The notes below the pieces were generated by a model. The model saw only the letters and a list, made by a program, of their open reading frames with translations, was not told the DNA's origin and made no database searches. From NCBI RefSeq assembly GCF_010122465.1, contig NZ_WLZY01000001.1, positions 744,001 through 808,000 of the forward strand: a stretch of DNA of 64,000 bases, read 5' to 3'. The first letter of the stretch is position 1. Every line of letters begins with the position of its first letter. A program made the position numbers and the translations under genes. The stretch comes from Phytoactinopolyspora mesophila (GTDB lineage Bacteria; Actinomycetota; Actinomycetes; Jiangellales; Jiangellaceae). Positions 1-64,000 of the stretch are shown here, one piece after another.

Positions 1-417
1 GATAGGTGCTGTGCCCGGAACATGTGCGGCGAAGCGCGCGGCCTCGGCCATGATGTGCTCGCCCGCCTTGTCCCACATGACCGCGTCGAGCGGGTTGGTG
101 ACCTCGGGCGAAGAGTATTCGGGATGTGCATGGTCGACGTAAAGTCGCGCGCCGTTGGTCAGGATGACATTCGCCAGGCCGATTTCCTCGTCGGTGAGCT
201 GGCTCGGGTCGGCGCCGGTGCGGGAGAGCTCGAAGCCACGGGCGTCGCGCAGCGGGTTCTCTTCCTCGAAGTCCCAGCGCGCCCGCCTGGCCCGGGCACG
301 CTGGCCCGCGTAAGCGTTCACCACCTGCGACGACGTGAGCATCGAGTTGGCTGCGGGATTGCTCGGCACCGAGATGCCGTACTCGGTCTCGATGCCCATA
401 ATGCGGCGTACGCTCAT
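1..417 (-). CDS. dop: Pup deamidase/depupylase Dop, N-terminal part
   Basis: The gene starts at an ATG complementary to 415-417 and runs off the left edge, so only about 139 N-terminal residues are visible. They begin [19 protein letters not shown], the typical Dop/PafA opening, where the glutamate-rich IETEYG strand belongs to the glutamine-synthetase-like ATP/Mg site. The region also contains [13 protein letters not shown], a conserved Dop stretch. Dop deamidates the C-terminal Gln of the Pup modifier and removes Pup from substrates in the cytoplasm. It lies directly downstream of the proteasome ATPase on the same strand, the standard order in actinobacteria. PafA is the paralogous alternative, but the neighbour order and the HPEYSSPE stretch favour Dop. 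Confidence 0.93.
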
Positions 418-485
418 GCAACGAGCCTACGTGAGAGAAGCCCGATCACCAGTAGCCGGCCACGCGATTGACCACTGACGCACGC

Positions 486-526
486 GGACCGTGGCGCGGC
501 AACCGATGTGCTCGCGACCACGGTCC
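486..526. terminator. Hairpin between proteasome ATPase and dop
   Basis: GGACCGTGGCGCG pairs with CGCGACCACGGTCC apart from one bulged A, with a loop of about 14 nt. It sits in the 155-bp gap between two minus-strand genes, so it may be a terminator or attenuator separating arc from dop. There is no clear T tract. Confidence 0.5.
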
Positions 527-572
527 GGCGTGAGTGCTAGGCGTGAGCGCTACGCGTGAATGTGAGTGAGTG

Positions 573-2258
573 TCAGAGGTACTGGCCGGTGTTGGCAACG
601 GTGTCGATCGACCGGCCGGCCTCGCTGCCGGTCTTGCCGGCGACCAGCGTCCGGATGAAGACGATACGCTCGCCCTTCTTGCCGGAGATACGCGCCCAGT
701 CGTCCGGGTTGGTGGTGTTCGGGAGGTCTTCGTTCTCCTTGAACTCGTCGAAGCAGGCATTGAGCAGATGCTGTACGCGGATACCCTTGACGCCGGTGTC
801 GAGTGCGTCTTTGATCGCCATCTTCTTGGCTCGATCGACGATGTTCTGGATCATCGCACCGGAGTTGAAGTCCTTGAAGTACAGCACTTCCTTGTCACCG
901 TTGGCGTATGTGACCTCGAGGAACCGGTTCTCGTCGGTCTCGGAGTACATGCGCTCGACCGACCGCTGGATCATCGCCTCGACCGTCGCCGCTTTGTCGC
1001 CACCGTGCTCGGCGACGTCGTCGGCGTGCAGCGGCAGATCGGTGGTGAGGTACTTGCTGAAGATATCCTTCGCGCCTTCAGCGTCAGGACGCTCGATCTT
1101 GATCTTCACGTCCAGCCGGCCCGGCCGCAGGATGGCGGGGTCGATCATGTCTTCCCGGTTGGACGCACCGATGACGATGACGTTCTCGAGGCTCTCGACA
1201 CCGTCGATCTCCGACAGCAACTGGGGAACGATGGTGTTCTCGACGTCGGAGGAGACACCTGAGCCGCGGGTACGGAACAACGAGTCCATCTCGTCGAAGA
1301 AGACGATGACCGGCGTGCCCTCGCTGGCTTTTTCCCGAGCCCGCTGGAACACCAGCCGGATGTGGCGCTCGGTCTCCCCCACATACTTGTTCAGCAGCTC
1401 TGGACCTTTGATGTTCAGGAAGTACGACTTGCCCTCCGACTTTCCGGTCTTGCGGGCGACCTCTTTGGCGAGAGAGTTGGCGACAGCCTTGGCGATCAGT
1501 GTCTTACCGCAGCCCGGCGGGCCATAGAGCAGCACGCCCTTGGGTGCCTGAAGATGATGCTCTTTGAAGAGGTCGGCATGTAGATACGGCAGCTCCACCG
1601 CGTCGCGGATCTGGTCGATCTGGCCACGGAGGCCGCCGATGTCCAGGTAGTCGATGTCCGGGACCTCTTCGAGGATCAGCTCTTCGACCTCGCTCTTCGG
1701 AATACGCTCGTACACGAAGCCCGCACGGGGTTCGAGCAGCAGCGAATCCCCGGACCGCAATCCAGAGTCACGCAGCGGCGAGGCAATGTGGACGACGCGT
1801 TCTTCGTCGGTATGCCCGATGACCAATGCGCGTTCGGTGTCGGCGAGCAACTCCTTCAACATCACGACCTCGCCGACACGCTCGTACTCCAGCGCTCGCA
1901 CCACGTTGAGTGCCTCGTTGAGCATGACCTCCTGCCCAGGCTGCAGAGAGGCGATGTCGACTTCCGGGCTCACCGCCACCCGAAGCTTGCGGCCGCCGGT
2001 GAACACATCCACCGTCCCGTCCTCGTAGCGGGACAGGAATGTGCCGAAACCGGACGGGGGCTGTGCCAGCCGGTCAATCTCCTCTTTCAGTGTCACGATC
2101 TGGTCGCGGGCCTCGCGCAGAGTCACCGACAACCGTTCGTTCTGTGCGTTGACCGAAGCCAGGCGGGCCTCGAGAAAGGCCACCTCACCAGCGAGCTCAG
2201 AGGGCTCACGCCCCGATCCTCGACGTGTGTGCTCGAAGCCGTCGTCATGCGTTGCCAC
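573..2258 (-). CDS. arc: Proteasome-associated AAA ATPase (ARC/Mpa)
   Basis: 561 aa, GTG start preceded by AGGAGG 7 nt upstream. Residues 20-65 form a heptad coiled coil, the Pup-binding part in Mpa. Residues 70-200 are the two OB folds. The AAA module follows, with Walker A GPPGCGKT at 246-253 and Walker [10 protein letters not shown] at 317-325. The protein ends in GQYL, the C-terminal tail that docks into the 20S core and opens its gate. The hexamer unfolds pupylated proteins and feeds them to the proteasome in the cytoplasm. Length and order (trmI upstream, dop downstream) match the usual cluster. Function is clear; the core subunits and pafA must lie outside the window. Confidence 0.97.
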
Positions 2259-2395
2259 GGTCGCACCTCCTCGTCAGGCTTCCTCGATAACCTGACCCTA
2301 CATTCGCTTAGCCAGATTGCGCCGCCCATAGGCTCGTCGTGACGAGATGGTGACGTAGATGATCACCCAACCCCAGCCGCATCCGGTCGCGATCC

Positions 2396-3358
<963 letters not shown>

Positions 3359-4465
3359 TCAACGGCCGGACAGCGCGGCGTCGACGTCAGCGGCGGCCAG
3401 CACTCCGTACACCGCCCCGTCCTCGTCGACGACGAGATACTCGGATGCGAGATCCGCGCGGATGGCGCGGAGCAGGTCTTCACCGCGGACGTCCAGCTTG
3501 ACCACCATCCCGTCGCGCAGCGACCGCGCGATGTCGGAGATGGGCACCCATGGCCGGCGCTCTTCCGGCATAGCCGCCAGCGCCGCCCCACTGACCAGGC
3601 CGGTCGGGCGGCCGGCGCTGTCCACGACGACCATCGCGGTGGCACTCTGCTCACTCGCCCGGCGCAGCGCCTCCGAGACCGGCTGGTCGGCCTGGACCGT
3701 TACCGCGGGCCGGGCCAGCCGGCCTGGATCCAGCTGCGGCAGCCTGGCGCGCATCCGCCCGACTGCCAGGCTCTGCGTCGCGCCGGTCCAGAGCATCGCC
3801 GCCACGAGTACGGCCCACAGGAGCCCGAACGTCGTTGGGCGCCCGCCTCCGGCGAGGAACGGCACGCCTAGCACCAGGACTGCGAGGACCTGCCCGGCCC
3901 GGCCCGCGACCAGCGTCCCCCGGTGCTCGTCGCCGCTGATCCGCCACACGACGGCACGCAGCATGTGCCCGCCGTCCAGCGGCAGTGCCGGCAGCAGATT
4001 GAAGGCCCCGACGATGATGTTCGCCGCGGCCAGCACTCGCAGCAGGTATTCCGCGATGTCACCGGTGACGGGCACCGAGGCGGCATAGGCCAGCAAGCCG
4101 AGGGCCAGCGAAACCGCAGGCCCCGCGGCCGACACGAGCAGGTCGCGCCCGGGGGTGGGCGACTCCCGTTCGATTTCGGTATGCCCCCCGAGGAAGTGCA
4201 GTGTGATTCCACGTACCGGCAGGCCGAAGCCGAGCGCGGTGAGCGCGTGGCTCACCTCGTGCAGAAATACCGACAGGTAAAGCAGCACGGCGAAGGCGAA
4301 GGTGATCGCGTAAGTGCCCGCGCCCAGATCCGGAAAACTGCGTCCGACGAACGGTTCGAACCCGACGGTGATGACGGCTGCCACGATGAACCAGGTGGGG
4401 CTGACGTAAACAGGTACTCCGGCCATTCGCCCGAGTCGAAGGTTTTGCCAGCCGCCGATCCGCAT
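3359..4465 (-). CDS. Membrane site-2 protease (M50) with CBS pair
   Basis: 368 aa from the ATG at 4465 (MRIGGWQNLRLGRMAGV). A longer reading to 4582 would overlap the divergent nuclease gene, so this start is preferred. Zinc ligands are HEVSH at 69-73 and the downstream LPLDGGHMLR near 164. Several hydrophobic helices surround them, and residues 250-368 form two CBS repeats. This is the layout of the Rip3-type intramembrane metalloproteases of actinobacteria, which cut membrane-anchored regulators; the substrate is unknown. The CBS pair probably senses adenine nucleotides (inference). Confidence 0.9.
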   Translation of the reverse strand: MRIGGWQNLRLGRMAGVPVYVSPTWFIVAAVITVGFEPFVGRSFPDLGAGTYAITFAFAVLLYLSVFLHEVSHALTALGFGLPVRGITLHFLGGHTEIERESPTPGRDLLVSAAGPAVSLALGLLAYAASVPVTGDIAEYLLRVLAAANIIVGAFNLLPALPLDGGHMLRAVVWRISGDEHRGTLVAGRAGQVLAVLVLGVPFLAGGGRPTTFGLLWAVLVAAMLWTGATQSLAVGRMRARLPQLDPGRLARPAVTVQADQPVSEALRRASEQSATAMVVVDSAGRPTGLVSGAALAAMPEERRPWVPISDIARSLRDGMVVKLDVRGEDLLRAIRADLASEYLVVDEDGAVYGVLAAADVDAALSGR

Positions 4466-4572
4466 ACCCCGAAGCCTACGGCCGCCCCTCAGAGCCTGAC
4501 GCAGACCCACCGGACCAGAACGCCGGTTGTCCCGGCCGACATTGTCGGTCTGGTCGTCTACGCTTCTCGGCA

Positions 4573-5478
4573 ATGAATACACCAGTGGCGAGCAACGCCT
4601 CCACGGCTGGCGAGCATCCTCCTCCGCCGGTGCTGAGCCTGTCGCCCTCTCGCGCCGCTGATTTCATGAGTTGCCCGTTGTTGTATCGCTTCCGCACCAT
4701 CGACCGGCTTCCCGAGCCCCCCAGCCCCGACGCCGCGCGCGGCACAGTGGTGCACACGGTCCTGGAGCGGCTGTTCGAGCTGCCGGCTGCGGAGCGTACG
4801 CCGGACGTAGCCATCCGGCTGATCCGCCCGGCATGGGATCAGTTGCTGGCCGCTGAGCCGGAGGTCGCCCACCTCTTCGGCGCGGAAGCCGCCGCTCTGG
4901 AGACGTGGCTCACCAGCGCCGAGCAGCTTGTCGAGCGCTACTTCACACTCGAGGACCCGCAGCGCTTCGAGCCGGCCGAGCGTGAGCTCTACGTCGAGAC
5001 CACGCTGGACTCCGGGCTGCGGCTACGCGGCTATGTTGATCGGCTCGACCGGGCGCCTGCCACGGGTGAGATGCGGGTGGTTGACTACAAGACCGGCAAG
5101 GCGCCCCGCGCCGGATTCGAACAACGCGCCATGTTCCAGATGCGGTTCTACGCGCTGGTGCTCTGGCGCCTCCACGGCACCGTTCCACGCCTGCTCCAGT
5201 TGATCTATCTCGGAAGCGGCGAGATCCTGCGATATGAGCCCGATGAGGCCGATCTGCGCGCCACCGAACGCAAACTCGGCGCGTTGTGGGACGCCATCAA
5301 CCGCGCTACGGAGAACAAAGACTGGCGGCCCAGCCCCAGCCGCTTGTGCGACTGGTGCGCCCATCAGGCGCTATGCCCGGAGTTCGGCGGCACCCCGCCG
5401 CCCGTACCTGAGTCGCCGGTCGCGCTGGAGTCCGACACCGAGGCTCCGTCGCCCAGGACCTCCGGCGCTGATCTCTGA
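4573..5478 (+). CDS. RecB-like PD-(D/E)XK nuclease with Fe-S cysteines
   Basis: 301 aa. The nuclease signature VVDYKTGKAP lies at 169-178 (D171, K173), with His61 in the upstream GTVVH motif. One cysteine in the N-terminal MSCPLLYRF (Cys34) and three near the C-terminus (Cys259, 262 and 268 in CDWCAHQALC) make the four-cysteine 4Fe-4S clamp seen in AddB and Cas4 nucleases. The protein is a stand-alone nuclease domain without a helicase, as in the homologue next to trmI in mycobacteria. It probably acts in DNA repair. No cas genes are nearby, so Cas4 is unlikely. It is divergent from the M50 protease gene. Confidence 0.9.
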   Translation: MNTPVASNASTAGEHPPPPVLSLSPSRAADFMSCPLLYRFRTIDRLPEPPSPDAARGTVVHTVLERLFELPAAERTPDVAIRLIRPAWDQLLAAEPEVAHLFGAEAAALETWLTSAEQLVERYFTLEDPQRFEPAERELYVETTLDSGLRLRGYVDRLDRAPATGEMRVVDYKTGKAPRAGFEQRAMFQMRFYALVLWRLHGTVPRLLQLIYLGSGEILRYEPDEADLRATERKLGALWDAINRATENKDWRPSPSRLCDWCAHQALCPEFGGTPPPVPESPVALESDTEAPSPRTSGADL

Positions 5479-5580
5479 GGCATACCGCTGGCTTGCCAGG
5501 CAATCGTCCTGAGGGCGGAGACCATCGATCCGCGCTGAGGATGACAGTTTCGCCGAAGTCGCCACCTACCGTTGGTGTAC

Positions 5581-6807
5581 ATGACAGGGCGGCCCCTCCC
5601 ACATTCACGCTTCAATCCGAGGTTGTTCGACGGTGTGCTGGTGACGGTGCTGCTCGCCGTCGGGGTCGGGTCCATCTTCCTGTATTCCGACACCGTCGGC
5701 GCTCATCTGGACGGTGACGCCCTGGGCGTGTTCATCATCGTGCTCACCACCCTTCCGCTACTGCTACGCCGCCGGTATCCGGGGGCGGTCGGGCTGTTCG
5801 TCCCGGTCGCGATGCTGCTGTATCTCGAATGGGACTATGCCGCCCTGACAGCGTTGCCGATCATGCTGATCGCCGCCTATTCCGTGGGCGCCTACGCCAG
5901 GTTGGGCATGGCTCTGGCGACGCTGGGCGTCCATCTGGCCGTGACGGTGACCTTCCTCGTGCTCTCACTGGACGAGGTCAGCCTCCGCGGCACGTTCACG
6001 TACAACCTCTTGTTCATTGCTCTGGGCTTCGGCGGCGCGGTCGTGATCGGTCATGGCATGCGCCAGCAGCGGATCTACACGAGCGCGCTCGAAGCGCGCG
6101 CCGACCAGCTGGAGCAGAGCCGCGACGCCGAACTACGCGCCGCGCTGATCGAGGAACGCTCGCGGATCGCTCGCGAGCTCCACGACGTCGTGGCCCACCA
6201 CGTCTCGGTGATGACCGTTCAGGCCGCGGGCGCCCAGCGCTCGCTCGACCGGAATCCCGAGGGCAGCGCCGAGGCGTTACGGTCAATCGAGAGCACCGGT
6301 CGCGCGGCTCTCGGCGAGATACGCCGGCTCCTCGACATCTTTCGCGGGAGCGAGCAACGCCAGGCGCCGGAATGGACAACCCACCGTGGCCCCCAACCCG
6401 GTGTAGCCGACCTCGAGGAACTCATCGAGCAGGTACGCGCCGCCGGAGTGCACGTGGACCTCGTCGTCGAACCTGGTCTGCATGACGTTCCCGCCGGGGT
6501 CAACGTGACCGTCTTCCGGATCGTGCAGGAGGCGTTGACCAACACCCTCAAGCACGCCGGCCCGTCGAAGGCGGAGGTTCAGCTGTCGCGCACCGCCGAC
6601 GCCTTGCTGGTCCGCGTGCGCGACGACGGCCGCGGCATGGCGGCCGGCCTCGAGGACCGCCGCCGCGGGCACGGCCTGCTCGGCATGCGAGAACGGGTCA
6701 CCCTCTATGGTGGGACGTTGGCGGTCGGGCCACGTCCGGAGGGCGGGTACGAGGTACGGGCGCGGATACCTTTCGACCCTTCTGAACATGCGGCGGTGCC
6801 AAGATGA
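5581..6807 (+). CDS. NarL-type sensor histidine kinase
   Basis: 408 aa from the ATG at 5581; in-frame TTG and GTG codons just before it are possible alternatives, and no strong ribosome site is visible. Four or five hydrophobic helices fill residues 15-160, then a short coiled coil leads to the HisKA_3 box IARELHDVVAHHVSVM, with phospho-acceptor His201. The ATPase domain follows, with an N box near VQEALTNTLKHAG and a G box in GHGLLGMRER. There is no large sensory domain, so the signal is probably membrane-derived. The stop codon overlaps the response regulator start by 4 nt. Confidence 0.93.
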   Translation: MTGRPLPHSRFNPRLFDGVLVTVLLAVGVGSIFLYSDTVGAHLDGDALGVFIIVLTTLPLLLRRRYPGAVGLFVPVAMLLYLEWDYAALTALPIMLIAAYSVGAYARLGMALATLGVHLAVTVTFLVLSLDEVSLRGTFTYNLLFIALGFGGAVVIGHGMRQQRIYTSALEARADQLEQSRDAELRAALIEERSRIARELHDVVAHHVSVMTVQAAGAQRSLDRNPEGSAEALRSIESTGRAALGEIRRLLDIFRGSEQRQAPEWTTHRGPQPGVADLEELIEQVRAAGVHVDLVVEPGLHDVPAGVNVTVFRIVQEALTNTLKHAGPSKAEVQLSRTADALLVRVRDDGRGMAAGLEDRRRGHGLLGMRERVTLYGGTLAVGPRPEGGYEVRARIPFDPSEHAAVPR

Positions 6808-7487
6808 CGGAGACCCACCCGATCCGGGTCCTTCTCGTCGACGATCAACCTCTATTGCGCACGGGCTTCCGGATGATCCTGGAGGCAGAGTCCGATATCG
6901 CTGTCGTCGGTGAGTCCGGGGACGGAGAGGCCGCTCTCGCCGCCACCCGCGCTTTGCTGCCCGACGTCGTGCTCATGGACATCCGGATGCCGCGAATGGA
7001 CGGCGTCGAGGCCACCCGCGCCATCACGGGCACCGCACGGGAGGAGCCACCCCGCGTACTGGTGCTCACCACCTTCGATCTCGACGAGTATGTCGTCGAA
7101 GCGTTGCGAGCCGGAGCCAGTGGGTTCTTGCTGAAAGACGTCCCGGCGGATCAGCTGGTGAACGCGATCCGCACCGTGGCCCGCGGCGATTCCGTGGTGG
7201 CGCCCAGTGTCACCCGGCGGCTGCTGGACATGTTCGCGGCCCGGCTGCCCGCCAGCGACGCTCCCACCCCGGCCAGCCTGTCCCACCTGACCGCACGAGA
7301 ACGCGAAGTTCTGATCATGGTGGCGCGCGGGATGTCCAATGCCGAGATCGCGTCCGAGCTCGTGGTCTCCGAGACCACCGTCAAAACCCATGTCGGCAAC
7401 CTGCTGACCAAACTCGGGGTCCGCGACCGCGTCCAGGCCGCGATCTATGCCTACGAAAGTGGCCTCGTCACGCCGGGCGCTCTCTGA
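6804..7487 (+). CDS. NarL/FixJ-family response regulator
   Basis: 227 aa, ATG overlapping the kinase stop (ATGA). The receiver domain has acidic residues D13 and D14 and phospho-acceptor D59 in VVLMDIRMP. The C-terminal LuxR-type helix-turn-helix covers about 160-222 (LTAREREVLIMVARGMSNAEI). It is the cognate partner of the preceding kinase and most likely a DNA-binding activator. Targets are not evident from the flanks. The tandem repeat and hairpin that follow end the transcript. Confidence 0.95.
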   Translation: MTETHPIRVLLVDDQPLLRTGFRMILEAESDIAVVGESGDGEAALAATRALLPDVVLMDIRMPRMDGVEATRAITGTAREEPPRVLVLTTFDLDEYVVEALRAGASGFLLKDVPADQLVNAIRTVARGDSVVAPSVTRRLLDMFAARLPASDAPTPASLSHLTAREREVLIMVARGMSNAEIASELVVSETTVKTHVGNLLTKLGVRDRVQAAIYAYESGLVTPGAL

Positions 7488-7515
7488 GTGCTCTAGGGCT
7501 GAGTGCTCTAGGGCT
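7486..7515. repeat. Two tandem 15-bp repeats
   Basis: GAGTGCTCTAGGGCT occurs twice head to tail, beginning in the stop codon of the response regulator, followed by a partial third GAG. It directly precedes the long hairpin of repeat family A. Confidence 0.85.
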
Positions 7516-7523
7516 GAGCGGCT

Positions 7524-7631
7524 CCGGGAGATGGAGTCTCTCCTTGCCCAGCAGACTCGGTCGCAGGGAGGCTTCGCCATCGATCTCCCTCGCTGATGCC
7601 CACCACACCATGGAGAGACTCCATCTCCCGG
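7524..7631. repeat. Repeat family A, copy 1: long hairpin with conserved core
   Basis: CCGGGAGATGGAGTCTCTCC (7524-7543) is perfectly complementary to 7612-7631, giving a 20-bp stem around a 68-nt loop. The loop shares long blocks with copy 2 at 14373-14501, including GCCCAGCAG, CTCGGTCG, GGGAGGCTTCGCCATCG and CACACCATGGA. The stems of the two copies differ in sequence but both remain complementary. It lies after the response regulator and before a minus-strand gene remnant, so a bidirectional terminator role is possible. Confidence 0.85.
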
Positions 7632-7673
7632 AACCCCTCAGGGCCCCGGAGTCACTCAGCGCCCCAGATACGC

Positions 7674-7849
7674 TCACCAACCCGCAGGCGCCTCCAGCGT
7701 GGCCGCGATGGTCTCCGGGGTCGCGGCCGGGCGCCGACGCCACATACCCGCGCCCGCTCCGGGTGCCGGGGGATCCAGCCTCCGTAGGCCTCCCGGCCGC
7801 GTCCGCCCGCGCCGAGAATGGCTACCCGCACCTGACCAGGCTCGCTCAC
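7674..7849 (-). pseudogene. Remnant of a Gfo/Idh/MocA-type oxidoreductase
   Basis: A GTG at 7849 follows a ribosome site (GGGGGA) and opens a reading VRVAILGAGGRGREAYGGWI, a typical NAD-binding GxGGxG start of Gfo/Idh/MocA sugar dehydrogenases. After about 35 residues the frame degrades. A +1 shift gives PAATPETIAATLEAPAGW and a stop at 7674, which looks like the extreme C-terminus of such a gene. A full gene would be about 1.1 kb, so most of it has been deleted. It begins 11 bp after the GH15 stop, so it was probably the distal gene of that sugar operon. The open frame reading to 7652 is not family-like. Confidence 0.65.
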
Positions 7850-7859
7850 GGTTTCCCCC

Positions 7860-9191
7860 TTAAGACCCCGGCGCCGAGACGTTATTCTCCGTGGGTTCTG
7901 CCGAGGCTGGTACCGGCAGTGCTCGACCCTCCAGTTCGGCCAGCGCCATCAACACTGTCGCGCCGGTGAGTCCTAGCGGGGCCACGGCAGCCGGTGTGCC
8001 GGCGGCAGTGACCTTCTCGGGCAGCGAGCCGAGCCTTGTCCGGCGCAGATCCAGCCAGCTGAGCAGCCGGTGCGCCATGGCTGTCTCGCCGGTGGCCGCC
8101 GCGGTGAGGGCGTGCAGGGAGACTTGCGGCGTCCACGCGGTGGCGCGATCGGTCCATTCTTCGCCGGGCCGCACGCCGCCGTTGGCGACCGTCGTCGCGT
8201 CGACTGCTTCGCGCCAGGCCACGTGTACTAGCTCAGAGGGAGGCCGGAAGGGCGGCAGCAGGAAGGCGACGGAGGCATCGCGCCCCCCGCGACCACTTAC
8301 CCGGCGGCAGTACCCGTGCCGTCCGAACTGCTCGTCGATCGCTGCACTCAACCCCGTCGCGGCGTTGTGAGCCTGCTCGGCGAGGGCCGCCCGGCTCGGA
8401 TCGCCGCTGCCCGCCAGCAAATCCCGGCCGCACCGGAGGCCGAAAAGCAATGGTGCCGCCGAACCGAGTGTGGCTTCTTCAACGTCCATCTCCCAGAAGT
8501 CTTGCGACGCGCGCGGCAGGTGCGTTACCGGATCGAGCGCGTCCACGCCGGCCCGTACGGCTGCGTCGATCATGCTCATCAGGGGCCCTGGCTCCCCACC
8601 ACCGGTCTTCCACCACACCCAGCTCGCCCACAGGGTCCAGCCGTTGCCGTCCAGCTGCCGGCCCCTGCCGTCCGGAACGTCGCCCGAGCCGTCCGGCAGG
8701 TAGCGGGCCTGCCAGCCGCCGTCGTCCTCCTGCATCGCCGCGACGTACTCCAGCTGCCGCCGCGCGTCGTCATGCCGGCCGATCAGACACAGGGCTACCG
8801 CCATGAAACCCGTGTCTCGCGGCCACACGTAACGCCAGTACGGGCTGCCCGCCGCCACCGCGGCTCCGTTCGGGAAGGTCAGCGCGTCGATGTCGGTCAC
8901 GGCCACTTGCGCCATGTCCGCGTATGGAGTGTCACCTCCAGGCAGTGCGGCCCGCTCGAGCCACGCCCGCGCGCGCTCGGCCTGTTCCAGCGTCGCCGCT
9001 GCCGCACCGGGCAGCTTGGCACCCGCGGGATCCAGAAAAGCGGTGCCCGGGTACCGGAGCACACCGGAATGGGGAGGAACGACGACGGGTGCGCCGTCCG
9101 TACCCGTCACGACGCCGTCGGAGTACAGCCGGGTCTCGGGTTTCCACGCCGTCCCACGGGTCCCGAGCGCTCCAGCTCCCGCATCGGTCAT
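7860..9191 (-). CDS. Glycoside hydrolase family 15-like protein
   Basis: 443 aa, cytoplasmic (no signal peptide). An (alpha/alpha)6 toroid is indicated by SPYWRYVWPRDTGFMA at 116-131 and DGNGWTLWAS at 181-190, both hallmark GH15 substrate-binding strings, and by a late LPEKV that matches the second catalytic glutamate region. Family members hydrolyse alpha-glucosidic bonds (glucoamylase, trehalase, dextran-type). It is shorter than full glucoamylases of 600-800 aa because the N-terminal beta-sandwich is missing. It overlaps the upstream GntR gene by 4 nt, so the two are co-transcribed. The substrate is not readable from the sequence. Confidence 0.85.
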   Translation of the reverse strand: MTDAGAGALGTRGTAWKPETRLYSDGVVTGTDGAPVVVPPHSGVLRYPGTAFLDPAGAKLPGAAAATLEQAERARAWLERAALPGGDTPYADMAQVAVTDIDALTFPNGAAVAAGSPYWRYVWPRDTGFMAVALCLIGRHDDARRQLEYVAAMQEDDGGWQARYLPDGSGDVPDGRGRQLDGNGWTLWASWVWWKTGGGEPGPLMSMIDAAVRAGVDALDPVTHLPRASQDFWEMDVEEATLGSAAPLLFGLRCGRDLLAGSGDPSRAALAEQAHNAATGLSAAIDEQFGRHGYCRRVSGRGGRDASVAFLLPPFRPPSELVHVAWREAVDATTVANGGVRPGEEWTDRATAWTPQVSLHALTAAATGETAMAHRLLSWLDLRRTRLGSLPEKVTAAGTPAAVAPLGLTGATVLMALAELEGRALPVPASAEPTENNVSAPGS

Positions 9192-9910
9192 GCATTGTCC
9201 TGCTGGGTGAACGTCACGGTGCTGAAGTCGTAGCGGTCACCGCGGTAGAGCGAGCGCCCGTGCTCGACCTTGCGGCCGTGCTGGTCGTAGCCGCTCTGCA
9301 CCACATACAGCCCTGCCGCGCGCTCGGGGACGCCGAACAGTTCGGCCGTGGGGGTGTCGATGTTCATCGCGCTGATGCGGCGCTCGTGCCGGGATATCCG
9401 GATGCCGTATTCCTTGGCGAACAGCGCGTACAGCGATGCTTCCAAGTCGTGATCGAGCAGCCCGGGAAACAGCCGCGCCGGCAACCGGACTCGCTCGATG
9501 GACAACGGGACCTCGTCAGCCAGCCGAACCCGGATGATCTCGTAGAACTCCGAGCCGGGCTCGATGGAGAGGTCGTGGGCAACATTGAAATCAGCCTCGG
9601 CGACGTTCGCCTCCACCAGCCGCGAGCCGGGGGTCCAGCCGCGTTCCCGGATCTCTTCGGAGAAGGACTTCAGCACCGGCGCCTTGGACACGTGCGGAGC
9701 CGCGACGAACGTGCCCACCCCCGGTGCCGATCTCAGCAGGCCCTCCTCTTCCAGCAGCTTCAGCGCCGCACGAACTGTCACCCGCGACACGCCGAACAGC
9801 TCGGCGAGGCTGCGTTCGGACGGGAGCACGTCGGCAGGCTGCAGTGTGTTGATGAACTGTTTCACCAACAGGTCGCGCACTTGCCGGGGTTTGACCGAGG
9901 GCCGGGCCAT
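9188..9910 (-). CDS. GntR/HutC-family regulator with UTRA domain
   Basis: 240 aa from the ATG at 9910, with GAGAGG 7 nt upstream; an upstream in-frame ATG at 9949 lacks such a site. The winged helix covers about 8-75 (SERSLAELFGVSRVTVRAALKLLEEEGLL). The UTRA ligand-binding domain follows from about 95 and typically binds sugar phosphates or amino sugars. It is divergent from a SIS-domain gene and translationally coupled to the GH15 gene, so it most likely controls both. A palindrome in the shared promoter region is a candidate operator. Confidence 0.92.
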   Translation of the reverse strand: MARPSVKPRQVRDLLVKQFINTLQPADVLPSERSLAELFGVSRVTVRAALKLLEEEGLLRSAPGVGTFVAAPHVSKAPVLKSFSEEIRERGWTPGSRLVEANVAEADFNVAHDLSIEPGSEFYEIIRVRLADEVPLSIERVRLPARLFPGLLDHDLEASLYALFAKEYGIRISRHERRISAMNIDTPTAELFGVPERAAGLYVVQSGYDQHGRKVEHGRSLYRGDRYDFSTVTFTQQDNA

Positions 9911-10001
9911 CACTACCTCTCGCGATCCGATGAACATACCAGTGGTCATCTTCTTAGTACGGTGTTGAGGGGGATATTATCGCCTCGGTTGTTCAGTTAG
10001 C

Positions 10002-10016
10002 TAGACCGACGGTCTA
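10002..10016. promoter_or_regulatory. Candidate GntR operator
   Basis: TAGACC-GAC-GGTCTA is a perfect 6-3-6 inverted repeat in the gap between the divergent GntR and SIS genes. Position and symmetry suit a dimeric GntR protein. The half-sites resemble, but do not copy, the TGGTCTAGACCA core of DasR/NagR-type sites. Confidence 0.55.
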
Positions 10017-10112
10017 TAAACTCATCCGGCGCTGCCTCGCGCCTGAGGCGGTCCGGTGACATATCCCGCCGAGCGGCATGTTCCCTGGCCCAGCCACTAC
10101 TGGAGTTGCTCG

Positions 10113-10829
10113 ATGCCCGCTGCCACCACCACGTATCTCGAGGCCATCCGGCGCCTGCTCACCCAGCTCGAGGAGCACGAGACCAGCGCCATCGATCAGG
10201 CCGGCCAGCGCGTCGCCCAAAGCATCACCGCCGGAGGGGTTCTGCACGTCTTCGGCAGCGGGCACTCCATGCTGGCAGCGATCGAACCGACCGTGCGGGC
10301 CGGCGGACTCGCTGCGGTCAACCTACTCTTCGACGCTGCCCTCTCCCCCACGGACCCGTCCCGCGTCTCGACGGTCGAGCGGCTGCCGGGCTATGCCGGC
10401 ACGATTCTGCAGCACACGTCCGTCGAGCCCGGAGAGGTCCTGATCGTGATCTCTCACTCGGGGATCAACCCCGTGCCCATCGAGATGGCCGCCGGAGCGC
10501 GCGAGCGCGGCCTCACCGTCGTGGCTGTGACCAGCCTGGAGCATTCCCGCCGCGCGAGCTCACGGCACGTGTCCGGCCGCCGCCTGTATGAGGTCGCTGA
10601 CATCGTGGTGGACACGCACGCCCCGTTCGGCGATACCACGGTCGACCTCGCGAGCGCCGGCACCGGGGCCGTCTCCACCATTCTGGCGTGTGCCGCCGTC
10701 AATGCCATTACCGTGCGCGCCGCGGAACTGCTGGCCGGCAACGGCGCAGACGTCCCGGTTCTGGTCAGTCAGAACGTCGACGGCGGCGACGATCACAACG
10801 AGCGCCAGATCGAGCGCTATCGCCGGTAG
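10113..10829 (+). CDS. SIS-domain sugar-phosphate binding protein
   Basis: 238 aa from the ATG at 10113 (MPAATTTYLEAIRRLL). The upstream 19 codons open at 10056 but look non-coding. A single SIS fold is shown by VLHVFGSGHSM and by VLIVISHSGINPVPIEMA, the phospho-sugar binding Ser/His loop. It resembles the UPF0309 group, related to MurNAc-6-phosphate etherase and sugar isomerases. Context (GntR-UTRA regulator, GH15, oxidoreductase remnant) points to catabolism of a phosphorylated or amino sugar. The exact reaction is unknown. Confidence 0.85.
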   Translation: MPAATTTYLEAIRRLLTQLEEHETSAIDQAGQRVAQSITAGGVLHVFGSGHSMLAAIEPTVRAGGLAAVNLLFDAALSPTDPSRVSTVERLPGYAGTILQHTSVEPGEVLIVISHSGINPVPIEMAAGARERGLTVVAVTSLEHSRRASSRHVSGRRLYEVADIVVDTHAPFGDTTVDLASAGTGAVSTILACAAVNAITVRAAELLAGNGADVPVLVSQNVDGGDDHNERQIERYRR

Positions 10830-10839
10830 CCCGCAACCA

Positions 10840-10890
10840 GATCGGGGACAGGTCGGGGCAGATCGAGGGCGGGTCGGGGACAAGTCGGGG
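10840..10890 (+). repeat. G-rich tract with repeated TCGGGG units
   Basis: Six runs of three or four G occur in about 50 nt, built from GTCGGGGACA-like units (ATCGGGGACA, GTCGGGGCA, GTCGGGGACA, GTCGGGG). It lies between the SIS stop and the ABC transporter start. It could form a G-quadruplex or be a degenerate tandem repeat. Confidence 0.6.
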
Positions 10891-11030
10891 TCTCCGGCTC
10901 ATTCTCCGGGATGACAGCCGCGCCCGGCTCGTTCGTCCGGTGGAGCGGCCAGACCCCTCCAAGATGTGATCTAGCAGCGCAGATGCACCCCTACGGTGGT
11001 CATAGTGAACAACGAGACCGAGGAGTCACT

Positions 11031-11798
11031 GTGACCAGCACCCATCAAGCCGGCCCTCCAGCGGCCCATGCCGTTGACCTCACCAAGGTCTACGGTTCCG
11101 GGGATACCCAAGTGGTGGCGCTGGGCGGTGTGAGCGTCGAATTCACCGCCGGGCAATTCACCGCGATCATGGGACCGTCCGGCTCCGGCAAATCGACCTT
11201 GATGCACTGCATGGCCGCGCTGGACACTCCTAGTACTGGCCAGGTCTTCATCGGCGATGTCGAGCTGAGCTCCCTGAACGACAAGAAGCTGACCAGGATC
11301 CGCCGTGACCGGCTCGGCTTCATCTTCCAGGCTTTCAACCTGGTGCCCACGCTGACTGCCCAGGAGAACATCACCCTTCCCCTCGACATCGCCGGCACCA
11401 AGGTGGACCAGGAATGGTTCGCCACGGTTGTCGCCACCGTCGGACTTGGCGACCGGCTGAAGCACAAGCCCAACGAACTCTCCGGCGGCCAGCAGCAGCG
11501 CGTCGCCTGCGCCCGTGCGCTGGTCAGCCAACCCGACATCATCTTCGCCGACGAGCCCACCGGAAACCTCGACTCGCGTTCCAGCGCCGAGATCCTCGCG
11601 TTCCTGCGCCGGTCGGTCCGTGAATTCGGCCAGACGATCGTCATGGTCACCCACGACCCTGGGGCGGCGGCCCACGCCGACCGGGTGCTCTTCCTCGCTG
11701 ACGGCCAGTTCGTCGACGAGATGATCGATCCCACCGCCGAGAAGGTTCTCGAACGGATGAAGAGCTTCGACGCCACGACCGCCGGGCAGGTGGCGTAA
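11031..11798 (+). CDS. MacB/LolD-type ABC transporter ATPase
   Basis: 255 aa from the GTG at 11031, preceded by GAGGAGT; the frame is open from 10911 but without a start site of that quality. Walker A GPSGSGKST is at 48-56, followed by the signature LSGGQQQR and Walker B IIFADEPTGNLDS. These are the hallmarks of the ATPases that pair with FtsX-like permeases. The permease starts 4 bp after its stop. Such pairs work as mechanotransmission exporters for peptides, lipids or antibiotics; the substrate here is unknown. Confidence 0.95.
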   Translation: MTSTHQAGPPAAHAVDLTKVYGSGDTQVVALGGVSVEFTAGQFTAIMGPSGSGKSTLMHCMAALDTPSTGQVFIGDVELSSLNDKKLTRIRRDRLGFIFQAFNLVPTLTAQENITLPLDIAGTKVDQEWFATVVATVGLGDRLKHKPNELSGGQQQRVACARALVSQPDIIFADEPTGNLDSRSSAEILAFLRRSVREFGQTIVMVTHDPGAAAHADRVLFLADGQFVDEMIDPTAEKVLERMKSFDATTAGQVA

Positions 11799-11802
11799 GC
11801 CC

Positions 11803-14367
11803 ATGCTGCGCGCCACTCTCAAGAGTCTCGCCGCCCGCAAGCTGCGGCTCGGTATGAGCGCCTTCGCGATCGTCATCGGCGTGGCGTTCGTCGTCGGCTC
11901 CTTCGTCTTCACCGACACACTCAACCGGACATTCAGCGACATCTTCAGCGACCTCAACGCCGACGTCGTCGTCGGGCCCGCGACGCCGGAAGGCCAAGAC
12001 TCGTTCGTCTCGATGGCTGGTTCAGGCGCCGGCGTGGCCGTGCCCGCCGCCGTCGTCGACGAAATCGCCCAAGTTCCCGGTGTGGAGCGAGCGATCGGCG
12101 AGGTGGAGAACTCCAGCGTCTACATCCTCGACAAGGACGACAAGGTCGTCGGCGTCGCGGGTGCTCCAGGCATCGCCGTGAACTACCTCGAAGGGATGGC
12201 CGAGGATGGCGACGACGTTCTCCAGCTCGTCGACGGCCGTCCACCCGAACGGCCCGGAGAGGTGGTCGTCGATGATCAGACCATCGACAAGACCGGCTAC
12301 GAGATCGGGGACGAAGTCTCGATCATCACGCTGGGAGACGAGCCCAGGATCACCGCCGACATCGTGGGGATCGTCCGGTTCGGCGATGACGGCAGCCTGG
12401 CCGGTGCCAGCTTGGTGGCCTTCGAGACCAGCACCGCACAAGAACTCTTCCTGGACGGCGAGAACGCCTTCAGCCAGGTCCAGATCACCGCTGAGGCCGG
12501 TATCGAACCGGAGGAGCTGCGCGCGAGCGTCGCTGCTGTCTTGCCGGACACCCTGGAGGCACGTACCGGAGCGGAGGTGGACGACGAGTTCGCCTCGGCC
12601 GTCGAGGAAGGCATCGGGTTCTTCAACACGTTCCTGCTGGTGTTCGCCGCCATCGCGCTGTTCGTCGGAGTCTTCCTCATCCTCAACACGTTCTCGATCC
12701 TGGTCGCACAGCGCAGCCGGGAGATGGCGCTGTTCCGTGCGCTCGGCGCCGAGCGACGGCAGGTCACCCGGTCGGTGATGATCGAGTCCGTGGTCGTAGG
12801 TCTGGTCGGAGGCACACTCGGGCTCGTGCTCGGGCTGGGCATCGCCTGGCTGCTGCAGGTGGTCTTCGCCGCGTTCGGCATGGACTTCGGGACCGGGCTC
12901 GTCCTCCAGCCGCGAACCGTCGTTGTCGCCTACGTGGTCGGAGTGCTGGTCACCATGGTGGCGGCCTTCGTGCCAGCGCGCCGCGCCGCCAAGATCCCAC
13001 CGATCGCCGCGATGCGCGAGGACGCCACACTGCCGGAGTCTTCACGGCGCACGCGCTGGCTGATCGGCGGCGCCGTCACCGTCGTCGGCGCCGCGGCCAT
13101 GGTGGCCGGGCTGGCCGACATCGCGACCAATGCGTTGCTCTTCGTCGGCGCCGGTGTCCTCGCGGTCTTCGTCGGTGTGGCCCTGCTGGCACCCATCATC
13201 TCGGTTCCCATCATCTCGGTGATCACCAGCTGGTATCCACGGGTCTTCGGAACCACCGGCCGGCTCGCCAAGCAGAACGCGATGCGCAATCCGCGCCGGA
13301 CGGCCGCGACCGCTTCCGCCTTGATGATCGGCCTGGCCTTGGTCTCGGCGATCGCCGTCGTGGGCGCGTCGACCAAGAAAAGCACCGACGAGGCGCTCGA
13401 CGATGGCCTGAACGCTGACTTCGTCATCGCCAATGCCACTCCCGGGCAGCCGTTCTCGCCCGAGGTCGGCGAACGGGCCCAACAGACCGAGGGTGTCGAC
13501 ACCGTCGCCGTCGTGCGCTACGTGTTCGCCGTCGTCGACGGATCCCAGGACATGATCACAGCCCTGGAACCGGACGCCTTCAACCAGGCCAGTCCGATCG
13601 AGATGGTCGAGGGTGCCCTCGACGTGTCCGGGGACGGCGCCATCGTGGGCGAAGGTCGCGCCGACCGCGACGGCATCGACATCGGGGACACCGTCAGGTT
13701 CGATGTCACCGGCGGTCATGCCGAGGTGACCGTGGCCGGCATCTACGACGACGACCACCCGCTGCTCGGCGGTGGCTTCCTCGTCGGGCTGGACACGCCG
13801 CGTGCCGCCGGGCTGCCAGATGCCGACTCGACGCTTTATGTCCTGGCCGCGGACGGAGCCGACATCACGCAGGTGCAGGCCGCCCTCGACCAGGCGACGG
13901 CGGAACTTCCCACGGTGACGGTACAGAACCGGGAGGAATACAAGCAGGCATCCCGCGACGGCATAGACCAGATGCTGAACATCGTCTACGCGCTGCTGGG
14001 CCTGGCCGTACTCATCGCCATCCTCGGCATCGTCAACACCTTGGCGCTCTCAGTGCTGGAACGCACCCGGGAGGTGGGCTTGCTGCGGGCGGTGGGCCTG
14101 AGCCGCCGGCAGCTTCGCCGGACGGTGCGGCTGGAGTCGATCGCCATCGCGGTGCTGGGTGCGGTGCTCGGCATCGGGCTGGGGCTGTTGTTCGGTATCT
14201 CGCTGCAGCAGGCGCTCTCCGACGACGGGCTCGCTGTCCTGGACGTGCCGCTCGGGCAGCTGATTGCGTTCGTGGTCATGTCCGCGGTGGTCGGCGTGCT
14301 GGCGGCGGTGTGGCCGGCCCGGCGGGCGGCCAAGCTCGACGTGCTGCGGGCGATCACCACCGAATAG
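11803..14367 (+). CDS. FtsX-like ABC permease, two fused units
   Basis: 854 aa. A first helix is near residues 18-38, followed by a large extracellular MacB-like domain and then a three-helix FtsX core at about 270-395 ending in PARRAAKIPPIAAMRE. A second unit repeats this pattern: helices at about 425-490, an extracellular domain, and the last helices from about 725. It ends in PARRAAKLDVLRAITTE. The internal duplication is typical of actinobacterial permeases that work as one polypeptide with the preceding ATPase. Likely an exporter or lipoprotein-type extractor. Confidence 0.94.
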   Translation: MLRATLKSLAARKLRLGMSAFAIVIGVAFVVGSFVFTDTLNRTFSDIFSDLNADVVVGPATPEGQDSFVSMAGSGAGVAVPAAVVDEIAQVPGVERAIGEVENSSVYILDKDDKVVGVAGAPGIAVNYLEGMAEDGDDVLQLVDGRPPERPGEVVVDDQTIDKTGYEIGDEVSIITLGDEPRITADIVGIVRFGDDGSLAGASLVAFETSTAQELFLDGENAFSQVQITAEAGIEPEELRASVAAVLPDTLEARTGAEVDDEFASAVEEGIGFFNTFLLVFAAIALFVGVFLILNTFSILVAQRSREMALFRALGAERRQVTRSVMIESVVVGLVGGTLGLVLGLGIAWLLQVVFAAFGMDFGTGLVLQPRTVVVAYVVGVLVTMVAAFVPARRAAKIPPIAAMREDATLPESSRRTRWLIGGAVTVVGAAAMVAGLADIATNALLFVGAGVLAVFVGVALLAPIISVPIISVITSWYPRVFGTTGRLAKQNAMRNPRRTAATASALMIGLALVSAIAVVGASTKKSTDEALDDGLNADFVIANATPGQPFSPEVGERAQQTEGVDTVAVVRYVFAVVDGSQDMITALEPDAFNQASPIEMVEGALDVSGDGAIVGEGRADRDGIDIGDTVRFDVTGGHAEVTVAGIYDDDHPLLGGGFLVGLDTPRAAGLPDADSTLYVLAADGADITQVQAALDQATAELPTVTVQNREEYKQASRDGIDQMLNIVYALLGLAVLIAILGIVNTLALSVLERTREVGLLRAVGLSRRQLRRTVRLESIAIAVLGAVLGIGLGLLFGISLQQALSDDGLAVLDVPLGQLIAFVVMSAVVGVLAAVWPARRAAKLDVLRAITTE

Positions 14368-14372
14368 GTGAT

Positions 14373-14501
14373 CCCGGCAAATGGGGTGTTTCCTCGCCCA
14401 GCAGGCTCGGTCGAGGGGAGGCTTCGCCATCGGTCTGCCTCGCCAGCTGATGGTCGCGCTCGCCATGCCCAGCACACCATGGAAAGACCCCATTTGCCGG
14501 G
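14373..14501. repeat. Repeat family A, copy 2: long hairpin with conserved core
   Basis: The arm at 14373-14393 (CCCGGCAAATGGGG, then TGTTTCC) pairs with 14481-14501 with a single mismatch over 21 bp. The 87-nt loop contains the same blocks as copy 1 at 7524-7631 plus about 19 extra nt. It lies between the convergent permease and HAD genes, a good place for a bidirectional terminator. Confidence 0.85.
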
Positions 14502-14595
14502 CCCATAGACCGTCGGATCCTCAAAGGGGGACGAACACATGTGGGCGCTTCTTGTACTCGCTGGATCGCTGAACGACGGGTCTGCGGACCGTGGC

Positions 14596-15270
14596 TCAGC
14601 GGCCGGCGGGGCCGGCTCCGAACGCGGCGACGAGTCCGGCGGGATCGATGCCGGCAAGCGTCTCGACGAGCGCCAAGCCCGGCCGGGGCTCGAGGCCGAC
14701 GGTGTTCGGAACGCCCAGCACCGGCATTCCGGCCGCGATGCCGGAGGCAACGCCGGTCGGTGAGTCCTCGATGACCACACAGTCGGCCGGGGACACCCCG
14801 AGCTCCGCGGCGGCGGCGAGGTACGGCTCGGGGTGCGGTTTACCCTTGCTGACCGAATCACCGGTGATCACGGCGGCGAACGTGTCGGAGGGCAGCTGGC
14901 TGATCACTGCGTCGGCGAGTACGCGGTAAGACATTGTCACCAGCGCGCATGGCACACCGGCCGCACTCAGCTGCGAGAGCAGCTCCACGGCTCCCGGGCG
15001 CCACTCGACGCCCTGTTTGACACCGGCCAGTACCTCGCTGAGCAGGCGATCGACGACCTCGGCCGCAGTGATCGGGAGACCGGCCTTGTTCCGGATGTAC
15101 TCCCCCGCCTTCAGCAGTTCACTGCCGACGAGCGCCAGGCTGTCCGCCTCGGTCCACACCCCGCCGTGGCTTTTGACCAGGTCTTGCTCGGCGGCGATCC
15201 AGAGTGGTTCGGTGTCGACGATGGTGCCGTCCATATCCCACAGGACGGCGGCCGGATTTCGGGATAACAC
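14596..15270 (-). CDS. HAD-superfamily phosphatase (beta-phosphoglucomutase-like)
   Basis: 224 aa from the GTG at 15270, which has GAGG 8 nt upstream; the frame extends to a GTG at 15291 without a site. Motif I LWDMDGTIVDTEP carries the nucleophilic Asp. Motif II is the VTMS region, and motif III/IV is SKGKPHPEPYLAAA followed by VIEDSPTGVASGIAAGM. The helical cap between motifs I and II is subfamily I, like sugar-phosphate phosphatases and phosphoglucomutases. Substrate unknown. It converges on the ABC permease across repeat A2. Confidence 0.92.
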   Translation of the reverse strand: MLSRNPAAVLWDMDGTIVDTEPLWIAAEQDLVKSHGGVWTEADSLALVGSELLKAGEYIRNKAGLPITAAEVVDRLLSEVLAGVKQGVEWRPGAVELLSQLSAAGVPCALVTMSYRVLADAVISQLPSDTFAAVITGDSVSKGKPHPEPYLAAAAELGVSPADCVVIEDSPTGVASGIAAGMPVLGVPNTVGLEPRPGLALVETLAGIDPAGLVAAFGAGPAGR

Positions 15271-15306
15271 GGTCCCATCCTCGCATGTCACCGACTGCCC
15301 GCTGCG

Positions 15307-15377
15307 GGACGCTACGTTGTGTCCTGCAACTCGAGCGTCATCGGGCTCAGTCCGCAGGACGCTACGTTGCGTCCTGC
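15307..15377. repeat. Repeat family B, copy 1: direct and inverted GTCCTGC repeats
   Basis: GGACGCTACGTTGTGTCCTG (15307-15326) recurs almost exactly at 15357-15376, 50 bp later. Between them GTCCTGC and GCAGGAC form a hairpin whose loop contains TCGAGCG and GGGCTCA. The same loop blocks occur in the hairpin at 23505-23556. Confidence 0.8.
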
Positions 15378-15514
15378 AGCGCGAGGCGGAATCGGATGTG
15401 AAACCATCAACGGATGCACCCTCAACCAGTCAGACACGCCCCGGCGACCGCGACGCTCGCGGTGTGGCCTCGTAGTCTGACTGTTGACAGTGTCACCGAC
15501 GGGGAAGGATCAGA

Positions 15515-16366
15515 GTGATCGAACTCGAGAGCGTTCCGCAACTGCGCGAGCCGGTTCTCATCGCCGCGTTCGAAGGGTGGAACGATGCCGGCGAGTCGGC
15601 GACGGCCGCCGTTGAACACCTCGAGCAGATCTGGCAAGCCGAACCGCTTGCGTCGCTCGATCCTGATGAGTATTACGACTTCCAGGTCAACCGTCCCGTC
15701 GTCTCCCTCGACGCCGACGGCATCCGCAGCGTGCGCTGGCCCACCACCCGGATCACCATCGCTCAGAGCCCCGAACTTTCTCGCGACGTCGTGCTCCTGC
15801 GGGGTATCGAGCCCAACATGCGCTGGCGGGGTTTCTGCGCAGAGCTGCTGGGGGCTGCGGCGGAACTCGGCATCGAGCAGGTGATCTCCCTCGGAGCGCT
15901 CCTCGCCGACGTGCCGCACACCCGCCCGGTCCCCGTCACCGCCACGACGAGCGATCCAGACGGTGCCAGCGCGCTGGGCCTGGAGCCGTCGCGCTACGAG
16001 GGCCCCACGGGCATCGTCGGCGTTTTCCAGGACGCTGCGACGGTCGCCGGGCTCGACGCGATCTCGCTCTGGGCCGCAGTTCCCCATTACGTCGGCCAGT
16101 CCCCCTGCCCCAAGGCCACCGTCGTGCTGTTGCGGCGGCTGGAGGACCTGCTGGAGATGGCGGTGCCGCTGGGCGACCTGCCGGAGCAGGCCGAAGCGTG
16201 GCAGCACGGCGTCGAAGAGCTCGCCCAAGAAGACAGCGATGTCGCCGAGTACGTCAGCCGGCTCGAAGAAGCCTCCGACGCCATCGATCTCCCCGAAGCC
16301 TCAGGGGAACACATCGCCCGGGAGTTCGAGCGCTACCTGCGCCGCCGCGGCATCGGCGACACCTGA
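15515..16366 (+). CDS. PAC2-family protein
   Basis: 283 aa, GTG start with GAAGGA upstream. The N-terminal IAAFEGWNDAGESATAAVEHL is the PAC2 signature, and the whole length fits the actinobacterial family (proteasome-assembly-chaperone fold). It is related by fold to archaeal and eukaryotic proteasome assembly chaperones. In mycobacteria a homologue also lies in the wider proteasome region, but a chaperone role in bacteria is not established. The C-terminal 60 residues are acidic and helical. It is probably monocistronic. Confidence 0.9.
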   Translation: MIELESVPQLREPVLIAAFEGWNDAGESATAAVEHLEQIWQAEPLASLDPDEYYDFQVNRPVVSLDADGIRSVRWPTTRITIAQSPELSRDVVLLRGIEPNMRWRGFCAELLGAAAELGIEQVISLGALLADVPHTRPVPVTATTSDPDGASALGLEPSRYEGPTGIVGVFQDAATVAGLDAISLWAAVPHYVGQSPCPKATVVLLRRLEDLLEMAVPLGDLPEQAEAWQHGVEELAQEDSDVAEYVSRLEEASDAIDLPEASGEHIAREFERYLRRRGIGDT

Positions 16367-16441
16367 TTCGCGCGGCATCTTCCGTGAACATACGGTCGCT
16401 CCGTGTGATGCGTTCGCGGCTCGAGCCACCGAACTGCTTGG

Positions 16442-16903
16442 CTATTCGAGGGTGACAGGTTGCGGGAATCCACCGTCCCCGCGCTGGCCGGCGACGTGGT
16501 CGTCCGGACATGGCAAATCTGCCATGGCAGTCCGCCTCGTGTCGATCTCCACTGTGTATCGGACGCACAGAATCACCGTTGCATCGTCGTAAGTCCAGCC
16601 ACCGCCGGTTATGGCACGCGCCCTAAACGACACTCCGATCTCCACAGCGCTATTCTCTCCGTCCGCGACATGGAAGACCTGCCTGGAGGCACCCGGCGAC
16701 TCCGCCGTCGCCAGTACCGCACCTCGTACCCGTGCCTCGTCTATGTCACCGACCGCTTCTGCGATCTCGCCCTCAAGCGCCAGCGCCCGACTGCGGACTT
16801 CTGCGGTCGCTTCCTCCAAGGCGCTTGGGGCCTGGCAACCGGAAAGAGCCACCAAGACCGCTAAGCTCACGGCCCCCGAAGCGCCATGCAGACGTCTCGT
16901 CAC
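16442..16903 (-). CDS. Putative lipoprotein of unknown function
   Basis: 153 aa from the GTG at 16903; a GTG at 16915 would start inside the palindromic repeat C1. The N-terminus has Arg residues, a hydrophobic stretch and a lipobox LSGC, so the mature protein should be lipid-anchored outside the membrane. The mature part begins with a short helical region rich in Glu and Ala (about 25-60), followed by beta-type sequence with two further Cys. No family recognised. The start is uncertain because neither option has a ribosome site. Confidence 0.65.
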   Translation of the reverse strand: MTRRLHGASGAVSLAVLVALSGCQAPSALEEATAEVRSRALALEGEIAEAVGDIDEARVRGAVLATAESPGASRQVFHVADGENSAVEIGVSFRARAITGGGWTYDDATVILCVRYTVEIDTRRTAMADLPCPDDHVAGQRGDGGFPQPVTLE

Positions 16904-16905
16904 AA

Positions 16906-16951
16906 TGATGAACACTAGTTGACGAATATGGTCACTTAGTGTTCATGATCA
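16906..16951. repeat. Repeat family C, copy 1: palindrome
   Basis: GAACACTA (16910-16917) pairs with TAGTGTTC (16937-16944), extended by TGAT/ATCA and GAC/GTC with small gaps. The sequence is a close relative of the 25-bp palindrome at 43787-43841. It sits at the 3' end of the PIM operon and just before a lipoprotein gene. Confidence 0.75.
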
Positions 16952-16959
16952 TGAGGAGG

Positions 16960-17505
16960 TCAGCCGTTGAAGGCGCGGGGCACGGTGTCGTCGAGTTCGA
17001 CAGGCTCCGGCCACGGTGCGTGCCCGGCCAGTCGCAGCCAGCGCACCAGGAGCTTGCGGCGCAGCCGTTGCGCGCCGCGGACCAGCTCGTTGTGGAATCG
17101 CCTGGCGTGTGCCGCGCGCCGGCAGGCCATCCCCAGCTCACCCAGTGCCTCGGCGAGCTCCGGTTCCTCATCCCGCCAGACGGCCAGTTCCTCAGGCTCG
17201 TCGAGGGCGGCACCCAGCACGGCCGTGAGATCGCTTTCAGCTTGGTGCCGGCCGTCCTCGTCGACAGTGCGAGCCCGCGACGCGGCGTCGGCGATCACGA
17301 CTGACGTCGCGGGATCGAGCAGGTTGGACGTGGCCAGCTCCAGCGCCGACGCCGAGCGCCGCAGCAGCTCCGCGTCGAGCACCGCCCTGGAGGCGTCCAC
17401 GCGGGCGTGGAGCCGGTCCAGACGTCCCGCGGTCCAGGAGAGGTAGATGCCCAACAGCAGCAGTACGCCACCGGCAACCAGAATCCAGATCACAAAGGTG
17501 GACAC
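16960..17505 (-). CDS. Membrane-anchored protein at end of PIM operon
   Basis: 181 aa. One transmembrane helix at residues 4-23 (IWILVAGGVLLLLGIYL) is followed by a long helical, charged cytoplasmic or extracellular domain (WTAGRLDRLHARVDASRAVL). The helical pattern faintly recalls LemA but lacks its core motifs. The GTG start abuts the pimA stop (TAGTG), so it is translated with pimA. Its place suggests a role linked to PIM synthesis or the envelope; function unknown. Confidence 0.8.
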   Translation of the reverse strand: MSTFVIWILVAGGVLLLLGIYLSWTAGRLDRLHARVDASRAVLDAELLRRSASALELATSNLLDPATSVVIADAASRARTVDEDGRHQAESDLTAVLGAALDEPEELAVWRDEEPELAEALGELGMACRRAAHARRFHNELVRGAQRLRRKLLVRWLRLAGHAPWPEPVELDDTVPRAFNG

Positions 17506-18647
17506 TATCGACCCGGCATCCGGAATCGGCGGCTGGCCGCCGGCGTGCCGACGGCGAGAACCATCTCGTAGACGGACAGCACCTCGGTCGTGATCTCCGA
17601 CCAGTCGTAGCGGCGCACTGCCGCCGAAGCGGCGTCGCGGTAGCGCTGCCGGCGTTCATCGTCGGCCAGGAGTGCGCACGCCTCGGTCGCGAGAGAATCC
17701 GCGTCGCCCACTGGAACCAGCGAGCCGAGCCTGCCGTCGTCCAGCACGGCGCGAAACGCGGCGAGATCACTCGCGAGCACCGGCGCCCCGGCCGCCATCG
17801 CCTCGACCAGGACGATGCCGAACGACTCACCGCCGGTGTGCGGCGCGATGTAGACGTCGCTACTGGCCAGCATGGCGGCCTTCTCGTCGTCGGTCACGGC
17901 GCCGAGGAATGTCACCGCGTCGCGGTGCTCAGCCGGAATCTGCGCGCGGGCCTCTTCGACGTCGCCGGGGCCGGCGACCAGCAGCCGGGCGCCGGGGAAG
18001 TCGGTGTGGATGGTCGGCCATGCCGCGAGGAGCACCGGCAAGCCCTTGCGGGGCTCGTCGACCCGGCCGAGGAACGAGAGGGTGCCACCATCACCCTGCC
18101 AGTCGGGGCGGGGCTGCACGTCGAAACGGTCGACGTAGAGTCCATTCGGGATGAGCACCGCGTCACCGCCCAAGTGCTGCACGATAGTTCGCCGGGCCTC
18201 TTCGGACACCGCGATGCGAGCGCTGAGCTTCTCCAGAGTCGACTGCAAGATCCCGTGCGCGGCGCTGAGCACGCGGGAACGCTTCGAGCCCTGGTGGAAT
18301 GTGGCCACCGCCGGGACGTCGGCCCACCAGGTGGCCAGCAGTCCCAGGCTCAGCGTCTCGGGTTCGTGAATGTGCACTAGATCGAACTTGCCGTCGGTGA
18401 GCCAGCGCCGCACGCGGGCGGCCGCGCGCGGGCCGAACAGGATGCGCGCCACCGAGCCGTTGTACGGCACCGATATGGGGCGCCCCGCCTTCACCACATA
18501 GGACGGCACGACGTCGTCGTCACCGCCCGGCGCGAGGACGGACACGTTGTGCCCACGCGCCATCAGCTCCTCGGTGAAGTCCCGGATGTGGAATTGCACG
18601 CCGCCCGGGACCTGCCAGGAGTACGGGCAGACGATTCCAATGTTCAC
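17505..18647 (-). CDS. pimA: Phosphatidylinositol alpha-mannosyltransferase PimA
   Basis: 380 aa, GT4/GT-B fold. The opening MNIGIVCPYSWQVPGGVQFH carries the GDP-mannose/acceptor Gly-Gly loop. HIHEPETLSLGLL near 95 and GESFGIVLVEAMAAG near 275 (the E-x7-E motif) are characteristic. It transfers the first mannose from GDP-mannose to position 2 of the inositol ring of phosphatidylinositol at the inner membrane face. Its neighbours pgsA and patA supply and acylate the lipid. Length matches mycobacterial PimA. Confidence 0.95.
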   Translation of the reverse strand: MNIGIVCPYSWQVPGGVQFHIRDFTEELMARGHNVSVLAPGGDDDVVPSYVVKAGRPISVPYNGSVARILFGPRAAARVRRWLTDGKFDLVHIHEPETLSLGLLATWWADVPAVATFHQGSKRSRVLSAAHGILQSTLEKLSARIAVSEEARRTIVQHLGGDAVLIPNGLYVDRFDVQPRPDWQGDGGTLSFLGRVDEPRKGLPVLLAAWPTIHTDFPGARLLVAGPGDVEEARAQIPAEHRDAVTFLGAVTDDEKAAMLASSDVYIAPHTGGESFGIVLVEAMAAGAPVLASDLAAFRAVLDDGRLGSLVPVGDADSLATEACALLADDERRQRYRDAASAAVRRYDWSEITTEVLSVYEMVLAVGTPAASRRFRMPGR

Positions 18648-19585
18648 GAGACGAACTTACCGTCGTGCGCCTGCCGAGGGTCTTCGGCGGGAAAATCGGA
18701 CAAGAAGAGCCGTTGTGCCATATGCCAGTCCTCCGGATGCTGGCTGATGCCCACTTCGAAAGCATCAGCGACGCGCTGCGTCATCGCAGCTATTCGGCCG
18801 GCGCGCTGCTCGGGAACCTCGATAGGATCGTGGAACTCGAGCACGATGCCGTGGTTCGGCTCCTTGCCCTCGTAGTGCGAGGTCATCGGCACCAATGCGG
18901 CTCCGGTGCGCAACGAGAGCATAGCCGGGCCTGCCGGCATTCTGGTCTGTTCGCCGAAGAAGGTGACCGGAACACCACGCCGCGACAGATCTCGATCGGC
19001 CGGCAGACATACCAGTCCACCTCCCTCGAGGTGTTCGGTCAGCTTGGCCATGATGTTCACATCACTACCCGAAAGTGGCCAGATGATCAGTCCCAGTCTC
19101 GTCCGGTAGGCCAGGAACTTCTCGAACAGCTCCTCCGGGCGCAGCCGTTCGGCGACACTGGCAGCGGAGATGCCCGTCAATCCGGCCCATGCGCCGGCAT
19201 GGTCCCAGTTGGCCATATGTGCCAAGGGCACGACGATCCCCTGCCCGCTTTCCAGCGGCTCCCGTAGGCGGTGTTCGTTGATGGTGCGCACCCGGTTCGT
19301 GACGCGTTCCTGACTCCAGTCGCCGATCCGGAACGCGTCGCACCAATACCGCAGGTAGGACCGCATCGCGGCCCGGCTCAGGTCACGAAGCTCGCCCGGG
19401 CTCGCGTCGGGCACCACCCGGGCCAGGTTGCGTTCGAAGCCCTGCGCCGCTGATCCATGCCGGCGCCACGCGACGTCGGCGATGGTCCGGAACAACCCGT
19501 AGGCGCCGCGTTCCGGCATCGCTCGCACGGCGGCCCACCCGGCGCTGTACATGAGATATCTGCGCCGGTCCGCGAAGCTCGTCAT
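18644..19585 (-). CDS. patA: PIM acyltransferase (PatA-like)
   Basis: 313 aa from the ATG at 19585, which overlaps the pgsA stop (ATGA). The acyltransferase motif HMANWD (in VPLAHMANWDHAGAW) supplies the catalytic His and Asp, as in LpxL/HtrB and PatA. It acylates the 6-position of the mannose added by PimA, at the membrane. It overlaps pimA by 4 nt, so pgsA, patA and pimA form a tightly coupled operon. The longer open frame to 19636 lies inside pgsA. Confidence 0.94.
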   Translation of the reverse strand: MTSFADRRRYLMYSAGWAAVRAMPERGAYGLFRTIADVAWRRHGSAAQGFERNLARVVPDASPGELRDLSRAAMRSYLRYWCDAFRIGDWSQERVTNRVRTINEHRLREPLESGQGIVVPLAHMANWDHAGAWAGLTGISAASVAERLRPEELFEKFLAYRTRLGLIIWPLSGSDVNIMAKLTEHLEGGGLVCLPADRDLSRRGVPVTFFGEQTRMPAGPAMLSLRTGAALVPMTSHYEGKEPNHGIVLEFHDPIEVPEQRAGRIAAMTQRVADAFEVGISQHPEDWHMAQRLFLSDFPAEDPRQAHDGKFVS

Positions 19586-20193
19586 GCCTGGATCGCCTGC
19601 CTCCGCACCTCGCGGATGCGCTGGAACACCGTCCACGCGCTGGCACTCATCAGCAGCCAGAGCACAACTTCCAGCACCACAACCGGCAATCCAAACAATC
19701 CCACCAGGCCAGTGGTCACCAGTACCGCCACCAGGCGGTCGGCACGCTCGGCGATGCCACCGGAGGCGGTGTAGCCGAGGCTTTCGGCCCGGGCCCGCGC
19801 ATACGAGACGACCGCGCCGAGCGCCAGGCAGGCGATCAGCAGCGCTGTCATCCGGAGATTGTCCCCGTCACCGGCGAACCACAGCGCCAGCGCACCGAAG
19901 ATCGCGGCGTCACCCACCCGGTCCAGAACCGAGTCGAGGAACGCCCCCCACGTGCTCTTGCGGCCCGACAGCCTCGCCATGATGCCGTCGATGTTGTCGG
20001 CGAAGACGAACGCCGTGATCACAAGCGTGCCCACGAGGAACTCGCCCCGGGGGTAGAACGCGAGCGCGCCCGCCGTCACGCCGATGGTGCCGACGATGGT
20101 CACCGCGTCCGGGCTGATGCGGGCCTTCGTCAGGGCACGCGCAACTGGAGTGAGGATGCGCGTGGTGTAAACGCGCGTGTACTTGTCAAGCAT
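19582..20193 (-). CDS. pgsA: Phosphatidylinositol phosphate synthase PgsA
   Basis: 203 aa from the ATG at 20193 (MLDKYTRVYTTRIL). The CDP-alcohol phosphotransferase signature is visible: DNIDGIMARLSGR followed by GAFLDSVLDR, with the four metal-binding Asp. Six membrane helices are predicted by eye. The enzyme couples CDP-diacylglycerol with inositol 1-phosphate, the actinobacterial route to phosphatidylinositol. First gene of the PIM operon, divergent from the EF-G-like gene. Confidence 0.94.
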   Translation of the reverse strand: MLDKYTRVYTTRILTPVARALTKARISPDAVTIVGTIGVTAGALAFYPRGEFLVGTLVITAFVFADNIDGIMARLSGRKSTWGAFLDSVLDRVGDAAIFGALALWFAGDGDNLRMTALLIACLALGAVVSYARARAESLGYTASGGIAERADRLVAVLVTTGLVGLFGLPVVVLEVVLWLLMSASAWTVFQRIREVRRQAIQA

Positions 20194-20446
20194 CTGCCTG
20201 GTTTCGTCGATTCTTGGTCGGACAACGAGTCGAACATGGGTGGTGCGGATTGCGACCGGCGGTGTCCCCCGAAAAACACCCACCTGGCCCCGCCATCGTA
20301 GGAGATGGATCCTTGGTTGCCCCTTGCGGATCCTCGTCTAGCGCAGCAGAGTGGCATTCACCACTACGCATGATGGTCGGCGCTGACACCCGCGAGACCG
20401 ACGATGCAGGAGGCGACGGCGCCGCCACGAGAGAAAGGCGGGCGCC

Positions 20447-22597
20447 ATGGCGAGCCGACACTCCAATGATCGAAACTCAGGAGGTGCTGCCGGCGCTGAT
20501 ACCGGGCCGCCGGCAGCCAGCGAGGTGCGAAACGTCGTCCTGGTCGGGCATACCGGAGCCGGGAAGACCACCCTCGTCGAGGCGTTGCTAGCGGCTACCG
20601 GCACGGTCAGCCGCGCCGGGCGGGTCGAAGACGGCAACACCGTCAGCGACTACGACGACGCCGAGGTGCGGCAGCAACGCAGCGTGAACCTTTCACTCGC
20701 GCCGATCGAACACGCCGGCGTCAAGATCAACCTGCTCGATACCCCCGGCTACGCCGACTTCGTGGGAGATCTGCGGGCCGGTTTGCGGGCCGCGGACTGC
20801 GCCCTCTTCGTCGTCTCCACCGCCGAGCCGATCGACGGCACCACCCGGATGCTCTGGACCGAGTGCGCCACGGTGGGCATGCCCCGCGCACTGGTCCTGA
20901 CCAAACTGGACCATCCGAGGTCCGACTACGCCGGCACGCTCAGTGCCTGCCGGGAGGTCTTCGGAGAGAAGGTTCTCCCCCTCTATCTGCCGGTTCCCGA
21001 CGCCGGCGGGCCCGTCACGGGACTGATCGGCATGATCAGCCGCCAGCTTCACGAGTACCGCGACGGGGCCCGCACGGCGGCTGAACTCGGCGAGACCGAT
21101 GCGGTGCGCCTCGAAGAAGCGCGTGGCGAGCTGATCGAAGGCATCATCGAGGAGTCCGAGGACGAGACCCTCATGGAACGCTATCTCGGTGGTGAAGAGC
21201 TGGATCCCAAGGTCCTCATCGACGATCTCGAACAGGCGGTCGCTCACGCCTCGTTCCATCCCGTGCTGCCGGTCTGCTCAGCCTCCGGCCTGGGCACCAC
21301 CGAGCTCCTCGAGGTGATGACCAGCGCGTTCCCCTCCCCCGGCGAGCACCCGATGCCGGAGGTCACGTCCGTCGACGGTGCCGTCAAGAACGGCCTGACG
21401 TGCGATCCGGCCGGGCCATTGCTAGCTGAGATAGTCAAGTCGACCACCGACCCCTACGTCGGGCGGATCAGCCTGACCCGTATCTTCTCCGGCACGCTGC
21501 GTGCAGACATCCCCGTACACGTGTCCGGGCATTTCCTGACCGGCGGCGGTCACGAAGAACATGACGAAGACGAGCGCATCGGCGCGCTCTCCTCCCCGCT
21601 CGGCAAGACCCAGCGCCCCATCGGGCAGGCCCACGCCGGAGACATCGTGGCCGTGGCCAAACTCTCCCGGGCCGAGACCGGAGACACTCTGTCCGACCCC
21701 GGCAACCCGTTGCTGATGCGGCCGTGGGACATGCCGCAGCCCATGCTGCCGGTGGCCATCGTCGCCAAGACCAAGGCGGACGAGGACAAGCTCTCCCAGG
21801 GCCTGTCCAGGCTGGTGGCCGAGGAGCCGACGCTGCGGGTCGAGAACAACCCGGAGACGCACCAGCTGGTGCTCTGGACCATGGGTGAGGCACACACCGA
21901 CGTGCTCCTCGAGCGGCTATCCAAACGGTACGGCGTCGAGGTCGAGCAGACCGAGCTGCGAGTGCCTCTGCGGGAGACCATCGCCGGGCACGGCGAGGGC
22001 CGTGGCCGTCACGTCAAGCAGTCCGGCGGGCACGGCCAGTACGGCGTGTGTGAGATCGAGGTGGATCCGCTGCCGGAGGGCGGCGGGTTCGAGTTCGTCG
22101 ACAAGGTGGTCGGGGGCGCCATTCCGCGCCAGTTCATCGCCTCCGTCGAGAAAGGCATCCGCCATCAGATGGAGAAGGGCGTGAGCCGGGCCGGGTACCC
22201 GATGGTCGACGTCAAGGTCACGCTGCTCGACGGTAAGGCGCACAGCGTCGATTCCTCGGACATGGCCTTTCAGATGGCCGGCGCGCTGGCGCTGCGAGAA
22301 GCGGCCGAAGCGGCGGGGGTCACCTTCCTCGAGCCGTTCGACCACGTGTCGATCTTGGTCAACGACGACGACGTCGGCACCGTCATGAGCGACCTCTCCG
22401 GCCGGCGCGGTCATGTCCAAGGCACGGAGGCTGTCGGGCAGGGCCGCTCCCTGATCAAGGCAGAGGTTCCGCAGACCAGCCTGACCCGGTTCGCGATCGA
22501 GCTGCGGGCGATGAGCCACGGCACGGCCACCTTCACCCGCACATTCGCTCATTACGAGCCGATGCCCCAGCATCTGGCCGCGAAGGTCATGGAGTAG
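20447..22597 (+). CDS. EF-G-like GTPase (EF-G2 / FusA2 type)
   Basis: 716 aa. G1 GHTGAGKTT is at 34-42, G3 DTPGYADFVGD follows, and the G4 position reads TKLD instead of canonical NKxD. Domains II to V of EF-G follow, ending FTHYEP-like (TFARTFAHYEPMP type). This is the elongation-factor-G-like protein common in actinobacteria alongside true FusA; in mycobacteria it does not replace EF-G and its role is unresolved. It is transcribed opposite to the flanking PIM genes and splits the thrS-HIT-pgsA order known from mycobacteria. Confidence 0.92.
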   Translation: MASRHSNDRNSGGAAGADTGPPAASEVRNVVLVGHTGAGKTTLVEALLAATGTVSRAGRVEDGNTVSDYDDAEVRQQRSVNLSLAPIEHAGVKINLLDTPGYADFVGDLRAGLRAADCALFVVSTAEPIDGTTRMLWTECATVGMPRALVLTKLDHPRSDYAGTLSACREVFGEKVLPLYLPVPDAGGPVTGLIGMISRQLHEYRDGARTAAELGETDAVRLEEARGELIEGIIEESEDETLMERYLGGEELDPKVLIDDLEQAVAHASFHPVLPVCSASGLGTTELLEVMTSAFPSPGEHPMPEVTSVDGAVKNGLTCDPAGPLLAEIVKSTTDPYVGRISLTRIFSGTLRADIPVHVSGHFLTGGGHEEHDEDERIGALSSPLGKTQRPIGQAHAGDIVAVAKLSRAETGDTLSDPGNPLLMRPWDMPQPMLPVAIVAKTKADEDKLSQGLSRLVAEEPTLRVENNPETHQLVLWTMGEAHTDVLLERLSKRYGVEVEQTELRVPLRETIAGHGEGRGRHVKQSGGHGQYGVCEIEVDPLPEGGGFEFVDKVVGGAIPRQFIASVEKGIRHQMEKGVSRAGYPMVDVKVTLLDGKAHSVDSSDMAFQMAGALALREAAEAAGVTFLEPFDHVSILVNDDDVGTVMSDLSGRRGHVQGTEAVGQGRSLIKAEVPQTSLTRFAIELRAMSHGTATFTRTFAHYEPMPQHLAAKVME

Positions 22598-22600
22598 GCG

Positions 22601-22813
22601 CTACCAGGCCAGGATTGCGTGATCGTCCAATGGGTCCGCGCCGGCGCCGTACTGGTCCGGCGCCGGCGTATCCGTGCCTGGCCCGGACGGCGCGAACAGC
22701 GCGGAGTTCCGCCACCACAGGTCTTCGGCGCGCTTATCCGCGGCCTCGGCGGCGTTGCCGGTGCCGAATGCTGAACCGGCGCCCGCCAGGGTGGTCCGAT
22801 AGTGGTGTCCCAT
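22601..22813 (-). CDS. Small protein of unknown function
   Basis: 70 aa from the ATG at 22813, with CGAGGGGAC just upstream, a good ribosome site. The sequence starts MGHHYRTTLAGAGSAFGTG, has an alanine-rich helix with DLWWRNS, and ends in a Pro/Asp-rich tail. It converges with the EF-G-like gene with only 3 bp between stops. No family recognised; coding is supported by the ribosome site and codon use. Confidence 0.55.
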   Translation of the reverse strand: MGHHYRTTLAGAGSAFGTGNAAEAADKRAEDLWWRNSALFAPSGPGTDTPAPDQYGAGADPLDDHAILAW

Positions 22814-22975
22814 TGCTGTCCCCTCGGCCTTGAAACGACAAGAAAGCAGTCCGCCTATCACTGAGACAGACGGCTCGGAGGATATCCGAGTTGCGCGCGG
22901 CAGATAACTTTCTGGAAACGTTCGCCACGTGCCGACGGGCAGGCGTTTGACGGGAAAGCGGTACTCCGGGAGAAG

Positions 22976-23485
22976 TCAGCGGCGGCTGGGCCACTGCTCG
23001 GCCAGCAGCTCCCGGGTGTCGGCCAGCAGCTGCGGCATGACCTTGGTGTCGTCCAGCACCGTCATGAAGTTGGCGTCCCCGCTCCACCGGGGGACGACGT
23101 GCTGGTGCAGGTGAGCCGACAGCGATCCCCCGGCGACACCGCCCAGGTTCAGCCCGACGTTGAATCCGTGCGGCGACGAAGCGGCCTTCACGGCGACGAT
23201 GGCGTCACGGGTCATGCTGCCGAGCTCGACGGCTTCTTCCTCGGTCAACAGCTCGTAGTCGCCGACGTGGCGGTTGGTCACGATCATCAGATGACCTGGG
23301 TTGTACGGGTGCAGATTCAGCACCGCGTACACGTGCTCGCCACGCGCCAGGATGAGCCCGTCCACGTCGGCCATCGTGGGGATGACACACAACGGGCAAG
23401 CATCTCCGTCGCGGCCGTTGCCCGGCTCACCCTTGATATAGGCCATCCGGTACGGCGTCCACAGCCGCTCCAGCCGATCTGGCAA
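22976..23485 (-). CDS. HIT-family hydrolase / AP4A phosphorylase-like
   Basis: 169 aa. The histidine triad is SAHLHQHVVPRW. A CPLC pair near 31-34 matches the zinc-binding cysteines of the actinobacterial group, whose mycobacterial member is an Ap4A phosphorylase. It acts on dinucleoside polyphosphates in the cytoplasm. It lies 80 bp downstream of thrS on the same strand, separated from it by repeat B2. Mycobacteria have the same thrS-HIT adjacency. Confidence 0.93.
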   Translation of the reverse strand: MPDRLERLWTPYRMAYIKGEPGNGRDGDACPLCVIPTMADVDGLILARGEHVYAVLNLHPYNPGHLMIVTNRHVGDYELLTEEEAVELGSMTRDAIVAVKAASSPHGFNVGLNLGGVAGGSLSAHLHQHVVPRWSGDANFMTVLDDTKVMPQLLADTRELLAEQWPSRR

Positions 23486-23504
23486 CCTCGAGCTCCTTCC
23501 AACA

Positions 23505-23556
23505 CCGTGCGTCCTGCATGTCGAGCGCCCTGGGGCTCATTCTGCAGGACGCACGG
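23505..23556. repeat. Repeat family B, copy 2: perfect 14-bp hairpin
   Basis: CCGTGCGTCCTGCA (23505-23518) pairs perfectly with TGCAGGACGCACGG (23543-23556). The 24-nt loop contains TCGAGCGCC and GGGCTCA, shared with family B copy 1 at 15307-15377. It lies between the thrS stop and the HIT start, so it may be a terminator or attenuator. Confidence 0.85.
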
Positions 23557-23564
23557 CGTCAGGT

Positions 23565-25562
23565 TCAGACCTGGACCCGCCGCCGGACTACGTCGACGAT
23601 CTCCGCCACGGCGTCGTCCACGGGCACGCCGTTCTTCTGGCTGCCGTCGCGGTAGCGGAACGAAACCGCGCCCTTCGCGGCGTCGTCGTCCCCGGCGATC
23701 AGCATGTAGGGGACCTTCTGCTTTTGCGCGTTGCGGATCTTCTTCTGCATGCGGTCGTCCGAGGAGTCGATGTCGACCCGGATGCCGTGCGCGCGCAGTT
23801 TGGCCGCGACGTCGTCCAGGTAAGGCACGTGGTGATCCGCGATGGGGATGCCGACCACCTGGACCGGCGCCAGCCATGGCGGGAACGCACCGGCGTAGTG
23901 CTCGAGCAGGATGCCGAAGAACCGCTCGATGGAGCCGAACAGCGCCCGGTGGATCATGTACGGCCGCTGCCGCGAGCCGTCGGCCGCAGTGTACTCGGCT
24001 TCGAACCGGGCCGGAGTCTGCAAGTCGACCTGGAGAGTGGACAGCTGCCAGCTGCGGCCGATGGCATCGGTGACGTGGACATCGATCTTGGGGGCGTAGA
24101 AGGCGCCGTCGCCCTCGTTGATGCGATACGCCAGCCCCGCCTTCTTCAGCGCTTCCTCCAGCGCCGCCTCGGCGTGGTTCCAGTCGGCGATGTCGCCGAC
24201 GAACTTCTCCGGGCGGGTGGACAGTTCGGCGGTGAACTCACTGAGCCCGTAGTCGCGTAGCAAGCCGAGCACGAAGTCCAGCAGGCTGGCCAGCTCACCG
24301 GCCAGCTGGTCCGGGGTGCAGAAGATGTGGGAGTCGTCCTGGCTGAACCCGCGCGAACGGGCCAGCCCGTGGACCACGCCGGAGCGCTCGTAGCGATACA
24401 CCATGCCGAACTCGAACAAGCGCAGCGGCAGCTCGCGATACGAGCGCCCCCGCGACTTGAAGATCAGCGTGTGCATCGGGCAGTTCATGGGCTTGAGGTA
24501 GTAGTCCTGCCCGGGCTTGCGCAGGTTGCCCTCGGCGTCGTACTCGGCGTCGACATGAACGGGCGGATAGAGGTCGTCCTTGTAGAAGTCGAGATGACCT
24601 GACCTCTCGAACAGCGCGCCCTTGGTGATATGTGGGGTGTAGACGAACTCGTAGCCGCCATCTTCGTGCCGGATCCGGGAATACTCCTCCATCACCCGGC
24701 GCACCACGCCGCCCTTGGGGTGCCAGACAGCCAGCCCGGATCCGATCTCCTCGGGGAAGCTGAACAGATCCAGCTCGGCGCCGAGTTTGCGGTGGTCGCG
24801 GCGCTCGGCCTCGGCCAGCCGGTCCAGATACTCCTGCTGGGCTTCCTTGGTCTCCCAGGCGGTGCCGTAGATCCGTTGCAACTGCGGGTTCTTCTCGTCG
24901 CCGCGCCAGTACGCGCCGGCCACCCGCATCAGCTTGAACGCGGGGATGTTCCTGGTGGTCGGCAGGTGCGGGCCGCGGCACAGGTCTTTCCACGCGACCT
25001 CGCCACCACGGCGGACGTTGTCGTAGATGGTGAGCTCGCCGCTGCCGACCTCCGCGGATGCCCCCTCGGCCGCATCGGCGGCGCCGCCCTTGAGCCCGAT
25101 CAGCTCGAGTTTGTACGGCTCCCCCGCCAGCTCGGCCCGGGCGTCGTCGTCGGAGACCTCGCGCCGGACGAACTCCTGGCGCTCCTTGATGATGCGCTGC
25201 ATCTGCTTCTCGAGCCGCTTCAGATCCTCAGGGGTGAACGGCTCGGACACATCGAAGTCGTAGTAGAACCCGTTCTCGACCGGCGGGCCGATGCCCAGCT
25301 TCGCGTCCGGGAACAACTCCTGGACCGCTTGCGCCAGCACATGCGCGGTGGAGTGGCGCAGAATGGCACGGCCGTCGTCGGAACTGATCACGACCGGCTC
25401 GATCTTGTCGCCATCGGCGAGGACCCGCGCCAGATCGACCAGATCGCCACCGATCCGGGCGGCGATCACCGCCTGCTCTTCGCCGAAAAGGCCGGCGGCC
25501 GTCGTGCCCGCATCGACCTGTCGCTCGACTCCGGCGACGACAATGCGGATTTGTTCGGACAC
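23565..25562 (-). CDS. thrS: Threonyl-tRNA synthetase
   Basis: 665 aa from the GTG at 25562 (start [11 protein letters not shown]) with GGGAG upstream; the frame stays open to 26018 but that part overlaps the divergent MreB-like gene. An N-terminal TGS domain (1-65) is followed by the editing domain with [11 protein letters not shown] near 80. The class II core comes next (motif 2 with [20 protein letters not shown], motif 3 with [16 protein letters not shown]) and then the anticodon-binding domain from about 560. It charges tRNA-Thr. Length is typical. It leads the thrS-HIT pair. Confidence 0.96.
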
Positions 25563-25661
25563 GACGTGCTCCCTCGCGTAGAAATTGATATCGGTTTGGG
25601 TCAACCCGCTCGATGGTACCTGCGCCCGGACGTACAGTAGAAACAGATATTGGAGGTCGGC

Positions 25662-26648
25662 GTGGGCGGCTTCGGAATAGATCTCGGCACCGCGAACACG
25701 GTGGTCGGTCAACCACGTCGGGGCATCGTGTTCGACGAACCCTCCGTCATGCTGGCCCATACCGACGAGCCCACGGTTCCGGTCCTGGTCGGCCATGAGG
25801 CTCGCGAGCTCACCGGCCGCACCCCTTCCGGGTACATCATGGTCCGGCCGCTGCAGGACGGCGTGGTGGTCGATCTCGAATCCGCCCGGGCCTTTATCGT
25901 CGCGCTCCTGCGCAAGGTGAAGCGCCGCGCCCTTCCTGGCCGCGGCCGGCGCGCCGTCATCGGTGTCCCGGCCGGGGCCACCACGCTCGAGTGCCGTGCT
26001 CTGCTCGAGACCGCCCATGAGGCGGGCCTGCGCAAGGTCGCCCTGCTGCCCGAACCCGTCGCCGGAGCGCTAGGTGCCGGCGTCGACCCCCTCGAGTCGC
26101 GTGCGCATCTAGTCGTGGACGTCGGCGGCGGCACCTCCGAGATCACCGGGTTCTGCTACGGCGGGATTCTGTCCTCGCGAACCTGCCGGGTCGCAGGTGA
26201 CGAGCTGACCCGGGCTCTGGCCCAGTACCTACGGGCCGAGCATCGCCTGATGGTGGGCGACCTCACGGCGGAGAACATCAAGGCAACCGCCGACGCCGTC
26301 GCGGACCCACCGCTCATCATCGAAGGCCGCGACGCCGCCACCGGCCGTGCCAGGTTGGTGACGGTCGAGACCGACGAGGTCAAAGAAGCGCTGCACACCA
26401 CCATTGACGAGATCATCCAGACCTTGACCGGATGTCTGGAGGAACTGCCCGCGCAAGCCGCCAGCGACATCATGAGCAACGGTGTGCTCGCCGTCGGCGG
26501 TGGCGCCCTGATGTCCGGCTTCACCGAACTGCTCGAGGACACCTTCGGTTTCCCGGTCAAACTCGCCGACCGCCCGCTGACGTGCGTCGCCGAAGGGGCC
26601 ACCATCGCGCTGCACAAGCCCGAGATCCTGGCCGCCTACGGCGGGTAG
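25662..26648 (+). CDS. MreB-like actin-fold protein
   Basis: 328 aa from the GTG at 25662, 7 nt after [19 protein letters not shown] is the phosphate-1 loop, [14 protein letters not shown] the phosphate-2 loop, and [14 protein letters not shown] the adenosine motif of the MreB/Hsp70 actin fold. It stands alone without mreC, mreD or a division cluster and is divergent from thrS. It may be a cytoskeletal MreB or an MreB-like ATPase of other function. Sequence near residue 110 ([15 protein letters not shown]) is typical MreB. Confidence 0.88.
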
Positions 26649-26673
26649 GCACGTCCCCTCCCCCACCCCCGCA

Positions 26674-26873
26674 GTGATCGTCAGTGCGGTGTGGTCACAT
26701 CCAGCCGCTCCCGCCCGCTGACTCCTCCTTGCAGACGTCCGTGCAGACGTCCTGGAGTTGGGCCAAACATGCTCGCCGAATCCTCGGTGATCGTCAGTAC
26801 GCTGTGGTCGCTGTCGGGTGATCGTCAGTACGCTGTGGTCGCGGGATAACAACCACAACGCACTGACGATCAC
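26674..26873. repeat. Repeat family D: three direct and one inverted 23-bp units
   Basis: GTGATCGTCAGTACGCTGTG-type units start at 26674, 26787 and 26818 in direct orientation, and an inverted unit occupies 26851-26873. The third and fourth units can form a hairpin around GCGGGATAAC. The block fills the 250-bp gap between the convergent MreB-like and lipoprotein genes. The remaining spacer at 26700-26780 contains a short duplicated GCAGACGTCC. Confidence 0.85.
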
Positions 26874-26898
26874 CGGGTAAGGGGCCGACGGCGAGAAG

Positions 26899-27414
26899 CT
26901 AGCGTGTCGTCATATCGATCTCTACGTGATCCGACACAGCTGCATCCGTCGTCAATGTGAGCGCGTGTCGCGCTTCGCGCGAATCGCACCCAGCCGATAG
27001 AGCAGTATCTGGCAGAACGATCAGACCGGCGTCGATGGTGAACGACGTGATCGTGGCCCCGTCACCCTCGATCACCACCGTGGGCCGCACCTTGCAATGC
27101 AGTTCGCTCCAGATCAGCTGTAAATCGCCGGCTGTGTCCTCGATCAAACGAAAGTGATCCGGCTTCTCGGATAACACCACACCATCATCAGCGGGATCCG
27201 TGCCGTCGGCCAGATCGAACTGGAACTCCCAGTCAGCTACCAGTCCCTCGGTGTCAATCACGCTACCTGCCGCGAGTTCCTCGCCCTCGGGAACGAAAAC
27301 CGTCTCGTTCGCTTCCCCGTCACTCTCAGGCTCGTCATCGGACGAGCCGGCACATGCCGTGGTTGCCCCGAGCGATAAGGCGACTGAGGCCAACACCACG
27401 GTACGCCAGGGCAT
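26899..27414 (-). CDS. Putative lipoprotein of unknown function
   Basis: 171 aa. The signal peptide (WRTVVLASVALSLGATTAC) ends in a weak lipobox TTAC at about residues 18-21. The mature protein begins with an acidic low-complexity linker (SSDDEPESDGEANE) and continues as a beta-rich domain with two Cys late in the sequence. No family recognised. It may be an envelope accessory protein; it lies downstream of the SEDS-PBP operon but after a terminator-like hairpin. Confidence 0.75.
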   Translation of the reverse strand: MPWRTVVLASVALSLGATTACAGSSDDEPESDGEANETVFVPEGEELAAGSVIDTEGLVADWEFQFDLADGTDPADDGVVLSEKPDHFRLIEDTAGDLQLIWSELHCKVRPTVVIEGDGATITSFTIDAGLIVLPDTALSAGCDSREARHALTLTTDAAVSDHVEIDMTTR

Positions 27415-27434
27415 CCGACGATCTTAGCGCCCGG

Positions 27435-27486
27435 CGCAATGAGGAAGCTCACTGTTGCTGGGGCGACCACAAGCTTCCTTATTGCG
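27435..27486. terminator. Hairpin downstream of the SEDS-PBP gene
   Basis: CGCAATGAGGAAGCT (27435-27449) pairs with AGCTTCCTTATTGCG (27472-27486) with one mismatch, loop 22 nt. It follows the SEDS-PBP stop at 27532 on the minus strand and precedes the lipoprotein start, so a terminator is likely. Confidence 0.65.
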
Positions 27487-27531
27487 GCTTGAATCCTTCC
27501 CTGTCTGCGCGATGACTTATCCCCTGTGTAT

Positions 27532-30408
27532 TCAATCGAAGTAGTGCTCGAGGAGCTGCCGCGCGACCGGACCCGAGGTCTCCGAGCCCATTCCACCGCC
27601 ACGCACGTACACCGTCACCACAACTTCGGGGTCGTCCAGCGGAGCGACTGCGGTGAACCAGGAGTCAGGCCCGTCCAGCGGTGAAGCCGGGTTCTCCGCC
27701 GAGCCGGTCTTGCCGCCAGCCTCTACCGGGAGCACGCCGAGCTGAGCAGCGGTGCCACCGGTCACTGCGGCCCGCATGCCGTCGCGGACCGGGCCGAGTT
27801 GGTCGGCGAAGGACAGCGGCTCCGGATCCGGGGTTTCGACCTCGCCGTCGGCACCCAAGGTGGCAGCCAGGCGCGGGGTGACCATCTCACCGGTGGCGAG
27901 CCCGGCGGTCCAGCGCGCCGCTTGCATGGGAGTGGCAACGACCGGCCCCTGCCCGATCCCCAGGATGACCGTGGCTCCGCCGTACCAGGTGCCGCCTGCC
28001 TGCTCGACCGATTCCGGGGTGCTCAGCATGCCGGGGCTCTCGCCGGGCAGGTCGATACCGGTGCGCTGCCCCACCCCGAGTTGCTGGGCCGTCGAGATCA
28101 GCCGGTCCGGCCCGAGGCGCCAGGCCAGATCGTAGAAATACACGTTGTTCGACCACGCGATCGCGTCGATCATGTTGTGCGGCGGCATCGGCCGCCAGTT
28201 GGCGAATGAGTGCCCGCCCAGGTTGTAGGACGCGCCCGTGGGGATCACCCGGTTCGGTGGGATGATCTCGTGTTCGGCATTGGCCGCCGCCGTGACCAGT
28301 TTGAAGGTAGATCCCGGGGGTGCCGGATGCTGGACGGCCTGATGCAGCAGCGGGACTCCAGGGGCCTCGATCTCCGCCCGTAGCGTTGCCCAGTCGATTG
28401 GGGGCGTATAGGCATTGTTGTCATACGCCGGCGCGCCCGCCAGCGCGAGCACAGCCCCGGTCCGGGGGTTCATGACCACCGCCGCGCCGACGTCACCGCC
28501 CACGTCGTCGATCGCCGCTCGTACCAGGCTGTCGGCCAGTTCCTGAAGCTCGAGGTCGAGGTGCAGCTCGACGTCGTCGCCGGGCTCTGGATCAATGCGC
28601 CCCGCTGCCGCCATCGGCCGCCCGACCGGATCGACGTAGATACATTGCCGCCCGTCCTGGCCGCGCAGAACGTCGTCGTATTGCTGTTCGAGACCGGCGC
28701 GGCCGACAGTAGCGCCCAACGGGAGATCCGGCCAGCGGTCCATGTCTTCCGGCGTGCCGACGCCGACGTAACCAAGCATCGGCCCCAGCAGCCGCCCGTG
28801 CGGATATTCGCGCCGTTCAGACGGTGCCACGAGCACACCTGGGAACTCCTCGGCGGCGATGTCGGCAGCGGCGTCTGGCAGCACCGACGCCACGGTCACG
28901 TCGAGTTCGCCGCCACGGCCGTCCAGCACCGCCTGGACGTCGTCGGGCGACTCATCGACCAGCGACGCCAGCCGCCCGAGCTCGTCGGAGTCTGAATCTG
29001 GGAACAGCCCGGGCAGGACCCGCACGTCATAGCGGTCGCTGTTGTTCACCAGTGGTGTGCCGTCGGCCGCGACAATCTGGCCGCGCTCGGCCGGCAGCCT
29101 GATACAGCGCGTCATCTGCTCCTCGCTGACCGCCCGGAGCTCCTCACTACGCACGTCCTGGGTGTGCCAGGTGAAGTAGGACAACGCGAACAGGTTGGCG
29201 GTGAGCACCATAGCGGCGGTACGGGCCCACCGCGGGCGACGACGACGCCCGGCCGGCGCGTCCCACAGCGGCCAGCGCTTCTCGGACTCGCGCCGGGTGG
29301 CCAGCACCAGGCCGAGAGCCACCAACGTCGCCAGCGCGGCGGTGCCTCCGTAGCTGAACAGCGGGATGGGCAGTCCGGTGTGCGGCAGCAGCCCCAGGTT
29401 GGCAGCGATCGACACCACCGTCTGCACCCCGAGCAACGTCGCCACCCCTCCGGCCAGCAATGCCGCCTCAGGCATCCGGGATTGCCGCCCCACCAGCACA
29501 ACCCGCCATACGAGCACGAGCACGGCCACCGCCACGGCCACCCCGGCCGCCAGCCCCCAGCTGTGCACCAGGCTGGCGAAGGCGAGGTCGTGCTCGGCTT
29601 CCGGGATGTAGGTGACGCGCAGGTCATGTAACGGCTCACCCGAGGTGCCCGTGACTCCCCCCAGCGCCACCGCGATCTCAGCCTGCAGCATTGCCCAGCC
29701 CGACCCCGAGGCCTCGCGGTCGCCGGATACGAAGGCCTGGATCCGGCCCAGCTGGTAGGGCCGCAACAGCAGCACTGCGAGCGGCAGCGCTGCCAGGGCA
29801 GCACCGAAGAGCGGGATCAGCGGCAGCAGCGGAACCCGGGCCAGGATCACCACGAACGCCGTCATCGCCGCCAGCACGAGCCCGGTCGACAGATCCGGCT
29901 GCAGCATGATCAACCCGATCGGCACGCCGGCCAGCCCCAGCGCGACGATGAAACGGCGCCGGGTGTACCCGGGCCCCAGCAGGGTTGCCAGGACGATGAC
30001 CACACCGATCTTCGCCAGTTCGGACGGCTGCACCGTCACCACGCCGAGATCGAGCCACCGGCGTGCTCCCCGAGATCCCACGTCACCGGCCAGAACCACC
30101 AGCAGACCCGCGAGCGACGCGATGTACATGGCCCAGCCGATCAACGGCAGCCGGGAAGCTCCCCAGCGGGCCATGATCAGCAGCATGCTGATACCCACGC
30201 CGATGACCGCCACGTGCCTGAGCGCGAGCGACTCGGCTCCGATGGTGATCAGGTTGAGAGTGCCGAGCCCAGCGAGCACCAGGACGGCGCCGAGCACCGC
30301 CAGGTCGACGGTGCGCACGCGTGATGCGCTGAGCTGCCGGCCGGAAGCCTCGTTTGGGCTGGCTGGGCGCATGGAGTGGCCCCACTTGCCGCTCTCCAGC
30401 GTAGGCAT
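27532..30408 (-). CDS. SEDS (RodA/FtsW) fused to class B penicillin-binding protein
   Basis: 958 aa from an ATG with GAGG 8 nt upstream. Residues 33-375 are a polytopic SEDS glycosyltransferase with EAEHDLAF near 271-278, where D274 corresponds to the catalytic Asp of RodA. A further helix at 397-413 leads outside to a class B PBP: dimerisation/pedestal region 435-610, then the transpeptidase with SxxK at 700-703 (PPGSTFK), SNN at 753-755 and KTG at 900-902. One chain therefore holds both peptidoglycan polymerase and crosslinker, normally separate RodA and PBP2. It begins 10 bp after the upstream membrane protein gene. Confidence 0.95.
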   Translation of the reverse strand: MPTLESGKWGHSMRPASPNEASGRQLSASRVRTVDLAVLGAVLVLAGLGTLNLITIGAESLALRHVAVIGVGISMLLIMARWGASRLPLIGWAMYIASLAGLLVVLAGDVGSRGARRWLDLGVVTVQPSELAKIGVVIVLATLLGPGYTRRRFIVALGLAGVPIGLIMLQPDLSTGLVLAAMTAFVVILARVPLLPLIPLFGAALAALPLAVLLLRPYQLGRIQAFVSGDREASGSGWAMLQAEIAVALGGVTGTSGEPLHDLRVTYIPEAEHDLAFASLVHSWGLAAGVAVAVAVLVLVWRVVLVGRQSRMPEAALLAGGVATLLGVQTVVSIAANLGLLPHTGLPIPLFSYGGTAALATLVALGLVLATRRESEKRWPLWDAPAGRRRRPRWARTAAMVLTANLFALSYFTWHTQDVRSEELRAVSEEQMTRCIRLPAERGQIVAADGTPLVNNSDRYDVRVLPGLFPDSDSDELGRLASLVDESPDDVQAVLDGRGGELDVTVASVLPDAAADIAAEEFPGVLVAPSERREYPHGRLLGPMLGYVGVGTPEDMDRWPDLPLGATVGRAGLEQQYDDVLRGQDGRQCIYVDPVGRPMAAAGRIDPEPGDDVELHLDLELQELADSLVRAAIDDVGGDVGAAVVMNPRTGAVLALAGAPAYDNNAYTPPIDWATLRAEIEAPGVPLLHQAVQHPAPPGSTFKLVTAAANAEHEIIPPNRVIPTGASYNLGGHSFANWRPMPPHNMIDAIAWSNNVYFYDLAWRLGPDRLISTAQQLGVGQRTGIDLPGESPGMLSTPESVEQAGGTWYGGATVILGIGQGPVVATPMQAARWTAGLATGEMVTPRLAATLGADGEVETPDPEPLSFADQLGPVRDGMRAAVTGGTAAQLGVLPVEAGGKTGSAENPASPLDGPDSWFTAVAPLDDPEVVVTVYVRGGGMGSETSGPVARQLLEHYFD

Positions 30409-30418
30409 GACGGAAACC

Positions 30419-31714
30419 TCAACACGTGCCGTTGCCCTCAGGGATCAGCATGGGCGACGACGACGCGCGATCAGGCGTCTCGGTCACAGCCATCACCGCC
30501 AGCGCCGATCCTTCGGGAATCTCGATCTGGGAAAGGCCCCACACTTCGGTCCACCCGGCCTGGGCCGTCACCGTCACCCCGGACTGGGTGCTGGAGTCGT
30601 CATCGCAACGGTCCACCACTTCGAAGCTCCACGTGACCGCTCGGGCCGAGGCGGCCGGCTCCAGCTCGACCTCGACCCGCACCGCGCACGACTCCCCCGC
30701 GGCACACTCGCCGTCGGTGGCCTCGACACGCACCGCGTTGACCGCACCCGCGGAGTCCGGTTCCGGGGGCTCGACGTCGGCCGGGCCGTCCGTGCCGTTG
30801 TCGCCGTTGCTGGTGGCTTCATCTTCGTCGTCGTCGTCGGCCTCCGGAGGTGGCGAGACGGGATCGATCTGGACCGGTGGAGGGTCCGATGAACCGAAGA
30901 GCTCGTCCCAGCCGTCGCGCAGCTCGTCCCAGAGACGCGGCGCGGCCCACCATCCCAGCGCCACCAGCATCACGATCGCGAGGCCGATCAGGAACACCTT
31001 CCATTTATGGCCGCGGCGCCGGCGGTGGTACATGACCCGCCTGGGCAACCGGCGGGTTGGTGGTCCGAGACGGCGGTTGGCGACGGTAGGCGCCGCCGGC
31101 TGGACGGTGCGGATCGGATGGTCCTGTTCCGCCGCGGCCGAGTCCAGGCCACGACTGGCCACCGCCAGCGCCCCCAACCCCCGGCGCACCTGGCGCACCC
31201 GCCCCGGGCCGCCGCCGTCGAGCAGCTCAGTGCTCACCTCCTCGACGTGGTGAGCCAGTTCAGTGACGTCGCTGTGGTGTTCTCCCAGCCGCGCCAAGCG
31301 GGCGACAGCGGGTTGCCGCCTGGGCCCCGCCTGCTGCGCACTGGCGACGAGCTGTTCCACCACGGCCGCCGCGGACTCAGCCGTGCTCTGTGCGGAGGTG
31401 TTGACCCGTTCCGGATCGAAACGCACCTGCCCGGTGCCCATGAGGCGCACGGCACGGGTGTCCACCACCACTCCGTTGACGTCCAGGCGATGGTAGGCGT
31501 CCAGCCACCCGACGAGGTCACGCGCCAGCAACGCGGCCTGGGCAGGTGTGAGCGTAGCCACCGACAGCAGCCGTTGCAACGGCACGGCGATCTCTTCCGA
31601 GGGTTGCGCTGCCTCGGCTTCGTCGTCGCCGGCCGCCGAGCCGCGCCGACCCGGCCAGGCGACTCTTAGCCGTCCGGCCTCCCGCTTCAGCTGTGCCGTT
31701 GTCAGTGGTCCCAT
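30419..31714 (-). CDS. Single-pass membrane protein, partner of SEDS-PBP
   Basis: 431 aa. The N-terminal 230 residues are cytoplasmic and helical, then a very basic stretch (RRRRGHK) precedes one transmembrane helix at about 240-260 (VFLIGLAIVMLVALGWW). The outer part has an acidic Pro/Asp linker (EADDDDEDEA) and a beta-type domain with three Cys, ending in GNGTC. A short N-terminal stretch (LVGWLDAYHRLDVNGVVVD, then a G-Q-V-R-F-D string) faintly resembles the catalytic-loop region of kinase folds without the catalytic residues. It is co-transcribed with the SEDS-PBP gene and may regulate it. No family recognised. Confidence 0.8.
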   Translation of the reverse strand: MGPLTTAQLKREAGRLRVAWPGRRGSAAGDDEAEAAQPSEEIAVPLQRLLSVATLTPAQAALLARDLVGWLDAYHRLDVNGVVVDTRAVRLMGTGQVRFDPERVNTSAQSTAESAAAVVEQLVASAQQAGPRRQPAVARLARLGEHHSDVTELAHHVEEVSTELLDGGGPGRVRQVRRGLGALAVASRGLDSAAAEQDHPIRTVQPAAPTVANRRLGPPTRRLPRRVMYHRRRRGHKWKVFLIGLAIVMLVALGWWAAPRLWDELRDGWDELFGSSDPPPVQIDPVSPPPEADDDDEDEATSNGDNGTDGPADVEPPEPDSAGAVNAVRVEATDGECAAGESCAVRVEVELEPAASARAVTWSFEVVDRCDDDSSTQSGVTVTAQAGWTEVWGLSQIEIPEGSALAVMAVTETPDRASSSPMLIPEGNGTC

Positions 31715-31909
31715 GACGGCCCTTCGACAGTGAAGAGACTGGCCAAGCTCCGCTGCGGCCTTCGGAGGTCGCTAGTGCCATTGTCGCCGCCCGGGGCCGT
31801 GTTTGTCCGCACATTTTGGCCACGAGTCGCTCGATCTCATCGCTCTTCGGGCATCAGCACAACAGCTCGGGCCGGAATCCCGAGCGCGGCGATCGCGTGC
31901 GCGTGCCCC

Positions 31910-32830
31910 CTACGAGGTGGTGCCGCCAAGCGACGGCCGGAGCCAATCGGCGATGGCTTCGGCGAAACGCTCGGCCGCGCCGCCGTCCTGGTCCAGGAAC
32001 AAGCTGGGCTCGGTCAGTTCGAGCTCGAGGAGGATCGGGGATCCGTCAGCGCCCGGTATGAGATCCACCCGGGCGTAGAGCAGCTCGTCGGCGCCGGGGA
32101 TGGTGGCCAGGACCTGCTCGGCGACCTTGTGCTCGTCGTCAGACGGGGTGCGCGGTGTGATGCGTTCGGAACGGAACAAACCTTCCACCCCTCGATCTGG
32201 GCCGTCGAGCATCGGCCCCTTGCGAATGGCGTGGCTGAATTCGCCGCGGAAGTAGAGCATGGCGGTCTCGCCGAAGGCGTCCACAGCCGACAGATACGGC
32301 TGGATCATCACCGTGGCGCCGCGGTCCAGCAACCGCGTGACGTGATCGCGGGCCAAGGCTTCGTGCGATAGATCAGCGATCGAGTATCGGCCGGTGTCGA
32401 GCGACCCGGCACTCACCGACGGCTTGATCACGTACTCCGGTGCTATCTCGGCGACGTCGTCGCCGGAGAGCTCGCCGCCGGGCAGCCGGATCGGCTCTCC
32501 CGGCTCGATCCATTGGGTCGATACCACCGGCGCACCCGCCGACTCGAGCTCACGCAGGTACCGCTTGTCGGTGTTCCAGCGGATGATCTCCACCGGGTTC
32601 AGCAAATTGGGCACCGTTTTCGCCCAGCTCAGGAACTCATCCCGCTGCTTCGCATAGTCCCACGTCGATCGGATCACCACGAGATCGAAGGCGGCCCAGT
32701 TCGAGTGTGGATCGTCCCACACCACCGGTACCGCGTCGATGCCACGGCGCCGCAACGGCTCGTACAAGAACTTGTCGTCATCGGTCAGTTCGGCGAACTC
32801 CGAACATGTGGCCAACGCGATCCGCGTCAT
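31910..32830 (-). CDS. ATP-grasp enzyme (RimK-like)
   Basis: 306 aa from the ATG at 32830, 7 nt after GGAAGG; other in-frame ATGs lie at 32833 and 32845. RIALATCSEFAELTDDD opens a Rossmann-like N-domain. The ATP-grasp core has VIKPSVSAGSLDTGRY (glycine-rich loop) and the metal-binding LLELELTEPSLFL near the end. Related proteins ligate amino or carboxyl groups in small peptide and cycloserine-type synthesis. Substrate unknown. It stands alone, divergent from the LOG gene. Confidence 0.88.
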   Translation of the reverse strand: MTRIALATCSEFAELTDDDKFLYEPLRRRGIDAVPVVWDDPHSNWAAFDLVVIRSTWDYAKQRDEFLSWAKTVPNLLNPVEIIRWNTDKRYLRELESAGAPVVSTQWIEPGEPIRLPGGELSGDDVAEIAPEYVIKPSVSAGSLDTGRYSIADLSHEALARDHVTRLLDRGATVMIQPYLSAVDAFGETAMLYFRGEFSHAIRKGPMLDGPDRGVEGLFRSERITPRTPSDDEHKVAEQVLATIPGADELLYARVDLIPGADGSPILLELELTEPSLFLDQDGGAAERFAEAIADWLRPSLGGTTS

Positions 32831-32926
32831 CATTCCTTCCCCCATCGTGTCCGGTGCCGCACCGACGATACGCCAAGCGCACCGGGTTGCGCGCCCGCTG
32901 AGCCCCGCCCGGGACGTATCCGCTCG

Positions 32927-32932
32927 TAAACT
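32927..32932 (+). promoter_or_regulatory. Likely -10 box for a leaderless LOG transcript
   Basis: TAAACT ends 8 nt before the GTG at 32941, and no ribosome site lies between. This spacing is typical of leaderless transcripts in actinobacteria. Confidence 0.45.
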
Positions 32933-32940
32933 GCCCTCTT

Positions 32941-33561
32941 GTGAACAACGAAGAGCTGAACGCTCCCACCACCGAAATCCGCCGGGTCTGTGTCTTCTGC
33001 GGCTCCAGCCCGGGCAACCGGGCAGAGTACGGCACCATGGCCGCGAAGCTGGGCACCCAGCTGGCCACCGAAGGGCTCGGCCTGGTCTACGGAGGCGCGA
33101 GGGTGGGCACCATGGGGACGGTGTCGGGTGCGGCCATCGCGGCCGGCGGCGAGGTGATCGGGGTCATCCCGCAGGGCCTGGTAGACCGGGAACTCGCCCG
33201 CCAGGACCTGACCGAACTACACGTCGTGGGCTCGATGCACGAACGCAAGGCGCTGATGAACCAGCTGTCCGATGCGTTCGTCGTCCTCGCCGGAGGTTAC
33301 GGAACATTCGAGGAACTGTTCGAAGTGGTCACGTGGGCCCAACTCGGCCTGCACAACAAGCCCATCATCCTGCTCGATCAATCCGGCTTCTTCACGCCGC
33401 TGATGTCGATGCTCGATCACGCCGAGGCCGAGGGTTTCATCAGCGACACCGGACGTGCCCTGGTCCAACACGCCACCGACGCCGACGAAGCCATCAAGCT
33501 GGCTCGCCTGCCGGCTCCGCCGCAGCCGGAGCGCTTCCGGCTCTCCCCCGACGAGACATGA
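32941..33561 (+). CDS. LOG-family (TIGR00730) nucleoside phosphate hydrolase
   Basis: 206 aa, GTG start, apparently leaderless. The Rossmann-like fold has VCVFCGSSPG at the N-terminus and the two family motifs GSMHERKALM and AGGYGTFEE (PGGxGTxxE type, with A for P). These proteins cleave nucleoside 5'-monophosphates to base and ribose 5-phosphate; plant LOG activates cytokinins this way. Physiological substrate in bacteria is often AMP-like. Divergent from the ATP-grasp gene. Confidence 0.92.
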   Translation: MNNEELNAPTTEIRRVCVFCGSSPGNRAEYGTMAAKLGTQLATEGLGLVYGGARVGTMGTVSGAAIAAGGEVIGVIPQGLVDRELARQDLTELHVVGSMHERKALMNQLSDAFVVLAGGYGTFEELFEVVTWAQLGLHNKPIILLDQSGFFTPLMSMLDHAEAEGFISDTGRALVQHATDADEAIKLARLPAPPQPERFRLSPDET

Positions 33562-33638
33562 TCCATCCCGCCCCACCCGACTGAACAGCAGGCGGCGATC
33601 CGGCAGTCGCGAGGTCGCCGAGTTGTGAGCGAACCGGC

Positions 33639-34406
33639 CTATGAAGATACGGGCACGGTTGCCCGGTAGCCCGACTCCTCGATCAGCACCAGGATCTCGT
33701 CCAGCGCGGTGACCGTCTGCGACCGGTCACCGCCGCCGTCGTGCAGCAGCACCACCGCACCGGGCTGAAGACCGTCGGCGACCCGGGCGACGATTTCCGA
33801 CGCCCCGGGCCGCTTCCAGTCCTGCGAGTCGACGGTCCAGTCCAGCAAGGTGAGTCCGTGCTCCTCCGCGATCGGTGCGACCTCGGGCGCTACGTAGCGG
33901 GCAGGCTGGCGGAAGAAGCGGACCGGCGCGTCACCGGCGGCCTCGGCGATAGCACCGGCTGTCGCCGCGATCTCCTCGTCGATCTTCTCAGGCGAACGCT
34001 TGGCCAGCTCTGAGTCGTGGTTCTCGGTGTGGTTGCACAACGTGTGGCCGTCGTCGACGATCCGGCGCACCAGTTCCGGGTGCTGGCGAACCTGCACGCC
34101 CACCACGCAGAAGACGGCGCGAACCTCGTGCTCGGCCAGCAGGTCCAGGACCTGCGGTGTGTAGGTCGGGTGCGGGCCGTCGTCGAACGTCAGCGCCACG
34201 GAGTTCCCGCCCCGCAGCGCCGGCACCGACGCACCGCCGAACTCCAGTGGACCGCTGGTAGCTCGGACAGCCTCGGGCAGCGTGCTGAAATGACGCGCGG
34301 ACGCTTCGGTGCCCGCGCCGGACTCGTCCGCGGAGCGACTGTTGGCCGCGCTCAAGGCGATGACGATCACGACTAGCACGCCCAGGAGCGGCATGGAGAG
34401 TTTCAT
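33639..34406 (-). CDS. Secreted/membrane-anchored polysaccharide deacetylase
   Basis: 255 aa from the ATG at 34406 with TAGGAG upstream. An N-terminal signal anchor (LLGVLVVIVIALSA) places it outside. The NodB domain shows TFDDGPHP (catalytic Asp pair), the zinc motif HTENHD (H-x3-H) and FRQPARY; canonical RxPY is written RQPARY here. The late motif LLHDGGGDR contains the catalytic His. It likely deacetylates peptidoglycan GlcNAc or another N-acetylated glycan. The upstream gap to the TRAP gene has no visible coupling. Confidence 0.92.
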   Translation of the reverse strand: MKLSMPLLGVLVVIVIALSAANSRSADESGAGTEASARHFSTLPEAVRATSGPLEFGGASVPALRGGNSVALTFDDGPHPTYTPQVLDLLAEHEVRAVFCVVGVQVRQHPELVRRIVDDGHTLCNHTENHDSELAKRSPEKIDEEIAATAGAIAEAAGDAPVRFFRQPARYVAPEVAPIAEEHGLTLLDWTVDSQDWKRPGASEIVARVADGLQPGAVVLLHDGGGDRSQTVTALDEILVLIEESGYRATVPVSS

Positions 34407-34540
34407 GAGTCTCCTACCCCCCGAAGACATTTGACCGCTGCCCGCAGCTTAGGACTTGATCATCAGCGCCACGCCACGACACGCCGGATTTATCAGCACA
34501 TATTCAACCGGACCAGGCGCGCGCTAGGAGGGAGTCTGCC

Positions 34541-36508
34541 CTATACGCGCGGGTTCTTGGTCCGGTGCTGCACCAACGCGATACCGAGCAGAACCACCAG
34601 GGCTGGAATCGCCGCGGTCCACTCCGGCACCACCAGGGCGATACCAGCGGCCACGAGGAGTATGCGTTCCAGTCGACTCGCCGAGCGCAGCAGGTAGCCG
34701 GTCAGGCCGGAACTGACCGCCAGCATCCCGAGCAACGCCGTGACCACCACCGGCAGAACCTCACCGACATTCGTGTCCTGCAACAGCAGGGCCGGTTCCA
34801 GTACGAAGATGAACGGGATGATGAATCCGACGATCGCGATCCGCAAGGCGGTAACGCCGGACTTCAGCGGATTCGCGCCGGCGATCCCCGAACCGGCGTA
34901 GGCGGCCAGGCAGACCGGCGGGGTGATGTCGGCGAGGATACCGAAGTAGAACACGAAGAGGTGCGCGGCGATGATCGGCACGTCGAACTCGCTGAGCAGG
35001 ATCGGCGCCGCGATGGTGGCGGTCACCACGTAGTTCGCGGTGGTCGGCAGCCCCATGCCCAGGATCAGGCAGGCCAGCATGGTGAAGATCAGCACCAGCG
35101 GGAAGTGGCCGAACGCCAGATCCAGGATGCCACCGGCCAGCTTGCCACCCAGACCCGTCGCGGTGACGGTTCCCGCGACGATGCCCGCGGTGGCGCAGGC
35201 CGCGATCACTGGCAACGCGACCCGGGCGCCCGCCTCCAGCAGCCGCACGATACCCAATGGCGAGAGCCGGGTGGACGGACGCAGGAAACTCAGCGCGAAC
35301 GCGGTGGCGATGCCGAAGAGCGCGGCGTTGGCCGGAGTGCGCCCGCTCAGCAGCAACCCGACGATGACGACGAGTGGCAGCAACAGATCGACTCGGACGG
35401 CCAGGCTGCGCAACGACGGCAGCTCACTCTTGTCTACGCCGACGATGCCCTGCCGCTTCGCCTCGAAATGGATGCCCATGAACAGCCCGGTGAAGTACAG
35501 CAGGGCCGGCACGAGCGCCAGCACGATGATCTCGTTGTACGGGACACCGGTGTACTCGGCCATGATGAACGCCGCGGCACCCATGACCGGCGGCATCAAC
35601 TGCCCACCGGTGGACGCCGACGCCTCGGTGGCGGCGGCGAACGACGGCTTGAACCCCGCACGTTTCATCATCGGGATCGTGAACGAGCCCGACGCCACCG
35701 TGTTCGCCACCGAGCTACCCGAGACCATCCCCTGCGCGCCGCTGGCGACGACGGCCGCCTTTGCCGGGCCTCCGGAGTAACGTCCGGTGGCCCGGTAGGC
35801 CAGGTCGTTGAAGAACGCGCCGATGTTGGTCTTGACCAGCAGCACGCCGAACAGCAGGAACAGGAAGATGAAAGTCGACGACACCTGGATCGGCGTGCCG
35901 AACACCGACCGGCTCGTGAAGAACGTCTCGGTCGCGTAGGCGTCCCAGCTGTATCCGCCGTGTGAGAAGACCGGCATATGCTTACCGAAGATGCCGAACA
36001 GGATGGCCGCCGAGGCGATCACCACGATCGGCAATCCGACACAACGCCGGGTTCCCTCCAGGATGAGCAGAATCCCCACCACCGCCACGATGTGGTCGGT
36101 GTCGGTGAACCCGAGTATTCGCACCTCGGTGCCGGTCAGCCGGGTGTAGTTCACGACGATGTAGAGGTTCGCCGCGAGCGCCGCAGCGGCCAGGATGGCG
36201 TCATACCACTGAATGCCACGGCGGTGCCCCAGGTTGGGGTGGGCGGGATACAGCAGGAACACCAGACCCATCGCGGCTCCGACGTGGATGGCGCCCTGCA
36301 CCAAAGTCGGCCGGGCGCCGTACAGCGCGGTGTAGAGCTGGAACAGGGTCAGGGCGATGGCCAGCGGACCGACCACCCATTTCCACGGGCCCAGATCGGT
36401 GCGATACCGGCTGGCCGTGTCATGTTGACGCAGCACTTCCCGCGTCTGCTCGTCAACGGCATGCGGGTCCGCCGTCGTCTCCGCGGTCGTGGCTTGTTCG
36501 CTCACCAT
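34541..36508 (-). CDS. TRAP transporter fused permease (TAXI type)
   Basis: 655 aa with about 16 hydrophobic helices. The N-terminal 180 residues correspond to the small DctQ-like subunit and the rest to the large DctM-like subunit, fused as in TAXI-TRAP systems. Conserved stretches include SGSSVANTVASGSFTIP and TGGQLMPPVMGAAAFIMAE. It uses an ion gradient to import organic acids, amino acids or similar solutes captured by a TAXI receptor. The receptor gene is immediately upstream (25 bp). Confidence 0.95.
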   Translation of the reverse strand: MVSEQATTAETTADPHAVDEQTREVLRQHDTASRYRTDLGPWKWVVGPLAIALTLFQLYTALYGARPTLVQGAIHVGAAMGLVFLLYPAHPNLGHRRGIQWYDAILAAAALAANLYIVVNYTRLTGTEVRILGFTDTDHIVAVVGILLILEGTRRCVGLPIVVIASAAILFGIFGKHMPVFSHGGYSWDAYATETFFTSRSVFGTPIQVSSTFIFLFLLFGVLLVKTNIGAFFNDLAYRATGRYSGGPAKAAVVASGAQGMVSGSSVANTVASGSFTIPMMKRAGFKPSFAAATEASASTGGQLMPPVMGAAAFIMAEYTGVPYNEIIVLALVPALLYFTGLFMGIHFEAKRQGIVGVDKSELPSLRSLAVRVDLLLPLVVIVGLLLSGRTPANAALFGIATAFALSFLRPSTRLSPLGIVRLLEAGARVALPVIAACATAGIVAGTVTATGLGGKLAGGILDLAFGHFPLVLIFTMLACLILGMGLPTTANYVVTATIAAPILLSEFDVPIIAAHLFVFYFGILADITPPVCLAAYAGSGIAGANPLKSGVTALRIAIVGFIIPFIFVLEPALLLQDTNVGEVLPVVVTALLGMLAVSSGLTGYLLRSASRLERILLVAAGIALVVPEWTAAIPALVVLLGIALVQHRTKNPRV

Positions 36509-36533
36509 CGCCCCTTATCGATTCCGCCGGCTC

Positions 36534-37604
36534 TTACAAGAGGCCTTGTTCCTCGAAGTACTGCTGCGCACCCGGGTGCAGCTGCAGGCTTCCCTGGCCG
36601 AGCAGCGCGTCCTCCAGGTTGATCAGATCACCCTGGGCCAGCGAGATGTCCCCGGCGTGCTCGTAGATCACCCGGGTGATCTCGTAACCCAGCTCCGGGC
36701 TGACCTGCGTCGTTGATGCCGCGACTCCCGCGAAGACCGACACGGTGGTGACGTCGTCGTCGATGAACGAGTAGGTGCCACCCTCGATCGTGTACGGCTC
36801 GAAGTCGCTGTCGGCCGCAATCGCGTCGGCAACGGCTTCATCCATCGAGAGCAGCTTGACGTCGTGTGTCGCCGCCAGCTCGTCCAGCGACCCGGCAGGC
36901 ACGCCGAGAATCTCGATCGACGCGTCGAGGTTGCCGTCCTGCAGCCGCGAACGGGCGTCGCCGAAGCTCTCCTCGAAAGCCTCGTAGTCGCCGTCCTCGA
37001 TGCCGTGGGCGCTCAGGATGGCCTGTGCCACCGCACGCGTACCGCTACCTGGAGGACCGACGGAGATGCGCTGACCGGCCAGATCCTCGATCGAGTCGTA
37101 GCCGCCGGACTCGAGCGTGATCACCTGAGCGGCTTCCGGATAGAGCTGGCCGAGCCACCCGATGTTGTCCAGCGGCAGGCCTTCGAACTCCCCATCGCCG
37201 TTGACCGCCTCGATCGCGGTGTTGTTCTGTGTCAGGCCGATCTGCATCTCGCCCTGGAAGATCCGGCCCAGGTTGTCCACCGACGCGCCGGTCTCGATCG
37301 CGTTGACGGACACGTCGTCGATGTGTGCCTCGAACAGGTTGGCGTACTCGGTGCCGAGCGGGAAGTACACGCCTGCCGTGCCGCCGGTGCCGAAGGTGAG
37401 GCTGTTGGTGAAGTCGCCGTCGTCAGGCGCGCCATCGTCATCGTCACCGTCGTCGGCGTCACCGCCGTCGTCCTGTGTGGAGGTGTCCGCACCACCGTCG
37501 TCACCTCCGTCGCCGTTGCCGGAGTCGTCGCCCCCGCATGCGGCCAGGCCGAGCGCGAGGACGCCGGTCAGCGCCAGCACCTTGGCGCCATGTGTGATTC
37601 TCAT
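36534..37604 (-). CDS. TAXI-family TRAP solute-binding lipoprotein A
   Basis: 356 aa from the ATG at 37604 with AAAGGGAA upstream. The signal peptide ends in lipobox LAAC, followed by a long Asp/Gly-rich linker (residues 25-60). The TAXI domain starts at SLTFGTGGTAGVYFPLG. Further TAXI marks are GLTQNNTAIEAVNG and VGPPGSGTRAVAQAIL. It delivers solute to the adjacent TRAP permease. The position downstream of the deacylase-like gene suggests the released product is imported. Confidence 0.94.
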   Translation of the reverse strand: MRITHGAKVLALTGVLALGLAACGGDDSGNGDGGDDGGADTSTQDDGGDADDGDDDDGAPDDGDFTNSLTFGTGGTAGVYFPLGTEYANLFEAHIDDVSVNAIETGASVDNLGRIFQGEMQIGLTQNNTAIEAVNGDGEFEGLPLDNIGWLGQLYPEAAQVITLESGGYDSIEDLAGQRISVGPPGSGTRAVAQAILSAHGIEDGDYEAFEESFGDARSRLQDGNLDASIEILGVPAGSLDELAATHDVKLLSMDEAVADAIAADSDFEPYTIEGGTYSFIDDDVTTVSVFAGVAASTTQVSPELGYEITRVIYEHAGDISLAQGDLINLEDALLGQGSLQLHPGAQQYFEEQGLL

Positions 37605-37748
37605 CAGGTTCCCTTTCGTGGGGGTCATCTTGGGATCGGGACGTCTTGGGATGTGGGTTGTCTCTGGGTATGTCTCTGTGGTGACGGCCGTCGTGGTGAC
37701 GGCGTTCGTGGTGGTCGTGATCGGGGCTCCAAGCTGGCGGCACGGAGC

Positions 37749-40445
37749 TCAGGCGCCCTCCACCCGGCTCGTTCCACTGTCGAGCACTCCGGTCCGGCGC
37801 TCGAATCCGTCGATGTCGACGGTGACCGTGGTGCGTCCGTCGGCGAGCGGATTCTGCTCGTCGAGAATCAGCAGGAAGGCCCGTTCCCGGTCCTCACCCG
37901 AGACGACGCCGCGACCGGTAACGCTCGCCCAGCCCGGCGCCGTCTGCAGTTTCCCGAGCGACGCGCTACGGAAGGTGACGTCCTGGTCGTGATCGTTGAC
38001 CAGGAGCTGGCCGACGGTCTCCCCCGCGCGCTCGCGCGCGTTGAACGACACCTGGACCGCGCTCCACTCCTCCGGCACCGGCGGCGGGTCTCCCGGCATC
38101 CGCGGCGCTCGTTCACCGCCGGTGCCGGCACTGATGAACGACCACTCGGTCACCGCGCCGGAACAGCAATGTGACGGCCCGACCGCTCCTCGGCCGCCAT
38201 TCAACTGATCGATGTCGTACGCCGACACCTCGACCTGCCAGCCAGCCGGCTCGGTGTCTCCGTCGGGCCACATCTTGCCCCTGAGCCAATGCCCTTCACG
38301 CCGGAAGAGCACGCGATACCAGGTGTCTTCCTGGACCGGGAACACCATGGCCTTGCTGTCCTGGGTGAAGTAATCCCCACCCTGGTAGCGGCCGATCTGC
38401 AGCTGGTTCGGGGTACCGCTGGCCGATTCGAGCCGTGCGCGTAGGAAGTACGTGTTCTCGTCCCCCGCGTCGCCGGACACGAGCGCCCCCAGGTGAAACA
38501 GCGTCTCGTGGCCATTACCTCGTACCCGGCCGTAGAGTTCCACGTCACCGTCGACATCTCCCACGACGTCCCAGGTGAGTGCCCGCCTGCTCAGCGCCGA
38601 CCCCATGCGCAGACGACGCGGGCCGTCCACGACGGTCCAGTCACCGGTGCGCCACTGTTCGGTCCACCCGGAGGGCGCCTCGCCGATGGTGTCGCCGATG
38701 AAGTCGGTGGAGAACACCTCGCCGTCGGGCTGGTGCTGATCGGCGGGAACCAGCCGGCCGTTCACCGCGACGCGTCCGGCACCGGAGCGGGTGGCCGGCC
38801 GGGTGATCATCGAAGCGCTCCGGCGCAGGGCACGCCCGGCCCGGGCGTTGGTCTGCGTGCCGGCGGTGAGCGCGACAGTGCCGTTGACGATCACGTGCTC
38901 GATGCCTTCGGAGAACTGTCGCGGCTGTTCGAAGGTAGAGCGGTCAATCACCGTGTCCGGGTCGAACACGGTCACGTCGGCGGCCATCCCGGGTGCCAGC
39001 AGGCCGCGGTCCACCATGCCGATCATCGTGGCCGGCAGGTAGGTCATCTTGAAGATCGCTTCTTCGAGGCTGAGCAGACCCTGCTCACGCACGTAATACC
39101 CCAGCACGCGTGGAAACGTGCCGTAAGCACGTGAGTGCGTGGTGGCCGACGTGGTCGTGCCGCCGTCGGAGGCGATAGCCGTCGTCGGATTGAGCAGAAT
39201 GCGGGCGAAGTCCTCGTCGTTTCCGAACGTCCAGATGCAGGATTCGTTGCCCTCCTCCTGCCGGACCCGCATCACCGCCTCGCCCGCACTGACCGGTGAG
39301 TCGTCCCAGCGGTCAGCCGCTACCTGAGCGAGAGTCTGGCCCAGCGAACGGATCCACACGTCCTCGGGCCCCGGCACCCGGCTGTGGAGCAGGTCCTCGA
39401 TCTCCTGCTCGATCCGCGGGCGCAGGCCGGGATCGTCGAACCGCTCGAACATGGCTGCTTCCCCGCCGTCGCGGATCCACTGCGGAATCGTCGCGTTGAT
39501 GCCGGTCTGGCTGCGCAGGTACGGGTAGACGTCGGCGGCGGCGTAGGTACCGCGCGCGTTGGCTTCCTCGAGCAGCCCGACCGTCTGCTCCGATTTCCCC
39601 CAGTTCCCGGGCCCCATCACCTTCATGTGGGTGATGACCGGTGCGATGCCGGCGCCTTCGCCGATGACGACGGTCTCCTCGGTGGCGTCGATGACCTCGT
39701 CGTTCTCGCTGCGGATGTGGTTCGGGAAGTTGGTGCGCCAATGCCGCGCCGCTTCGCTGATCTCGATGACCTGGTCGGTCTGGGCGAAGTACGCCGGGGT
39801 GTAGTACAAACCCGCTGAAACGCCCCAGGCGCCGTTCTCCAGACCGCTGCGGACCCGCTGGCGCATCATCTCGATCTCGTCTTCGGTGGCCCGCCGGTCT
39901 TCGTTGCCGACCACGTTGCTCCACACCGCGTTGAAGCCGATATACACCCCGATGTTGATGCCGAGGCCTTGTTCCCCGATGGACAACCGCTCGGCGATGC
40001 GGACGATCCCGCCGCCGTCGGGATGCAGGATCTCGGTGGTGACCCCTTGGGTGAGCGAGCTTTCGGCCACCGGCAGCGCGGCCAGCGACCCGTGAGAGTG
40101 CACGTCGATGAAGCCGGGACAGACGACCCGGCCGGTGGCGTCGATCTCGTGGTCGGCAGACGCGCCGGACAGATCACCGACAGCGGCGATGTATCCGCCG
40201 GTGATGCCGACGTCGGCGACGAAGCCCTCGGTACCGGAACCGTCGATCACGGTGCCGGAACGCACGATGATGTCGAATCCGGAGCCGCCCCGTCCGGAGC
40301 CACCCTGTCCGGAGCCACGCTGCTCAGCCTCGCCGGAGGCCTGCGCCTGGCTCCCAAGGGTGGCCGTGGCCACGCCGGCCACCGGCAAGCTCAGGAACCG
40401 CCGCCGCCCCAGCTGGAACCGTCGTTCGTTCGTGTCGTCGCTCAT
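37749..40445 (-). CDS. Tat-exported D-aminoacylase-like amidohydrolase with extra C-terminal domains
   Basis: 898 aa from the ATG at 40445 with AGAGGAG upstream. A twin-arginine signal (GRRRFLSLPVAGVA, 13-26) and a Gly/Ser linker (44-56) precede an amidohydrolase barrel at 58-565. DVHSHGS (H116, H118), SAGLYYTP and ASDGGTTT (D427) with HSRAYGTFPRVLGYYVRE are family hallmarks. The loop that usually reads GNCG reads HPDGGG (141-146), so the usual Cys metal ligand is absent. Residues 577-772 form a beta-sandwich-like module shared with the M14 peptidase; 775-898 is a further unknown domain. It probably removes N-acyl groups from D-amino acids or peptides outside the cell. Confidence 0.9.
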   Translation of the reverse strand: MSDDTNERRFQLGRRRFLSLPVAGVATATLGSQAQASGEAEQRGSGQGGSGRGGSGFDIIVRSGTVIDGSGTEGFVADVGITGGYIAAVGDLSGASADHEIDATGRVVCPGFIDVHSHGSLAALPVAESSLTQGVTTEILHPDGGGIVRIAERLSIGEQGLGINIGVYIGFNAVWSNVVGNEDRRATEDEIEMMRQRVRSGLENGAWGVSAGLYYTPAYFAQTDQVIEISEAARHWRTNFPNHIRSENDEVIDATEETVVIGEGAGIAPVITHMKVMGPGNWGKSEQTVGLLEEANARGTYAAADVYPYLRSQTGINATIPQWIRDGGEAAMFERFDDPGLRPRIEQEIEDLLHSRVPGPEDVWIRSLGQTLAQVAADRWDDSPVSAGEAVMRVRQEEGNESCIWTFGNDEDFARILLNPTTAIASDGGTTTSATTHSRAYGTFPRVLGYYVREQGLLSLEEAIFKMTYLPATMIGMVDRGLLAPGMAADVTVFDPDTVIDRSTFEQPRQFSEGIEHVIVNGTVALTAGTQTNARAGRALRRSASMITRPATRSGAGRVAVNGRLVPADQHQPDGEVFSTDFIGDTIGEAPSGWTEQWRTGDWTVVDGPRRLRMGSALSRRALTWDVVGDVDGDVELYGRVRGNGHETLFHLGALVSGDAGDENTYFLRARLESASGTPNQLQIGRYQGGDYFTQDSKAMVFPVQEDTWYRVLFRREGHWLRGKMWPDGDTEPAGWQVEVSAYDIDQLNGGRGAVGPSHCCSGAVTEWSFISAGTGGERAPRMPGDPPPVPEEWSAVQVSFNARERAGETVGQLLVNDHDQDVTFRSASLGKLQTAPGWASVTGRGVVSGEDRERAFLLILDEQNPLADGRTTVTVDIDGFERRTGVLDSGTSRVEGA

Positions 40446-40593
40446 CCCTGCTCCTCTCGGCTCGTTTCGGTGCGGTGCTAGGTAGCGACCTCCTTCGGCG
40501 AATGAGACGTTGCGCCGGTATTCCGGCTCGAGAAAGGGGGTACACCCGGCAGGAGCCGGGCACCTGCGATCCAATCAACGACCTGCCCGGCAC

Positions 40594-40625
40594 GGAATGC
40601 CTCTTGAGGAGCTCTTGAGCATTCC
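40594..40625. terminator. Hairpin between TAXI lipoprotein B and the deacylase-like gene
   Basis: GGAATGC pairs with GCATTCC across an 18-nt loop containing two CTCTTGAG strings. It lies in the 291-bp gap between two same-strand genes, so the sensory genes and the deacylase-transport genes may be separate transcripts. The rest of the gap shows no gene. Confidence 0.45.
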
Positions 40626-40736
40626 GAAGCGCCGAGGCGGCACCGCATCGCCACTTCAATACCGAGAGATGGAGTTTCGCGGGCTTCAGGCGCGGCAATC
40701 CAACCTGGCGGTATCGAAGTCGGCTGAGTAGCGCGG

Positions 40737-41696
40737 TCAGTGCTTGGTGTCGCGGTAGTACTGCGCCGCAGCCTCGTGCAGTTCCACCGGCTCGGTGAAG
40801 ATCGCCCGCCGCCGGTCGAGCAGACCGGCCGCCGGAACGTGCCGGGCGATGCTCAGCCGCTCGTCGAACAGCACTCCCAACGTCTCGTACACGAGCTCGT
40901 CGGGGGTCTCGGAGGAGACCACGAGATAGTTCGGCACAGCCATGGCCGGCACACTCTCGCGGATGCCGTACATCCCCTTGGGGACGACGGCGTGCCGATA
41001 GACGCCGCCGTGATCGGCGTTGATCTCATCCACCTGTTCCTCGACCGGAAGCAGCCGGATCGACATCTGCGATTCCAGCGAGGACAGCCCCGGCGTCGGC
41101 AGCCCACCCACCCAGATGAAGGCGTCCACCTCACCTGCCAGCAGGGCCTCGATCGATCCGTCGATCCCGAGCGACGCGTTCTCCAGCTCACTGAGATCCA
41201 GGTCGGCCGCCCGGAGGATGCGCTGGGAGATGATCTCTGTCCCGGAGCCGGACGCCCCCAGGGAGACACGGCGCCCCCGCAGGTCAGCGAGCTCTTCGAT
41301 GGCTGAGTCTTCGGGAACGACGACGTGCACGAACTCGTCGTACACCCGCGCTACCGCCCTGATCGGCAGCGGTTCGTCGAACGGCGGGTGACCACCCACC
41401 GCGTCGACCGCGGTGTCACCCTGGGTGAAGCCGAGCAGCGCCTCCCCCGCGGCCACCTGCTCAAGATTCTCGACCGAGCCATTGCTCTCCGCCACCACCA
41501 CGGTGAGATCGAGTTCTTCCGACATCGACGCGGCCAGGTACCGGCCGTAGTTGTAGTAGACACCGGTAGTACCACCTCCGGCGATCACGTGCCGCTCGCT
41601 GCCGGGAGCCTGATCGCCGCCACCGGTGCAAGCGACGACGACCAGCAGCACGACGAGCCCGAGGCCGCTGATGACTCCGCTCCGGCGGCCAGTCAC
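40737..41696 (-). CDS. TAXI-family lipoprotein B, coupled to sensor kinase
   Basis: 319 aa with signal peptide and lipobox VVAC (about residue 23). The TAXI fold is shown by IAGGGTTGVYYNYGRYLA and LGFTQGDTAVDAVGG. The start overlaps the histidine kinase stop by 4 nt. No permease is adjacent to this copy. Its genetic coupling to the kinase, rather than to a transporter, suggests that it presents a ligand to the sensor, as solute-binding proteins do in tricarboxylate (TctC-TctDE-like) systems. This is an inference from position. Confidence 0.92.
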   Translation of the reverse strand: MTGRRSGVISGLGLVVLLVVVACTGGGDQAPGSERHVIAGGGTTGVYYNYGRYLAASMSEELDLTVVVAESNGSVENLEQVAAGEALLGFTQGDTAVDAVGGHPPFDEPLPIRAVARVYDEFVHVVVPEDSAIEELADLRGRRVSLGASGSGTEIISQRILRAADLDLSELENASLGIDGSIEALLAGEVDAFIWVGGLPTPGLSSLESQMSIRLLPVEEQVDEINADHGGVYRHAVVPKGMYGIRESVPAMAVPNYLVVSSETPDELVYETLGVLFDERLSIARHVPAAGLLDRRRAIFTEPVELHEAAAQYYRDTKH

Positions 41697-43072
41697 GACG
41701 CCGTCCCGTCCGCGGGCAGGCGCAGGGTGACCAGCAGTCCGCCGCCGTCACCCGAGGCCACGGCCAGCGTCCCGCCACACGAATTCAGGAACTCGGTGGC
41801 TATCGCCAGGCCCAGCCCGGAACCGGGCGTGTCCTGGCCGGCCGGACTCCGCCAGAATCGCTCGGTCACCAGCGCGAGATCCTCCGGCGCCACACCTGGC
41901 CCGTGGTCGCGTACCGCGATCTCCACCGTGTCGCCGCCGTTGGTCACCGACACATCGACCGAGGCGCCCGGCGGCGAGAACTTGACCGCGTTGTCCAGCA
42001 CCGCGTCGAAAGCGCTCTCGATCACGATCTCGTCGACGAACCCGTGGACCTGGCCCGCGTCGACCAGCGCCAGCTCCACGTCGCGTTGCCGCGAGATCGG
42101 TTCCCACGCCTCCAGCCGGCGCGTGACCAGCGCCACCACGTCCACCGGCGCCGCGTCAGGCTCCGAGTTCTGACCTCTGGCCAGCATCAACAGCGCGTCC
42201 ATGATCCGCGTCATCCGTCTGCCTTCTTCGCGGGCCCGCTCGGCCTCCTCGGCCCACTCGTCGGGAAGTCCCATGGCCAGATGCTCGATCCGGAGCAGCA
42301 GCGCGTTGAGCGGGTTCCGCAGCTCATGGGAGGCGTTGGAGACGAACTCCTGCTGTCGCTGGATGAGGTGTTCGACCTCCTCGGCCATGCTGTTGAAGAC
42401 GGCAATCATGTGCTGGAGCTCCGGCGGGCCGGTGGTGTCGGATATCCGCGCCTCCATGTGCCCGTGCCAGATCTCCTTCATCGCCGAGTCCACCCGCCGG
42501 ACCGGGCGAAGCACCCAGTTGGCCAGCCGCGCGATCAGGAACAGGCTGGCGCCGATGGCCAGCACACCGCCGAGCGCCAGCAGGGCCCACTGGCGCATCA
42601 CATCCCGGGCCAGTGCGTTTGTGTTCGATGACGTGACGACCACACCGATCAGGTCACCGGCGTCGAAGATGGGTTCGGCGAGTACGAGATCGTCGAACTG
42701 CCACGGCAGGACGGTTCGCGGTGCGTCACCGCGGCGCCCCGACAGCGCGGTGTCGACGTTCTGCATCGCGGGCTCGTCCAGGCCCACCATGTTCAGCCCG
42801 CTGGTCGCCCAGATATCGCCGGACCGGTCGAGCACCATCGCCTTGATGCCGTAGACCTGCCGATACCGTTCCAGCTCGCCTTCGATCACGGTCGGATCGT
42901 CCGTGCGCAGCGCCTGCCGCGCGCTCGTCACGAAGTAGCCGGCGTCGCCCAGCCGGTCCACGAACAGTTCCTGCTGGCTCGCGAGCGCGACGCTGCGCCC
43001 GTAGGCGGCACCGAGCACCCCGAACAGAACGATCAGCGGAATGACAAGGACGACGATCAGGCGGACGCGCAC
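41693..43072 (-). CDS. Sensor histidine kinase (HAMP-HisKA)
   Basis: 459 aa. A first helix at about 5-24 and a second near 170-195 enclose an extracellular sensor domain of about 140 residues. HAMP follows, then the H box ASHELRNPLNALLLRIEHL, N box AVLDNAVKFSPPG, and G boxes RDHGPGVAPEDL and GSGLGLAIATEF. This is a TctE-like layout. It lies 7 bp after the response regulator stop and overlaps TAXI lipoprotein B. The signal is probably a small organic solute or amino acid carried by the lipoprotein. Confidence 0.94.
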   Translation of the reverse strand: MRVRLIVVLVIPLIVLFGVLGAAYGRSVALASQQELFVDRLGDAGYFVTSARQALRTDDPTVIEGELERYRQVYGIKAMVLDRSGDIWATSGLNMVGLDEPAMQNVDTALSGRRGDAPRTVLPWQFDDLVLAEPIFDAGDLIGVVVTSSNTNALARDVMRQWALLALGGVLAIGASLFLIARLANWVLRPVRRVDSAMKEIWHGHMEARISDTTGPPELQHMIAVFNSMAEEVEHLIQRQQEFVSNASHELRNPLNALLLRIEHLAMGLPDEWAEEAERAREEGRRMTRIMDALLMLARGQNSEPDAAPVDVVALVTRRLEAWEPISRQRDVELALVDAGQVHGFVDEIVIESAFDAVLDNAVKFSPPGASVDVSVTNGGDTVEIAVRDHGPGVAPEDLALVTERFWRSPAGQDTPGSGLGLAIATEFLNSCGGTLAVASGDGGGLLVTLRLPADGTAS

Positions 43073-43079
43073 GTAGTCC

Positions 43080-43754
43080 CTACCTGCGCGCCAACCGGTA
43101 CCCGACGCCCCGTACCGTCTCGATCACGTCGTGGCTGCCGAGTTTGCGCCGGATAGAGCCCACATGCACCTCGAGGCTGCGGCCGAGACCGCGCCAGTTC
43201 GTCTGCCAGACCTCCCGCAGGATCCGCTCCCGGGGCAACGCCACCCCAGGGTGCCTGGCCAGCAAAGCCACCACGTCGAACTCTTTCTTGGTCAAGGAGA
43301 CGTGGGTGTGCCCAGCACGCACCTCACGAGACGCGAGGTCGATCCGGACCTCGCCGACCCGGATCGCGGAATCGTCCCCGGCGGGGCGGAGTTCCCGCGG
43401 CCGCCCCCGGCGATTGATCGCCTCGATCCTGGCGATCAGTTCGCGTACGTCATACGGCTTGACCAGGTAGTCGTCGGCGCCGACTTCGAGGCCCTGGATC
43501 CGGGCGTTGAGCTGCGAGCGAGCGGTGATCATGACAACGGGAGCGTCCGAGAGACGACGGATCCGCCGGCACAGCTCGAGACCGTCGATGTCGGGCAGCC
43601 CGAGGTCCAGTAGCACCATGTCGGTGTCGGAACCGAGCTGCTCGAGGGCCCCGCGCCCGTCCTTCACCCACACCGTCTCGTACCCGGCCCGGTTCAGCAC
43701 GGCGACGAGCGCACTCGCCACATGAGCATCGTCTTCGACGACGAGCAAACGCAC
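43080..43754 (-). CDS. OmpR-family response regulator
   Basis: 224 aa. Receiver domain with acidic pocket EDD at 7-9, phospho-acceptor D50 in MVLLDLGLPDIDG, and Lys in YLVKPYDVREL. The C-terminal OmpR winged helix starts near 130 and ends in RTV-type signature IETVRGVGYRLARR. First gene of the minus-strand signalling operon. Likely targets are the deacylase, TAXI/TRAP and M14 genes around it (inference from position). Confidence 0.95.
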   Translation of the reverse strand: MRLLVVEDDAHVASALVAVLNRAGYETVWVKDGRGALEQLGSDTDMVLLDLGLPDIDGLELCRRIRRLSDAPVVMITARSQLNARIQGLEVGADDYLVKPYDVRELIARIEAINRRGRPRELRPAGDDSAIRVGEVRIDLASREVRAGHTHVSLTKKEFDVVALLARHPGVALPRERILREVWQTNWRGLGRSLEVHVGSIRRKLGSHDVIETVRGVGYRLARR

Positions 43755-43786
43755 AGCGGACCTCCCCGCGAGAGTCTAAACGACAC

Positions 43787-43841
43787 CCATGATCATGAAC
43801 ACTAAGTGACCATATCGGTCATTTAGTGTTCATGATCATGG
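43787..43841. repeat. Repeat family C, copy 2: 25-bp palindrome
   Basis: The arm at 43787-43811 (CCATGATCATGAACACTAAG, then TGACC) pairs with 43817-43841 with one G-T position, leaving a 5-nt loop ATATC. It is related to the palindrome at 16906-16951. It lies between the M14 peptidase stop and the response regulator start, both minus strand, so a terminator for the peptidase gene is likely. Confidence 0.85.
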
Positions 43842-43859
43842 GATAGGCGGAGCCGTGAC

Positions 43860-46175
43860 CTAGCGCGCGGATGCTGGGTCAGCGCATTCGGCGGGGTCGT
43901 AGAGCGCGGTGCCGTCGACCAGATTGGCTCTGGCGTCGGGGTCGAGGAGCAACGGCACCACGGTCATCATCGGCTGTGCCATCGTCACGAACACCTGGTC
44001 GTCCGTGACCTGCTCGGTCACCAGTCCGAACAGCTCGGCCGGTGTTTCGATCTGCTGCGCCTGAGCCGCACCGATGACGTACCCACAGGGCGGCGGATCA
44101 AGGACGTCCTCGTCGGCCGGCGGGTCGTTGTCCGCCCCGAACAGGAAGAACGGCTCCGACTGGTCAGCGCCGACGGCCTCCTTGTGCAACGGCGCCGCCG
44201 TCACCGCCTCGGCGACGTCATCGATGCGTTCCCGATGGAACCGCAGGACTCCGTGCACGCTGGCCACCTGGGCATCGACCCGGGAAACCGTCGGGTCCTG
44301 GCCACCGGTCTCGGTCAGCATGCCGAGACCATGGCGCAGGCCGATCACGTTGCGGGCGATCGTCTCGTTCTCGTCACCCGGAGCCCCGGGGTTCGGGCCG
44401 TAGAGTCCCACGGTATACCCGGCATCCTCGGTGTCCGGCCACACATAGTCCTCCACCAGCTGCTGGCTCAGTTCGCGGACCGGCTCGTAGACGTTCAGGT
44501 TGCGCGGCCACAGCAACTCCATGTCCGGGTTCCGCCCGGACGGGCGCTCGTGCGCGTCGACGGTGATGTCCGGCGTGAAGTCGCGCAGCACCCGGGCCAT
44601 GGTCTGCCCTTCAGGTGTGTTCACGTGCAGGTGGTCGCGGTTGGTGTCGATACCGGCGGCGTTCTGCCTGGTGTTCGCCACCCGCCCGTCGGGGTTCGCG
44701 GTGGGAATGAACAGCACCGTTGTCTCAGCCAACTGGTCGACCAGGGCATCGTCGTCGGTGAGGGCCAGCTCACGCAGAAGTTGCAGCGTCATCTCGCGGG
44801 GTGCGGGTTCATTTCCGTGTTGCGAGCCCAGGACCAGGACGCTGCGTCCGGCGGCGATCTCGTCGTCCGCCGGCGGTGCCGGGTAACCCAGCCGCACCAG
44901 ATGCACGGGCCGTCCCTCAACCGACTCGCCAACCTGCGTGAAGCTCATCCGCTCCGACGCTGCGTCCACGGCTTGAAGGAACTCGAGCTCTTCCGCCTCA
45001 GTAGTCCAGAAGCTGCCGCCGCGTTCTTCGAATCCGGTGAGCAACGGGTCGGGATCGGGCAGCGGGAACAGATCGGCCGGCGCGCGCGGCGCGCTCTCCC
45101 CACCCGTGCCAACGGAGTACCAGGCCCAGTCGTTGACCGATCCGGCGGTGAAGTGCGCGACGCCGACCCGTCCCGCGTCGAGCCGGTCGTCGGTCGCGGT
45201 GATCAGCCACTCGTCGGGCTCGTCCATCCCGTTCGGCCAGAATTTGACCCGCAACGTGCCGCCGTCACGCTGCAGAACGACCCGATACCAGGCACCCGAG
45301 TCGACGGTGTGGGAAAGATCCACCTCACTGAGCATCGTGAAGGCTCCGTCCACGTACCGGTTGAGTCGCACGCTGCCGGCCCGGCCGTCCAGGTAGTACG
45401 CGCTCTCCGCCCCGGCTTCACCTGACACGTGAATGGGTAGCTGGAACCGGGTCGCGGTGAAGCCATCCGGCATCTGGACAACGGCGCTCACCTCGACGTC
45501 GCCTTCGATCCAGCCGTCGTCGCCGGGTTCGTCCCAGGTCAAAGCGCGTCGGCCGCCGGCGTCGTCCACCTCGTGCCGCAGCCGCGACGGGTCGTCCAGC
45601 ACGGTCCAGTCGCTGTCCCGCCATTGCTGCGACCAGTCCGCCGGAGCCTCCCCCACCACATCGCCGGAGAAGTCCGTGACGTGGGCGCCCGGCGTGTCGT
45701 CGGACACCACCAGGGCGGCTGGCACGACGTCTTCCGCGCGTGGGCGATGCCGATCCGGGTCGGATCCCGGAGTGAACAGGCGCAGCCGGAGATCGTGGTC
45801 CCCGGCCTCCGCGGACTCGGGAAGGACAACCTCAATGGTGTTCTCGCCGCTGACCGCGGCGTCCCGGCCGCTGCCGTCGGCGAACTCCGTCCATTCTCCG
45901 TCCGACGACGTCTCCCGATAGTCCACGACGTACGGCCAGGCCCGAGTCGAGGTGAACACCACTTCGACCGGCTCACCGGGTACGCCGGCCGCCGGTTGTT
46001 CGGTGGTCGGCTCAAGTATCTCGACGCCGGGCTGGCCGGTCCCGGGGTTTCCCTGGGCCGCGACCGGCGCGGTCGCGGCGCCCAGGGGCAGCGCCGCGAC
46101 CATGGCCGAAGCCAACACGAGTGCGCCGATTCGTTTACGGGGTCGTCGTCTGGTTCCGTTTCCCTGTCCGATCAT
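43860..46175 (-). CDS. Secreted M14 zinc carboxypeptidase with extra N-terminal modules
   Basis: 771 aa from the ATG at 46175, behind a strong AGGAGG. A signal peptide with an Arg/Lys-rich N-region (RRRPRKR) ends near residue 41. Residues 50-160 look like an Ig-type domain. Residues 165-364 are a module shared with the deacylase-like protein at 37749-40445. The M14 domain follows from about 410: zinc motif HGNE at 453-456, TANPDGRVANTRQNAAGIDTN with the substrate-binding Arg, HERPSGR carrying the third zinc ligand region, and ETGGQD with the catalytic Glu. It trims C-terminal residues from peptides outside the cell. Confidence 0.92.
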   Translation of the reverse strand: MIGQGNGTRRRPRKRIGALVLASAMVAALPLGAATAPVAAQGNPGTGQPGVEILEPTTEQPAAGVPGEPVEVVFTSTRAWPYVVDYRETSSDGEWTEFADGSGRDAAVSGENTIEVVLPESAEAGDHDLRLRLFTPGSDPDRHRPRAEDVVPAALVVSDDTPGAHVTDFSGDVVGEAPADWSQQWRDSDWTVLDDPSRLRHEVDDAGGRRALTWDEPGDDGWIEGDVEVSAVVQMPDGFTATRFQLPIHVSGEAGAESAYYLDGRAGSVRLNRYVDGAFTMLSEVDLSHTVDSGAWYRVVLQRDGGTLRVKFWPNGMDEPDEWLITATDDRLDAGRVGVAHFTAGSVNDWAWYSVGTGGESAPRAPADLFPLPDPDPLLTGFEERGGSFWTTEAEELEFLQAVDAASERMSFTQVGESVEGRPVHLVRLGYPAPPADDEIAAGRSVLVLGSQHGNEPAPREMTLQLLRELALTDDDALVDQLAETTVLFIPTANPDGRVANTRQNAAGIDTNRDHLHVNTPEGQTMARVLRDFTPDITVDAHERPSGRNPDMELLWPRNLNVYEPVRELSQQLVEDYVWPDTEDAGYTVGLYGPNPGAPGDENETIARNVIGLRHGLGMLTETGGQDPTVSRVDAQVASVHGVLRFHRERIDDVAEAVTAAPLHKEAVGADQSEPFFLFGADNDPPADEDVLDPPPCGYVIGAAQAQQIETPAELFGLVTEQVTDDQVFVTMAQPMMTVVPLLLDPDARANLVDGTALYDPAECADPASAR

Positions 46176-46386
46176 GCGGTCGAACCTCCTCAGCGCGGCA
46201 CAGCCGCAGCAGGGGCAGAAGCGTGCCTTCACCGAACCAGCGCTTGATCAGACAGGGAACACCTGTTGAGCGGATATTGAGGTTCGGCCGCGCCGATATA
46301 GGTGTAGCCCCGCGCGGCCGCGGGGTCGCCAGGACGAGGCCCGAGGTGGCGATGCCGCTCGGCTCGGCCTGTCGTGGTGCCAGGGC

Positions 46387-46410
46387 GTTACCCGCAGCCG
46401 ATTCGGGTAA
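46387..46410 (+). promoter_or_regulatory. Candidate SigB/SigF-type promoter
   Basis: GTTA, then a 14-nt spacer, then GGGTAA fits the stress-sigma consensus GTTT-N14-16-GGGTAT of actinobacteria. It lies about 98 bp upstream of the small membrane protein gene. The same bases form a 9-bp palindrome (CGTTACCCG/CGGGTAACG). The 332-bp gap 46176-46507 holds no other gene; its left part carries the M14 ribosome site on the minus strand. Confidence 0.5.
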
Positions 46411-46507
46411 CGGAGGAGTAATCCGCCTGTGCGGCCGAACTCGCGGACACAGTGCCGCGTGGCCAGCCGCACGTGCGTGCTGATCACGCGACGGAAACGG
46501 AGGAGAA

Positions 46508-46693
46508 ATGCTGACCATCGCGTTGTTGGTGCTGATACTCGCGTTGCTGCTCGGAGGTATCGGGCTGGCCGTCGAAGCGCTGCGCTGGATGCTGATCATT
46601 GCGGTGATCTTCTTGCTGGCCAGTGCTATCACCGGCTGGCTGGGCCGCACCCGGCAGAAGACCGCGGGCACGCCGGACGAACCGTCGGTCTAG
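46508..46693 (+). CDS. Small hydrophobic membrane protein
   Basis: 61 aa, ATG after GGAGGAGAA. Two hydrophobic helices (5-22 and 27-45) with a short Arg/Lys tail. It matches in style the small hydrophobic proteins common in actinobacteria that are often under stress sigma factors. Function unknown; the upstream SigB-like promoter would make it a stress protein. A perfect 16-bp hairpin follows. Confidence 0.75.
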   Translation: MLTIALLVLILALLLGGIGLAVEALRWMLIIAVIFLLASAITGWLGRTRQKTAGTPDEPSV

Positions 46694-46735
46694 GATCAGG
46701 GCCAGTTTCACCCGGCCGTCGTCAACGTGACGGGC

Positions 46736-46773
46736 GAGTGCGACTAGTGCCACGCAGGGCACTAGTCGCACTC
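46736..46773. terminator. Bidirectional terminator hairpin
   Basis: GAGTGCGACTAGTGCC pairs perfectly with GGCACTAGTCGCACTC over 16 bp, loop ACGCAG. It separates the convergent small membrane protein and HesB-like genes. Confidence 0.75.
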
Positions 46774-46789
46774 GGCGGGGATGTCGTCG

Positions 46790-47101
46790 TCACTCGTCGA
46801 TCAAGGAGTCCTCGGGGCGCGTGATCAATTCGAAGCGGACCTGACCCTGCTCCGTGGCTTCGGCATCCAGCACCTTGTCTTCCACCACCGGCGCGGCCAA
46901 CGGATCGACATAAACCCGGACGCCGCCGACCTCCACGATCTCGTCGTGCGGGTTCGGCCCGCCGGCGATGGTGGCGACCATCTCGACCGAGCCGTTCTCC
47001 GCCGCCGCCGATGAGATTCGCAACCCGCCGTTGTCCGACACCTCGGGCTGAACCGTCAGGCCACGGATCGCAGACACCGCGTCACCAGTCAATGTGAGCA
47101 T
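46790..47101 (-). CDS. HesB/IscA-like protein lacking cluster cysteines
   Basis: 103 aa from the ATG at 47101, with GGTGGAAG upstream. The sequence starts MLTLTGDAVSAIRGLT and continues with GLRISS and VYVDPLAAP, matching the HesB/IscA beta fold. The conserved Cys ligands of true IscA/ErpA scaffolds are absent, so it is unlikely to carry an Fe-S cluster. This cysteine-free group is common in actinobacteria and of unknown role. Confidence 0.8.
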   Translation of the reverse strand: MLTLTGDAVSAIRGLTVQPEVSDNGGLRISSAAAENGSVEMVATIAGGPNPHDEIVEVGGVRVYVDPLAAPVVEDKVLDAEATEQGQVRFELITRPEDSLIDE

Positions 47102-47254
47102 CACACTTCCACCTTCATTCGAAGTCGCCGAACGCGAGTGGCTCACCCGTGGCTTCGCCGGCTTCGGCGCTTCTGCCCGCCACGGACGGCCTACTCATCG
47201 CTTACCCAGGACGCTGCCCCCTACTCCTGCCGCCAGAAGACCAGGGCGATTTCG

Positions 47255-48229
47255 TCAGGCTCGGTGATGTTCGAGCAAGCGCTTGGCCAGGCCGACTCCC
47301 ACATCGCGATGGCGCGTAGGTGTGTAGACGAATGCGCTCGGACCCGCCACCACGTGCAGCAGTGCGAGCCGTTCCTCGATCGGCTCCAGCAGGTGCGCCC
47401 GCAGCCGCACCTCGTCCTCGGTCTCGTTGATCACCTCGACCGACTCGGCGAACCGCTCGACCACCCAGCGGGAGTCCTGCGGCACCGCGATGTCCACGGG
47501 CTCGGTCCGCCTGTTGCGGGCGATGCGCTGGTCGACATCGTCGGGACGGTCGAAAGCCTCCTCGAGCACCTCCGCCGAACGGATTCCGGACAGCAGGAAG
47601 GTGCCGGTGTGGTCGTCGTCGAGTCCAGCGTCGAGCTCCCATCCCCGGCGCGTCTTGGTCAACCGGTAGGGCCGGATGACGTGTTCGCGGACCCCGGGTT
47701 GCCAGGCCCGGGCGTAGGTGATGCGCACGTGGAGATGCTCGCGCAGCGCGGCGCCCAGGCGGGCGGCGAGGTCGGCCAGCCAGGCGCTTCGGCGGGTGCC
47801 GATCCCCTGCAGCGCCGTCGCGACCAGGGCGTCGAGAGCGTCCTCCAGGTCGGTGTTTCCCGGCTCGATGGCCAGCAAGTCCTGTCCGGCTCGATAGATG
47901 CGGGCGAGCTCGCCGACACTGACGTAGTCGGCTCCGACCTCCATCGCCGAATGCGGGATCGCCGAGACGTACTCGGCGTGCTCCGGTGGTGCATCGTCGC
48001 CGTCTGCGTCGTGGAATCTGATCGTGGTCGGCCGGCTGATCCGAGCGTAGTACCGCAGCGGCATGTCCGCCGCGAAGAAGACGCGCAGTTCCTCGCGCAA
48101 CGCCTCCGGGTCGGTGTCGAGAGCCTGGGCCAGTTGGTTCAGCGGCAGCCCGTTGGCATGCATGGCCAGGACGTTCAATGCTCGGGTGACCCGGTCGAAT
48201 CTGCGGACATAGACCGGCGGGCGGGTCAC
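47255..48229 (-). CDS. WYL-domain regulator, PafC-like
   Basis: 324 aa from the GTG at 48229, overlapping the stop of the upstream WYL gene (GTGA). The frame stays open up to 48706, but that part is an antisense-type shadow of the neighbouring gene. An N-terminal winged helix (RFDRVTRALNVLAMHANGLPLNQLA) is followed by a WYL-type sensor domain with VRITYARAW and a WCX extension. PafBC pairs form a heterodimer that activates DNA-damage genes in actinobacteria. This pair is not next to pafA here, so a paralogous pair is possible. Confidence 0.85.
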   Translation of the reverse strand: MTRPPVYVRRFDRVTRALNVLAMHANGLPLNQLAQALDTDPEALREELRVFFAADMPLRYYARISRPTTIRFHDADGDDAPPEHAEYVSAIPHSAMEVGADYVSVGELARIYRAGQDLLAIEPGNTDLEDALDALVATALQGIGTRRSAWLADLAARLGAALREHLHVRITYARAWQPGVREHVIRPYRLTKTRRGWELDAGLDDDHTGTFLLSGIRSAEVLEEAFDRPDDVDQRIARNRRTEPVDIAVPQDSRWVVERFAESVEVINETEDEVRLRAHLLEPIEERLALLHVVAGPSAFVYTPTRHRDVGVGLAKRLLEHHRA

Positions 48230-49170
48230 CACAGCCGCTGCCTTTGAACGAACCGCTCGAGTTCGGTGATGATCTCGGCGCGTACGTCCTCGGGTCCCAG
48301 CACCTGAACGCGCTGCCCGAGCTCGTAGAGCCGGGCCCGGAAAGCCGCGCGGTGCGTCACGGGGACGGTCAGCGTGACGGCGTCGTCGCCGGCCTCGCGC
48401 CGGATCGGAGTACCGAGCATCATCACCACCTGGGGTTCGTGTTCGCTCGCCGTCTTGATGACAACATCTGTCGGCGGATCGACTTCCCAGGTGATGGGGT
48501 TGAGTTCCTCGTAGGTGATCTCTTCGGGGACTGATGCACTGTTCGGCTGGTCGACTACCACGTGTGTCATCCGGTCGGTGACGAATCGCTTGACCGACGT
48601 CGCCCCGTCCTCGCACCCCACCAGGTACCAGCCGGACGCGCCTGGGTGGATGACAAGCGGATGCACCACGCGCGGCTGCTGCTTGTAGACGAAACTGATC
48701 CGGCACCGGTTCTCGGTCGCGTATGCGGCCTTGTCGAGGGCGTCGTGACCTGCACGGTGCGGCTCACTGGTGCGTACGAAGGGGTCGTTTTCATCGACGT
48801 CGAAGTCGAGGAGATCGTCGCCGAGCTTGTCCAGGAAGCCGGTGGCACCAGCCGCGAGGGCAGCACGGACCAGCTGAACCTGGTGCCGTGGTGCGAGTTC
48901 AACCCGCAGCCTGGTGTCGCGCGCGTACAGCCGGTACCGCCCGGCTGAACCACGTTCGGTGGCATTGCGGATGTCCCAGCCGATCTTCTTGAGCTCGCCA
49001 ATGTCGCGATTCAGCTGCCGATGCGGATCTTTGGTGGATCCGTACCCGGCGATGTCGATGAGGTCATCCGTGGTGAGACCTCGCGGTTCGGCCTCCTCCA
49101 AGGTCACCAGGATCCGGATGAGCCGCTCGAGCGGCCCCACCTGGTCTCGTCCACCCGCCACAACCCCCAC
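48226..49170 (-). CDS. WYL-domain regulator, PafB-like
   Basis: 314 aa with GTG start; an in-frame GTG at 49140 is an alternative. The winged helix (LERLIRILVTLEEAEPRGLT) is followed by the WYL domain with ISFVYKQQPRVVHP and GWYLVGCEDGATSVKRF, then the C-terminal WCX domain. It is translationally coupled to the next WYL gene, as PafB and PafC are. The ligand is probably single-stranded DNA or a nucleotide, by analogy with PafBC (inference). Confidence 0.85.
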   Translation of the reverse strand: MGVVAGGRDQVGPLERLIRILVTLEEAEPRGLTTDDLIDIAGYGSTKDPHRQLNRDIGELKKIGWDIRNATERGSAGRYRLYARDTRLRVELAPRHQVQLVRAALAAGATGFLDKLGDDLLDFDVDENDPFVRTSEPHRAGHDALDKAAYATENRCRISFVYKQQPRVVHPLVIHPGASGWYLVGCEDGATSVKRFVTDRMTHVVVDQPNSASVPEEITYEELNPITWEVDPPTDVVIKTASEHEPQVVMMLGTPIRREAGDDAVTLTVPVTHRAAFRARLYELGQRVQVLGPEDVRAEIITELERFVQRQRLW

Positions 49171-49397
49171 CCCTCGGGTGCTCAGACGTCAGCACCGTGG
49201 CCACGATGCTAGTGGCGTTCAGAGCAGAACGGAACCGTCGGCCCACCTGCTCAACCAAGGCCGAAGCGTCATCGTCGCGTGCCTTTAGCAGGCATTGCGG
49301 GCTTTGGCAATCGGGTGAATGGATGATCGACGGACTGTCGATCGGCTCTTAGCTTCACCTTGAATAGGAAGGTTTCTTAACTATTAGGAGGTGGATC

Positions 49398-51320
49398 GTG
49401 TCCCCCCGTCGAAGAATCCACCGGGTGCTGGCCCTGTGTGCCGCACTCCTGCTACCGGCCGCGCTCCTGCCGGCCACAAACAGCTGGGCGTCAGAGCAGC
49501 TCAGCGCCACGTTCACCAAGACGTCGGACTGGGGCTCTGGCTACGTCGCCCAGTACACCATCACCAACTCCGGCAGCACTGCCGTCACCGGATGGACCGT
49601 GGAGTTCGATGTCTCCGGCTCTCAGTCGGTGACCAGCGTCTGGAACGGCGTACACACACGCGACGGCAACCACCATGTGGTGTCCAACGAGGCTTGGAAC
49701 GGCAACCTCGCGCCGGGCTCGTCGGTGACGTTCGGCTTCGAGGGCGCCTATTCGGGCAGTTGGACCGACCCCTCCGGCTGCGTCGTCAATTCCAGACCGT
49801 GCTCTGGAAACGGTGAAGAACCTGTCGATCCACCTGACCCACCGACGAATGTCACCGTCACCGGTGTCACTCCGACAGCTGTGACTTTGTCGTGGGATCC
49901 ATCGGGCGGTGCGGACAACTACCTCGTCTATGTGGACGGGAACCTTCGCAGTTCACCAACCACTCCCCCGGCGACGATCGGCGGACTCACCCCAGAGACC
50001 ACCTATCAGCTCACCGTCGCCGCTGAGAACGACGCCGGACGATCAGACCAGAGCGCACCGGTCACGGCCACGACGCCGCCGGCCAGCGCCGGCCCCGGTG
50101 ACGACCGGATCGTGGGTTACTTCACCCAATGGGGCATCTACGGGCGCAACTTCAAGATCCGTGACGTGCACACAAGTGGTGCGGCAGAGCGCCTCACCCA
50201 CATCAACTACGCCTTCGGCAACGTTTCGTCGAACTCCGAGTGTTTCATCGTCAACCAGACCGGCGTCGGCGACGCGTGGGCTGACTACCAGCGCGGATTC
50301 ACTGCTGGTGAGAGTGTGGACGGCGTCGGGGACACCTGGAACCAGGAGTTGAAGGGCAACTTCAACCAGATCCGCAAGCTCAAGGAGATGCATCCGCACC
50401 TGAAGGTCTACATCTCGCTAGGCGGCTGGACCTGGTCGACCTACTTCTCCGACGCCGCGCTGCCGCAGAACCGGGAGCGCTTCGTCAAGTCCTGCATCGA
50501 TCTGTACCTCCGCGGCGACCTGCCTGTTCAGGGCGGCGAGCCGGCAGGAGGACCCGGCTCGGCGTTCGGTGTCTTCGACGGCATCGACCTCGACTGGGAA
50601 TGGCCCGCCTCCGAGGGCGACGCGGGCAACATCGTCCGTCCGCAAGACCGGGAGAACTTCACGGCGCTGCTGGCCGAATTCCGCTCCCAGCTGGACGATC
50701 TGGAGGCCGAGACCGGGCGCACATATGACCTCACCGCGTTCCTTCCCGCCGACCCGGCCAAGATCGACGCCGGGTTCGAGGTCGACAAGGTCTTCGACTA
50801 CCTCGACTTCGGCACCGTACAGGGCTACGACTTCCACGGCGCCTGGGAATCGACCGCCAATCACCAGTCCAACCTGTACGACACACCGGGCGACCCCTCA
50901 CCGGTCCAGTTCAGCGTCGATACCGCCATCCAGGCCTACCTGGCCGGCGGGGCGCCCGCGGACAAGCTGGTGGTCGGTGTGCCCTACTACGGCCGCGGCT
51001 GGACCGGCGTTTCGGCCGGGGCGACCAACGGGCTGTTCCAGCAGGCCACCGGCCCTGCGCCTGGGACCTGGGAGGCCGGGATCGAGGACTACAAGGTCCT
51101 GGTCAACAGGTCCGGGCCACGGTTCCGTGACGAGTCCACGGGCGCGTACTGGTTATACGACGGCACTCAATGGTGGAGCTATGACGATCCCGTCCTGCTG
51201 ACGCAGAAGACCGGCTACATCAAGGACAACGGTCTCGGTGGCGCGATGATCTGGTCGCTCGACGGGGACGACTCCAATGCCACCTTGACCAGGACGCTGC
51301 ACGCCGGGCTCACCCAGTAG
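49398..51320 (+). CDS. Secreted chitinase, GH18 with CBM2 and fibronectin III
   Basis: 640 aa, GTG start behind AGGAGGTGG. Signal peptide 1-31, then a family 2 carbohydrate-binding module (about 32-135) with the usual exposed Trp residues. A fibronectin III domain (about 147-230) follows, then the GH18 barrel from 235. The active-site string FDGIDLDWEWP (D-x-x-D-x-D-x-E) gives the catalytic Glu. It hydrolyses chitin outside the cell. An imperfect inverted repeat TAGGAA-GG-TTTCTTA at 49364-49378 just upstream may be a regulator site or part of the promoter. The gene ends before a strong hairpin. Confidence 0.95.
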   Translation: MSPRRRIHRVLALCAALLLPAALLPATNSWASEQLSATFTKTSDWGSGYVAQYTITNSGSTAVTGWTVEFDVSGSQSVTSVWNGVHTRDGNHHVVSNEAWNGNLAPGSSVTFGFEGAYSGSWTDPSGCVVNSRPCSGNGEEPVDPPDPPTNVTVTGVTPTAVTLSWDPSGGADNYLVYVDGNLRSSPTTPPATIGGLTPETTYQLTVAAENDAGRSDQSAPVTATTPPASAGPGDDRIVGYFTQWGIYGRNFKIRDVHTSGAAERLTHINYAFGNVSSNSECFIVNQTGVGDAWADYQRGFTAGESVDGVGDTWNQELKGNFNQIRKLKEMHPHLKVYISLGGWTWSTYFSDAALPQNRERFVKSCIDLYLRGDLPVQGGEPAGGPGSAFGVFDGIDLDWEWPASEGDAGNIVRPQDRENFTALLAEFRSQLDDLEAETGRTYDLTAFLPADPAKIDAGFEVDKVFDYLDFGTVQGYDFHGAWESTANHQSNLYDTPGDPSPVQFSVDTAIQAYLAGGAPADKLVVGVPYYGRGWTGVSAGATNGLFQQATGPAPGTWEAGIEDYKVLVNRSGPRFRDESTGAYWLYDGTQWWSYDDPVLLTQKTGYIKDNGLGGAMIWSLDGDDSNATLTRTLHAGLTQ

Positions 51321-51360
51321 CAACCCCGGCCCGGGTCTTGCGCACCTTGCTCGCCTGATC

Positions 51361-51406
51361 GGTTGTTCCCCTGATCGCTCGTCGTGAGGCGATCAGGGGA
51401 ACAACC
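51361..51406. terminator. Strong bidirectional terminator hairpin
   Basis: GGTTGTTCCCCTGATCGC pairs perfectly with GCGATCAGGGGAACAACC, an 18-bp stem with a 10-nt loop. It separates the convergent chitinase and methyltransferase genes. Confidence 0.8.
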
Positions 51407-51461
51407 CTGGTGGTCCACGCCAGCCCCGGGCTTTCAACCCGGCTGGCCAAGGTGCCCCGGA

Positions 51462-52283
51462 TCAGCTTGGGCGGGTACCGACGACGACGCTGGCGTCCAG
51501 TTCGTCGGAGCTGATTACTCGCGCGTCCAGGCCGTTAGCAACGAAGATCTCCGCGGCGGCGGACGCTTGGAGCGCGCTGGTCTCGATCAGCACGCGCCCA
51601 CCTGGCGCTACCCATGGGGTCGCAGCGCCGGCCACCTGACGCAGCACGTCGAGCCCGTCGGCCCCGCCGTCGAAGGCCAGTGGCGGCTCGTACAGGCGTG
51701 CTTCCTGCGCGAGCAGTGCCATCGCGTCGGTGGGGACATACGGCACGTTCGCCACCAGCACATCGATCCGGCCGCGCAGTGCCGGCGGCAGCGCGTCATA
51801 CAGGTCGCCCTCCAGCACCCGGCCCGCGGCACCGATGTTACGTTGCGCGCACCGGACCGCAGCCGGATCGATATCCGCGGCATAGAGTTCGACGGTGCCG
51901 GCCGCTGCGGCCAGCGCCACTCCCACCGCGCCAGTGCCGCAGCACAGGTCGACCACCACCGGCGCCGAGCCGGCTGCCGACGCCCGCGCGCATGCAGCTT
52001 CCCGCGCCGACAGAATCGCTTGTTGAGCGAGGAATTCGGTGCGACGCCGGGGAATGAACACCCCTGGATCGACCGCGATCCGGTTGCCGCAGAATTCGGC
52101 CCAGCCGAGCACGTACTCGAGTGGCACGCCGCTGGCGCGTCGTTCGATCATGGCGTTGCGATCGGCTTCCGAGAGCGCGGCGTCGATCAGCAGGTCAGCT
52201 TCTTCCTCGGCGAAGACAGAACCAGCGGCGCGCAGCGTGGCGGCCACGACGGTTCGAGGGTGGGTGAACAGCGAATCCAGCAT
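51462..52283 (-). CDS. PrmC/HemK-like methyltransferase paralogue
   Basis: 273 aa. The N-terminal helical domain (1-60) and the SAM motif VDLCCGTGAVG (111-121) fit PrmC/HemK, which methylates the GGQ glutamine of release factors. The catalytic NPPY motif reads NVPY here (179-182), as in a distinct actinobacterial paralogue group often annotated as putative protein N5-glutamine methyltransferase. The target may therefore differ. The gene stands alone. Confidence 0.88.
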   Translation of the reverse strand: MLDSLFTHPRTVVAATLRAAGSVFAEEEADLLIDAALSEADRNAMIERRASGVPLEYVLGWAEFCGNRIAVDPGVFIPRRRTEFLAQQAILSAREAACARASAAGSAPVVVDLCCGTGAVGVALAAAAGTVELYAADIDPAAVRCAQRNIGAAGRVLEGDLYDALPPALRGRIDVLVANVPYVPTDAMALLAQEARLYEPPLAFDGGADGLDVLRQVAGAATPWVAPGGRVLIETSALQASAAAEIFVANGLDARVISSDELDASVVVGTRPS

Positions 52284-52351
52284 GGGAACCTCTCGAGATA
52301 CCCAGGATGCGCTCCCCGATCACCTGTCCCGGTGGCTGACCCGGCGGCCTT

Positions 52352-52397
52352 GAGGTGAGAGCACCCTGCCTGACGTGACGTAAATGGGTCTCACCTC
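52352..52397 (-). promoter_or_regulatory. Hairpin enclosing a ribosome-site-like sequence upstream of the methyltransferase
   Basis: GAGGTGAGA (52352-52360) and TCTCACCTC (52389-52397) form a 9-bp stem. On the minus strand this reads AAGGAGGTGAGACCC, a very strong ribosome-site-like sequence with no start codon at normal distance, about 105 bp before the methyltransferase start. It may be a leader structure. The rest of the 339-bp gap 52284-52622 shows no gene; an imperfect ACCCACC/GGTGG inverted repeat near 52576-52600 may end the exporter transcript. Confidence 0.35.
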
Positions 52398-52622
52398 CTT
52401 GGTTTTCGCCCTTAGACGAGCGTATCGGCAACTCTAGCTGATCCACACGGCCGCTCTTCGCGGGCGAACGGACGCGTCGGCGGTTGGCTGGTGGCGGCCG
52501 AACGACACCGCGACTTCACCGGGTCTTCTCCGGCGTCACCACGGCTGCAGGCATGGTGACGCTTGGGAAAACCCACCGAACGTGATCATTTAGGTGGCGG
52601 TTTGGGGTGGGTGGGGTGGTGG

Positions 52623-53621
52623 TCACAGGAGCATGAGGCCGGCGCCGGAGACCGTGCTGATGAGCAGTGTGGACAGCAGCCCCAGCAGCAGGCTCGGTCC
52701 TCCCCCACGGATCAATGTGCGCAAATGAACCGCGGCCCCCATGCCGAACATGGCGGCGGCCAACAGCATGGTCTGTGCGGTGGCCGCCAGCTCGAGCAAC
52801 CCGCCTGGGACGACGTCGGCGCTGCGCACCGCCATGGCCAGCAGGAAGCCCAGAACGAAGACCGGAACAATCGGGGGCCGCCAGCCCGGGACGGGCTGCC
52901 CGGCCCGGCGTCGCTGCCACAAGCTCATCCCGGCGACCAGCGGCGCCAGCAACACGACCCGGGTGAGCTTCACGACCACGGCCGGAGCCAACGCCGACGC
53001 GCCGACCGTCCCGGCGACGGCCACCACCTGGGCTACCTCGTGCACGCTTGCTCCGGCCCAGATGCCGAACGACGTCGGGTCCAGTCCCAGCGGCATGTAC
53101 AAGGCCGGCATGATCACGATGGACAAGGTGCCGAAGATCGTCACCAGCGCGATGCCGGTGGCCACATCCTCATCGTCACTGTTCACGACGCTGCGCGCGG
53201 CGGCAACCGCGGACGCGCCACAGATCGAGAATCCGGTGGCGATGAGCAGGCTCCGTTCGGCCGACAACCCCAGGGCGCGACCCATCACGAGGGTGCCGGC
53301 GTAGGTCACCGCGACGCTGACGATCACCAGCGTGAGCACGCGGGGCCCGAGCGCCAGTACCTCGGGCAAGGCCAGTTGCAGCCCGAGGAGGACAACACCG
53401 GTTCGCAGCAACTGGCGGGCGGCGAAGGCGAGCCCGGGCCGCAGCGCGGCACCGACCATACCCGTGTTCGTCGCTACGGCTCCCAGAGCCAGAGCGATCA
53501 TCAGCACACTGACCGGGACGGTGTGGTTGACCGCGAACGCGACCGCCACGCCCGCCGCCACAAAAGCCAGGCCCGGCCACACACTGCTGTGCGCCGGCTT
53601 CTCCCCTGGTATCGGTTCCAC
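52623..53621 (-). CDS. YeiH/UPF0324-type membrane exporter, putative sulfite/sulfate exporter
   Basis: 332 aa from the GTG at 53621 (VEPIPGEKP); the frame is open to 53702 but that would overlap the LysR start. About ten membrane helices. Family marks include ATGFSICGASAVAAA and FGIWAGASVHEVAQVVA. YeiH proteins are annotated as putative sulfate exporters, and relatives (CuyZ-type) accompany sulfonate degradation genes as sulfite exporters. It is divergent from a LysR gene and lies next to the sulfolactate genes, which supports sulfite export here. The start is uncertain. Confidence 0.88.
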   Translation of the reverse strand: MEPIPGEKPAHSSVWPGLAFVAAGVAVAFAVNHTVPVSVLMIALALGAVATNTGMVGAALRPGLAFAARQLLRTGVVLLGLQLALPEVLALGPRVLTLVIVSVAVTYAGTLVMGRALGLSAERSLLIATGFSICGASAVAAARSVVNSDDEDVATGIALVTIFGTLSIVIMPALYMPLGLDPTSFGIWAGASVHEVAQVVAVAGTVGASALAPAVVVKLTRVVLLAPLVAGMSLWQRRRAGQPVPGWRPPIVPVFVLGFLLAMAVRSADVVPGGLLELAATAQTMLLAAAMFGMGAAVHLRTLIRGGGPSLLLGLLSTLLISTVSGAGLMLL

Positions 53622-53692
53622 AGTTTCCAGCCTGCGCCGTAACCCGGCGCGCCGGTAGCCATCACGTCCGCAAGTACTCATAGAGTGACTGC

Positions 53693-54640
53693 ATGACATC
53701 AACGTCGTGGCCGGACCTGAACAGCCTGGAGCTGTTCGTTCTGGTCGCCGAGCACGGCAGCGTCGGGCAAGCCGCGGCGCGCCACGGCATCACCCAGGCC
53801 TCGGCCAGCCGCCGGCTCGACACGCTTGAAAGAGAACTCGGAGTCCCGCTACTCGTACGCTCCACCACCGGTTCCCGGCTGACCGATGACGGCCGGGTCG
53901 TGGTCGATTGGGCACGCGCGACCCTCGCAGCCGCCGGCGACCTCATGGCCGGAGTCTCCGCCCTGCGTCATGAGCGGGCCGGCGCACTGCGGGTGGCGGC
54001 CAGCATGACCGTCGCCGAGTACCTGATGCCCGGCTGGCTGATGACCTTCCGGCACAACCGTCCTGACGTGGACGTCAGCCTGCAGGTGGCCAATTCCGAG
54101 TCGGTCGGCGAGATGGTGCGCGCCGGTGACGTGGACCTCGGTTTCATCGAATCGCCCAGCGTTCCCGGCGGCCTCACTTCGCGGCAGGTGGCCACGGACC
54201 GGCTGGTGGTGATCGTGGCGCCCGCGCACCGGTGGGCGCGCCGCCGCACGCCCATCCCGGCCGCCGAACTGGCCGCTACCCCGCTGGTGGTACGCGAACC
54301 CGGGTCCGGCACCCGGACGGCGCTGGAGCGCATCCTCGATCGCAACCAGATGGCGGCGCCACTGCTGGAGCTCTCGTCCAACGCCGCGGTGAAGGTCGCC
54401 GTCGAGACCGGGCAGGCGCCCGCCGTACTGAGCAATCTGGCCGTGGCCGGTGAAGTCCGTGACGGCCGGCTGCGCGACGTGGCCGTGGCGGAGCTCGAAC
54501 TCGATCGTCCGCTCCGGGCCGTCTGGCCACGGCGTCGCCGGCTGGCCGAACCTGCCGCCACGCTTGTCCGGCTGGCCGAGCAGGCCGGTGCCCGCGTCCC
54601 GCAGACCGGCGACGCCCGGCGACCGGCCGGGCAACGCTGA
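53693..54640 (+). CDS. LysR-family regulator
   Basis: 315 aa. N-terminal helix-turn-helix (GSVGQAAARHGITQASASRRL) and a C-terminal substrate-binding domain from about 95. It is divergent from the YeiH-type exporter with a 71-bp shared gap and converges on the ComC-like gene. LysR proteins paired with YeiH transporters are common, so it probably activates the exporter in response to a sulfur compound or intermediate. It may also influence the sulfolactate operon. Confidence 0.92.
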   Translation: MTSTSWPDLNSLELFVLVAEHGSVGQAAARHGITQASASRRLDTLERELGVPLLVRSTTGSRLTDDGRVVVDWARATLAAAGDLMAGVSALRHERAGALRVAASMTVAEYLMPGWLMTFRHNRPDVDVSLQVANSESVGEMVRAGDVDLGFIESPSVPGGLTSRQVATDRLVVIVAPAHRWARRRTPIPAAELAATPLVVREPGSGTRTALERILDRNQMAAPLLELSSNAAVKVAVETGQAPAVLSNLAVAGEVRDGRLRDVAVAELELDRPLRAVWPRRRRLAEPAATLVRLAEQAGARVPQTGDARRPAGQR

Positions 54641-54710
54641 CGTCCCGGCCGGACGTCCAGGGCAGACATGGCACGCTGAATGCACGTTGGCAAGCGATTT
54701 CCACGCCGGT

Positions 54711-55751
54711 TCAGCGTGTATTCAGCGTGCCATCCGCGACGCCGAGCCGTTGCGCCCAGCTCAGCAGCTCCGACAGGGTCTTCTCGTCCACGGCCAGTAC
54801 GGCGTCGTCGTCGATCTCCGCTGGCATCACACGCCGCCCACCTGGTATCCGGCCACCGGCGACGGTGGCTCGAGCGGCCAGTTCATCGAGGCGGCTCTGG
54901 GCGCCGGCACCACCCTCCACGTCGAACCGCGCCGGATCGAAGGCAACGACAAGATGCCCGATCCGCTGCGGCTCGGCCGCGTCCTCCGGGTCGAACATGT
55001 CGGTCACGTCACCGGCGAGCCGGGGCCCCGCCAGCCCGGCCGACATCGTCTCCACGAGCATGGCCAGCGCGTATCCTTTCGCCCCGCCCAGCGGAGCCAG
55101 CATCCCGTGCAGCGCGGCTCGCGCGTCGGTGGTGGGGCGACCCGCGGCGTCCAGCGCCCATCCCGCAGGCAGCGGCTCGTCCCGCGCGGCGTGCGCGGCG
55201 ATTTTCCCTCTGGCCACGGCGCTGCTCGCCAGATCGACGATCATCGGCCGGGGCCGGCTCGGTATCCCGGCGGCCAGCGGGGAGGTGGACAACAGCGGTT
55301 GCGAGCCGCCCCAGGGCGGCATCACAGCCGGCCCCGTGGAGAAGATCATGGACACGTAGCCGGCTTCGAGCAGCGGCAACGTGTACGCACCAAGCGCGCC
55401 GCAGTGCCCCGAGTTGCCGACGCTGACCGCGGCCAGGCCGAACCGGGCGCACCGGGTGGCGGCGAGTTCAGCGGCACGACGCACTTGCCAGTGCCCGAGC
55501 CCGCCACCTCCATCGAGGGCTATCGCCGGACCGGTATCGGAGACGGTGCGCAACGCCGCCGTCGGCGGGTAACCGCCGGTGACGGCACGGTGCAGGTAAT
55601 ACGGCAACCGCATGAGTCCGTGTGAGCCGATACCCCAGCAGTCGGCCAGCACGATGCCCTCGGCGGTGGCGCCGGCCTCTTCAGGCCCGAATCCGGCTCC
55701 CTGGAGCAAGTCTGTGGCCAGCCGACGAGCGGTGCCGATGGTCAGGCTCAC
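54711..55751 (-). CDS. Ldh/malate-type dehydrogenase, candidate (R)-sulfolactate dehydrogenase ComC
   Basis: 346 aa, malate/L-lactate/ureidoglycolate dehydrogenase family (PF02615 type). GIGSHGLMRLPYYLHR near the N-terminus, NSGHCGALGAYTLP and ATSP-like (LLSTSPLAAGIPS) strings are characteristic, with catalytic His in GSHG or SGHCG. The family includes ComC, which interconverts (R)-sulfolactate and sulfopyruvate. The start overlaps the stop of the 2-hydroxyacid dehydrogenase gene by 4 nt. Together they could invert sulfolactate stereochemistry. Other 2-hydroxyacids are possible substrates. Confidence 0.85.
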   Translation of the reverse strand: MSLTIGTARRLATDLLQGAGFGPEEAGATAEGIVLADCWGIGSHGLMRLPYYLHRAVTGGYPPTAALRTVSDTGPAIALDGGGGLGHWQVRRAAELAATRCARFGLAAVSVGNSGHCGALGAYTLPLLEAGYVSMIFSTGPAVMPPWGGSQPLLSTSPLAAGIPSRPRPMIVDLASSAVARGKIAAHAARDEPLPAGWALDAAGRPTTDARAALHGMLAPLGGAKGYALAMLVETMSAGLAGPRLAGDVTDMFDPEDAAEPQRIGHLVVAFDPARFDVEGGAGAQSRLDELAARATVAGGRIPGGRRVMPAEIDDDAVLAVDEKTLSELLSWAQRLGVADGTLNTR

Positions 55752-56731
55752 GCGGTTCTCCTCCGGGTGGACTGGCCGACGGCATGGCGGGCCGGCGCAC
55801 CAGAGAGCACCGCCTCGATGTCGGCAGCCAGGATGCCGACGATCCGCTCCTGGCTCTGCGCGGTGATGCCGGCGACATGCGGGGTGAGCACCACGTTGTC
55901 CAGCTTCTCCAGCCGGCCCGGCACCGGTGGCTCCTGCTCTCGGACGTCGAGTCCGGCGCCGGCGAGCCGGCCCGACTCGAGCGCATCGGCGAGGGCCTCC
56001 TCGTCCACCACCTCACCGCGGCCGACGCTGACAAACAACGCCTGCGGCTTGACGTGGGCGAGCAATGAGGCATCGACGAGGTGGCGGGTGGCGTCGGTGG
56101 CGGGTAGATGGCTGCTGATCACGTCAGCGGTCGCCATGACCTCGCTGAGCGGCGCCAGCCGCACGCCGAGTTGGGCGAGCTCCGGGTCTCCGGCGTCGAC
56201 GTAGGGGTCATAGGCGATGACCGCCATCCCCAACGCCGCGGCGACACGTGCCACGGCCCGGGCAGTGGCCCCCGCGCCGAGCACACCCCACGTCCGCCCA
56301 CTCAGCTCCAGACCCGGTGTCCGGTTCCAGCCTCCGGCCCGGCATTCGACGTCCAGCTTGACGATCCGGCGGGCGACGGCCAGCGCGAGACCGAGTGTGT
56401 GCTCGGCCACGCTCAGCGCGTTGGCGCCCAGCGGAGCGACCACGACGACGCCACGCTGGTCGGCCGCGTCGAGATCGATGTTGTCCAAGCCCGTCCCGGC
56501 CCGGGCGACGACGTGCAGAGCCGGCAGAGCGTCCAGCAGTGCGGCGTCGACCTGAGCGCGGTTGCGCACCACCAGCGCACGTGCGCCGGCTGCCACCGCC
56601 ACTATCCGTTCCGGCGTGCTCCACGCGGCCGGGTCGTGGCGCACATTCAGCCGAGCGGCCAGGTCGTCCAGACCTTTTCCACGTACGTCCTCCACCACCG
56701 CGACATCCGCCGCACCGCTATCCGCGATCAC
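55748..56731 (-). CDS. D-isomer 2-hydroxyacid dehydrogenase, candidate (S)-sulfolactate dehydrogenase SlcC
   Basis: 327 aa. NAD-binding motif GRTWGVLGAGATARAVARV (GxGxxA type). Catalytic Arg is in ARAGTGLDNID or SVGRGEVVDEEAL, Glu in DVREQEPPVPG, and His in LTPHVAGIT, as in phosphoglycerate dehydrogenases. SlcC of sulfolactate-degrading bacteria belongs to this family. It is coupled to the ComC-like gene and follows the aldehyde dehydrogenase. Proposed reaction: (S)-sulfolactate to sulfopyruvate with NAD. Serine-pathway PGDH is less likely because the long C-terminal ACT region is missing. Confidence 0.85.
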   Translation of the reverse strand: MIADSGAADVAVVEDVRGKGLDDLAARLNVRHDPAAWSTPERIVAVAAGARALVVRNRAQVDAALLDALPALHVVARAGTGLDNIDLDAADQRGVVVVAPLGANALSVAEHTLGLALAVARRIVKLDVECRAGGWNRTPGLELSGRTWGVLGAGATARAVARVAAALGMAVIAYDPYVDAGDPELAQLGVRLAPLSEVMATADVISSHLPATDATRHLVDASLLAHVKPQALFVSVGRGEVVDEEALADALESGRLAGAGLDVREQEPPVPGRLEKLDNVVLTPHVAGITAQSQERIVGILAADIEAVLSGAPARHAVGQSTRRRTA

Positions 56732-56788
56732 TGCATCCTCCTCGTCGCCGGTCCGCGCGGCCGTGAATCCCGGCCGCGTCCTCGGCCG

Positions 56789-58213
56789 TCACAGGCCGAC
56801 GGCCAGATATCGGACCTCCTGGAACTCTTCCAGCCCGGGTGAGCCGCCTTCGCGCCCGAGCCCGGACTGTTTGGTCCCGCCCATCGGGGCGAAGCAGACC
56901 GTGGGCAGCGGGTTGTTGACGCCGACGATTCCCACGTCGAGCCGTTCGCCGATCCGCCACATCCGGGCCACATCGCGACTGTAGAAATAGCCCGCCAGGC
57001 CCATCTCGGTGTTGTTCGCCCGGCTCAGTGCTTCCTCCTCGGAGCTGAACCGGAACACCCCGGCCGCCGGGCCGAAGATCTCCTCCGTGGCCAGTGCAGC
57101 ATCGTCGGGCACATCCACCAGCAACGACGGCGCGCAGAAGGCTCCGGACGGCAGCTCGCGCTCGGCCGTCACCTTCTTGGCACCGCCGTCGACGGCTTCG
57201 GTCACCATCGCCTCCACCGCGCGGACTCGCTCGTCGTCAATACACGCGGCCAGGTCTGGCACCGGATCAGCGAGGCCGTCGCCGACAACCATCGCATCGA
57301 TCCGGGCGGCCAGACCCGTGACGAACTCGTCGTAGACCGCGTCGTGCACGAGAAACCGGTTGGCGGCGATGCACGACTGTCCCGTGTTGCGGAACTTCGC
57401 CAGCATGGCCCCCTCGACAGCGGCGTCGACGTCGGCGTCCTCGAACACGACGAATGGCGCATCGCCGCCGAGTTCGAGCAGGGGCCGCACGACCCGTTCA
57501 CTGGCCTTGGCCATGATCTGCCGGCCCACGGCGGTGGAACCGGTGAACGAGACCACCCGGACCGCCGGATGATCAAGATAAGCACCGGTCACCTCCGCCG
57601 CGAGGCCATGCACGACGTTCAGCACGCCGTCCGGCACACCGGCTTCAGCGAGGCACCGGATCATCTCGGTGACGGCTAGCGGCGCTTTCTCCGATACCCG
57701 AGCCACGACTGTGCACCCGGCGGCAAGAGCGGGCGCGAGCTTACGAGCCTGGATGGAGCACGGAAAGTTCCACGGCGTCAGGCTTGCGACCACGCCCGCC
57801 GGGCGACGGATGGTCATGTGCCGGCGCGCCGGATCCTCAGGCGGATGCACACTACCGTCCGGACGGCGCGCTTCCTCGGCGAACCACCGGAAGTACTCCG
57901 CGGAGAACCGGACTTCTCCCACGGCCTCCGGGCGCCGCTTCCCGGCCTCCGTGGCCAGCAGCACGCCGATCTCCTCGGCCCGCTCGGCGATGAGGTCAGC
58001 ACCGCGACGGAGAATGTCGCCACGTAGGCGGGCGGGTGTGGACGCCCACTGATCGGCGGCCGCGGCGGCAGCGTCGGCCGCTGCCCGCGCCTCGGCCGCT
58101 CCCCCGTACCCGACAACGCCGACGACGGAGCCGTCCACTGGATTGAGGACGTCGACATGCCCGGCCGATTCCGTCCATTCGCCCGCGATGAGCGAGTTCG
58201 CCTGGCGTTTCAC
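56789..58213 (-). CDS. Aldehyde dehydrogenase, candidate sulfolactaldehyde dehydrogenase
   Basis: 474 aa from a GTG with GGAGGAAC upstream. GabD-like ALDH: Glu247 in LLELGGDAP, nucleophile Cys281 in FRNTGQSCIAANRF, and the cofactor motif FTGSTAVGRQI at 223-233. The usual KPSE lysine of the cofactor site is replaced (ARVSEKAP, 171-178), and ELGGN reads ELGGD. Sulfolactaldehyde dehydrogenases of sulfoglycolytic bacteria are GabD-like. Here it sits between SuyB and the sulfolactate dehydrogenases, so oxidation of (S)-sulfolactaldehyde is the best guess. Succinate semialdehyde is the alternative. Confidence 0.87.
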   Translation of the reverse strand: MKRQANSLIAGEWTESAGHVDVLNPVDGSVVGVVGYGGAAEARAAADAAAAAADQWASTPARLRGDILRRGADLIAERAEEIGVLLATEAGKRRPEAVGEVRFSAEYFRWFAEEARRPDGSVHPPEDPARRHMTIRRPAGVVASLTPWNFPCSIQARKLAPALAAGCTVVARVSEKAPLAVTEMIRCLAEAGVPDGVLNVVHGLAAEVTGAYLDHPAVRVVSFTGSTAVGRQIMAKASERVVRPLLELGGDAPFVVFEDADVDAAVEGAMLAKFRNTGQSCIAANRFLVHDAVYDEFVTGLAARIDAMVVGDGLADPVPDLAACIDDERVRAVEAMVTEAVDGGAKKVTAERELPSGAFCAPSLLVDVPDDAALATEEIFGPAAGVFRFSSEEEALSRANNTEMGLAGYFYSRDVARMWRIGERLDVGIVGVNNPLPTVCFAPMGGTKQSGLGREGGSPGLEEFQEVRYLAVGL

Positions 58214-58257
58214 CTTCGGTGTTCCTCCTTTGTCGCGCCGCCGCCTTCGTCCCGTGC

Positions 58258-59418
58258 TCAGGCGCTGCGGTAGAGCTTGGTCAGCGTGAACTCGCGATGC
58301 CCTAGAGCTTCTGCCGCGGTCAGGCGCCCGTTGACGGTGCGCACCACCAGATCGATGAGCTCTTCGCCCGCCTGCTCGACGCTGGCTCGGCCGGCAAGAA
58401 CCGCCGAGCAGTCCACGTCCATGTGGTCAGCCATCGAGGTGGCCGTCTTCGGATTGGCGGTGATCTTCACGACGGGCTGGACCGGGTTGCCGATCACATT
58501 GCCCTGTCCGGTCGGAAAGAGATTCACCACGCCGCCGCCGGCGGTCATCAGCGTGACGCACTCCGCCGCCGCGGACGAGGTGTCCATGAAGTTCAGCCCC
58601 GCCCGGGTGGGAGCCTCGGCTGCTGCGAGCGCGCCGACGATGGGCACGCTGCCGGTCTTCACGATGTTGCCCAGCGCCTTCTCTTCGATGGTCGACAACC
58701 CACCGGCGATATTGCCTTGAGTGGGTTGTGAGCCGAGCAGGTTGGCGCCGGTGGCGTCGATCATGTCGATGTAGTCGTCGTACAACGCCTGGAACCTCTT
58801 GCGCACGTCGTCGTCGGCGCATCGTTCGGCGATCAGGTGTTCACCGCCGGTGAGTTCGCTGGTCTCGCCGAAGATCACCGTGCCGCCGGCGTCGACCCAC
58901 CGCTCCACCAGATAGGCGGTCACCCGGTTGGACCCAAGGCCCGTCGTCGTGTCGGACTCGCCGTCTTTCATCGTGAGCATGATGTCCGGGATCTCCACCG
59001 GCTCCCGGGTCAGCTCGCTGGCCTGCTGGAGATAGTCCTTGGCCACCCGCGAGGCTCGCTCGATGACGGCGAGATCACCGCTGCCTTCGATGGAGAACCC
59101 GGTGACCGGCTTACCCGTGGCGGCGATGCCCTCGACGACCCGCTCGGTCCAGTTCGGCTCGATCCCGATCACCACCACGGCGGCGACGTTCGGATTGCCG
59201 CCGACACCGATCAGCGTCTGGAAGGTCAGCTCCAGGTCGTCGCCGAACTGCAGCCGTCCGAACGCGTGCGGCAGCGGGAGCGTCCCGGGCACCAAGCTCG
59301 CCACCCCCTCCGCCGCGGCGTTGGACAGGTCGTCGACCGGGAGGACGGCGACGTGGTTGCGGGTGCCCACCCGGCCGTCGGGCCGGCGATATCCGGTCAG
59401 GCGACGCTGTTCTGCCAC
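58258..59418 (-). CDS. suyB: UxaA-family large subunit, candidate (R)-sulfolactate sulfo-lyase SuyB
   Basis: 386 aa, GTG start overlapping the 3' end of the small subunit gene by 22 nt. Starts RRPDGRVGTRNHVAVLPVDD, the opening of SuyB and altronate dehydratase large domains. It contains LGSNRVTAYLVERW, GANLLGSQPTQGNIAGG and FPTGQGNVIGNPVQPV, with conserved Cys and Glu residues of the iron site region. Size matches SuyB, which with SuyA eliminates sulfite from (R)-sulfolactate to give pyruvate. Altronate or galactarate dehydratase is possible by family, but no uronate genes are present and sulfolactate genes flank it. Confidence 0.87.
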   Translation of the reverse strand: MAEQRRLTGYRRPDGRVGTRNHVAVLPVDDLSNAAAEGVASLVPGTLPLPHAFGRLQFGDDLELTFQTLIGVGGNPNVAAVVVIGIEPNWTERVVEGIAATGKPVTGFSIEGSGDLAVIERASRVAKDYLQQASELTREPVEIPDIMLTMKDGESDTTTGLGSNRVTAYLVERWVDAGGTVIFGETSELTGGEHLIAERCADDDVRKRFQALYDDYIDMIDATGANLLGSQPTQGNIAGGLSTIEEKALGNIVKTGSVPIVGALAAAEAPTRAGLNFMDTSSAAAECVTLMTAGGGVVNLFPTGQGNVIGNPVQPVVKITANPKTATSMADHMDVDCSAVLAGRASVEQAGEELIDLVVRTVNGRLTAAEALGHREFTLTKLYRSA

Positions 59419-59699
59419 CGTGCGCTCCTCACATTGTGTACGTGGACGTAGTCGCCCACCTCGATGTCTTTGCTGGCGACGCCGATCCGTATCCCGTACT
59501 CGACGACATCGGCGCCGGATGCGACCGGCGCCAGGGCGAGTTTGTGCCCAAGAGGCACGTCGTGGTTCAGCACGACGCCGGCCTCGCCCGATCCATCCAG
59601 GTAGGAACCCCGGACCTCGCCGGGGCTCAGATCACGTACAGCCACCGCGACGTGGTCGCCTTCGCGATGGGCGAGGAAGTCAGGTCCTCGCTCGGTCAT
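59397..59699 (-). CDS. suyA: UxaA-family small subunit (SAF domain), candidate SuyA
   Basis: 100 aa from the ATG at 59699, 5 nt after GGAGG. SAF-type domain with HREGDHVAVAVRDLSPGE and VLNHDVPLGHKLALAP, and a C-terminal VGDYVHVHNVRSAR. In SuyAB and in two-gene altronate dehydratases this domain is a separate small protein; the split form supports SuyA. It begins 27 bp after the DeoR stop and overlaps suyB, so it is co-translated with it. Confidence 0.87.
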   Translation of the reverse strand: MTERGPDFLAHREGDHVAVAVRDLSPGEVRGSYLDGSGEAGVVLNHDVPLGHKLALAPVASGADVVEYGIRIGVASKDIEVGDYVHVHNVRSARWQNSVA

Positions 59700-59726
59700 G
59701 TCCACCTCCAGTGATGGGAACTACGT

Positions 59727-60509
59727 TCATGAACTGGTCACGTCGACACCGGCCGTGGCCAACGCCTGCCGGATTCGCTCCGGGGGCTCCTGGTCGGTGA
59801 TGACCCGGTCGAGCTGTTCGAGCCCGCACAGGCGCACCGTGGCCGGGTGCTCGAACTTCGATCTGTCGGCGAGCAGCACGACGACGTCCGCGGCCTCGAT
59901 GAGCGCGAGTTTCGTAGGCCGTTCGATGTCGGCCTCGACGTACACGCCCTTCTCGTCGACACCGGCGGCGCCGAGGAAGAAGACCCGCACCCGCAGACCG
60001 GCCGCTGCCGACTCGGTGAGAGGTCCGACAAATGCCTGGCTCGATCGGAACAGGTCGCCGCCGAGGCCCACGACCCGCGGCTCCGGCCGGGCCAGTAGCG
60101 CCTGCAGAACCGGCACCGAATGGCTGACCACACACCCCGAGAACTCATCCGGCAATTCGTGGACGACGTCGTAGGTCGTGGTACCGGCGTCGATGGCGAT
60201 CGTGTCGGACGGGCCGATCAGCTCGACCGCACGGTGCGCGATCATCCGTTTCTCCTCGGCATGAGCGCGGGCGCGGCTGACGAACTCAGAGGTCCGCAGC
60301 GTGGGGTGCGGCAGGCTCGCGCCGCCATGCACGATGCGAACCTCGCCGTCGCTGGCCAGCCGCCGGAGATCACGGCGGATGGTCATGTCGGACACGCCAA
60401 GGTCTTCGGCCAGCGCGCTGACCGAGAGAAACCCGGCCGCACGCAGCCGCGACAGGATGTTCTCCCGCCGGTCAGGCGCCTGGTCGTAGCGGAGGTTATC
60501 GGTGGTCAC
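59727..60509 (-). CDS. DeoR-family regulator of the sulfosugar locus
   Basis: 260 aa from the GTG at 60509 with GGGAG upstream. N-terminal HTH (LSVSALAEDLGVSDMTIRRDL) and a DeoR C-terminal sugar-phosphate sensor domain (AIDAGTTTYDVVHEL, GLGGDLFRSSQAFVGP). Same family as YihW/CsqR, which represses sulfoquinovose genes in E. coli. It is divergent from the kinase gene and heads the suyA-suyB operon, so it can control both directions through the palindrome at 60568-60580. Likely effector: sulfoquinovose or sulfofructose phosphate. Confidence 0.92.
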   Translation of the reverse strand: MTTDNLRYDQAPDRRENILSRLRAAGFLSVSALAEDLGVSDMTIRRDLRRLASDGEVRIVHGGASLPHPTLRTSEFVSRARAHAEEKRMIAHRAVELIGPSDTIAIDAGTTTYDVVHELPDEFSGCVVSHSVPVLQALLARPEPRVVGLGGDLFRSSQAFVGPLTESAAAGLRVRVFFLGAAGVDEKGVYVEADIERPTKLALIEAADVVVLLADRSKFEHPATVRLCGLEQLDRVITDQEPPERIRQALATAGVDVTSS

Positions 60510-60557
60510 CAACGGCTCCCTTCTCGGGCTTCTGGGCAGCACCTTACGCGAGAAGTG

Positions 60558-60585
60558 TTGACTTTCCAACAACCGTTGTTAGTGT
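60558..60585 (+). promoter_or_regulatory. Promoter with overlapping DeoR operator
   Basis: TTGACT (60558-60563) and TAGTGT (60580-60585) with a 16-nt spacer resemble -35 and -10 boxes for the kinase operon. AACAAC-C-GTTGTT (60568-60580), a perfect 13-bp palindrome, fills the spacer. This placement would let the DeoR protein block polymerase on the kinase side and possibly the divergent side. Confidence 0.6.
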
Positions 60586-60615
60586 TTGACCAGTCGTTCA
60601 CCAATGGAGGAAGCC

Positions 60616-61524
60616 ATGACCCACCAGTCCGACGGACCGCTGATCTTCGTCGGTCTCGCGACTCTCGACGCGATCGCACTGGTGGAGCGGTATCCCCAGC
60701 CGGACGAACGCGTGCTCGCCGACGACGTCACCTACGCCGGCGGCGGCCCGGCCGCCACGGCAGCCGTCGCCGCCGCCCGCCTCGGGGTACCCGATGTCGC
60801 CTTCCTCGGCGCCGTGGGCGACGACGAAGACGGCCAGCGCGTCGTCACCGACCTTCAGGCAGAGGGCGTCGACACCTCGGGCGTTCGCCGAATACCCGGA
60901 ACGCGCACGCCGGCCAGCGTCGTCGTCGTCGATCACAGCCAGGGCACCCGAGCCATCTCGCACCGCTCCGGCCCACGGCTCGAGATCGACGCCGGCCAAC
61001 GCAGCCGGATGGTGGGAGCCGCCTGGGTCCACACCGATCACGTCGGCTGGCCTGCGTTCAGCGCCACCTTCGCCGGGTCCCAGAAAGATCAGCCGCGACT
61101 CAGCGTCGACGGGGGCAACCCGATCGACGGGTTCACCCCCGCGGGCGTAGATCTCTACGTGCCCACCGTCGAAGCACTCACTGTCAGATATGGAGAGTGC
61201 CAGGCCGAAGACCTGCTCGACGCCGCGCAGGCCGACGGTGCGCGCACGGTCGTGGCCACGCGCGGCGCTCAGGGCTCGATCGCCGTCGGCTCCGGCGGGC
61301 AGCGCTACCAGGCTCCCGGCTTTCCGGCGCAGGTGCATTCCACACTCGGGGCCGGCGATGTCTTCCACGGCGCACTGCTGGCCGCCATACACCACGGCGC
61401 TGATCTGCCGGAATGCCTGGCCTACGCCAATGTCACCGCTGCGCTCGCCTGCCGGGGGCTGGACGGCCGCTCAGCAATTCCCACCCACGACGAAGTCCGT
61501 CGCCACCTGGCGGACCTCGCCTGA
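60616..61524 (+). CDS. PfkB-family kinase, candidate sulfofructose kinase
   Basis: 302 aa from the ATG at 60616 with GGAGGAA upstream. GGGPAATAAVAAARLG near 42-57 and GAGDVFHGAL near 245 (catalytic Asp in GAGD) are PfkB signatures; both strings match what is known of YihV, the 6-deoxy-6-sulfofructose kinase. It would phosphorylate sulfofructose at C1 with ATP. It is the first gene of the rightward operon and its stop overlaps the aldolase ATG (TGATG). Ribokinase-like sugars are alternatives, but the aldolase next door argues for sulfofructose. Confidence 0.9.
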   Translation: MTHQSDGPLIFVGLATLDAIALVERYPQPDERVLADDVTYAGGGPAATAAVAAARLGVPDVAFLGAVGDDEDGQRVVTDLQAEGVDTSGVRRIPGTRTPASVVVVDHSQGTRAISHRSGPRLEIDAGQRSRMVGAAWVHTDHVGWPAFSATFAGSQKDQPRLSVDGGNPIDGFTPAGVDLYVPTVEALTVRYGECQAEDLLDAAQADGARTVVATRGAQGSIAVGSGGQRYQAPGFPAQVHSTLGAGDVFHGALLAAIHHGADLPECLAYANVTAALACRGLDGRSAIPTHDEVRRHLADLA

Positions 61525-62441
61525 TGCTTCACCACGAGAAGGAGTCCAATCCCTTGGCCACCAACGCCGCGGGAGCGCCAGACCTCGCACCGCTGACCCG
61601 TCCATCCGGCGCCTTCGCCATGCTCGCCCTCGATCAGCGCGAAGCGCTGCGAGCCATGCTTGCCGAGCATCGATCCGATCCAGTCACCGATCAGCAGGTC
61701 ACCGAGTTCAAGTTGACCGCCGCCCGAGTATTGACGCCATTCGCCTCCGCCGTGCTGCTGGACAAGCAGTTCGTTCTCGATCAGGCCATCTCCGAGAAGG
61801 CGATCGCGCCGGGGTGTTCCCTGATCGCCGCTGCCGACGAGTTCGTCGCCGGATCTGACGAGTTCGTCGCGGACACCCGGATCGACCACACGGTCGATCC
61901 AGTCCATTACCGCGACCACGGCGCGGTGGCCCTCAAACTCCTCGTGGTGTGGCGGCCCGATGAAGACCCGGCTCGGCGGATCGAGTTGGTCGAGCGGTTC
62001 GTGGCACGCTCTCATGCCGCGGGGCTGGCCAGCATCATCGAACCGGTATCCCGGGCGCCACGCGGTGGCGGGTCCTGGGACTGGGACGCCGGAGTGCTCG
62101 CCGCGGTGAAAGAACTCGGTGACCTCGGGGCTGACCTGTACAAGGCGGAGGTTCCCCTGCACGGGTTGGGGGATGCCGCCGAGATTCGGCGCCGCTGCGC
62201 CCAGATCACCGAGACGCTGGCCTCGCCGTGGGTCGTGTTGTCTTCCGGCGTTCCCGAAGACGCGTTCCCGCGGGCGGTGGAACTAGCCGTCGCCGAAGGC
62301 GCGTCAGGCTTCCTTGCCGGCCGGGCCGTGTGGCAGTCGAGCATCGGCGCGTCCGACGTCGAAGCGACCCTACGAAGCAATGCGGTTTCGCGGCTGCGCA
62401 GGCTGTGCGACGTCGTCGACGAAGGCATCACCAACCGCTGA
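61524..62441 (+). CDS. Class I aldolase, YihT-type sulfofructose-1-phosphate aldolase
   Basis: 305 aa from the ATG at 61524; a TTG at 61554 has a better ribosome site (AAGGAG, 9 nt) and would give 295 aa. Family strings SGAFAMLALDQREALRAM, EFKLTAARVLTPFASA, ALKLLVVWRPDED, SIIEPVSRAPRGG and SSGVPEDAFPRAVELA match the YihT pattern throughout. K207 in GADLYKAEVPL is the Schiff-base lysine. The enzyme cleaves 6-deoxy-6-sulfofructose 1-phosphate to dihydroxyacetone phosphate and sulfolactaldehyde. LacD tagatose aldolases are the nearest alternative. Confidence 0.92.
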   Translation: MLHHEKESNPLATNAAGAPDLAPLTRPSGAFAMLALDQREALRAMLAEHRSDPVTDQQVTEFKLTAARVLTPFASAVLLDKQFVLDQAISEKAIAPGCSLIAAADEFVAGSDEFVADTRIDHTVDPVHYRDHGAVALKLLVVWRPDEDPARRIELVERFVARSHAAGLASIIEPVSRAPRGGGSWDWDAGVLAAVKELGDLGADLYKAEVPLHGLGDAAEIRRRCAQITETLASPWVVLSSGVPEDAFPRAVELAVAEGASGFLAGRAVWQSSIGASDVEATLRSNAVSRLRRLCDVVDEGITNR

Positions 62442-62454
62442 GGAGGTGTACTCC

Positions 62455-63861
62455 GTGCCCCGTGTCGTCTGCATCCCTACGGCGCGCCCCACGTTCGCCG
62501 TCGAGACCGCGGCCAAACGCGCCGCCCAAGCTCGTACCCTCCTGGCCGAACTGGGTGCCGACGTCGTCGGGCCCACCAATCTGGTGATGACACCCGACGA
62601 CGTCGAGGACGCGGCCGGATTCGTCGATCCGGACGCAGATCTCGTCGTCAACGTCTGTGCCTCCTTCTCCGACGCAACACCGGCGCTCAGGCTCTATCGC
62701 GACCTCGACCGGCCGGTGCTGCTGTGGGCATTCCGCGAACCAGGGCCGGTGGGAGACCGGCTCTGGCTCAACTCACTGTGCGGCGCCAACTTGTTCGGCC
62801 ACGCCCTGGTTGGACACGGTGGTGAAGTCCGGCTGCTCTACGGCGACCCGGAGGAACCTGCTGTCCGTGCCGCCTTGCGAGAGGCCTTGGCCGGCGCCCT
62901 GCCCCCGGCACCTCAACTGCCGGCTGCCGCCGGCCGAGCCCGCGCGGCGTCAGACGACGTACTCCCGGCGCTGGACGGCCTGCGTGGCCGTCGCATCGGA
63001 GTGATCGGCGACGCGCCTGCCGGATTCACCCCGTGTGAATACGATCCGGAGATCATCACCCGCCTGTTCGGCGTCGAGGTCGATCAGCTCGACCTCGACG
63101 AGTTGATCGAGCGGATCCGCGACGCCGACCCCGCCGCTCGGGACCGCGAACTCGCCGAGGCGGTCGAACAGCGCCCGACGCTACGCCACCTCGACACCAC
63201 CCACGTCGAACCGTTCGCGGCGATGACCACCGTGCTCCGGGATTGGTCGGCCGGCCAGCTACTCTCCGGCGTCGCCCTGCGATGCTGGCCGGAGTTGCCT
63301 ACCGAGCTTGGTGCCTGTCCGTGCTCGGCGCTCTCCCGGCTGGCCGACGAGGGCACAGCCACCGCCTGTGAGCGCGACGTGTACGGCGCGCTGACCATGC
63401 TCGTCTTCGAGGCGCTCGGATCCGGTCCCACCTACCTCGTCGACACCGTGGACCTGCAGACCGACGACAACATCGTCCGCGTCTGGCATTGCGGGTCCGC
63501 CGCCACCAAACTCGCCGCCGAACCAGCGACAGCCACCCAGTCTGTCCATTGCAATCGCAAGATCGGCGTGGCAGGAGATTTTCCGCTCAAGACCGGCCGG
63601 GTGGTTCTCGGCCGGCTCACCGAAAACCCGGCACAGCCGGGCGGGCTACGGCTGCTCCTCACCTCGGGTGAGTCGGTTCCGGCGCCCAACCGATTCCAAG
63701 GCAACACCGCCGACGTCGTCCTCGACACGGCGGCCGACGAGTTCGTCCACGGTCTGGTGACCGGGGGGTTCCCGCACCACACCGTCATCGCCTGGCAGGA
63801 CGTCCGGCCCGCGCTTCGGACGGCCGCCGACCATCTCGGGATTCCCATCGTCGAGTGGTGA
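62455..63861 (+). CDS. L-fucose isomerase-like protein, candidate sulfoquinovose isomerase
   Basis: 468 aa from the GTG at 62455, 8 nt after AGGAGG. Two-domain FucI/AraA-like sugar isomerase: N-domain with NVCASFSDATPALRLYRDL and LLWAFREPGPVGDRLWLNS, C-domain from about 330 with CERDVYGALTMLVFEAL. A member of the same superfamily (SqvD) isomerises sulfoquinovose to sulfofructose in sulfo-EMP2 pathways, replacing YihS. Its place after kinase and aldolase fits that role. Catalytic metal ligands cannot be confirmed by eye. Confidence 0.85.
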   Translation: MPRVVCIPTARPTFAVETAAKRAAQARTLLAELGADVVGPTNLVMTPDDVEDAAGFVDPDADLVVNVCASFSDATPALRLYRDLDRPVLLWAFREPGPVGDRLWLNSLCGANLFGHALVGHGGEVRLLYGDPEEPAVRAALREALAGALPPAPQLPAAAGRARAASDDVLPALDGLRGRRIGVIGDAPAGFTPCEYDPEIITRLFGVEVDQLDLDELIERIRDADPAARDRELAEAVEQRPTLRHLDTTHVEPFAAMTTVLRDWSAGQLLSGVALRCWPELPTELGACPCSALSRLADEGTATACERDVYGALTMLVFEALGSGPTYLVDTVDLQTDDNIVRVWHCGSAATKLAAEPATATQSVHCNRKIGVAGDFPLKTGRVVLGRLTENPAQPGGLRLLLTSGESVPAPNRFQGNTADVVLDTAADEFVHGLVTGGFPHHTVIAWQDVRPALRTAADHLGIPIVEW

Positions 63862-63889
63862 TCCCCAACGCATCTGGCAGGAGGCCACG

Positions 63890-64000
63890 ATGACCAAGGC
63901 TTTTTCGCAGGGAATGCACAGACGCGATCTGCTCCGGCTCCTCGGAATCGCCGGGCTCGGCTCGCTCGGCGTCTCATGCGCCGGACCGGGCAGCACCACG
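63890..64000 (+). CDS. Start of a secreted lipoprotein, probably a sugar-binding protein
   Basis: 37 residues visible, cut by the window edge. ATG after CAGGAGG. The N-terminus has HRRDLLRLLGIAGLG, a twin-arginine-like signal, and a lipobox GVSC at about residue 30, so the mature protein is lipid-anchored. In this operon an ABC transporter binding protein for sulfoquinovose or its glycosides is the likely identity, but the mature domain is not visible. Confidence 0.7.
   Translation, partial: MTKAFSQGMHRRDLLRLLGIAGLGSLGVSCAGPGSTT

Follow-up and report, generated by a model that had tools for sequence, protein, structure and literature searches.

Within the 64,000-nucleotide stretch of Phytoactinopolyspora mesophila DNA analysed here (the window), two neighbouring genes encode exported hydrolases that are unrelated in their catalytic parts and nevertheless share a segment of about 200 residues. 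This raises the question of what the shared segment is and what it does on two such different enzymes. The first gene (37749-40445, minus strand) codes for a D-aminoacylase-like amidohydrolase of 898 residues when counted from an internal ATG, the open reading frame from a TTG reaching 40574 (941 residues). This protein matches Amidohydro_3 (E 1.4e-22) and D-aminoacylase structures (E 1.4e-72), has a leader that by eye is of the twin-arginine type (RRxFL), and contains HSH, two histidines and SDGG. In PMC12017989, D-aminoacylase, a subtype V amidohydrolase, is described as having a Cys/His/His metal site, an HxH motif and a catalytic Asp. The alignments of the window protein end one or two residues before the metal-site Cys; carried on ungapped, they place an Asp (HPDG) at this position in all three module-bearing amidohydrolases. 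The second gene (43860-46175, minus strand) codes for an M14 zinc carboxypeptidase of 771 residues, also counted from an internal ATG (the open reading frame from a GTG reaches 46232), whose leader appears by eye to be of the Sec type. Its assignment to the M14 carboxypeptidases is given by Pfam (Peptidase_M14, E 8.6e-19) and by the motifs HGNE, DTNRD, VDAHE and LTETGG, found in this order, which we take to provide the HxxE...H zinc site, the N-R pair and the catalytic Glu. Residues of both proteins are numbered from the internal ATGs (40445 and 46175), as in the first-pass annotation of this DNA.

The two products have one homologous segment, with 94 of 220 columns identical (43%, blastp E 3e-42). 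It occupies residues 575-782 of the amidohydrolase (copy A, 38100-38723, minus strand), where it follows the catalytic domain and precedes a C-terminal tail, and residues 164-364 of the carboxypeptidase (copy B, 45084-45686, minus strand), between the N-terminal region and the catalytic domain. The first-pass annotation had aligned residues 577-772 with 165-364, and all the motifs that it listed as common to both proteins are present in both: F-x-G-D-x2-GEAP-x2-W-x2-QWR-x2-DWTV-x-D-x-P-x-RLR, RRALTWD, SG(D/E)AG, (T/A)WYR, K(M/F)WP(D/N)G and GTGGE-x-APR. Its view of the carriers as two unrelated secreted hydrolases also stands, the module being the sole significant blastp segment between them (outside it, the remaining pieces gave E 1.6 or worse). 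Both flanking regions have counterparts in Phytoactinopolyspora limicola: the amidohydrolase tail after the module (37749-38099, minus strand, 116 residues) is kept in both module-bearing amidohydrolases of that species, with 65% and 44% identity, and the leader and N-terminal region of the M14 protein (45687-46175, minus strand) match four of its M14 proteins (D43b, D40a, D41 and D38) with 40-52% identity.

Chance similarity between the copies is ruled out by the blastp value together with a Smith-Waterman score of 393, where 1000 shuffles averaged 38 and never exceeded 80. A recent gene conversion between the neighbouring genes was also rejected: only 324 of 582 codon-aligned bases are identical (56%), which is too low for a recent copy, and the P. 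limicola orthologue is the nearest relative of each module (80% and 73% identity). Conservation is strongest at K-x-W-P and E-P-x2-W, residues that phage copies retain as well as enzyme copies and that may have a structural role. A degenerate DNA pattern for K-x-W-P-x-G-x2-E-P-x2-W has two sites in the window, namely the two module copies, and none in 100 shuffles; the genome as a whole holds these two copies.

In a scan of both proteins, the Pfam and NCBIfam libraries matched the catalytic domains and had no model for the module. When the 13 close copies were scanned alone against Pfam, the best value was E 0.016, to Laminin_G_3, with two of the 13 copies matching; Laminin_G_3, Laminin_G_2 and 3keto-disac_hyd, which share the fold class of the module, appeared in one or two copies at E 0.016-0.086, values like those expected by chance, and no copy reached the cut-off. 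A broader alignment of 34 rows was composed of the 2 window rows, 5 P. limicola rows from a related-locus search and 27 viral-contig rows from a DNA-pattern scan (27 of the 33 kept; L140, L129, L108, L105, L099 and L139 were dropped), and Laminin_G_3 (PF13385) matched one of these 34 rows (E 0.031). Among phage protein families, phrog_24476 was matched at positions 892-1014 by residues 61-181 of the M14 copy (E 2.1e-7), and 32 of the 34 rows match this family. It has 1066 positions, with the module in its C-terminal part but not defined there as such, and its name, 'phosphodiesterase', seems to derive from another part of the protein.

An AlphaFold2 model of the M14 copy, built from the 34-row alignment, is confident (pLDDT 89.7, pTM 0.87) and has 15 strands and no helix of four or more residues, which supports a predicted antiparallel two-sheet sandwich of the concanavalin A/LamG type that covers the domain. 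A two-row model with the amidohydrolase copy as query reached pLDDT 45 and was left unused; that copy would have the same fold judging from its 43-46% identity. Structure comparison of the M14-copy model gave Z 8 or more for 722 of the 1000 chains compared, and the best 50 of the 1000, which include ConA-like lectins, glucanases and CBM66, reached Z 15-20 over 155-186 residues. The top match (VIA-align 2, as for the next ones) was to residues 473-668 of galactocerebrosidase (3zr5; Z 20.1, 177 residues, rmsd 2.4, 12% identity), presumably the C-terminal, lectin-type domain of this enzyme. Other neighbours are CBM66 of levanase (Z 18.4, 157 residues, rmsd 2.4), residues 693-878 of the central fibre gp20 of mycobacteriophage Douge (Z 17.9, 173 residues, rmsd 2.8), the TM4 gp23 receptor-binding domain (9n6a; Z 16.7, 176 residues, rmsd 2.9) and, at Z about 15-16, GH43 proteins, ERGIC-53, glucanases and legume lectins. 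The Douge chain 8zdo_a was matched at 118-311 with Z 16.3. By Foldseek, the best solved structures were those of the levanase CBM66 (E 2.5e-8). In the viral library, uncharacterised podovirus proteins ranked first, ahead of a minor tail protein from a Streptomyces phage and a tail-spike-like protein from a Gordonia phage.

Searches of solved structures by sequence gave fainter signals. The 34-row profile matched the levanase CBM66 weakly (E 0.022), and neurexin, also weakly, at E 3.5e-4 with no single stretch passing alone; queries narrower than this profile did not find CBM66, and a PDB sequence search with either copy by itself returned no match for one and a best E of 0.2 for the other. Model and comparison together make the shared segment a single domain, some 200 residues long, that has a ConA/LamG-type beta-sandwich fold and represents an unmodelled family inside a very large known superfamily. 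The first-pass annotation had suggested a concanavalin/laminin-G-like sandwich, which the confident model and the structure comparison back, and had named a match to an already well-described domain as counter-evidence; the fold is indeed well described, but the segment falls in no Pfam or NCBIfam family. Domains with a ConA-like fold need not be lectins, and transferring a ligand from solved chains would be unsafe because identity to the best 50 of the 1000 chains, 8-16%, is too low.

With respect to known glycan-binding domains, CBM66 of Bacillus subtilis levanase (4azz/4b1m) resembles the module in being a beta-sandwich that matches over nearly its whole length and an accessory domain of a hydrolase, but it is only 13-14% identical and is attached to a glycosidase, whereas the module is found on M14 and amidohydrolase proteins. 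The galactocerebrosidase domain differs in belonging to a mammalian glycosidase. The mycobacteriophage glycan-binding domains (Douge 8zdp/8zdo and TM4 gp23) have the same fold, with Z 16.3-17.9, but are parts of virion proteins and are 12-15% identical. According to PMC13033339, fragments of mycobacterial glycans were bound by recombinant surface domains of Douge, including the central-fibre tip and a baseplate CBM (residues 116-311), and the 8zdo_a match at 118-311 fits this baseplate CBM. CBM66 members bind fructan ends and xanthan (PMC11002231). These binding data, together with the nearest structures, suggest by analogy that a glycan would be the class of ligand. A lectin-like domain on a secreted peptidase has a precedent, since Cwp84 carries one (PMC4089489). 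A literature search that covered few subscription papers found nothing on the module or on lectin domains of M14/D-aminoacylase proteins.

Taking these likenesses together, the module is probably a non-catalytic glycan-binding domain (lectin- or CBM-like) that anchors exported amide- and peptide-cleaving enzymes to a polymer or cell surface bearing their substrate, the products being imported by a linked TAXI-TRAP transporter; the module itself has no sign of a catalytic role. The same conservation and architecture could also belong to a ligand-free domain that serves as a structural spacer or in assembly, by positioning the enzymes or making them oligomerise. The strongest conservation lies in motifs that may be fold determinants of the whole set, and module copies adjoin Ig-like, Fn3 and Big_2 repeats. 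Nevertheless, the top structural neighbours include known ligand binders (CBM66, phage receptor-binding domains and lectins), and the presence of the module on unrelated enzymes and on phage tail-type proteins fits binding better, so that we regard a ligand-free spacer as quite improbable.

The distribution of the module depends on how closely related a copy is required to be. Among the 22 genomes of the family, close copies occur only in the window genome and in P. limicola HAJB-30, that is, in two of the five genomes of the genus; the 11 copies of P. limicola are spread over 8 proteins. Since only these two genus genomes have close copies, the function of the module is dispensable, which, like the low identity to solved chains and the possibly structural nature of the most conserved residues, counts against the glycan-binding reading. 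A 13-row profile matched 4 of the 22 at E 1e-3 or better (the window genome, P. limicola, G217 and G019), and with the 34-row profile (cut-off E 0.01) every one of the five genus genomes gave a match. Beyond the family, G444 and G664, two genomes of a single genus in another class, have full-length copies at E <1e-25; at least 4 of 66 genomes in that class match at E 1e-8, with up to 48 candidates scored per genome. G402 has two full-length copies at the same level, both within one repeat protein, as the one match among 36 genomes of its class. Ig-domain proteins on haloarchaeal plasmids of Haloarcula and Halobellus matched a profile at E 3.7e-26 and 5.3e-29 within a small set of loci, and at E 2e-5 to 8e-7 by tblastn in a plasmid collection. 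At E 1e-3, with 10 and 8 candidates scored per genome in the two surveys, at least 17 of 296 genomes of the class (window genome and P. limicola included) and at least 17 of 396 of the phylum (window genome, G444 and G402 included) have a match, the matches beyond the named genomes being partial.

In viral contigs, 49 loci carry the degenerate DNA pattern and 46 of them hold the domain at E 1e-3 or better (L100, L122 and L125 fail), a rate that is partly due to construction because the loci were chosen by a pattern taken from the module itself, several being near-duplicates. Phage tail-type proteins could be recognised by eye among the carriers. Other scans were less productive: a scan of genome contigs with the two-row alignment gave 135 pattern matches, none confirmed, and a second one 110, of which four were confirmed, all from P. 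limicola; in viral contigs, alignment A4 gave 44 pattern matches, none confirmed, and the G402 copy a single one, not confirmed; and a tblastn search of a phage collection returned 7 records, all at E 0.01 or worse.

Which catalytic domains carry the module, a survey proposed in the first-pass annotation, was answered for the close copies of four genomes, the G402, haloarchaeal and viral proteins being left aside. They are found on 12 enzyme proteins, nine of them M14 (one also with a gamma-glutamyltransferase, GGT) and three amidohydrolases: two in the window genome (one of each type), eight in P. limicola (six M14 and two amidohydrolases) and one M14 protein each in G444 and G664. Not all M14 proteins have it: of the matches to PF00246, the module is present on 1 of 6 (window genome), 6 of 11 (P. 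limicola), 1 of 17 (G444) and 1 of 15 (G664). Among the amidohydrolase matches at E 1e-20 or better that were listed for the 22 genomes of the family, with up to 40 candidates scored in each, only three run on through the module and the others end at residue 634 of the 941-residue open reading frame or earlier; therefore, the module is an add-on. More distant relatives occur on a PhoD phosphatase and, by eye, on GH16-like, RHS, other exported and phage tail-type proteins. The module gene of G444 has an in-frame stop after the module.

An add-on of this kind might also be a cell-surface retention domain, which would fasten the secreted enzymes to the wall or capsule of the cell that makes them and take no part in the choice of substrate. 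The occurrence of the same module on two very different enzymes would suit such a role. The G664 homologue, in which the module is followed by a weak Fn3, the M14 domain and three CW_binding_2 stretches, indicates that M14 enzymes of this type do get wall anchors; the same protein argues in the opposite direction as well, because wall binding would there fall to the separate CWB2 repeats and a second anchor would be redundant. Moreover, three of the five genus genomes are devoid of close copies. On balance, we consider retention on the producer's own surface unlikely.

The genes around the two enzymes bear on the preferred reading of a glycan-binding module that keeps hydrolases at their substrate. 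All of them are on the minus strand: the TRAP transporter membrane component (34541-36508; DctM, E 2e-89; syntenic in P. limicola, 84% identity) and a TAXI substrate-binding lipoprotein (36534-37628; NMT1_3, E 4.4e-67; TAXI structures, E 2.2e-38; 86% identity in P. limicola) lie beside the amidohydrolase gene; a second, TAXI-like lipoprotein (40737-41696; NMT1_3, E 9.6e-59; TAXI structures, E 1.3e-27; syntenic, 69% identity in P. limicola), a sensor histidine kinase (41693-43072; HAMP, HisKA and HATPase_c; syntenic in P. limicola) and a winged-helix response regulator (43080-43754; Response_reg and Trans_reg_C; 82% identity in P. limicola) lie between the enzymes. The order of enzymes, TAXI-TRAP and two-component system is the same in P. 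limicola. In such an arrangement, binding of the module to a glycan would keep the exported enzymes on the polymer or cell surface that carries their substrate, the M14 exopeptidase and the amidohydrolase would release products from the bound material, the TAXI-TRAP importer encoded between and beside them would take these up, and the two-component system of the same cluster would control enzymes or import. Both enzymes would presumably act on the same material.

A domain family is thus defined on exported peptidases and amidases at places where the searched libraries are blank beside the catalytic domains, and these enzymes are connected with a fold that has glycan-binding relatives on phage tails. 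The ligand, if found, would tell what the Phytoactinopolyspora enzymes feed on and would provide a targeting module for peptidases; as it stands, a very common fold is extended and nothing is overturned.

A third alternative is that the module recognises a gamma-glutamyl or D-amino-acid polymer and not a sugar, and that the enzyme set scavenges this polymer, which is imported as glutamate. Known TAXI proteins include one specific for glutamate and one for glutamate/glutamine, the former with described site residues (VcGluP; PMC11574862). In an alignment with the chain taken as the V. cholerae glutamate TAXI protein, both window proteins keep V44, Y45, S75, Q93, E125, G156 and G203, but they differ from it at S40, H123, D157, Y200 and M201; at Y46 one has Phe and the other Tyr. 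Such a pattern would suit uptake of an amino-acid-like compound or some other acid. Two fusions of the module family with GGT are seen in the genus. D41 of P. limicola (2088 residues) combines three modules with three Big_2, M14 and, at its C-terminus, GGT, and its gene has a hydantoinase/oxoprolinase fusion and an M29 aminopeptidase nearby. In G217, a single GGT chain is interrupted by two distant copies, which on reading the sequence lie beside the start of the small subunit. One phage-contig row (by reading, L101) matches a poly-gamma-glutamate hydrolase.

For the amidohydrolase, residues 212-315 have N-acyl-D-glutamate deacylase as their best match (E 1.1e-16), ahead of D-aminoacylase (E 2.3e-14), whereas the whole catalytic domain ranks D-aminoacylase first. 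The alignments end before the specificity residue; if they are carried on ungapped for 4-5 residues, the Arg that marks D-glutamate deacylases (PMC12017989) is Ile here, which argues against D-glutamate specificity. The cases in favour are few and were found after looking, and the wider family is also present on the PhoD, GH16-like, RHS and phage tail-type proteins mentioned above. Recognition of a gamma-glutamyl or D-amino-acid polymer is, for these reasons, very improbable. The same low standing is given to its more extended form, according to which the module would be the common address of a dispersed exported set (M14, amidohydrolase and GGT) that dismantles one gamma-glutamyl or D-amino-acid-bearing surface polymer, with glutamate-type products imported by the linked TAXI-TRAP.

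Under the preferred, glycan-binding reading, as under the others, the module has come to be on more than one type of enzyme, and its sequences give some indication of how. In a tree of 21 rows, rooted only at the midpoint, the M14 and amidohydrolase modules are in a 15-row group (100/98) apart from the G402, haloarchaeal and viral rows; the order of the forks inside this group is not supported. The three amidohydrolase modules form one group (100/100), which fits a single passage of the module between enzyme types, and shuffling among exported amide-cleaving enzymes is the best explanation of its present carriers.

Members of the module family are also found on two proteins with gamma-glutamyltransferase. 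One of these, encoded in G217, a genome of the same genus as that of the window, is a protein of 1103 aa (L091:2608-5916, minus strand; PF01019). A tandem pair of distant module copies is present at about residues 500-860 of this enzyme and, as read from the sequence, would lie directly ahead of its small-subunit part; the PF01019 match is split in two stretches, the best of which covers residues 94-420. In P. limicola, an exported protein of 2088 aa (L041:3281-9544 and L178) combines three modules, three Big_2 domains, M14 and gamma-glutamyltransferase. Encoded close by are a protein that fuses hydantoinase with oxoprolinase and an M29 aminopeptidase, together with a gene of the BtpA family.

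Outside the family, the module-M14 gene of G444 (L045), a genome of another class, is interrupted by an in-frame stop, and its homologue in G664 (L090), a genome of the same genus as G444, is open and codes for a protein of 1134 aa that ends in CWB2 wall-binding repeats. One row of the 34-row module alignment A6 matches a poly-gamma-glutamate hydrolase (PF05908, phrog_4175); this row is probably that of the viral contig L101, in which a short frame (L101:9887-10609) appears, by reading, to join a poly-gamma-glutamate hydrolase domain to the module.

The HSH motif, both His residues and SDGG are retained in the window amidohydrolase (37749-40445, minus strand) and in D42 and D43a, two module-bearing amidohydrolases of P. 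limicola. A Cys residue is a metal ligand in D-aminoacylases, according to PMC12017989. All three proteins seem to have HPDG, with Asp at this Cys position, just before which the alignments end. In L176:9609-13874, D42, the second such enzyme of P. limicola, is adjoined by an M23 peptidase, which likewise carries an RRRFLALPVAG leader.

Two different TAXI-type binding proteins (40737-41696 and 36534-37628) are encoded either side of the window amidohydrolase, accompanied by one TRAP membrane gene (34541-36508, minus strand). When either of them is compared with the other's orthologue in P. limicola, the identity is about 29%. The second TAXI-type protein (40737-41696) might play a role in sensing instead of uptake. 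Its gene immediately adjoins that of the sensor histidine kinase (41693-43072, minus strand).
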